35,581 nucleotides of DNA from Actinomycetota bacterium. GTDB taxonomy: Bacteria; Actinomycetota; Actinomycetes; S36-B12; UBA5976. Shown one piece after another: positions 1 through 35,581 of this stretch. Under the pieces are notes generated by a model. That model saw only the letters and a program-made list of their open reading frames with translations. It made no database searches and had not been told where the DNA came from. Location: the NCBI GenBank assembly GCA_009885745.1, contig VFKC01000043.1, positions 1 to 35,581 on the forward strand, given 5' to 3'. The position numbers were made by a program, and so were the translations under genes. Each line of letters opens with the position of its first letter. The stretch's first letter is position 1.

Positions 1-1003
1 ATTCACCGCGCTTAGTTTCTAGCGCTAGTTCTAATAATTCCCGATCAGCTATCCAGTCATTGCGCAAAACACCCGTGAGATGTCCGGTGTATTCAAGACC
101 CTCAAAAAGTTTGTATGCCTTCATCGGACTAATAAGGTCAAAATATGAAAAAACTACATGTCGGGACTTTTCTTTTTCGAGTTCATACAGGCATCGAGCT
201 CGATTTATCAGACCCTGCTCGTAGGCGGCTAATTTCACTGCAATTCGCATTCCAGCCACCTTGTTTGTTATCACTCGGTTGAAAAATTCCCACGAGATGG
301 TTTCAGTAACAATTGTTTCCGCCCGCTGTCGAGCAGTGCCCCTACCAGCCTTTTGTCGGTTAAACAGGACATCTTCAAGCCGCTTTTTTGCTGCATTTTG
401 TACTTCTTCTGCGATGTGATGATTGTTTGAAATAGCCTCGATCACTTGCATTGAGGAGTCCTTCAACATTGATTCTCCAAGCACATCTGTAAGGTTTCGA
501 TGTTGAGCAATTGCCACTCGAATCCAAAATTGGTCATCAGCTATTCCATTTGCCAACACAGTCGAAGGAGTTCGCGGATTGGTGAATGCGGCGCCGCGGA
601 CACGGGGTGATTCATGTTTTGATAGTTCCTCTAGCAGGACAATTGAGGTCCGACGACTCTGCGCGATTCTAGGCAAAATCTCCACAGTTGCGTTCACAGC
701 AATCGCATCGACGATTTCTTCATTCGCATGACGGTGGCTTAATACATATTCTGGATGTGCCTTTAACTCAATCATCAGGTACGGGCGCGTATCCTTCATC
801 GATAAATTCTTATTTATCAATGCGCTCATTCTTACTTGCCCACTGGAATCCTGGGCAAGTGTCAAAAGAGTATCAACAGAAGTGCTCAGATTTCTTGCCA
901 CTGCTAGGCGTACATCTAGGTTTTTGCAGGTTGCAAGTTGGGCTAAGCGTTCAGGGGAAGTGCTGAAACTTCGCGCCTGTAATGATTCATTTGATTGACT
1001 CAA
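1..1003 (-). CDS. LRV/HEAT-like repeat protein (partial, runs off the left edge)
   Basis: Reverse strand reads open from TTG at 1003-1001 (upstream GGGAG) as MSQSNESLQARSFSTSPERLAQLATCKNLDVRLAVARNLSTSVDTLLTLAQDSSGQVRMSALINKN... with repeated 'VR..vA.N..t....L..L' units. Absent from the ORF track, probably because it has no stop inside the window. Confidence 0.75.
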   Translation of the reverse strand, partial: MSQSNESLQARSFSTSPERLAQLATCKNLDVRLAVARNLSTSVDTLLTLAQDSSGQVRMSALINKNLSMKDTRPYLMIELKAHPEYVLSHRHANEEIVDAIAVNATVEILPRIAQSRRTSIVLLEELSKHESPRVRGAAFTNPRTPSTVLANGIADDQFWIRVAIAQHRNLTDVLGESMLKDSSMQVIEAISNNHHIAEEVQNAAKKRLEDVLFNRQKAGRGTARQRAETIVTETISWEFFNRVITNKVAGMRIAVKLAAYEQGLINRARCLYELEKEKSRHVVFSYFDLISPMKAYKLFEGLEYTGHLTGVLRNDWIADRELLELALETKRGE

Positions 1004-1069
1004 TTTTGCTCCCGACTCGATTACCAACCATTATTGCTAAGACGTCTGACAGAGTCTTCCTTCTGAACC

Positions 1070-1098
1070 ACGTTGCACATTCTCTCTGCGTGCAACGT
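1070..1098. promoter_or_regulatory. Perfect 9-bp inverted repeat ACGTTGCAC-N11-GTGCAACGT, candidate operator
   Basis: Arms at 1070-1078 and 1090-1098, centre-to-centre 20 bp, inside the divergent intergenic region between the LRV gene (start 1003) and the MoxR gene (start about 1180). Confidence 0.6.
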
Positions 1099-1179
1099 CC
1101 TTTTACCAGAGATTGTCGTAGCCAAGTCGTACACTCATATTCCGACCTGCATACTGAGAAAAAATTCCGAGGGAAACAA

Positions 1180-2301
1180 ATGCTTTCTACTGATGACTAC
1201 AGAGATACCTACCTAGCACTAAATCTGTGCATTAGTGCGCGCGTACCAGTGATTCTGTGGGGCCCTCCCGGGCAAGGTAAGACTTCAGTAATTCAGGCCA
1301 TTGCCCAACAGGAAAAGCGCACAATCGAAGTGCTGCTTGCCAGCATCCGGGAGCCTCAGGATTTTGCTGGGCTGCCTTCGATCACAAATGGTCGTGCAAC
1401 GCTAGTAGCCCCCGATTGGGCTCAGCGACTTGCAGAAGATGGCAATGGAATCCTGTTCATGGATGAAGTAAACACTGCGCCCCCTGCCGTCCAAGCAGCT
1501 TTGCTTCGAGTGAGCTTGGACAAAGTTGCTGGCGATTGTCATTTAGGTGAGCGCACTAGCATTGTCGCCGCAGCAAACCCACCTGAGCAAGCAGCGGATG
1601 GCTGGGATCTAGCCCCGCCTCTAGCAAATAGATTTTGTCATCTGGAGTGGTCCTTGCCGGCAGAGATTGTACGAAATGGCATAGCTGGACAGTGGCCCTC
1701 TTACACAATTCCCCCCGTTAGCAACAAAGCCATTGCAGCGGCCATCGATATGGAACGCGTATATGTGGGTGGCTTTTTGACAACTCGACCAGATCTAACA
1801 ACAGTTTTGCCATCAGGTAGTTCTGAGCAGGGCCGAGCATTTCCAACGCCCCGTTCCTGGGTAACGCTGTCACAAGTAAGTGCTTGGGTGACGGCTGCTG
1901 GACTGAGTGAGAGTGTCCGGCGCATGGTTGTCCGAGGATGCATTGGACCTGGCGCTAGTGCCGAGTACCTCACGTATAGAAATAATCTAGATCTACCGCG
2001 ACCTGAAGACTTGCTGGCCAAGACAACTTTTAAGGTGCCCAAGCGCGCGGATCAGGTTTTCGTGATGGGAGCAGGTGTCCTTAATGCAATCCGAAACGAC
2101 AATTCACCGCAAAGATGGGATGCCGCGGGTGAAGTACTCGAATGCCTGGCAACAAACGGCCATCCGGACATTGCGGTTAGCCTAGCTCGCGAATGGCTTG
2201 ACCTTATTCCTAAATCCAAAGATCCGAACAATCCGATTTTGCCTAATCCCCTAGTCATGACAGCGCTTGTTCCTTTGATGCTCGAAGCAAAAATGATTTA
2301 A
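1180..2301 (+). CDS. MoxR-family AAA+ ATPase
   Basis: Walker A GPPGQGKTS, Walker B-like ILFMDEVN, AANPPEQ sensor region. ATG at 1180 preceded by GAGGGAAACAA, so the ORF-track start at 982 is probably too early. Confidence 0.85.
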   Translation: MLSTDDYRDTYLALNLCISARVPVILWGPPGQGKTSVIQAIAQQEKRTIEVLLASIREPQDFAGLPSITNGRATLVAPDWAQRLAEDGNGILFMDEVNTAPPAVQAALLRVSLDKVAGDCHLGERTSIVAAANPPEQAADGWDLAPPLANRFCHLEWSLPAEIVRNGIAGQWPSYTIPPVSNKAIAAAIDMERVYVGGFLTTRPDLTTVLPSGSSEQGRAFPTPRSWVTLSQVSAWVTAAGLSESVRRMVVRGCIGPGASAEYLTYRNNLDLPRPEDLLAKTTFKVPKRADQVFVMGAGVLNAIRNDNSPQRWDAAGEVLECLATNGHPDIAVSLAREWLDLIPKSKDPNNPILPNPLVMTALVPLMLEAKMI

Positions 2302-3647
2302 TGACGGAATCATCAGGCACCAAAACGGCTAATCTCTCTGGAGTCCAAGATCCGAGCGAACATGCGCGCTTGAAGGTGTTGGCTTCACGCATTACGTTGG
2401 AAAATAACTGGCCATACCTTGCCTCAATAGCTTTTGCTCTTCGCCTAGTTGAGACCTCATCAGAAGATTTACCCACAATGGCTGTCGATAACGGATTACG
2501 GTTGTACTACAACGTGGATTTTGTTGAATCTCTCGAGCCAGAAGAACTCGCCACAGTGCTGCTACATGAGTGTATGCATGTAATTTTGCGACATGGCGAC
2601 AGATACGCTGAACTACAAAATGCTGGGTACTACGAACAGTTTTCAAGTGCTCCTGCTTACCACAGGCTGATTTGGAACTACGCGGGAGATTGCAGTATCA
2701 ATGAGACCTTGGACGAGATGGATGTCATCTGGCCCAAATCGTCGCCTCCACTTCGCTATTCCCTTTTCCGCAAAGCTGGCCTGACAGCCAAAGACATAAC
2801 CGAAACTTCCTTCTTCAAAATTCTGGAATGGGATAAAGAATATTTAGCCACTGGAAATCCTCAAGATTCAAAATTGAATCTACCTTGCGATTGTGGCTCC
2901 ATCTCAGATGGAGAAAATCGGGGATTTGAAATCCCTGTTGATGATGAAGATGCCCCTGGCGCAGACAATCTAGAACGAGATCGACTCAGAGACAAAGTAG
3001 CAAGTGACATAACTCAGCATGCAAGTACTGGAAGCATCCCAAAGGGACTCGAAAGGTGGGCACAAGCACATCTGGATCCGAAGATTGACTGGCGTCGCCA
3101 ACTTGCAGTTCGCATTAGACAAGCGGTAGCGAACGTTACTGGGCGACGCGACTACTCATACATGAGACCATCTCGTCGCCAAGATGCGATCCGCGCGACT
3201 GGAAGTTCAGTAATTTTGCCGGCGATGCGACAGCCAGCTCCCCCACGAATTGCAATAGTCGCTGACACAAGTGGCAGCATCAGCAACAACGATCTAAATC
3301 AATTTCTAGCGGAGATCAAGGGTATGCTGAACGCTGTCGGCATAGGTCAGGGGATGTCAATAATCCCTTGCGATGCAAAGGCTTATCCAGCAATCAAGAT
3401 CCGGTCACGCTCTTCAATCATCGACATCAATTTCCAAGGTGGCGGCGGGACAAACATGATTTCGGGTATCGATGCAGCCATGAGCATGCGACCCTTACCT
3501 CAAATCGTCATAATTCTCACTGACGGCTACACCCCCTGGCCCGAGGCCAAGCCGAAGGGCTGCGATCATTTTATTGCTGCCCTCACGGACGAAAAAACTA
3601 AGCAATCGCTTCCACATTGGATTACGGCTGTTTCACTAGCCGACTAG
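2301..3647 (+). CDS. DUF2201-type putative metallopeptidase with C-terminal VWA-like domain
   Basis: HECMH (HExxH) zinc motif near the N-terminus; MIDAS-like DTSGSIS and later GGGGTN / LTDG motifs. Start overlaps the MoxR stop. Confidence 0.85.
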   Translation: MTESSGTKTANLSGVQDPSEHARLKVLASRITLENNWPYLASIAFALRLVETSSEDLPTMAVDNGLRLYYNVDFVESLEPEELATVLLHECMHVILRHGDRYAELQNAGYYEQFSSAPAYHRLIWNYAGDCSINETLDEMDVIWPKSSPPLRYSLFRKAGLTAKDITETSFFKILEWDKEYLATGNPQDSKLNLPCDCGSISDGENRGFEIPVDDEDAPGADNLERDRLRDKVASDITQHASTGSIPKGLERWAQAHLDPKIDWRRQLAVRIRQAVANVTGRRDYSYMRPSRRQDAIRATGSSVILPAMRQPAPPRIAIVADTSGSISNNDLNQFLAEIKGMLNAVGIGQGMSIIPCDAKAYPAIKIRSRSSIIDINFQGGGGTNMISGIDAAMSMRPLPQIVIILTDGYTPWPEAKPKGCDHFIAALTDEKTKQSLPHWITAVSLAD

Positions 3648-3657
3648 TGAAATAGCC
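3626..3657. terminator. Stem-loop between convergent genes
   Basis: GGCTGTTTCACTA-gccgac-TAGTGAAATAGCC: 13-bp stem with one G-U, overlapping the VWA-gene stop codon and ending before the convergent LRV gene stop at 3671. No strong U-tract. Confidence 0.55.
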
Positions 3658-3670
3658 ATATGGGTTTGTT

Positions 3671-4996
3671 CTAGGTAGCTCTTCGCTTAACTGTCTTTAG
3701 TCTCAACTTTGCAATTGCGCGATACGGCGCCGGTGCGAACATGTTTTCCAAAACGGCTGTTCTTACTTCATCATCGCTGTCATTTGCCAGAATATTCCAA
3801 TCATTTTCTGAAGCATTAGATTCGCATAGATTCGCAAATGTTTTGCGAACTAAGGGTGACGGGTCCAGAGTTATTTTCTCGATGACAGCCCTGTCCTGGC
3901 ACACCTTTGAAACTCTTCGGACCAGCGCAACTCTAACCTCAACATTTTTGGACTTTAGGATCGCTTGGCATTGATCCAACGGAGTGTTAAAACTAACCGC
4001 GGCATACATCAGCGGATCCACGGGATTTGAGAGCTTTGGCAAACCTGCAACATTAGCTAATGACCCAATGACTAGATCAAATGGCGCTGTAACATCCGAT
4101 GCCAAGTACAGCCATTCAAGGTCATGCGATTTTTTCGAGTCAGACAGATAATCCATTAGTTCTCCTCGATCCTGCGGGAGTTCTATTGCCTTGGGAGACA
4201 AAATCGGATGGACGGTTGCATCCAATTCCACTTCATGCACAACCGGGGCATGCAAAAGTTGGCGCAAAGAAGGAGTAAGGGTTGGATTATTTCGCAGGGC
4301 CAAGTGCACCCACCGACTTTCATCCTTAGCCAACCTGCGCAGGATTCGCGCTGAAGTTCTGGGATTACCTGCAACATTTCGCCGAACACCTTCATCGCCG
4401 TCCGAGGCTAACTCGCCGAGTCGGGCAATCGAAAGACGAGTGCTAGCTGCACAGGCCTTACGCACAGAGAAATGTTCATCAAAAGAGAGTCTTTCTAGTT
4501 CCTCAATTGGTAGGGAATCATTACTCGCAATGACTCGGCGAGTGTCATTGTTGGCGGAATAGGCCAAGGCTCTGATGATGTCTGGTGGCAGGGCAGTATT
4601 TTGAGCAACAGCTACTTGAACATCGTATTCATCATCCTGGCGAAAAAACTCAACTTTTTCTTCGATGGACTGCGCGGATCCCAACTCAACAACTTCTGGG
4701 TCTCGCCATTCTTTATTCAGAATCATCATTACTAACGTGTGGACTGGCGTCATAGGGTTGCATGCCACGCCAAGTCGAACCTTGGCGTTCACATCATTAG
4801 AAAGGTACGTCAAAATCTGAGCTGGACAACTATGGTTGGCGGCGAGAAGACGACGCAATTCGTCATTTTCGGATGTTGAAATAACATCTGCCAATGTGAC
4901 TTGACGCGAATCAATCGTGGAAAGATTCCCTGCTTCCATCGGGCTATCCCTAACGATGTCTGACTTCTTGCCTTTTCTCACGCTATCCCTCGCCAA
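3671..4996 (-). CDS. LRV (leucine-rich repeat variant)/HEAT-like repeat protein
   Basis: 441-aa ORF with repeats such as NAKVRLGVACNPMTPVHTLV, DEGVRRNVAGNPRTSARILRRLA, RWVHLALRNNPTLTPSLRQLL. Start uncertain (TTG 4996 or internal ATG 4939). Confidence 0.8.
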   Translation of the reverse strand: MARDSVRKGKKSDIVRDSPMEAGNLSTIDSRQVTLADVISTSENDELRRLLAANHSCPAQILTYLSNDVNAKVRLGVACNPMTPVHTLVMMILNKEWRDPEVVELGSAQSIEEKVEFFRQDDEYDVQVAVAQNTALPPDIIRALAYSANNDTRRVIASNDSLPIEELERLSFDEHFSVRKACAASTRLSIARLGELASDGDEGVRRNVAGNPRTSARILRRLAKDESRWVHLALRNNPTLTPSLRQLLHAPVVHEVELDATVHPILSPKAIELPQDRGELMDYLSDSKKSHDLEWLYLASDVTAPFDLVIGSLANVAGLPKLSNPVDPLMYAAVSFNTPLDQCQAILKSKNVEVRVALVRRVSKVCQDRAVIEKITLDPSPLVRKTFANLCESNASENDWNILANDSDDEVRTAVLENMFAPAPYRAIAKLRLKTVKRRAT

Positions 4997-5329
4997 ACTT
5001 AAGAATTAATCAACGTCTCATTGATGAATCATTGGATTTTTACTGGTAAATTCCGTTTTCCTATTATGGCTTTGCGCTAAGACAGATTCATTCGCAACAC
5101 TTCGCAAGGCTCCCAATATTGTCCGGAATACGCTCAAGGCGCAATTTGATAACGACTCGCCCACACGATCTGGCTTACCAAAAAAATGTCCCACCTTGGG
5201 TGTAGATTTTCATGTCCCACCAGATTCATAAATGCAACAAAGCTGGCAGATTTTTGGACCGTTTTTCGAACCATATCTGTCTGTAATTCCCCATCTATGA
5301 GTACGAATAATGCGAAGTGAAGGAAAATC

Positions 5330-6919
5330 ATGAGTGACGAGCACAGCAAATCAGATCAAGAACTTTGGGATGACCTTGAGGGGACCAATGGTTTTGAACG
5401 AGCGATGATTCTCATGCACCTCCAATCCCACAAAGCCCATGCTGGGCAATTCGACAAGTGTCTTGCAATCACCCTGGAAGCTGCCGACCTATTCCTCGCC
5501 AGTGGGCGTCAGCGCGAATATGCAGACGCTTTGATGCGCATCGGTCATTGCCATGCCAGTCTGGGCAATAACGAGGATGCCTTAACCCATTTGATGAAAG
5601 CTCGGGACATAGCCGAGTTACATTCCGAGGGCGATGAAATAGCCATGGTTGAGGATTTTCTGGCCCAATCACTCATCGAAAATGGGCAATATGAACAAGC
5701 AATCACTCATTTTGATGCAGCTGAACGACTCTGGGAGGCTGAAAGCAATAGCGAAGGCGCTGCTGCTTCTGCCTGCGCTAGGTCTTCTCTGCACCTCCAA
5801 AGAGGTCAATATTCCCTTGCTTTAGCTGCTCTTGATCGAGCAAATGATTACCTTTGCGGATCGCACGACATGTATCGTTTTGTTGATATCGAGAGGCGCA
5901 TCTCTACAGTTCATTTACGAAATGACAATCCGGATGCCGCAGTATTTCATGCCCGAAAGGCAATATCTCTAGCCAAAAATTGTGCTTGTCCGAATTGCCT
6001 GCCCCAGGCCAAACTGTCGATGGGCATTGCGCTATCCCGAACGCATGCGCGTGATGAAGCGCGCGAATATCTCAACACCGCTAGGAAGGCATTTCATGAA
6101 GCCAACAAACCTGCATGGGAAGCCAGAGCCAAGGCAATCCTGGGACGGATGCTTATTGAAGAGGGTTCAAGTTCGGCCTGGGAAATCATTGATGAATGCC
6201 ACACTGTTTTTGAGAAATTAGGCTGGGGATTAGCCCTTGGCTGCATGCTAGAACTTCTCGCAAAAAATGCCATAAATAGCGCTGATTACTTCCTCGCAGA
6301 AGAATATTTAGATGCTGCGATTGCTCTTGTTCATCAAGAGGGAGACATCGCGTACGCGAATGAATTTATCCTGACCCTTACCAAAGTCGAACTCATGAAA
6401 TCCCAACCAAGCGACGCTTTGAAATGTCTAGAGCGACTTGACACTTCTGAGGAATTTTCGCAAAAGAAGCGCCTAGAAATTCTAGAAGTACGAGTTCGGT
6501 CACTGATTGGCTTGTCTCGATTGGGTGAGGCGGGCAAGTTGCTGCGAGCTGAATTATCAACCCTGCCGCTTGGCTGCCTTCCGGAGTTGGAGGCTCCGCT
6601 CAGGGAGCTTATGGCTGAGACTTTAACTCCCGTGGACACTAACGCAGCAATGCGTGAAAACATGAAGGCAATCAGGCTTTATTTGGCGATTGGAAACACT
6701 GAATACGCAGGGATTTTGGCGGCAAGAGACTTCGACCCAAAGAAATCCACCTCCAATAGATTGCAGGAATTTGAGGATAATCCTCTGGCGTTTGAAGATG
6801 ACGATGATTCCTCACTGAATAACCCCATCAATGACGAGGTGCAAGAAGCAAAACTTTTGCTGGACTCAAAAGATGATTTCGGATTGCGATCTAAAGATGA
6901 CGACGAGGGTGTCGCATAA
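5330..6919 (+). CDS. TPR-repeat protein with acidic C-terminal tail
   Basis: 529 aa with tandem TPR-like helices (YADALMRIGHCHASLGNNEDALTHLMKARDIAE; GQYEQAITHFDAAERLWE). RBS GAAGGAAAATC before ATG. Confidence 0.8.
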   Translation: MSDEHSKSDQELWDDLEGTNGFERAMILMHLQSHKAHAGQFDKCLAITLEAADLFLASGRQREYADALMRIGHCHASLGNNEDALTHLMKARDIAELHSEGDEIAMVEDFLAQSLIENGQYEQAITHFDAAERLWEAESNSEGAAASACARSSLHLQRGQYSLALAALDRANDYLCGSHDMYRFVDIERRISTVHLRNDNPDAAVFHARKAISLAKNCACPNCLPQAKLSMGIALSRTHARDEAREYLNTARKAFHEANKPAWEARAKAILGRMLIEEGSSSAWEIIDECHTVFEKLGWGLALGCMLELLAKNAINSADYFLAEEYLDAAIALVHQEGDIAYANEFILTLTKVELMKSQPSDALKCLERLDTSEEFSQKKRLEILEVRVRSLIGLSRLGEAGKLLRAELSTLPLGCLPELEAPLRELMAETLTPVDTNAAMRENMKAIRLYLAIGNTEYAGILAARDFDPKKSTSNRLQEFEDNPLAFEDDDDSSLNNPINDEVQEAKLLLDSKDDFGLRSKDDDEGVA

Positions 6920-6939
6920 AGGATTCTCACGCCTAGTCA

Positions 6940-6954
6940 AGAGACTTTGTCTCT
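6940..6954. other. Short stem-loop AGAGAC-TTT-GTCTCT after the TPR gene
   Basis: Perfect 6-bp stem with 3-nt loop, 21 bp after the TPR stop; no U-tract. Weak terminator or processing site. Confidence 0.35.
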
Positions 6955-7007
6955 CATCGGGATTCGAAAAGTTAGTCAGTACAAATATGTCCGACCTCAC
7001 CTGCACA

Positions 7008-7023
7008 ATGTCATACATGACAT
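7008..7023. promoter_or_regulatory. Inverted repeat ATGTCA-TACA-TGACAT just upstream of the riboswitch
   Basis: Two 6-bp perfect arms with 4-nt spacer, ending 5 bp before the aptamer P1. Confidence 0.4.
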
Positions 7024-7028
7024 AACAA

Positions 7029-7111
7029 GGATTCAGAAAGTAGCGCTAAGCCCCTCGGCTAGCTACTCGGCAACCGCGCAAATCGCGCACGGTGCCCCCA
7101 AGGGAAAATCC
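7029..7111 (+). promoter_or_regulatory. SAM-I/SAM-IV clan riboswitch (SAM-IV or SAM-I/IV-variant-like)
   Basis: P1 GGATT(7029-)/AATCC(-7111); P2 AGTAGC/GCTACT enclosing loop GCTAAGCCCCTCGGCTA; conserved CGGCAACC; hairpin GCGC-aaatc-GCGC; then CGGTGCCCC and AGGG able to pair with loop CCCT (pseudoknot). Matches the recalled SAM-IV layout AAGCCCCGGCU..GCUGGCCGGCAACC..GGUGCCCCGGGUGA. Confidence 0.8.
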
Positions 7112-7143
7112 GCCCAAACATTGGGAAGAGCGAAAGGCAAAAG

Positions 7144-7815
7144 TTGAGTAATCCGAATATTTTAGACAACCTCGAAAATGACGCATGCTTTCAAGAAAAG
7201 ATCAAAATTTACAACTTAAGCGAAAGTTTTGATCGCGAGCAAGAGTCACAAAAATTCACGCAAAAATTTGAAGTGTGGTCAGTGCAACCTGGAATTGACG
7301 TTGCCAAAGCCAGATTCACTGGCACTGAGATTGATTTATGTGTGATCTGCGCACGCGCTCTAGTCTCCGCCGGTAAATCCATGACCTCAATAGCTTGTGT
7401 TTTCTGCCAATTATGGGATTGCCTACTGGGCTATGCCATTGGTGAATCTGAGTTTCTTGGACTCACGCGAACTGCTTTAGGTTTACATGAATACCCGCCT
7501 GCCCAGTTCTCACCCTTAGCCCAACAGGCTCAAATTGATGGAATTGGTTCCATAATCAATTCTTGGCTCACCCTCTACTATTGGCAGGCCAATGAAATCT
7601 CTATTTTGATTCAAGACGCAGGTTGGGAACATCAAGGATTAATCACTTTGAGCGACTGGACGGACGAATACCCGGAGAATGCCCTGACTTCACTTGAGGC
7701 ATACATTCGGCTAATTGAAGATCAACACCCATGGGCAATTTATCTGTGCCCTGAATCGATGAATTTGAGTTGGTACTATGACCAACTTCCACAATCCAAA
7801 GAGCGTGTGGAATAA
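7144..7815 (+). CDS. Uncharacterised 223-aa protein downstream of the SAM-type riboswitch
   Basis: TTG start about 32 nt after the aptamer, preceded by GAAAGGCAAAAG; two CxxC motifs (CVIC, CVFC). No family recognised. Followed by a terminator. Confidence 0.65.
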   Translation: MSNPNILDNLENDACFQEKIKIYNLSESFDREQESQKFTQKFEVWSVQPGIDVAKARFTGTEIDLCVICARALVSAGKSMTSIACVFCQLWDCLLGYAIGESEFLGLTRTALGLHEYPPAQFSPLAQQAQIDGIGSIINSWLTLYYWQANEISILIQDAGWEHQGLITLSDWTDEYPENALTSLEAYIRLIEDQHPWAIYLCPESMNLSWYYDQLPQSKERVE

Positions 7816-7859
7816 CGTATCTCTCCATTTCCCTATTTACTGAGAGTCTTTGTTGCAAT

Positions 7860-7893
7860 AAAAAAGTGGAACCCATGTGGGTCCCACTTTTTT
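7860..7893. terminator. Bidirectional intrinsic terminator
   Basis: AAAAAAGTGGaACCC-atgt-GGGTcCCACTTTTTT between the + orphan gene and the - rho gene. Confidence 0.9.
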
Positions 7894-7904
7894 AATACCG
7901 AAAT

Positions 7905-9629
7905 TTAATCGACATTATCCTCATCGGAGGCAAAGCCACTAGGGGCTTCTGGGGTCGTCTTTTGAACTTGCATCAGGAATTCGTAGTTGCTCTTAGTGTT
8001 GCGCAACTTGGTCAAAAGTAGTTCAAGACCCTGTTGGGAATCAAGGGCATGAAGTACGCGACGCAACTTCCAAATAACTTTTAACTCATCTGGAGCCATC
8101 AAGATTTCTTCACGTCGAGTTCCAGAAGCCTCAATGTCAACCGCCGGGAAAATCCGTCGATCCGCTAAACGGCGATCCAACTTGAGTTCCATGTTGCCAG
8201 TTCCCTTGAACTCTTCGAAAATGACTTCATCCATTCGAGAGCCAGTCTCAACCAAAGCAGTTGCCAAGATTGTTAAGGATCCACCCTCTTCGATGTTGCG
8301 GGCAGCGCCGAAGAATTTTTTCGGTGGATACAAAGCCGCAGAGTCAACACCACCGGAAAGGATTCGGCCAGATGCAGGTGCAGCTAAGTTGTACGCACGA
8401 CCCAATCGAGTCATTGAATCCAAAAGCACCACAACATCATGACCCATTTCCACCAATCGCTTTGCGCGTTCAATTGCTAATTCAGCAATAGTCGTGTGGT
8501 CTTCTGCTGGTCGATCAAAAGTAGAAGCAATAACTTCACCCTTGACTGAACGCTGCATGTCGGTTACTTCTTCTGGACGCTCATCGACAAGAACGACCAT
8601 CAAATGGACCTCTGGATTATTTTCCACAATCGCATTAGCAATATTTTGCAGAATCATTGTCTTTCCGGCCTTTGGCGGGGAAACGATAAGTCCGCGCTGT
8701 CCCTTACCAATTGGCGCAACAAGATCGATTACTCGAGTTACCAAATTGTTTGGTGCAGTTTCAAGACGTAAGCGCTCTTGCGGATACAGCGGAGTTAGTT
8801 TGCTGAAATCAACACGATTACGCAACTCGTCAGGCTCTAGCCCGTTGATCGATTCGATTCGCACAAGTGGATTGAATTTCTGCGGACGATCGCCTTCGCG
8901 CGGCTGCTTAACTTGTCCTGTGACGGCGTCACCTTTACGCAGGTTAAACCGCTTAACAAGGCCCATGGAAACGTAAACATCATTCGATCCTGGCAAATAT
9001 CCTGAAGTGCGAACGAAGGCATAGTTGTCCAGAATGTCGATGATGCCAGCAACTGGCAATAACACGTCATCTTCGGTGACCTCTAGGTCATACTCGCCGG
9101 CCCCACGATTGCCGCGATCGCGATTTCGTGGATTGCGGTCATTTCTATCACGACGATCGTTGCGATCATTGCGATCGCGCCTATTGCCACGGTCGTTTCG
9201 GTCTCCGCGTTCACGGCGAGAACCTTCGCTGGCTTCAGATGAATTGTCGCCGTTATCAGAATCAGTACGAGTTGATGTACGAGCCTCATCGCTAGATTCA
9301 GCATCCGATCCACCGCGATTATTGCGATTACGATTGCGATTATTACGCTCAGGGCGCTCGCCACGGTCATCGTTTCGGGCTGGACGTTCGCCACGCTCTG
9401 ATGCGGTGTCTTTGGTCTCTTGATCCGCTTCTACGTTCTTGGCCGCTCCTGCAGCACGAGTTGCACTACGTCGTGGACGCCCTGCCCCCTGCTTTGCGCC
9501 AATCGCAGAAACTAGATCAGCTTTACGCATTGTTGATGCGCCTTCAATTCCAAGTCCAGCAGCCATGGCTTTTAGTTCTGGCAGGAGTTTGGTACTTAGC
9601 CCTTTGTCTGGGGCAATTGCTTCGGTCAC
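7905..9629 (-). CDS. rho: Transcription termination factor Rho (actinobacterial form with R/N/D-rich insert)
   Basis: GLIVSPPKAGKTMILQNIANAI, VVLLDSMTRLGRAYN, SGGVDSAALYPPKKFFGAARNIEEGGSLTI; low-complexity RNDRNDRRDRNDRN insert. Confidence 0.98.
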   Translation of the reverse strand: MTEAIAPDKGLSTKLLPELKAMAAGLGIEGASTMRKADLVSAIGAKQGAGRPRRSATRAAGAAKNVEADQETKDTASERGERPARNDDRGERPERNNRNRNRNNRGGSDAESSDEARTSTRTDSDNGDNSSEASEGSRRERGDRNDRGNRRDRNDRNDRRDRNDRNPRNRDRGNRGAGEYDLEVTEDDVLLPVAGIIDILDNYAFVRTSGYLPGSNDVYVSMGLVKRFNLRKGDAVTGQVKQPREGDRPQKFNPLVRIESINGLEPDELRNRVDFSKLTPLYPQERLRLETAPNNLVTRVIDLVAPIGKGQRGLIVSPPKAGKTMILQNIANAIVENNPEVHLMVVLVDERPEEVTDMQRSVKGEVIASTFDRPAEDHTTIAELAIERAKRLVEMGHDVVVLLDSMTRLGRAYNLAAPASGRILSGGVDSAALYPPKKFFGAARNIEEGGSLTILATALVETGSRMDEVIFEEFKGTGNMELKLDRRLADRRIFPAVDIEASGTRREEILMAPDELKVIWKLRRVLHALDSQQGLELLLTKLRNTKSNYEFLMQVQKTTPEAPSGFASDEDNVD

Positions 9630-9809
9630 TTATGTGTCCTTTGTGTAATCAGGGATAAATTAATCTCCGCGCTTGGATACGAAAAAATTCGCTCAGTTTT
9701 GCGGGATATTTTTCAGTGGAAGAATTCCTACTGATGCTCAACTGTACCAGAGGACATAGCACTGTTGACAATTCGCCAAGGAAATACGGGAAAAAATTTT
9801 GTGTCGCAG

Positions 9810-10709
9810 TTAAGCCGGTTGCTCCAGAACAATGGTTCCTTCTTCCGCAACTGGAACTGGAACGGCCGAAAACCCTTGTTCTGCAACAATTTCTATTGCC
9901 AGAGCAGCATTCTGCGTGGTACACAAGGCTAAAACAGAAGGTCCTGCTCCGCTAATGCAAGCCGCAATCCCCTGGCTGCGCAACTTTGCGACCAATTCCA
10001 TTGATTCGGGATATGCCTCAACTCGATATTTCTGATGCAAACGATCGTTGGTTGCCTCTAGTAGCAATTCTGGAGAGCCGATAATTGCTGCGATAAGCAG
10101 TGCGCTTCGGGCCGCATTAAAAGCTGCGTCTTTATGCGGGATCTGTGCTGGGATTAATCCCCTGGCCTTGTGGGTTGATAATTCACCCTTTGGCACACCG
10201 AACACTGGAACGATCTCTGGATTAACATTCATCGCCACGGCATCCGCATGACCATCGTCATCAACCCAAGCAATAGTCAACCCACCCAATAAGCAGGCTG
10301 CGGCATTGTCAGGATGACCTTCGATGACAGTGGCTAGTTGCAATAACTCAGGTTCTGAAATTGCAACTTGGCAAAGCTCGCGAGCAATCACAAGTCCCGC
10401 CACGATCGCAGCAGCAGATGAGCCCATCCCTCGACCTTGTGGGATCGCATTTTTACATTCAATTTTCAAGCCGACAATTGGTTTGCCGAATGTTGCACAA
10501 GTTTCAATTATGGTTTTGGCTACCAGGTGACTTTCATCAGTTGGCAATTCACCGGCGCCTTGACCAACAATATTGACAACCACATTCGGCTCATCAGTTA
10601 TTGTCGCGGTAATAAAGTCACGCAACTCAACGGCGATACCTAAGGAGTCGTAACCGGGACCTAAATTGGCACTTGTCGCAGGTACTGAGACTGTGACGGT
10701 TTGCAACAT
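9810..10709 (-). CDS. thrB: Homoserine kinase
   Basis: GHMP kinase: VPATSANLGPGYDSLGIA, GRGMGSSAAAIVAGL; gene order. Confidence 0.97.
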   Translation of the reverse strand: MLQTVTVSVPATSANLGPGYDSLGIAVELRDFITATITDEPNVVVNIVGQGAGELPTDESHLVAKTIIETCATFGKPIVGLKIECKNAIPQGRGMGSSAAAIVAGLVIARELCQVAISEPELLQLATVIEGHPDNAAACLLGGLTIAWVDDDGHADAVAMNVNPEIVPVFGVPKGELSTHKARGLIPAQIPHKDAAFNAARSALLIAAIIGSPELLLEATNDRLHQKYRVEAYPESMELVAKLRSQGIAACISGAGPSVLALCTTQNAALAIEIVAEQGFSAVPVPVAEEGTIVLEQPA

Positions 10710-11767
10710 TAGATGAGGTCCAAGGCTGCTGCGGCTGCATGCATATTTACTGGCACAACTACTGGATCAGGTGCGTCATTTAATGCCCACTGAGTGTCTT
10801 TCAAGCCATTGCCGGTCACCGTACATACGATGGTGGCCCCGGAATCAACAAGACCTAAATCTGCTTGTTGTAAAAGCCCAGCAACACTGGCTGCACTTGC
10901 CGGCTCAACAAAGAAACCTTCATGATTTGCCAATAAGCGATAAGCATCAAGAATTTGCTCATCAGTTACCGAACTAATCAAGCCTCCTGAGTCATCACGA
11001 GCAGCTATCGCTAGGTCCCATGATGCTGGATTGCCAATTCTTATTGCTGTTGCAAGAGTCTCTGGATTTTCAATCGGATGTCCGGCAACAAATGGCGCAG
11101 CTCCGGCAGCCTGAAATCCCCACATTTGTGGCAGGCGCGCGGCCAGACCATCCTTTTTGTATTCGGTGAAGCCCATCCAATAGGCGCTGATGTTTCCAGC
11201 ATTTCCAACTGGTAGACAGTGAATATCTGGCGCATCACCGAGTGCATCGACAATCTCGAAAGCTGCGGTTTTTTGGCCCTGCAGACGTGCTGGGTTAACT
11301 GAATTCACTAGCGCGATTGGGTAGTTATCTGCTAAATCTCGCGCCATGTTTAGACAATCATCAAAGTTGCCATCGATTTGTAAAATTGTTGCGCCATGAA
11401 TTACTGCTTGCGCTAACTTGCCCATAGCAATTTTGCCTTGCGGAACTAAAACGGCGCTTTTCATTCCAGCCTTAGTCGCATATGCCGCTGCCGATGCTGA
11501 AGTATTTCCAGTTGAGGCACAAATTACCGCACGGGCGCCCTGTCGAACAGAATCGGTTATCGCCATAGTCATACCGCGATCTTTAAATGATCCAGTGGGA
11601 TTCATGCCCTCGACTTTTAGATAAACCTTGGCACCCGTTCGCTCGGATAACTCACATGCGTAAACAAGTGGCGTGCCACCCTCGCCAAGAGAGACAACGA
11701 CATCGTTTGATCCAATTGGCAATCGACTGCGATATTCCTCAATCACACCAGCCCACAGATGCGCCAT
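10709..11767 (-). CDS. thrC: Threonine synthase
   Basis: PLP enzyme: [31 protein letters not shown]; gene order. Confidence 0.97.
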
Positions 11768-11769
11768 TT

Positions 11770-13059
11770 TTATACTGCCCCGCCTTCAACTCGCATTACG
11801 CCTAATACTTCTCGCACAGCAGACATGCCGCGGAGTGCTTCAACAGTATTTCGCAATTTTGCATCTGTGGCACTGTGGGTGCGAATAATTAATCGCGCAT
11901 CATTGGCTTCACCATCTTGACGAACTGCCTCGATAGATACACCGTGCTTTGCAAATTCATTGGAAATTGCAGCAAGTACCCCGGATTCATCAGCCACTCG
12001 CAGATTCAAGTAATAGGAAGTAACCGCATCACCAATGCCATGAATCTTGAGGTTCGCATACGTGCTGTGGGTTGGGCCAACATTGCCAGCAACTCGATTG
12101 CGGGCTGCGGTAATTACATCACCTAATACAGAACTAGCCGTTGGATCGCCACCAGCACCACGACCATAAAACATCATCTGCCCAGCTGCCTTTGCCTCAA
12201 CGAAAACAGCGTTGTAAGCATCACGGACACTTGCCAATGGGTGCGTTTCTGGCACCATCGCGGGATGAACTCGAACTATTACTCCGGTTTCATCATCAGT
12301 AATCTCAGCAATTGCCAACAACTTGATTACATACCCAAGTGATTTTGCCGCCTCAACATCATCTGCTGTTACTTGAGACATACCCTCACGGTAGACATCG
12401 TCCGATGTGACATTTGTGTGGAATGCCAAGCTCGCTAAAATCGCCGCTTTGGCTGCCGCATCGTAACCTTCAACATCTGCTGTGGGATCTGCTTCTGCGT
12501 AACCTAAGGCCTGGGCTTGCGCCAGTACTTCGGAATAATCCGCACCTTCATCGGTCATCTTGCTCAAAATGAAATTCGTGGTGCCATTAACGATTCCGAG
12601 TAAACGACGAACCTTGTCGCCAGCCAGTGATTCACGCAAAGGCTTGAGCAATGGGATAGCGCCGGCTACTGCAGCTTCGTAATACAAGTCAACGCCTTTG
12701 GCCTCCGCAAGCGCATGCAAATGTGCACCATGTGCAGCGATCAAAGCCTTGTTCGCCGTAATTACTGATGACCCATTCGCTATCGCAGTTTCGATTAGAG
12801 ACTTGGCAGGCTCTATTCCGCCAATCAACTCGATGACAATGTCTGCTCCGCTAGCCGCCAATGCTTGGGCATCAGATGTGATTAAACTTTCGGCAATGCC
12901 TTCACGAGTCTTACTGGTGTCACGAACAGCAACACCAGTTAAGACAACTTCTCGGCCAATGCGAGCGGCAAACTCTGACCCATTGGAAATTAACAAATTA
13001 GCGACTGAAGAACCCACAGTTCCACCACCGAGCAACGCAACAGTTATCGGCGCGGACAT
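11770..13059 (-). CDS. hom: Homoserine dehydrogenase with C-terminal ACT domain
   Basis: [51 protein letters not shown] at 13059 with AAAAGGAGAACCA upstream. Confidence 0.97.
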
Positions 13060-13134
13060 TGGTTCTCCTTTTCCAGGCAAACTTAATTTATGGCTGTGAT
13101 AAGTCTGTCAGAAAGCCAACAAGTAGACCAAACG

Positions 13135-14523
13135 CTAGAGAGCGGCACCTGGGTCAAGTGCTAATAAATCCTCTAGAGTCTCGCGACGCAGAAGTATTTG
13201 GGATTCACCGTCTGAGACAGAAACAACAGCTGGTCGGGCAATGTAGTTGTAGTTACTGGCCATTGCTCTGCAATAAGCACCCGTTGCAGCAACAGCGAGT
13301 AAATCTCCTGGAACGACATCCGCAGGTAACCAAGCATCGCGAACCACAATGTCACCACTCTCACAATGTTTTCCAACTACGCGTGAAAGTGCCAAAGCAG
13401 CAGGTGTCTCACGAGAAGCCAGCGTGACTGTGTATTGCGCATCGTAAAGTGCGGTTCGGATGTTATCGCTCATTCCCCCATCAACTGAGATGTAGCGCCT
13501 TTCTAATCCAGCATCTAAATCAACTGACTTGACGGTTCCCACTTCGTAAATTGTGATGCCGGCACCACCAATAATTGCCCGACCTGGCTCGACAGCAAGC
13601 CGAGGTAACGGGAAGTGAACTCGAGCACATTCAGTAATCAGAATCTGATGAATTGCAGACGCCATCGTATTTATGTCAAGCGGATCATCGCCATCGATGT
13701 AGGCGATACCCATGCCACCACCAAGGTTTAGTTCAGTAACAGTGAAATCAAAAGCATCTCGGATAGCACAAGCAAATTCAACGACACGATGTGCAGCGAC
13801 TTCGAATCCAGCTGCGTCAAAAATTTGTGATCCGATGTGTGAGTGAAGCCCCAGTAGTGAAAGTGCCTCTGCCCCAATCACAGCCTCGGCGGCAGCAAGA
13901 GCAGCACCAGAAGAAACTGAAAGTCCGAATTTTTGATCCTCGTGCGCTGTTGCTATGAATTCATGAGTGTGGGCCTCTACCCCGACAGTAAGACGGATCA
14001 AGACCTGTTGGGTCACTCCGTGTACAGCTGCAATTTGATTCAGTCGCTGAATCTCAATGAGACTGTCAACAATAATTCGTCCTACTCCGACACTTACCGC
14101 TCGCTCGAGTTCCGCGGTGCTCTTATTGTTGCCATGAAACAGAATGCGAGAAGGATTAAAACCAGCTCTTAAGGCAACTTCAAGTTCTCCTGCAGTACAG
14201 ATGTCTATTGATAACCCTTCAGCCATTAACCACTTTGCAACTCCGGTTGTCAGAAAAGCTTTCGCCGCGTAATAAACATCAGTTGGAACTTCCGCGGTGT
14301 CATAGGCCGCCACATAATTTTTTGCCCGAGCTCGTACATCCTGCTCATCTATGACAAAAAGTGGAGTTCCATATGCGCTAACAAGCGTGCTAATCGGGAT
14401 TTTGCCCATTTGAATTTCACCGGAAGGCAGCCTGTTTGTGCTCATTGGCCAAATATTTGATTCGACATTAAAGATGTTTTCGGGAATTTCTGGAACCCGA
14501 GCCAGTGAATTCGAATCAGCCAT
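13135..14523 (-). CDS. lysA: Diaminopimelate decarboxylase
   Basis: YGTPLFVIDEQDVRARA, YYAAKAF, HSHIGSQI, EPGRAI; gene order. Confidence 0.97.
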   Translation of the reverse strand: MADSNSLARVPEIPENIFNVESNIWPMSTNRLPSGEIQMGKIPISTLVSAYGTPLFVIDEQDVRARAKNYVAAYDTAEVPTDVYYAAKAFLTTGVAKWLMAEGLSIDICTAGELEVALRAGFNPSRILFHGNNKSTAELERAVSVGVGRIIVDSLIEIQRLNQIAAVHGVTQQVLIRLTVGVEAHTHEFIATAHEDQKFGLSVSSGAALAAAEAVIGAEALSLLGLHSHIGSQIFDAAGFEVAAHRVVEFACAIRDAFDFTVTELNLGGGMGIAYIDGDDPLDINTMASAIHQILITECARVHFPLPRLAVEPGRAIIGGAGITIYEVGTVKSVDLDAGLERRYISVDGGMSDNIRTALYDAQYTVTLASRETPAALALSRVVGKHCESGDIVVRDAWLPADVVPGDLLAVAATGAYCRAMASNYNYIARPAVVSVSDGESQILLRRETLEDLLALDPGAAL

Positions 14524-14525
14524 AA

Positions 14526-16211
14526 CTACATTCTCTCTGGTGCTGACACACCTAGCAGGTCAAGACCATTGAAAATGACCTGGCGAGCCGCTGCACAAAG
14601 CCACAAGCGCGCTACGTTTAACTCGGTTATTTCGTCGTCACCGTGAGGCAGCACTCGACAAGCATCATAAAAACGGTGATAACCGGTGGCAACTTCCTCA
14701 AGATATCGGGATATGCGATGAGGCTCTCGCAGTTCAGCTGCGGTTGCAACAACACGAGGATAATCAGCCAGCAGGCCTAATAACTGACCTTCTCTAACAT
14801 CAGTTAGTAATGATGGATTGAATTTTGCTGAATCCCAATTTGATGTTTGCGCAGGAATGACTCCCAGTTCTGCTGCATTGCGAATTACTGAGGCAATGCG
14901 CGCGTGAGCGTATTGCACATAGTGAACTGGATTGTCATTCGTGTTTGAAGAAAGTAAGTCCAAGTCCAGAAGTAATGGTGAATCCACCGGGTAACGAATG
15001 AGCGAATATCGAGCCGCATCAACACCGACTTCATCAACAAGGTCCTCAAGGGTAATGATGTTTCCAGCTCGTTTAGAAAGGCGAACTTCCTGTCCACCCT
15101 TCATCATCTTTACCAATTGTCCGATCAAGAGCTGAATGCTCTTTTCTGGATCATCGCCAGCACAGGCGGCAACTGCTCGTAATCTATTGACGTAACCGTG
15201 ATGGTCAGCACCCAATAGATAAATGCAAAGATCAAAACCTCTAGATCGTTTATCCACGTAATAGGCGGTATCTGATGCGAAATAAGTTAATTCGCCATCG
15301 GCCTTAATCATGACTCGATCTTTATCGTCATCAAAGTCTGTTGTGCGAAGCCAGGTGGCTCCGCCTTCTTGGTAAACATGGCCTTGCTCGCGCAACTTAG
15401 TGAATCCGCGATCAACCGCACCTGATTCATGAAGTGTGCGCTCTGAATACCAAACATCAAAGTTTGTATTAAAAGTTGAAAGAACCCTTTGCTGATCAGC
15501 CAGTTGTAACTTGTAAGCCGCTTCGCGGAATGCCACGGTGCGCGTTTCGCCAGCCAAGTTCACAATTTCTGGGTCTTGAACCAAAATCTCTTGCGCCAAA
15601 GTCAAAATATATGCGCCGTGATAACCATCTTCAGGAATTGGATTTCCCAAGGCTGCAGCCTCAACTGAGGCACCAAACTTATCCATCTGGACGCCACGAT
15701 CATTTATGTAAAACTCACGGGCTACTTTTGCGCCAGCTGCTTCTAAAACGCGAGCCATCGCATCGCCAACTGCGGCCCAGCGAGTGTGTCCAAGGTGAAG
15801 GGGCCCGGTCGGATTTGCAGAGATGAACTCAATATTTATGGTTTGCCCGGCCAACGTATCGCTACGTCCAAAAGCAAGCCCCTTGGCCACGATGTCTCGA
15901 GCAAGTTCACCTTGGCTGGCAGCAGAAAGGCTAATGTTTAAAAACCCAGGACCTGCAATTTTAACAGCATCAATACCTAGCACCTTCAGTAACAATGGCT
16001 GTAAAACTTCAGCGACAGCGCGCGGATTTGTTCCAGCCTTTTTACTTAATTGCAAGGCAATGTTTGTGGCCCAATCCCCATGATCAAGATTTTTTGGTCG
16101 CTCAACAACAATTTCTGCAGGGATATCCGCGATTTCAAGTGCCAAAGTTTCAGCCAAAATGGCAGAGCGGACTGCTAATTCAATTTTTTGGGCAAGCTCT
16201 TGCGGGGTCAT
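14526..16211 (-). CDS. argS: Arginyl-tRNA synthetase
   Basis: EFISANPTGPLHLGHTRWAAVGD (HIGH motif), C-terminal DALR-type domain. ATG at 16211 (MTPQELAQKIE) preferred over the ORF-track start. Confidence 0.95.
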   Translation of the reverse strand: MTPQELAQKIELAVRSAILAETLALEIADIPAEIVVERPKNLDHGDWATNIALQLSKKAGTNPRAVAEVLQPLLLKVLGIDAVKIAGPGFLNISLSAASQGELARDIVAKGLAFGRSDTLAGQTINIEFISANPTGPLHLGHTRWAAVGDAMARVLEAAGAKVAREFYINDRGVQMDKFGASVEAAALGNPIPEDGYHGAYILTLAQEILVQDPEIVNLAGETRTVAFREAAYKLQLADQQRVLSTFNTNFDVWYSERTLHESGAVDRGFTKLREQGHVYQEGGATWLRTTDFDDDKDRVMIKADGELTYFASDTAYYVDKRSRGFDLCIYLLGADHHGYVNRLRAVAACAGDDPEKSIQLLIGQLVKMMKGGQEVRLSKRAGNIITLEDLVDEVGVDAARYSLIRYPVDSPLLLDLDLLSSNTNDNPVHYVQYAHARIASVIRNAAELGVIPAQTSNWDSAKFNPSLLTDVREGQLLGLLADYPRVVATAAELREPHRISRYLEEVATGYHRFYDACRVLPHGDDEITELNVARLWLCAAARQVIFNGLDLLGVSAPERM

Positions 16212-16353
16212 GCTCGGTAAGCCTACCGAATGGTGCCTGTTGGCACGAATAAGACCATTATTTTCCTCGGTATCGGTCACCGCATGCTGACCTGATGAAA
16301 CAATGTACAAGAATTAAAACAAGGTAACAGGTCCAGCGAGCAGGAGACGAGTC

Positions 16354-16941
16354 TTGAATCCAAATGTGTTCTGGCGGGTGCTCATTGCTCCTTGCTTGGT
16401 GACCATGCTCCTAGCATTTTGCATTGGCCCAGCGCAGGCATCCATTCAGGACCAACCAATAGATTTTTGTGCAAATAAGTTAACGGGCTTTATCAGAACT
16501 AGCCATAGATTGCCCTGTTCAAGTAATGAGAATTCACTCGGACTAAATGCTTTAGAACCAGGATTAGTGCGACCAAAAAAACTTGATCGTCAACTGGTAG
16601 CTCGCTTCAACGCAGCTCGGGCACGCGCAAAAGCCAATGGTTTTGAACTACTCATAACCAGTGGCTGGCGAAGTGTCAGGCATCAGCAACTTATGTATGA
16701 GCGAGCAGTCGTGAAATACGGTTCTGACAGAGAGGCTCGTCGATGGGTGCTACCTGCCGATGAGTCATTACATACCTGGGGCTTGGCCGTAGACATCAGG
16801 TTTGCTAATCGATCCGGAGCTGCTTTGCGCTGGTTCAAAAAATATAGTTACCGGTTTGGACTTTGCCGAGTGTATAAAAATGAATGGTGGCATTTTGAGC
16901 CAAACGTGAGCCCCGGTCAAAAATGTAGCGCGCCACGATAA
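16354..16941 (+). CDS. Secreted M15/VanY-family D-alanyl-D-alanine carboxypeptidase
   Basis: N-terminal signal-like segment; SGWRSVRHQQLMYERAV, SLHTWGLAVDIRF, NEWWHFEP motifs. TTG start. Confidence 0.9.
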   Translation: MNPNVFWRVLIAPCLVTMLLAFCIGPAQASIQDQPIDFCANKLTGFIRTSHRLPCSSNENSLGLNALEPGLVRPKKLDRQLVARFNAARARAKANGFELLITSGWRSVRHQQLMYERAVVKYGSDREARRWVLPADESLHTWGLAVDIRFANRSGAALRWFKKYSYRFGLCRVYKNEWWHFEPNVSPGQKCSAPR

Positions 16942-16944
16942 CAA

Positions 16945-17052
16945 AAAGTGCCCGCAGTACTAATGGCTCGCACACAAAGTGCCCGCAGTACTAATGGCTC
17001 GCATATAAAGTGCCCGCAGTACTAATGGCTCGCACATAAAGTGCCCGCAGTA
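16945..17052. repeat. 31-bp tandem repeat (3 copies plus partial) that includes the 3' end of the adjacent tRNA gene
   Basis: Unit aaagtgcccgcagtactaatggctcgcacat starts at 16945, 16976, 17007; the fourth start at 17038 merges into the tRNA 3' terminus (gtgcccgcagta). Confidence 0.9.
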
Positions 17053-17114
17053 GGAATCGAACCTACGGCCTTCTGCTCCGGAGGCAGACGCTCTATCCCC
17101 TGAGCTATGCGGGC
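17042..17114 (-). tRNA. tRNA-Arg(CCG)
   Basis: Reverse complement GCCCGCATAGCTCAGGGGATAGAGCGTCTGCCTCCGGAGCAGAAGGCCGTAGGTTCGATTCCTACTGCGGGCA; 7-bp acceptor stem, GGTTCGATTC T arm, anticodon loop CTCCGGA. Confidence 0.95.
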
Positions 17115-17208
17115 TAAACATTCTTGAACACCTGACTTTAGCAGTGTCCTTAACTCAACAATTTTGATCAAAGAAAAATCTCAAATAGGCAAACCGCCAA
17201 AACCAAGC

Positions 17209-17214
17209 TATAAT
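17209..17214 (+). promoter_or_regulatory. -10 element (TATAAT) upstream of the TPP riboswitch
   Basis: Exact TATAAT about 12 bp before the riboswitch 5' end. Confidence 0.55.
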
Positions 17215-17225
17215 TTCAAAAGTAA

Positions 17226-17318
17226 GCACGGGAGCCAACAATGGCTGAGAGGGCACATCGTTTCATCTGAAGCGAGTGTCGACCGTTTAACCGGTCGGGT
17301 AATGCCGACTTTGGGAGG
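17226..17318 (+). promoter_or_regulatory. TPP (THI-box) riboswitch
   Basis: CACGGGAGCC...TGGCTGAGAGGG... GACCGTTTAACCGGTCGGGTAATGCCG...TTTGGGAGGA; conserved CTGAGA and GGTAATGCC-type elements directly upstream of the transporter. Confidence 0.92.
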
Positions 17319-17324
17319 AAACAA

Positions 17325-17978
17325 ATGTCCGTAATGTCACCTATTCGCGATTTCGCGATGCAAACCATTTTCACTGCTTGGGGTTATCAAGTATCTTGGC
17401 TTGAACTTGTAGCTGTAACCGCATCTTTAATAGGAGTCTGGCTTGGCACCACAGGGGTCAAGTGGACTTGGCCTTGGTGGGCCCTAAGTAGCGCACTGTA
17501 TGGCTGGCTTTTTGTTGAATGGGATTTGCTAGCCAGTGCCTCCTTGCAAGTTGTATTCATCTTTGCGGCGATTTGGGGATGGTTTGGCTGGGGGCCTAAA
17601 GGTGCACAGTCACGAAAAGGAACCCCCAAACAGTACGCAGTTGTGGGCACAGTCGGAATAATCTCGTGGGTTCTTCTTGCCCCAGCGTTTGCGGACATCG
17701 GCGCCGCAGCAACTTGGCCAGATTCCTTTGGGCTTGTTTTTAGCATTGTTGCCCAAATTATTATGGTTTTACAGTTTCGTGAAAGTTGGATCGTGTGGCT
17801 CGTTGTTGATGCGGTTTATGTCATCACCTACGCTCGTCAAGGACTTTGGTTTACTGCCGCGCTCTATGTTGTATTCACTTTGATTGCTGCCGAGGGGTAC
17901 CGCAAGTGGCTAAAGCAAGAGCGCTTGGCTTCAGCAACAGGTCTGGAAAAGATTAGTAGTACACAATTAGTTTTATAA
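17325..17978 (+). CDS. pnuT: PnuC-family transporter, probable thiamine transporter PnuT
   Basis: Multi-TM protein with PnuC-like W-rich segments (TGVKWTWPWWALSSALYGWLFVEWDLLASASLQVVFIFAAIWGWFGW); downstream of a TPP riboswitch. Confidence 0.85.
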   Translation: MSVMSPIRDFAMQTIFTAWGYQVSWLELVAVTASLIGVWLGTTGVKWTWPWWALSSALYGWLFVEWDLLASASLQVVFIFAAIWGWFGWGPKGAQSRKGTPKQYAVVGTVGIISWVLLAPAFADIGAAATWPDSFGLVFSIVAQIIMVLQFRESWIVWLVVDAVYVITYARQGLWFTAALYVVFTLIAAEGYRKWLKQERLASATGLEKISSTQLVL

Positions 17979-18037
17979 CACATGATCTTTCTGCTATCGC
18001 GCAACAGATCTCGAAAAGTGATGCGCGATGCCAAGAG

Positions 18038-18526
18038 GTGAAAATAATTACAATTGATGGACCAGCGGGCGCAGGTAAAACTACGCTTGCCAAACAATTA
18101 GCGATTCATCTTGACGACTGCCCAATCGTCTCGATGGACAGCCTTTATGACGGTTGGCAAAATGCGCTAAGCCCGCAACTTTGGCAAAGAATTTATGATC
18201 AAATTCTTGAACCGTTTTTACTGGATAAACCTGCACACATACAGCATTTTGACTGGGCCTTAAATCAATTTACAAACTGGACCACCGTTGCAGTTCCCGC
18301 GAACCTCATCATTGAGGGTGTCGGTGCTAGCCATCCATTCATTGCAAACTGCAGTGTGCTAAACATTTGGATTGAGGCAGATCAGGATTTACTACTTGAT
18401 CGTGTGCTGAAACGTGATGGCGAACAAATACGCGACGAAATGGTGAAATGGCAGGTGGCCGAAAAAGCCTATTTTGCTGAACATGCAATCAAGCAGAACG
18501 CAGACTTTCACTTAATTGGGATGTAA
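18038..18526 (+). CDS. P-loop small-molecule kinase (uridine kinase-like)
   Basis: ITIDGPAGAGKTTLAKQLA Walker A, SMDSLYDGW, IIEGVGASH, RDGEQIRDEMVKW. GTG start; N-terminus uncertain. Confidence 0.75.
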   Translation: MKIITIDGPAGAGKTTLAKQLAIHLDDCPIVSMDSLYDGWQNALSPQLWQRIYDQILEPFLLDKPAHIQHFDWALNQFTNWTTVAVPANLIIEGVGASHPFIANCSVLNIWIEADQDLLLDRVLKRDGEQIRDEMVKWQVAEKAYFAEHAIKQNADFHLIGM

Positions 18527-19267
18527 CTACCAAGGAACTACTTGTTGATCTTCCCAAAGCAGGCCAGTTTGAGTGTGCTCATCATGCGTACGAGTTGCTA
18601 GCCAAACAATAGTTTCGGCTCCTTCTTCGGCGCTCCTTGGTGCATCTGGACCACCCATGTCAGTGCGTGAATGATTCGGACACATCGCATCCACAAGTAT
18701 TCCCCGGCGACCCTGACCAAGTTCGGTTGCCAGATTCTTAGTTAAGGCGTTGACTGCGCTTTTAGAAATTCGATATGGCGCCAGTCCCCCAGCAAGTCCA
18801 GGACCACTGAATCTACCCAAGCACGCTGAGACATTGATTATGCGTCCAGAGCGACGTTCGACCATTTGGGGGCCGATGACTGAGATTGTGTTGAATGTGC
18901 CATCAAGATTTACCCCTAAGACTCGTCTCCATTCACTCGCACTGGTGCGCAGAGTTTTTGCAGTGCGCTCACTCATGACACCTGCTGAATTAATCAAGAT
19001 ATCCGCATTTAAAGCCACTTGATTTTGATTGAAAGTTTCTAGTACCGCGTCCGAGTCTGCTAAATCAACCGCAAAGCCCGATGCCTTGAAACCCATTCCA
19101 GTCAAGGAATTTACTGCTGAATCCACAGACTGTTGTGACTTGCTAACTAATACGACCTGCGCCCCCAAGGAGGCCAGTTTGCTCGCAGCTGCAAACCCAA
19201 TTCCACGCGAGCCACCAGTAACCACTGCAATTCGATTGGTGAGATCCGATGACCAAGTTGTTTCCAC
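18527..19267 (-). CDS. SDR-family NAD(P)-dependent oxidoreductase
   Basis: VTGGSRGIGFAAA, NSAGVM, YRISKSAVNALTKNLA (Y-x3-K). Confidence 0.93.
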   Translation of the reverse strand: METTWSSDLTNRIAVVTGGSRGIGFAAASKLASLGAQVVLVSKSQQSVDSAVNSLTGMGFKASGFAVDLADSDAVLETFNQNQVALNADILINSAGVMSERTAKTLRTSASEWRRVLGVNLDGTFNTISVIGPQMVERRSGRIINVSACLGRFSGPGLAGGLAPYRISKSAVNALTKNLATELGQGRRGILVDAMCPNHSRTDMGGPDAPRSAEEGAETIVWLATRTHDEHTQTGLLWEDQQVVPW

Positions 19268-19369
19268 ACCGATAACCCTGCCTTATAAAAACCACTCATG
19301 CACGTCCAAAGCCAACACACAAGACCGATACGCTTAGAGAAGACAAACTTGCAAGGAAGGTCGCTATCG

Positions 19370-22300
19370 GTGTCTGGTCCAGCGAATAACCCGTTCGGAG
19401 CCAATGACTGGCTCGTCGATGAGATGTATGAACAGTATCTCCAGGACAAAGAATCAGTAGATTCTGCTTGGTGGGAGTTTTTTGCCGATTACCAACCAAC
19501 TGAATATTCTCCAATCGCTAAGAAAAAAGCGAGCAAAGTGAGCCAACCGAAGACTCCTACATCTGTTGCAGAATCTGCAATCGCGCCAGCTCCAGCCGTT
19601 TTTGAAGAATTACCGCCGGTTGAACCTATTAAGCAGTCTGTAACAACTCGCGATACTCCAACTGTTCCTACTCCAGCGACCAAACTGTCGCCAGGTCAAG
19701 CACCTGAAAGACTTAAGGGCACAGCTGCCCGTGTAGTAACTAACATGCAAGAAAGTTTGTCTATCCCGACTGCTACAAGTGTTCGAGCAGTTCCAGCAAA
19801 ACTTATGGTGGACAATCGCATTGTTATCAACAACCACCTAGCCCGTGGCCGAGGTGGCAAGGTTAGCTTCACCCACATCATTGGCTTTGCTTTAGTTCGC
19901 GCACTTGCCGACATGATGGATATGAATGTCTCCTTCGATGAGATTGACGGAAAGCCTGCGGTATTAAAGCATCCGCATGTAGGCCTTGGACTAGCGATTG
20001 ACTTACCTAAAGCAGATGGCACTCGACAACTACTGGTGCCTTGTATCAAAGCCGCAGACACGATGGATTTTGCTTCTTTCTGGTCGACCTACGAGGACAT
20101 GGTTCGCAAAGCGCGTTCTGGGAAATTAACAGTCGAAGATTTTCAAGGTACGACCTTAACGCTCACAAATCCTGGAACTCTTGGGACAGTTCACTCTGTT
20201 CCAAGACTTATGCGTGGCCAAGCTGCAATTATCGGTGTTGGAGCGATGGATTATCCGGCCGAATGGCAAGGTGCATCTGATGTAATTCTGGCCAAGAATG
20301 CGGTCAGCAAAATCTTAACCTTGACCAGCACATACGACCATCGAGTTATTCAGGGTGCGCAATCTGGAGAATACTTACGTCGAGTTCATCAACTTCTACT
20401 TGGTGAATATAATTTCTATGAGGATATTTTCCGCGCCCTTAGAATCCCCTACGAGCCAATTCACTGGGCCAAGGACATTGCAACAAATCACGCAGACATG
20501 CTTGATAAAACAGCGCGCGTTCAAGAAATGATTCACGCATTTCGAGTTCGTGGACACTTGATGGCTGACATTGATCCGCTGGAATATCACCAGCGTTCTC
20601 ATCCAGATCTGGACATTTCAAATCACGGTCTTACGCTTTGGGACCTAGATCGAGAATTCGCCACTGGCGGATTTGGCGGAAAACCTTTTGCTAAATTGCG
20701 CGAAATACTCGGAATCCTGCGAGATGCATACTGCCGAACTTCAGGCATTGAATACATGCACCTGCAAGATCCAGAGCAACGTCGCTGGATACAGGCACAA
20801 GTAGAACAACCACATGCAAAGACTGATCGTGATGAGCAACTAAGAATCCTGCGCAAGCTAAATGAAGCGGAAGCCTTTGAATCCTTCTTACAAACAAAAT
20901 TTGTTGGTCAGAAACGTTTCAGCCTCGAGGGTGGCGAGAGCACCATCCCAATGCTTGATGAAATGCTTGGCGAGGCTGCCCGCGACGGTCTCGATGAGGT
21001 TTGCATCGGTATGCCCCATCGCGGACGCTTGAATGTTTTGGCAAACATTGCCGGCAAGGGCTACGAACGAATTTTCAATGAGTTTGAAGGACATTACGGC
21101 CAGGAATCGGTTCATGGTTCTGGCGATGTCAAGTACCACCTAGGAACTCAAGGCACATATACAAGTAGCACCGGTGACACAGTTGGTGTTTATCTGGCTG
21201 CAAACCCATCGCATCTTGAGGCAGTTAATCCGGTACTTGAAGGCATAGTTCGCGCTAAGCAAGATTTGCTCGGGGTGAAAGAAAAGTACTCAGTTTTGCC
21301 GATTCTCATGCACGGAGATGCCGCATTTGCCGGCCAAGGTGTTGTCACAGAAACTTTGCAATTCAGCCAACTTCAGGGTTACCGAGTTGGAGGCACCATC
21401 CACTTGGTCATTAATAACCAAGTTGGCTTCACGACATCACCTCGCTATAGCCGAACGAGTGTGTACGCAACTGATGTTGCGCGCACAATCCAAGCACCTA
21501 TTTTCCACGTCAATGGTGACGATCCTGAAGCCGTTATCCGAATCTCAAAAATGGCTTACGCATTCAGACAAGAATTTAACAAAGATGTGGTTATCGATTT
21601 AGTTTGCTACCGCCGTCGCGGACATAACGAAGCGGACGATCCCAGCCTGACTCAACCACTTATGTACGAGATCATCGATCAAAAACGCTCTGTAAGAAAA
21701 CTGTATACCGAGTCATTAATTGGTCGTGGAGACATCAGCGTGACAGAGGCCGAAGATGCCCTCAAGCACTACCAAGATGAACTCGAACGAGTCTTCCAAT
21801 CAACAAAGGCATTACCGGCCGATAGTTTTAGCGCATACTCTCCAGAGGTTTTGGCATACGGCGAGCAAAGTCTTCTACCGCAGCAACCGACTATGGACGT
21901 TGACACTTCAATTTCGACAGCCACAATTGAACGTGTGGTAGCAAGTCAACTTCAAGTACCTGATGGCTTTACCATTCATCCTCGCCTAGTGCCACAATTA
22001 CAACGACGTGCCGACATGGTCGCAAGCGGCACTATCGATTGGGGCATGGGTGAAGCACTAGCGTTAGGTTCTTTGCTGACCGAAGGTCGAACTATCCGAC
22101 TTACTGGACAAGACACTCGGCGCGGCACTTTCGGACATCGCCATGCAGTAATCGTTGATCGCAATACCGGATGGCAATACAAGCCGCTTAAGACCTGTTA
22201 CGAAGGCGATGCCAAACTATTCGTCTATGACTCATTGCTGAGTGAATTTGCCGCAATGGGATTTGAATACGGGTATTCAGTTGCTCGCCCAGATGCTCTC

Positions 22301-23050
22301 GTTATGTGGGAAGCACAATTCGGCGACTTTGCTAATGGCGCTCAAACAATTATTGATGAATTCATTTCCGCTGGAGAACAAAAATGGGCTCAGAAGAGCA
22401 ATTTAGTTTTGCTACTTCCCCATGGCTATGAAGGCCAAGGTCCTGATCACTCTTCAGCCCGAGTTGAGCGCTTCTTACAACTGTGCGCCCAAGAGAACAT
22501 GTCGGTCGCCATGCCTTCAACGCCTGCCTCCTACTTCCACCTGCTTCGCTGGCAGGCGCTTTCACCTTTGGCCCGACCTTTGATTATCTTTACGCCGAAA
22601 TCACTTTTGCGAGCAAAATTTGCCACTTCCTCAGTTTCAGATTTCACCGAAGGCACGTTTACCTCGACTATTGGCGATAAGACTGTTAACCCAGAAGAAG
22701 TAACTACTGTCTTACTCTGTGCTGGCAAGGTCTACTACGACCTCGTAGCAGAACGCACACGCACTGGAAGAAAGGATGTAGCGATTGTTCGAGTTGAGCG
22801 CTTCTATCCACTTCCGACATTAACTTTGCCACCTGAACTCGCTCGCTATCAGAACATGACCACGATTAAGTGGGTCCAAGAAGAACCAGCTAATCAGGGT
22901 GCCTGGAGTTTTATGGCAATGAATTTGCCTGCGCTAATTAACCACTCAATTCGCGGAGTGTCTCGACCTGCCTCATCATCTCCAGCAGTGGGCTCACACC
23001 ACCGCCATGAACTAGAACAAGCTGCACTCGTGCAACAGGCATTCAGTTAG
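19370..23050 (+). CDS. kgd: Multifunctional 2-oxoglutarate dehydrogenase E1 with E2-like acyltransferase domain
   Basis: NPFGANDWLVDEMYEQYLQDKESVDSAWWEFF; E2-like DHRVIQGAQSGEYLRRV; E1 GMPHRGRLNVLANI, HGDAAFAGQGVVTET. GTG at 19370 has AAGGAAGG upstream; the ORF-track ATG at 19298 is an alternative. Confidence 0.97.
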   Translation: MSGPANNPFGANDWLVDEMYEQYLQDKESVDSAWWEFFADYQPTEYSPIAKKKASKVSQPKTPTSVAESAIAPAPAVFEELPPVEPIKQSVTTRDTPTVPTPATKLSPGQAPERLKGTAARVVTNMQESLSIPTATSVRAVPAKLMVDNRIVINNHLARGRGGKVSFTHIIGFALVRALADMMDMNVSFDEIDGKPAVLKHPHVGLGLAIDLPKADGTRQLLVPCIKAADTMDFASFWSTYEDMVRKARSGKLTVEDFQGTTLTLTNPGTLGTVHSVPRLMRGQAAIIGVGAMDYPAEWQGASDVILAKNAVSKILTLTSTYDHRVIQGAQSGEYLRRVHQLLLGEYNFYEDIFRALRIPYEPIHWAKDIATNHADMLDKTARVQEMIHAFRVRGHLMADIDPLEYHQRSHPDLDISNHGLTLWDLDREFATGGFGGKPFAKLREILGILRDAYCRTSGIEYMHLQDPEQRRWIQAQVEQPHAKTDRDEQLRILRKLNEAEAFESFLQTKFVGQKRFSLEGGESTIPMLDEMLGEAARDGLDEVCIGMPHRGRLNVLANIAGKGYERIFNEFEGHYGQESVHGSGDVKYHLGTQGTYTSSTGDTVGVYLAANPSHLEAVNPVLEGIVRAKQDLLGVKEKYSVLPILMHGDAAFAGQGVVTETLQFSQLQGYRVGGTIHLVINNQVGFTTSPRYSRTSVYATDVARTIQAPIFHVNGDDPEAVIRISKMAYAFRQEFNKDVVIDLVCYRRRGHNEADDPSLTQPLMYEIIDQKRSVRKLYTESLIGRGDISVTEAEDALKHYQDELERVFQSTKALPADSFSAYSPEVLAYGEQSLLPQQPTMDVDTSISTATIERVVASQLQVPDGFTIHPRLVPQLQRRADMVASGTIDWGMGEALALGSLLTEGRTIRLTGQDTRRGTFGHRHAVIVDRNTGWQYKPLKTCYEGDAKLFVYDSLLSEFAAMGFEYGYSVARPDALVMWEAQFGDFANGAQTIIDEFISAGEQKWAQKSNLVLLLPHGYEGQGPDHSSARVERFLQLCAQENMSVAMPSTPASYFHLLRWQALSPLARPLIIFTPKSLLRAKFATSSVSDFTEGTFTSTIGDKTVNPEEVTTVLLCAGKVYYDLVAERTRTGRKDVAIVRVERFYPLPTLTLPPELARYQNMTTIKWVQEEPANQGAWSFMAMNLPALINHSIRGVSRPASSSPAVGSHHRHELEQAALVQQAFS

Positions 23051-23057
23051 GGACATT

Positions 23058-23240
23058 ATGTACTTCACAGATCGTGGCATCGAGGAACTCGAAAGCCGTC
23101 GCGGCGAAGAAGAGATTTCATTCATTTGGCTTGGCGCTCGGCTACGAGAATTCGTTGATGCTAATCCTGATTTTGAAATCCCAGTGGAGCGACTTGCTAC
23201 TTGGTTGGCACGTCTTGATGACGAAATAGAAGAAGATTAA
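23058..23240 (+). CDS. DUF6104 family small protein
   Basis: MYFTDRGIEELESRRGEEE...NPDFEIPVERLATWLARLDDE, the form usually seen after kgd in Actinobacteria. Confidence 0.85.
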   Translation: MYFTDRGIEELESRRGEEEISFIWLGARLREFVDANPDFEIPVERLATWLARLDDEIEED

Positions 23241-23262
23241 TTCCTAGATAATTCTTTTCTAA

Positions 23263-23562
23263 CTACACATGTCCTGGGTGTGGCCAAAGTCGTACAACTG
23301 CTTTTCCGATAACCGATTCAGGTGGAATCAGACCATATGACCGAGAATCCAAACTCATAAAATCGTTGTCTCCGACAAGGTAAACACCCTCATCATCAAT
23401 GCGCTCTACGCGCTTGATTTCCATCTTGTCGGCCCTCTTAAAGACAACAACATCGCCGATAACAAAGGGAACTCCATAACGAACAAGTACGCGGTCATCG
23501 GGAACAAGCACCGGAATCATGCTGTGATTCCAGACCTTAGCAATCCCAATGCGAAACGACAT
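23263..23562 (-). CDS. sodX: S26-type signal peptidase, probable Ni-SOD maturation protease
   Basis: HSMIPVLVPDDRVLV, GDVVVFKR, VYLVGDNDFMSLDSRSYGLIP; divergent from sodN. ATG at 23562 preferred. Confidence 0.88.
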   Translation of the reverse strand: MSFRIGIAKVWNHSMIPVLVPDDRVLVRYGVPFVIGDVVVFKRADKMEIKRVERIDDEGVYLVGDNDFMSLDSRSYGLIPPESVIGKAVVRLWPHPGHV

Positions 23563-23701
23563 GACCCCATTCTTACACCGTTTTGAAGATTTCAAACATT
23601 TCTTGGATGTTCCTCTATTGTTCAACATTTTCTCGAATACCCTGACCATACTTTCTGTAGTACTATTAGTCGATAGCAAGATTCTTTTATGTGGGGGAAC
23701 A
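23563..23701. promoter_or_regulatory. Divergent sodX/sodN regulatory region with inverted repeats
   Basis: TTTGAA-gat-TTCAAA at 23582-23596 and AACAT-N7-ATGTT shortly downstream; GGGGGAA RBS before sodN. Confidence 0.45.
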
Positions 23702-24097
23702 GTGTTCTTTTTAGCTAAGACCATTCGAGTAAATGCTCATTGCGACTTGCCTTGCGGTATTTACGATCCTGCCCAGGCGCGCATCGAAGCGATGTCGGTT
23801 AAAGCTTGCATGGAAAAGTACCACGCCTCAGATGATCCCAACTTCAAGGCACGCTCTATCTCAATCAAAGAAGAGCGCTCACATATGGTTAAAGATCATC
23901 TGTGGGTTTTGTGGACTGATTACTTCAAAGCACCACACTTCGAAAAGTATTCAAACTTGCACCAACTTTTTAATGAGGCAACAAAACTTGCCGGTGCCGC
24001 AGGAACTAAGGGCACAGTTGATGTTGCAGTTGCAGATCAACTAATTGCAAAGATTGATGAAATCGCTGAAATCTTTGCAGACAGCAAAAAGGCTTAA
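23702..24097 (+). CDS. sodN: Nickel superoxide dismutase precursor
   Basis: GTG start gives leader MFFLAKTIRVNA followed by the Ni-hook HCDLPCGIYDPAQARIEA. Confidence 0.96.
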   Translation: MFFLAKTIRVNAHCDLPCGIYDPAQARIEAMSVKACMEKYHASDDPNFKARSISIKEERSHMVKDHLWVLWTDYFKAPHFEKYSNLHQLFNEATKLAGAAGTKGTVDVAVADQLIAKIDEIAEIFADSKKA

Positions 24098-24106
24098 TCT
24101 TTTTTC

Positions 24107-24616
24107 ATGAACTTCTCTGTGCGAACAGCTACTGAAACTGATGTAGCTGAAATGCACAAGATGATAATCGAACTAGCAATCTTCGAAGAAGCACTTGATG
24201 AAGTAATCGCTACCGAGCAAGACCTGCAAAGGGTCCTATTCGGTAGCACTTCTGTTTCTGGTGATAAAAACAACCCGCGGATTGTGTATGCGCATGTTGT
24301 TGATGGACCTGAAGGTCTTGCGGCGATGGCAATCTGGTTTCTCACGTACAGCACTTGGGAAGGTCGCTACGGAATCTACCTAGAGGATCTCTATGTTCGA
24401 TCCAACTTTCGTGGCCAAGGTATCGGAACTGCGCTGCTAAACAAGTTGGCGCAGGTTTGTCAGGAAAATGACTACACAAGATTCCAGTGGTCAGTCCTTG
24501 ATTGGAATGCAAAAGCAATTGAGGTCTATCGGAATGTGGGTGCGCAACCCATTGAAGGCTGGACTGGCTATCGCCTAACTGGTGAGCCACTTAAAGCTCT
24601 TGCACAACCTCAATAG
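24107..24616 (+). CDS. GNAT-family N-acetyltransferase
   Basis: LYVRSNFRGQGIGTALLNKLAQV acetyl-CoA motif; RFQWSVLDWNAKAIEVYRNVGAQ. Confidence 0.92.
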   Translation: MNFSVRTATETDVAEMHKMIIELAIFEEALDEVIATEQDLQRVLFGSTSVSGDKNNPRIVYAHVVDGPEGLAAMAIWFLTYSTWEGRYGIYLEDLYVRSNFRGQGIGTALLNKLAQVCQENDYTRFQWSVLDWNAKAIEVYRNVGAQPIEGWTGYRLTGEPLKALAQPQ

Positions 24617-24670
24617 CAATTTTGGCCACCGAATTCATACTTGTTGACCATTTTGCACTAGCGTTTCCTT

Positions 24671-25042
24671 GTGAGCACAATTCATTTAATCGTCCCAGCC
24701 GATACCCATCATGTAGGTCTTGTTCGCAGTACTGCAGCACATGTCGCGGCCTATGCTGACTTAAGCATCGACCAAATCGCAGACTTACGTCTGGCCATTG
24801 ACGAGGCTTACTCAATTGTTCTTGGACAAAATCAGAGTCCAGGTGAAATAAAGATCTCGCTAGCTCGAATTGACGTGGGGCTAGAAGTTCAATTAGTCGG
24901 TCCTGCTGGTGTTAGTGCACCAGATGAGAATTCTTGGGCTTGGACAATTTTATGTGCACTAGTTAACAACGTGGCTGTCGAAACTTCAACCGATGGCTCA
25001 GTAAAAATAACACTGGAAACTAAAGTGGTAACTAGTGCTTGA
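24671..25042 (+). CDS. RsbW-like anti-sigma factor (HATPase)
   Basis: LRLAIDEAYSIVLGQ; 3' end overlaps the sigma gene start. Confidence 0.82.
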   Translation: MSTIHLIVPADTHHVGLVRSTAAHVAAYADLSIDQIADLRLAIDEAYSIVLGQNQSPGEIKISLARIDVGLEVQLVGPAGVSAPDENSWAWTILCALVNNVAVETSTDGSVKITLETKVVTSA

Positions 25043-25796
25043 TCGTGCTGAGTCACGAGAACTAGATCGTGAAATGCTCGAGCGGTTCGCAGCTCTCGAA
25101 GCGGATAGTGACGAACGCAGGGTAATCCGAGATGCGCTTGTGGAGAAACATCTACCGCTGGTCTATTTCCTGGCCCGCAAATTTGGCAATCGAGGCGAAC
25201 CACTTGACGACCTTGTCCAAGTAGGCACGATTGGCTTGATCAAGGCAATCGATCGATTCGAATTAGGTCGCGGATTTGAATTTTCAACATATGCATCGCC
25301 GACAATCATTGGCGAGATCAAGCGTCATTTCAGAGATAAAACCTGGGCTATTCGAGTTCCACGTCGACTGCAGGAACTTGGGGCAAAGGTCGAAAAGGCC
25401 AGAAGTGAACTCAACAACGAGTTGAATCGCTCACCTACTCCGAATGAAATTGCCTTAAAGTTGGGAATCACCATAGAAGATGTGATGGAAGCGATGGAAT
25501 CACAATCTGCCTACTTCACAGTGAGTCTTGACGGTTCTTCTGACGAAGACTCTCCAGCCTTGGGTGATTCGCTCGGTTCTATCGATGAATCCTTATTACA
25601 AATTGAAGATCACGAATCACTCAAGCCGCTTATTGCACTCCTTGATGAAAGAGCTAAAAGAGTTCTGTTCTTGAGATTTTTTGAGAACAAGAGCCAAAGT
25701 GAAATTGCTCAAGAACTTGACTTATCGCAAATGCATGTTTCTCGAATACTCGCAAAAACTTTAGAAAGCCTGCGCATGGGTTTAGTCCAAGATTGA
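25035..25796 (+). CDS. SigB/SigF-type RNA polymerase sigma factor
   Basis: GEPLDDLVQVGTIGLIKAIDRFELGRGFEFSTYASPTIIGEIKRHFRDKTWAIRVPRRLQEL; C-terminal NKSQSEIAQELDLSQMHVSRILAKTL. Confidence 0.96.
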   Translation: MLDRAESRELDREMLERFAALEADSDERRVIRDALVEKHLPLVYFLARKFGNRGEPLDDLVQVGTIGLIKAIDRFELGRGFEFSTYASPTIIGEIKRHFRDKTWAIRVPRRLQELGAKVEKARSELNNELNRSPTPNEIALKLGITIEDVMEAMESQSAYFTVSLDGSSDEDSPALGDSLGSIDESLLQIEDHESLKPLIALLDERAKRVLFLRFFENKSQSEIAQELDLSQMHVSRILAKTLESLRMGLVQD

Positions 25797-25807
25797 GGTT
25801 CTAATTT

Positions 25808-26173
25808 TTAGGTTGAATGTGGTTTTCTGGTCAGAGCAAACCAGCCAACTAAACCCAGAATCCCGATGGCTAATACGCAGATACCCAGCAACTTAATCTC
25901 AATGGCCGTTGCTTGCAAGAGTGTCGCTCCGGTGATGAGGACAAAAACCTGAACCAGAAGGTAAGGGGTGTGCGCCCAATTGCCTGGTCGAGTCAATCCC
26001 CAAGTGCACCAGAGCGCGAAGAGACAAAAAAGCAAACAGGTAATCGCCAAGGCCTTACTTGAACTAGGGCTTGCATTTTGGGCTCCACTTGTGTGCGCAA
26101 ATGATAAAAAAATCGCACAAATAAATAGTGAGACAGTTTCTACTCCCCCAACAATGCCTGCAAGCTTTTTCAT
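25808..26173 (-). CDS. Small integral membrane protein, function unknown
   Basis: 121 aa with four hydrophobic segments. Confidence 0.65.
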   Translation of the reverse strand: MKKLAGIVGGVETVSLFICAIFLSFAHTSGAQNASPSSSKALAITCLLFCLFALWCTWGLTRPGNWAHTPYLLVQVFVLITGATLLQATAIEIKLLGICVLAIGILGLVGWFALTRKPHST

Positions 26174-26220
26174 ACTCCTACGGTACAGCTTTTGCTAACT
26201 AGCGCGGTTAGGCTGATGGG

Positions 26221-27156
26221 ATGCGAACGCTCTTGATAGTTAACCCATTCGCGACGTCAACTACACCTAATTTATTTAATGAGATTGTCAAATTACTTTC
26301 CCAGAAATTAGATTTGACTGTTAAGGAAACGACAGGGCCACACGATGCTTTAGAGTTCGCAAGGACAGCGCAAGCAGCGGGCTTTGAATTGGTTTTAAGC
26401 TTTGGCGGCGATGGAACACTCAATGAAATTGCCAATGGAATACTCCAAACACCGAAACATGAAAAGAATCCAATCGTGGCTGCGATACCAGGCGGTAATG
26501 CAAATGTGTTTATTCGCAATATTGGTTGGCCCACAAGTGCGCTTGCGGCTTGTGGACACATCCTTAATTTAGTCGCGCACAATTCAATTAAAACTATAGG
26601 GGTCGGGGAAGCCACCACTGATAATTTGTCACGCTATTTTCTATTTAACTGCGGGATAGGTCTTGATGCTGCTGTGCTTGCGCGGATGCAAGATAGGCGA
26701 GCTACTGGCAAAAAAGTGACAGACCTTGCGTACACAAGAATGGCATTTCGTGAATTACTAATTCAAACCAACCGCAAAGAGCCAAAACTGGAAATTCTGG
26801 ACCTAAATGGCAAGTCACATGGAAAGGCTCATTTAGCGCTCATTATCAATTTAGCCCCATGGACATACCTTGGTGAATTTGCACTTCCACTGACTCCCGC
26901 TGCCACTCTAGATACGGCTCTTGATATTTTTGCAGCAAAAGAACTAACGCTAGGTGGCATTTCGCGCTTAATAAAACGTGCGGTGCGCGCACAGGTGAGT
27001 AACCCTGATAAATCCTTCATCATGTTAAGCAATCAAGAGTCCGCCGCCTTTATTAGTCCTGAAGAACTGTGGGTACAAGTTGATGGCGAGGTTTTATCAC
27101 CATCAAAAAGACTCGATGTCCGCTATGTGCCATCAGCCTTGAAAATTTTGGTTTAA
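26221..27156 (+). CDS. Diacylglycerol/sphingosine kinase-family lipid kinase
   Basis: LLIVNPFAT, LSFGGDGTLNEIANGI, IPGGNANVFIRNIGWP. Confidence 0.95.
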   Translation: MRTLLIVNPFATSTTPNLFNEIVKLLSQKLDLTVKETTGPHDALEFARTAQAAGFELVLSFGGDGTLNEIANGILQTPKHEKNPIVAAIPGGNANVFIRNIGWPTSALAACGHILNLVAHNSIKTIGVGEATTDNLSRYFLFNCGIGLDAAVLARMQDRRATGKKVTDLAYTRMAFRELLIQTNRKEPKLEILDLNGKSHGKAHLALIINLAPWTYLGEFALPLTPAATLDTALDIFAAKELTLGGISRLIKRAVRAQVSNPDKSFIMLSNQESAAFISPEELWVQVDGEVLSPSKRLDVRYVPSALKILV

Positions 27157-27366
27157 GGATATTTTGAGATTCAAGTCACATTAACCATCGCAAACTAGTC
27201 CCATTTTCAAAAAAATCGAAAAGAAATTGCAAAAAACCCTATGAATCGCGTGGATATCCTTGTGAAACGGTTCTCCAAGTGGGAGAGTTAGGACTTGTGC
27301 CAGACAACGGCTAACAAGCCGAAAACCTGCACACGAATTTTACCCAACTACCAGATGGAGGATCAC

Positions 27367-27660
27367 GTGGATTGGCGCCATGAGGCAGCCTGCCGTGACG
27401 AAGATCCAGAACTCTTCTTCCCAATTGGCAATACCGGCCCAGCACTTCAACAAATCGAGGAAGCGAAGGCAGTCTGTCGTCGTTGCTCAGTTATCGAGCC
27501 ATGTCTAAAGTGGGCTTTGGAAACTGGTCAGGATTCTGGTGTTTGGGGCGGAACCAGCGAAGATGAGCGTCGGGCTATCAAGCGTCGCGCTCAGCGTGCT
27601 CGTGCCCGCGGCCTAGAACCAACGCCTCATGTTTTTGACACCGACATTCCCCGAAGTTAA
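27367..27660 (+). CDS. whiB1: WhiB-family regulator, WhiB1-like
   Basis: From GTG 27367 (GGAGG 5 nt upstream): MDWRHEAACRDEDPELFFPIGNTGPALQQIEEAKAVCRRCSVIEPCLKWALETGQDSGVWGGTSEDERRA, nearly collinear with Mycobacterium WhiB1. Confidence 0.95.
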   Translation: MDWRHEAACRDEDPELFFPIGNTGPALQQIEEAKAVCRRCSVIEPCLKWALETGQDSGVWGGTSEDERRAIKRRAQRARARGLEPTPHVFDTDIPRS

Positions 27661-27699
27661 AACCCTTTAAGACGGCAACTTTCCGGGTGAATACTGAGT

Positions 27700-29169
27700 T
27701 TATTCACGATTCAATGGCAAATTTATTGTTACTTTCGTGCCCACATAATCTTCGGCATCAACGTGGGCAAATGAGATTTGGCCATCAAGTTCGTCATTAA
27801 CCAAAGTCATTACAATAGCAAGACCTAAACTGCTCTCTGCCTCAATTGGGAGGCTAATTCCAGAGCCATCATCGCTGATAGATACGAGTAAATTATCAGC
27901 TGTCCTAGTAGCAGATACCTTGATGGAAACCTCATCACGCCCATTAGAGCCGTGCTCTACCGCATTTGCCACAAGCTCAGCCAAGGCAAGCGCTAGGGGC
28001 GATGCTTGATCTGTAGTTAACCACCCAAATGAAAGTTCTGTAGACAGATGAACCTTAACCGGGACAGAGGTTTCCACAGTCAGGGCAATGACTCGCGTTG
28101 CCACCTCGTCAAAATCAACCATTTCATCAGGATTGTGTGCCAATAAATCATGAACAACAGCAATTGTGGCGACCCGGCGACCTGCTTCGGCCAGTGCGGC
28201 CTGAGCCGAAGTGTCCGTTAATCGTCGGCCTTGAATGCGAAGCAGTGAGGCAACCGTCTGCAAATTGTTCTTAACCCGGTGATGAATTTCGCGAATGGCA
28301 GCATCCTTACCAAGGAGAGCTTGCTCGCGGCGACGCAAATCGCTGACATCGCGCATCAAGATTAGGGTCTTGCGCGACTCACCCTCTTGTCGCAATGGGA
28401 TGGAGCGAACAGTTGCCGCCGCTTGAGTGCCTTGAATTTCTGCTGTTCCCTGAATTCTGCCTCGGACCACCAAACTCAAAGTGTCATTGATCGGTATTCC
28501 GGGGCGATTGAGTCGGTTGGCAAGCTCGGCTAAAACCTCACCTTCAATGTCGATGGCTACTCCCAATCTGCGAAACGCCGACCGAGCGTTTGGGCTGGAA
28601 TACTCAATTACCCCAAAATTGTCGAGCAGGATTAAGCCGTCACCAACTCGCGGAGCTCCGCCACGGCCGCCTGTACCTTGATCATTGTTAGAAACTTTTG
28701 GAAACTCACCAGTTGCAACCATCTGGAAAAGTTCAGTTGCACAAGCCGAATAGATACTTTCCATTCTTCCTGAACCAGGTGTTGCAGAATATCTGCCAAG
28801 TAGAGCGATGACTCGCTCTCCATGTGTGACCGGGATAACCTCAGTCAACTCGTTTTCTTGTCCCGGTGGACCAATGGTAATTTCTCCAGTAGCACTGGCG
28901 CGATCAAGTTCAGCATGTCTGCCCCGCGGCACAAAATGACCAACGAGATCCTCTGGAATATATGTTCGCGAAGTTGTTGGTCTTATTTGAGCAGCCGCAA
29001 TAAATCCAGCTTCATTCCAAGTTGGTAGCCACAGGACCAAATCGGAAAAAGACAGGTCTGCTAGCAAAGTCCAATCACTGAGCAAGAGCTGGATGTATGC
29101 CAATTCCTGCTCGGTTAAATCAGTGCGCTGCTCAGCAATATCCAGAAGCAAGGGTCGGGTGATTGGCAC
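27700..29169 (-). CDS. pdtaS: Sensor histidine kinase PdtaS-like (GAF/PAS, HisKA_2, HATPase)
   Basis: IREIHHRVKNNLQTVASLLRIQGRR, LALAELVANAVEHG, SDDGSGISLP; adjacent to whiB1 as in mycobacteria. Confidence 0.92.
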   Translation of the reverse strand: MPITRPLLLDIAEQRTDLTEQELAYIQLLLSDWTLLADLSFSDLVLWLPTWNEAGFIAAAQIRPTTSRTYIPEDLVGHFVPRGRHAELDRASATGEITIGPPGQENELTEVIPVTHGERVIALLGRYSATPGSGRMESIYSACATELFQMVATGEFPKVSNNDQGTGGRGGAPRVGDGLILLDNFGVIEYSSPNARSAFRRLGVAIDIEGEVLAELANRLNRPGIPINDTLSLVVRGRIQGTAEIQGTQAAATVRSIPLRQEGESRKTLILMRDVSDLRRREQALLGKDAAIREIHHRVKNNLQTVASLLRIQGRRLTDTSAQAALAEAGRRVATIAVVHDLLAHNPDEMVDFDEVATRVIALTVETSVPVKVHLSTELSFGWLTTDQASPLALALAELVANAVEHGSNGRDEVSIKVSATRTADNLLVSISDDGSGISLPIEAESSLGLAIVMTLVNDELDGQISFAHVDAEDYVGTKVTINLPLNRE

Positions 29170-29238
29170 AACTTAACGCTACCGCGATTGGGCGATGATT
29201 TGTTCACCGAAGATTTTTTCGTGCCACTTCCGACAAAC

Positions 29239-29270
29239 AAAAAGAGACCCGGAAAACCAGGTCTCTTTTT
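29239..29270. terminator. Intrinsic terminator downstream of bL37
   Basis: AAAAAGAGACC-cggaaaacca-GGTCTCTTTTT. Confidence 0.88.
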
Positions 29271-29286
29271 AGAAAAACTATCGTCA

Positions 29287-29361
29287 CTAAGCGTTTGGAC
29301 GACGGCCGTGATTAGCCTTGTTCTTCTTACGATCACGCTTTTTGCGGCCGCGCTTACTCAT
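29287..29361 (-). CDS. 50S ribosomal protein bL37 (24 aa)
   Basis: ATG at 29361 with AGGAGCAGTT upstream encodes MSKRGRKKRDRKKNKANHGRRPNA; too short for the ORF track. Confidence 0.88.
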   Translation of the reverse strand: MSKRGRKKRDRKKNKANHGRRPNA

Positions 29362-29403
29362 AACTGCTCCTAGACGATTGAAAACCTTAGAACTCAAGGA
29401 TAG

Positions 29404-29409
29404 AGCCTA
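29404..29409 (-). promoter_or_regulatory. -10-like TAGGCT for bL37
   Basis: Reverse strand TAGGCT, same hexamer as at several start-proximal promoters in this window. Confidence 0.45.
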
Positions 29410-29750
29410 ATCAGGGGTGCTCGTGCACCACGGTTGGGTCAGCGGGCATTTCAGCAAATGCCCAATAACTACCGCAGGCAATTCCGAAGGGTGCAGATCA
29501 CCTGAATTAGTATGTGCAATAAGGGGATTTAAGTACATTTTCTAGGTAGATATCTGTATTTCACAGGGTGTGAATAATCAGATGTATCCAAATTAATTCT
29601 CGAATAATCACACCAATCGAATAAAAATAAATGGCCACCATAATGCATTCGCAAAGCAACTCTTGTATGCCATCTCCAGCTTTTGTGTCAGTTGCTCCCG
29701 CTTATCTTGGGCACATACTTACGGGTGTGCCAGCCGTTAGGCTGTACTTT

Positions 29751-31031
29751 GTGATTGATTTATGGAATGCCCCACACCGGACCAGCCCTTTGGTTGGCAA
29801 AGTAAGAATTCCTGGATCTAAGTCTCTTACCAATCGCTGGCTTGTCTTAGCGGCTATCGCTAGTGAACCATCACGAATAAATCACCCACTCCGGGCTAGA
29901 GATACCCTGCTAATGGCAGGGGCACTTTCCAGTTTGGGTGTTGCCGTGGAAGACGATGGCGATAGTTTCATCGTTACGCCCGGCCCACTGACCGGCCCCA
30001 GCGAAGTTGACTGTGGTTTGGCGGGAACGGTTATGCGCTTTGTTCCTCCAGTTGCAGCCCTTGCCCACGGAGACATTCGCTTTGATGGCGACCCACATGC
30101 ACGCGTTCGTCCGATGAATCAAATCATTCAATCGCTACGTGAGCTAAGTATCGAAATAAGCGACGAAGGTCGAGGCACACTGCCTTTCACGGTTCATGGC
30201 AAGGGGTTCGTTGCAGGCAACACAGTAACCCTGGATGCCTCTGCCTCATCACAGTTTGTTAGCGCCTTGTTGCTGGCTGGCTGTAGGTACGATTCGGGCA
30301 TAACCGTTATTCATTCAGGTGGCGCATTACCTTCAATGCCACACATCGAAATGTCAGTTGAAGTACTGCGCCATGTGGGTGTGCAAGTCGATGTTGAAAT
30401 AACTGATCAATTCAATGCCAAATGGACTGTGCACCCAAAGATTCCAGCAGGGTTCAACGTCACTGTTGAGCCAGATCTTTCCAATGCCGCGCCCTTTGTC
30501 GCTGCTGCTTTGGTTTGTGGTGGCTCGGTGACAATCCCGGATTGGCCGACCCAGACCAATCAGGCCGGGGATGCCCTGCGCAATTTGCTTGCACTTATGG
30601 GTGCCCATGTCGCTCGAGAAGGTAACGATGTTACCTTCACCGGCACAGGTGTTATCAATGGAATTGATGTCGATCTTCATGATGTTGGCGAACTTAGCCC
30701 CGTGATTGCAGCGCTTTGCGCTTTAGCAAATTCACCCTCTCAATTGCGCGGTATCGGGCATTTAAGAGGTCATGAAACAGATCGCTTAGCCGCGCTTGCA
30801 ACTGAAATCAACAACCTAGGCGGCGATGTGACTGAGACATCCGATGGGCTAATCATCAATCCAAAGAAATTGCACAATGGGCAATTTGCCACCTATTCGG
30901 ATCATCGCATGGCAATGGCTGGTGCTGTTCTTGGCTTGGCCATTGAAGGCTTGGTAATCGAGAACATTGAAACCACGAGTAAAACTCTGCCGGATTTTGC
31001 CGGCATGTGGACGCACTTGGTGAGTCAGTGA
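29751..31031 (+). CDS. aroA: 3-phosphoshikimate 1-carboxyvinyltransferase (EPSP synthase)
   Basis: VRIPGSKSLTNRWLVLAAIA, LAGTVMRFVPPVAAL, SDHRMAMAGAVLGL. GTG 29751 (MIDLWNAPHRTSPLVGKV) preferred over 29631. Confidence 0.96.
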   Translation: MIDLWNAPHRTSPLVGKVRIPGSKSLTNRWLVLAAIASEPSRINHPLRARDTLLMAGALSSLGVAVEDDGDSFIVTPGPLTGPSEVDCGLAGTVMRFVPPVAALAHGDIRFDGDPHARVRPMNQIIQSLRELSIEISDEGRGTLPFTVHGKGFVAGNTVTLDASASSQFVSALLLAGCRYDSGITVIHSGGALPSMPHIEMSVEVLRHVGVQVDVEITDQFNAKWTVHPKIPAGFNVTVEPDLSNAAPFVAAALVCGGSVTIPDWPTQTNQAGDALRNLLALMGAHVAREGNDVTFTGTGVINGIDVDLHDVGELSPVIAALCALANSPSQLRGIGHLRGHETDRLAALATEINNLGGDVTETSDGLIINPKKLHNGQFATYSDHRMAMAGAVLGLAIEGLVIENIETTSKTLPDFAGMWTHLVSQ

Positions 31032-32059
31032 CCTTTTACGACGAGGACGCCATAGGTCGTCGCCCTTCGCGAACTAATTCGCGCAGGCGAAGTAAAGACA
31101 GACCTGATTATTCACAAGCAACAACAGCCCGAGTTATCGGAGTTGATCGTGGTCGGATAACGTGTGCGGTCCCAGATGGCGCAGCGCATGAGGATCAACA
31201 TACGGTTCTGGCTATCAAAGCTCGCGAGTTAGGCCGCAAAGGCGTAGTGATAGGCGATCGAGTCCGCCTTGTTGGAGACCTCACCGGCAAGGTCGATACT
31301 TTGGCTCGACTTGTTGAACTAATACCCCGCACAACTGTTTTGACTCGAACTGCCGACGACAGTGACCCGGTGGAGCGAGTGATTGTTGCAAACGCGGACC
31401 AAATGGCAATTGTGACTGCCGCGGCAAATCCTGAACCAAGAACTGGATTGATTGATCGCGCTCTAGTTGCAGCATTTCAAGCCGGACTTGATCCACTCCT
31501 GATTATTACCAAAGTCGATCTCGGGTCGGCCCAGAATTTGCTCGATAACTACGCCGGGATGGATCTTTCCCACATTCTGGTCAATCAAGCTACCGGCGAA
31601 GGTATCACTGAAGTTATTGATGCTTTGCATGGGCGCACAACAGTGTTCGTCGGACATTCAGGTGTCGGTAAATCGACCCTGGTAAACGCCATTGCCCCAC
31701 TGGCTGCCCGAGCTGTTGGAATTGTCAATGCGGTAACTGGTCGAGGTAAACACACTTCAACTTCTGCTCAGGCTATCGCGCTGCCGAATGACTCTGGCTG
31801 GGTTATTGATACGCCAGGGTTGCGATCATTTGGCTTGGCACATGTTGCGCCCGAAGAAATAATTGAATCTTTTTCAGAACTTATTGATGGTGCAGCGGAT
31901 TGTCCGCGCGCGTGCACACATGTAAACATCGCCGGTGACGCCCCACCTGATTGCGCCCTTGACGTGTGGGTTAGTCAAGGACATGCAGGAGAAGCTGGCC
32001 TTAATCGACTTACATCACTTCGAAGATTGCTCGTCGCTTTGCAGGCGCCTTCTAGCTAA
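31028..32059 (+). CDS. rsgA: Ribosome small subunit-dependent GTPase A
   Basis: Circularly permuted GTPase motifs: TKVD, FVGHSGVGKSTLVNAI, DTPGLRSFGL; Cys/His zinc motif CPRACTHVNIAGDAPPDC. GTG 31028 overlaps the aroA stop. Confidence 0.96.
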   Translation: MTFYDEDAIGRRPSRTNSRRRSKDRPDYSQATTARVIGVDRGRITCAVPDGAAHEDQHTVLAIKARELGRKGVVIGDRVRLVGDLTGKVDTLARLVELIPRTTVLTRTADDSDPVERVIVANADQMAIVTAAANPEPRTGLIDRALVAAFQAGLDPLLIITKVDLGSAQNLLDNYAGMDLSHILVNQATGEGITEVIDALHGRTTVFVGHSGVGKSTLVNAIAPLAARAVGIVNAVTGRGKHTSTSAQAIALPNDSGWVIDTPGLRSFGLAHVAPEEIIESFSELIDGAADCPRACTHVNIAGDAPPDCALDVWVSQGHAGEAGLNRLTSLRRLLVALQAPSS

Positions 32060-32419
32060 TTCGTGATGGTCATTCGTGACCGTGGTACTCAGGTGGCGAA
32101 GTACCATTGTTAGAACGGCGAAGTCATCAGTGAAGCCAAAGCCGATTACAAAATCCGGAATCAGATCGGTCGGAACAATGAAGTAAGCCAGAGCAGCTGC
32201 CAGCATAGCCTTAGCTTTAATTGGCGTCTTTGGGTCTTTAACGGCATAAAAAATGGCAAGGATTTGTTCGGCGAAGGGGATTTTGCCTGATGTCTCATTC
32301 AATTTTCCAGGCAGTGCATCAAGAATCTCTCCAATCTTGGACGGATTCTTTTCTAGATCTTTTGCAACATCATTAATAGCTGTTACTTGACCTTGCATAT
32401 CCTTTTTTTTGCCAAACAT
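32015..32419 (-). CDS. DUF1232 (YkvA-like) protein
   Basis: KAKAMLAAALAYFIVPTDLIPDFVIGFGFTDDFAVL; 3' end overlaps the rsgA 3' end by 45 bp. Confidence 0.88.
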   Translation of the reverse strand: MFGKKKDMQGQVTAINDVAKDLEKNPSKIGEILDALPGKLNETSGKIPFAEQILAIFYAVKDPKTPIKAKAMLAAALAYFIVPTDLIPDFVIGFGFTDDFAVLTMVLRHLSTTVTNDHHELARRRLQSDEQSSK

Positions 32420-32480
32420 TTTTGTGGTGTCTCTCTGTGCTCGTTCGCCTAGTGCAACTCTAAGGCAGTAGCGTATTCAT

Positions 32481-33248
32481 ATGACCACGGATTTGGAATT
32501 AGCCAGGGAACTTGCTGACCTTGCAGACGCTATAACTGTTGCAAATTATCGATCCGGTTCGTTGCGTGTTGATACTAAGCCTGACCTAACTCCGGTCACC
32601 GAAGCAGACAAAGCCGTCGAGCAGGCCATCAGAACGGTGCTGAATGAACAGCGCCCCGACGATGGAATAGTCGGCGAAGAATTTGCCTCCACCGACGGCA
32701 AATCCAATCGCACCTGGGTGATAGACCCAATCGATGCGACCAAAAATTATGTGCGCGGTGTACCAGTGTGGGCCACTCTGATTGGTCTACTCGAAGATGG
32801 CCTGCCAATACTAGGGTTTATCTCGGCACCTGCAATGGCCAGGCGCTGGTGGGCGCAAACTGGCAAAGGTGCCTTCACCACAGATGTAGATGGCAAGACC
32901 CGTCAGATTTTTGTTTCAGCTATTTCCAACCTGCAGGATGCCTCATTTTCATACTCCGATTCAATCGGGTGGGTTCCCGAAGCCTTGAGCGGATTACAAG
33001 CGCAAACTTGGCGAAGCCGTGCATTTGGTGACTTCTGGTCGCACCTGCTAGTTGCTGAAGGCGCCGTTGACATCGCAGCCGAACCAGAACTTAATGTTTG
33101 GGACATGGTTGCTTTTGCGGCAATTGTGACCGAAGCAGGAGGTCAGGTAACTGGCTTTGATGGCAACAACATGCTAATCGCTGGAAATGCCCTGACCACG
33201 AATAGCCTGCTTCACGATGAGGCACTCAAGATTGTCGGGCAGAATTAG
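32481..33248 (+). CDS. hisN: Inositol monophosphatase family / histidinol-phosphatase
   Basis: VGEEFAS, WVIDPIDATKNYVRGVPVWATLIGL, WDMVAFAAIVTEAGG; located after aroA-rsgA. Confidence 0.92.
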   Translation: MTTDLELARELADLADAITVANYRSGSLRVDTKPDLTPVTEADKAVEQAIRTVLNEQRPDDGIVGEEFASTDGKSNRTWVIDPIDATKNYVRGVPVWATLIGLLEDGLPILGFISAPAMARRWWAQTGKGAFTTDVDGKTRQIFVSAISNLQDASFSYSDSIGWVPEALSGLQAQTWRSRAFGDFWSHLLVAEGAVDIAAEPELNVWDMVAFAAIVTEAGGQVTGFDGNNMLIAGNALTTNSLLHDEALKIVGQN

Positions 33249-33286
33249 GCTTTTCTGCATGACCTGCTCGCGGAACCCCTCCTTTT

Positions 33287-33931
33287 GTGAGCAAAGCAAC
33301 ACCTCTTTCAAATAGCCACTCCGGACACATCATGCAAGAATTACGTGTGCCCAAAATTGCTGCAGCCACAGTTGCTGAGAATCGAGATCTTCGCGAATCG
33401 GAGATTCTTCGCGCAGCAAACATCATTGCCCGTGAATCGGGTTTGCAGAGTGTTACCTTCGGCGAGATTGCTAAGCGAACCGGGATGTCTCGCACGAGTG
33501 TTTATGCATACTTTAATTCAAGCGCTGACCTAATCGCCGATGTGCTTATCGATGAGTTATTCGAGATGAATGAACTGCTCAAAACCAGAGTCAAAGCGGC
33601 GAACAGCCCCACTGAAGCAGTGATAGCTTGGATGCAGGCGTCACTTGAATACGTGAATGATGGGCGCCATGAATTTCTAAAGAGCGCGGCAACAGTTAAC
33701 CTGCCGCCGACCCGCAGAGCCCAGATGTTACAACTACACCGCGAGATGACTTTGCCACTATCAGATTCATTAATTGAATTGGGAGTGCAGGACGCTCGAG
33801 TGGTTGCAATGCAAATCTCAGGCGTCGTAGATGTTGCTGTGCGAAGAATTACAAGTGGTGGCGATCTCACGACTGAAATCGCCACCGCTAAAAAGTTTAT
33901 CCTTAATGGATTAAGCGCCTTTACGGTTTAG
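33287..33931 (+). CDS. TetR/AcrR-family transcriptional regulator
   Basis: N-terminal HTH: ILRAANIIARESGLQSVTFGEIAKRTGMSRTSVYAYFNSSADLIADVL. Confidence 0.9.
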   Translation: MSKATPLSNSHSGHIMQELRVPKIAAATVAENRDLRESEILRAANIIARESGLQSVTFGEIAKRTGMSRTSVYAYFNSSADLIADVLIDELFEMNELLKTRVKAANSPTEAVIAWMQASLEYVNDGRHEFLKSAATVNLPPTRRAQMLQLHREMTLPLSDSLIELGVQDARVVAMQISGVVDVAVRRITSGGDLTTEIATAKKFILNGLSAFTV

Positions 33932-34953
33932 GAAACTACTAAATAGTCTTTGCCTATTTGCACACTATTCCAACGCGCAGATGACGTTGCATCGGCAGAC
34001 GCAGCAGCACTTAAGGCACAACTACCCGCACGAAGCATCTTTACTGTCCACTTGTCAGAGGCTGTTGTCACAGAACAGATTGTTGGAGAGCTACTAGTGA
34101 CTGTGACTGCTTGCTTAACATTGCTTGTTACTGTTCGAACAACAAGACTCTGACCAACCTTGACTGAAGTCCTAACTGGCCATTTGATACCAATTGTTTG
34201 AGCTTTTGCAAAAGTGTAGAAAGGGAAATTGACGCTCAGTGGACTGTACCTAGTGTTCCCAAGGGTTGTCGCGGCAATCGCACAAACAGTGTTTCCCGCC
34301 AGAGCTGTCACAACTGTTCCATTAACTGAACAATCCGGAGTTAAGGATGACAATGTGATTCTTAAACCAGATGTTGACTTAAGCGAGAATCGAATTGGCG
34401 TTGCATAAGTCAAATTATGTGGAACATTTGGAGTCATGGTCATGCCACCGGCTGTTCCAGTAACTGAATCAGCAAATCTCACTCCGCCGCCGACCTTAAA
34501 AGATAAGGGAATCTTACGAGTTAATTGGTAGGCAGTCGTGTTGTTGTGATCACCGCGGACGTAAAGCGAGCAGGAATCAACTAAGCAATTGACTGACGAG
34601 AAAGTAGTCGCAACAGTGATGTTTCCACCGGTAGCCCCACTTGCACTGCCTTGTCCCCCATTAGCAGTAATCCAAGCCATGTGGCTTTGATCAGGATCAC
34701 ATAACGTTGATTTGGTCGCTGATGTGACATCACCGCGACAAACAGAAACATATACCCCTTGACTTGCCAGTCCCGATATTTTCAAGGAAATAACATCGCC
34801 AGACTGAACAGTAGAGATTACCGGCATTGTCATGGAAGTCATGTCCAACAAAGCGGATTTAGTCGTTGCATTGGCGCCACTAGGCAGCAATACAGCACTA
34901 ACCAAAATGCTCGTGGCAACAGTTCTGATTGAACGAATGAATTTTGATTTCAT
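33928..34953 (-). CDS. Secreted protein with neocarzinostatin-like domain and Ser/Thr/Ala-rich C-terminal repeats
   Basis: Signal peptide MKSKFIRSIRTVATSILVSAVLLPSGANA; ISGLASQGVYVSVCRGD...CSLYVRGDHNN similar in layout to the neighbouring ORF. Confidence 0.65.
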   Translation of the reverse strand: MKSKFIRSIRTVATSILVSAVLLPSGANATTKSALLDMTSMTMPVISTVQSGDVISLKISGLASQGVYVSVCRGDVTSATKSTLCDPDQSHMAWITANGGQGSASGATGGNITVATTFSSVNCLVDSCSLYVRGDHNNTTAYQLTRKIPLSFKVGGGVRFADSVTGTAGGMTMTPNVPHNLTYATPIRFSLKSTSGLRITLSSLTPDCSVNGTVVTALAGNTVCAIAATTLGNTRYSPLSVNFPFYTFAKAQTIGIKWPVRTSVKVGQSLVVRTVTSNVKQAVTVTSSSPTICSVTTASDKWTVKMLRAGSCALSAAASADATSSARWNSVQIGKDYLVVS

Positions 34954-34986
34954 AATGTACCTTTTCTTATTCGTTGGTGCGTTGAT

Positions 34987-35496
34987 TTATCGGACAAAAG
35001 TGACTGGAATAAAAAGATCTGCTGAGCGATTGCTTGTCTGCAAATGATCAGCGCGGGTGACAATGACGCACTTGGTCTTTCGGCAGTCAAACTTCCCTAT
35101 GCGCGGACCAAGGAAAAGCCTGACCTTAAAGGCGCCGCCAATCCCAAAAGGTTTTGCTGTTCCCACTCCATAAGCGGGTGGATTCGACGAAACCCATACT
35201 GAACTTGCCGATGTCCCAGTCTTATTAACGCCACCGCCACAGGGAGTTGGTATTTTTCCAGCTTTAGGTTTGATGCACATAGTGACATAAATACCGACGC
35301 GCTCATCGTAGCTATTTCCAGAGACCGTAATCCAATTACCTTTTGCAGAAAGATTTTTGGTTTTTGATGCGGTAAGCGTTTGCCCATCTTTTCCACGGAC
35401 CAAAAGTGGCATACCTTGCAATTGAGCCTGCGCGTGCGCTTGCGGAATCACGATTAGCAAAACGGTAAACAGAAAGAGAAATACTGGATTGCGCAT
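34987..35496 (-). CDS. Secreted neocarzinostatin-like domain protein
   Basis: ATG 35496: MRNPVFLFLFTVLLIVIPQAHAQAQ signal peptide; VSGNSYDERVGIYVTMCIKP...KCVIVTRADH. Confidence 0.68.
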   Translation of the reverse strand: MRNPVFLFLFTVLLIVIPQAHAQAQLQGMPLLVRGKDGQTLTASKTKNLSAKGNWITVSGNSYDERVGIYVTMCIKPKAGKIPTPCGGGVNKTGTSASSVWVSSNPPAYGVGTAKPFGIGGAFKVRLFLGPRIGKFDCRKTKCVIVTRADHLQTSNRSADLFIPVTFVR

Positions 35497-35581
35497 AGTT
35501 GAATCTTCGCGCAAATGCAGTTTTGGGTTTTGACACAGTGTCAGCAAAGTATTCGACACAATGTCGGCAAGTAAACTCAAG

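Follow-up and report, generated by a model that had tools for sequence, protein, structure and literature searches.

A SAM-IV riboswitch sub-group, joined to a DNA-damage-type promoter motif, as a probable OFF switch for non-methionine genes in actinobacteria

Actinobacteria probably devote a distinct sub-group of SAM-IV riboswitches to sporadically distributed genes outside methionine metabolism. In the 35,581-nt stretch of DNA analysed here (the window, which makes up contig C46 in its entirety; the actinobacterial genome that it belongs to measures 1.45 Mb), a member of this sub-group, placed behind a damage-type promoter motif, probably acts as a SAM OFF switch on a 223-aa protein, P0001. 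The aptamer class is already known; the group of SAM-controlled genes that it marks beyond methionine metabolism is apparently undescribed.

Results

A SAM-IV aptamer runs into the Shine-Dalgarno sequence of P0001

An Rfam scan of the window returned a single riboswitch, a forward-strand match to RF00634 (SAM-IV) at 7030-7136 (57.1 bits, E 1e-7, gathering score 38). An earlier, sequence-only reading of this DNA had placed the element in the SAM-I/SAM-IV clan and proposed a covariance-model search; the match is significant and narrows the class to SAM-IV, SAM-I identity being ruled out by the Rfam assignment. The elements which that reading had listed are all found in the sequence. P1 (7029-7111, forward strand) pairs GGATT 7029-7033 with AATCC 7107-7111 and encloses P2 (AGTAGC 7039-7044 with GCTACT 7062-7067), P3 and a pseudoknot between CCCT 7052-7055 in the P2 loop and AGGG 7101-7104, and CGGCAACC, the GCGC hairpin and CGGTGCCCC are likewise present.

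At its 3' end the aptamer carries a tail (7130-7137, forward strand) whose GCGA is complementary to UCGC 7083-7086 in the P3 loop. Across 48 leaders this loop-tail complementarity averages 4.96, compared with 4.30 +/- 0.14 when partners are shuffled, and it amounts to only 4 bp in the window. The Shine-Dalgarno sequence AAAGG (7133-7137) directly abuts this last paired tail, with a TTG start 6 nt downstream. A search of the window leader for terminator-like sites gave none, and control is therefore most likely translational.

The direction of the switch is less firmly fixed than its position. In the unconstrained minimum-free-energy fold of the leader P1 does not form, and GGATT pairs instead with AATCC of codons 3-4. 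This competing fold is the main reason why an ON switch is retained as a rival, and it could reverse the sign: without SAM, GGATT 7029-7033 would pair with these codons and block the start, which a SAM-driven P1 would release. A related leader (G031) also retains the coding-region AATCC despite a wobble-rich P1. However, the fold calculation ignores pseudoknots and ligand, complementary codons are not evident in the other leaders inspected by eye, and in every group inspected the Shine-Dalgarno sequence lies right against the tail that the ligand stabilises. We therefore infer an OFF switch, and consider the ON arrangement quite improbable.

The aptamer belongs to a covarying sub-group with a conserved SAM pocket

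The modest Rfam score of the window copy, only 57 bits, reflects a model that mirrors the methionine-gene form of the riboswitch. A sub-group model, R1, was built from 15 leaders, the window's included. Over 166 genomes it gave the window 113.4 bits and the R1 leaders scores of 70-118 bits, whereas no methionine-type leader exceeded 67.7 bits; several further leaders that bear the promoter motif described below score beneath the 70-118 bit range.

More than 60 SAM-IV aptamers make up this sub-group, with strong covariation that extends to the pseudoknot. Among 63 aligned leaders, in an alignment that had been fitted to the structure, 93.4% of cells are paired and 20 of 25 pairs change on both sides, a level reached by none of 500 shuffles. 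An independent MAFFT alignment of 15 leaders gave 91.2% of cells paired and both-side changes in 20 of 30 pairs. In these 15 sequences P1 is paired in 100% of cells and the P2-loop/J3 pseudoknot in 93%, each with changes on both sides. Covariation thus supports P1-P4 and this pseudoknot in the sub-group leaders.

Published SAM-I, SAM-I/IV and SAM-IV riboswitches have a common pocket, whose residues at 5 A or less from SAM have been listed (PMC6890682). Those of the listed residues that fall outside covarying pairs (U3, G7, A8, CAAC and UG) show no variation in any of the 62 leaders compared, which argues for SAM as the ligand. A SAM-IV-derived aptamer might nevertheless have come to sense SAH or another nucleotide that suits its new targets. 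The absence of a methionine role among these targets would fit such a change, as would the separate model cluster formed by the sub-group and the altered J1/2 position 5 of the window, which neighbours the SAM pocket and is C there and A in 51 of the 62 leaders. Set against the complete invariance of the pocket residues, and a pocket shared by all three published classes, a change of ligand appears improbable.

A damage-type promoter motif precedes the sub-group aptamers

Upstream of the aptamer, on the forward strand at 6988-7009, lies a candidate promoter, TGTCCGAC-N8-CACAAT. Its counterparts across the sub-group take the form TGTC(A)G-N10-(T)AnnnT, which resembles, in sequence and spacing, the mycobacterial RecA-independent DNA-damage promoter (RecA-NDp; consensus tTGTCRgtg-8 nt-TannnT, PMC5656591) that is bound by PafBC (PMC8223512, PMC5656591). 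The window copy fits the mycobacterial consensus only loosely, with C for R and CAnnnT for TAnnnT. A relaxed form of the motif occurs within 60 nt upstream of 45 of 57 sub-group leaders (0.69 expected from shuffling), related leaders among the 57 not being independent and the motif recurring in several orders, and before none of 37 methionine-type leaders (0.35 expected). Twelve of the 57 lack the relaxed pattern, and 17 carry the strict consensus. The distance from motif to aptamer is 28-30 nt in most leaders and 41-42 nt in four, the window among them, and with the motif at this fixed distance the transcript is expected to start at the aptamer or a little ahead of it.

Whether PafBC itself acts here is a separate matter. 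The upstream motif may instead serve another activator or sigma factor, with no link to DNA damage. The GTG of the consensus is often missing, most copies reading TGTCAG(A/C/G), and matches to the strict consensus show no genome-wide enrichment (17, compared with 15 for a reversed-pattern control). On the other side, the TGTC, the 8-nt spacing and the TAnnnT do fit the published consensus, exact matches stand before the leaders of G273 (TGTCAGTG-N8-TATCTT) and G024 (TGTCAGTG-N8-TAAGTT), and the window genome encodes an adjacent pair of PafB/PafC-like WYL proteins. Upstream of a DUF222-HNH gene in the same genome (G000:C127:146020, L093) the consensus is present in full, as TGTCAGTG-N8-TATGTT. 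Given the unenriched strict pattern and the loose window copy, we infer PafBC as the activator from promoter likeness and gene content, and judge a different factor unlikely, while giving it more weight than either the ON switch or the change of ligand. A RecA-NDp-like consensus was also seen upstream of a dGTPase-like gene (G000:C30:42766, L079).

Between the -10 element and the aptamer, at 7009-7022, lies an inverted repeat, TGTCATACATGACA (TGTCAT-AC-ATGACA), with a near-copy in G031 only; it is a possible operator.

P0001 relatives found by protein alone keep SAM-IV upstream

P0001 is encoded on the forward strand at 7144-7815 from the TTG start. As the sequence-only reading had it, the protein resists assignment: no family in Pfam, NCBIfam, PHROGs or PADLOC matches it, and with no family match it does not supply the riboswitch with a downstream gene of methionine/SAM synthesis, transport or recycling. 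A terminator near 7860 had been taken to close a unit of this one gene, and a bidirectional terminator-like hairpin at 7859-7894 (17-nt inverted repeat, 94% complementary, with a T-run at both ends) does separate the reading frame from the convergent rho (7905-9629, reverse strand).

Among the 43 genomes of the window genome's own family, P0001 occurs in one other species only, where the protein is 82% identical and its gene again neighbours rho and follows a SAM-IV element. Searching with a profile of two sequences brought up remote relatives in G120, G123 and G154, which belong to another family of the order; each of the three has a SAM-IV match directly upstream. With a nine-member profile, 8 of the 166 genomes from the order proved to have relatives, as did 9 of 395 sampled from the class, both counts including the window genome; the other eight of the latter come from other orders and played no part in building the profile. 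These distant relatives are about 20% identical to P0001 and share its LCxxC...CxxC.

The relatives were identified by whole-genome protein profile alone, blind to RNA, so that an association with SAM-IV was not built into the new matches, and their loci were then scanned for SAM-IV with the sub-group model and Rfam. In 16 genomes besides the window's, every full-length relative belongs to an operon with SAM-IV at its head, and in G017 a second relative gene follows the first in one operon. The only relative without SAM-IV upstream is a 55-aa fragment (G154:C100).

This pattern decides between the two origins that the sequence-only reading had left side by side when it proposed looking for co-occurrence in related genomes. 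Its first option, a new member of the SAM regulon with no evident methionine role, is borne out by relatives that keep SAM-IV upstream across the class. Its second was that the riboswitch had lost its original target on the arrival of the accessory cluster beside rho and become an orphan; in the form considered here, an unrelated accessory gene would have taken the place of a methionine gene. In its favour stand the variability of that spot between relatives and the low Rfam score of the window copy beside the 96.6 bits of a metY-type copy in the same genome. It is contradicted by the SAM-IV elements upstream of relatives in other families and orders, which mean that the window aptamer was not displaced. 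The promoter motif and the aptamer sub-group moreover travel together, and aptamer structure and pocket are under selection. We reject the displaced orphan on the co-occurrence of protein and aptamer, and accord it only a very slight probability.

The 19 members of the family (A5) have an invariant L-C-C-C-C, and the LCxxC...CxxC of P0001 suggests a zinc ribbon; the protein may thus bind zinc, and it may have a role in stress or genome integrity. The predicted structure of P0001 itself is poor (pLDDT 52) and that of a relative good (pLDDT 79, pTM 0.79); a Foldseek search of PDB and BFVD with the relative's model returned nothing at E<=0.001. Fold assignment through sequence was rejected as well, the matches to solved structures being at chance level. 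A phage or plasmid origin was likewise rejected, as tblastn gave no match for two relatives and P0001 has none in IMG/VR. Nor did the PADLOC anti-phage defence models match P0001, two relatives or the HD fusion.

Sister leaders and genomic setting

The promoter motif at 6988-7009, a cut-off second copy of the leader and the further target families had no place in the sequence-only reading. Behind the sister leaders stand small proteins that contain a helical module of about 30 residues (DD-SI-FA-VW or MT-EE-WA-LH), usually fused to, or followed by, an HD_4 (SpoT-like) hydrolase. A second small protein family stands behind sub-group leaders in G120, G152 and G154. A histone-deacetylase-like target lies directly behind the leader in G009 and is the third gene in G063 (L120, L104), and in G122 and G123 (L070, L118) a CxCG zinc-type protein and then a D12 adenine-specific DNA methylase follow SAM-IV. 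The target groups are linked into one module by G273, where the MT-EE-WA module (E 3.8e-4) and a P0001 relative form a single protein, with an HD_4 gene next in line. Wherever the genes behind the 37 methionine-type comparison leaders were recognised, they were metY/OAHS, SAM synthetase or ABC-binding-protein genes. In G011:C10 (L054 1609-1730) the gene directly behind a SAM-IV match of 53.9 bits encodes a WhiB-type regulator that has an additional helix-turn-helix.

Elsewhere the window genome holds a typical SAM-IV element (96.6 bits), which precedes an O-acetylhomoserine-sulfhydrylase-type (metY-type) gene, and another, low-scoring one on contig C37. At the end of C37 (L036 4549-4665) stands the cut-off second copy of the window leader, which has exactly 99 nt in common with window 6981-7079. 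It lies behind a UPF0114 membrane-protein gene, with an upstream flank that differs from the window's, and 18 further upstream bases match a relative and not the window, which makes it a second copy or a strain variant. At the end of another contig, G031:C164 (L038 1-143), the leader and the first ~30 codons are conserved and the protein then diverges, which suggests a diversified paralogue or allele.

Upstream of the P0001 unit, window 982-6919 holds an accessory-looking run of genes for a MoxR-type AAA ATPase, a DUF2201/VWA protein, an LRV/HEAT-repeat protein and a TPR protein, on which PADLOC gave weak generic AAA matches only. The spot downstream of rho varies among relatives (L150-L167): P0001 occupies it in two species, while in G035 it holds a VapBC-like pair and a small protein led by SAM-IV, in G037 an HNH gene of DUF222-like type, and elsewhere other genes.

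Discussion

We propose the following course of events for the OFF switch that we favour. A promoter of the PafBC form, responsive to DNA damage independently of RecA, would start transcription at the 5' end of the aptamer or just ahead of it. When SAM is plentiful it would bind the aptamer, the 3' tail would pair with the P3 loop, and the adjacent Shine-Dalgarno sequence would be hidden, leaving P0001 untranslated; when SAM is scarce the Shine-Dalgarno sequence would open. P0001 would accordingly be made when activity of the damage-type promoter meets a low SAM level, that is, when damage and SAM shortage coincide.

A more ambitious proposal, which we offer tentatively and hold to be rather unlikely, is that damage promoter and OFF switch form a two-input gate that expresses a genome-integrity or anti-phage module only while DNA is being damaged and SAM runs out. 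With the same reserve, the module might comprise the zinc-ribbon protein, the HD_4 nucleotide hydrolase, the helical adaptor peptides and the adenine methylase. Were the gate real, SAM, which is needed for DNA methylation, might be depleted by phage, for example, or by failed restriction-modification.

In the literature searched, and among our comparison leaders, SAM-IV stands before genes of methionine and sulphur metabolism. The existence of a conserved sub-group that goes with a damage-type promoter and with unassigned proteins suggests that actinobacteria read the SAM level as a stress signal. The P0001 family, which carries no annotation of any kind, gains a testable functional handle in the cue pair of mitomycin C and methionine limitation. 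In the open literature searched, we found no description of a SAM-IV sub-group with this promoter and these targets, nor a damage-type promoter directly followed by a SAM riboswitch.

Compared with SAM-IV as modelled in RF00634, the sub-group has the same P1-P4, both pseudoknots, the pocket residues, the translational layout and an actinobacterial host; it differs in its non-methionine targets, its damage-type promoter, its distinct model and a P3 that is mostly GCC/GGC (41 of 62 leaders) instead of GGC/GCC, which the window keeps. Metagenomic SAM-I/SAM-IV variants, described by structure (PMC2864571), belong to the same superfamily and share the pocket, and are set apart by lacking the P2 internal loop. 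With the mycobacterial RecA-NDp/PafBC promoter the sub-group has in common TGTC(R), the 8-nt spacer and TAnnnT, and the window genome has a PafB/PafC-like pair and the same motif before a DUF222-HNH gene; unlike that promoter it often lacks the GTG, and a SAM riboswitch follows at once. Finally, the sister operons resemble SpoT/MESH1-type HD_4 systems (PF13328) in encoding an HD_4 protein, in one case (G273) immediately after a P0001 relative, whereas here the predicted hydrolase is short, stands alone and is tied to a 30-aa helical module and to SAM-IV.
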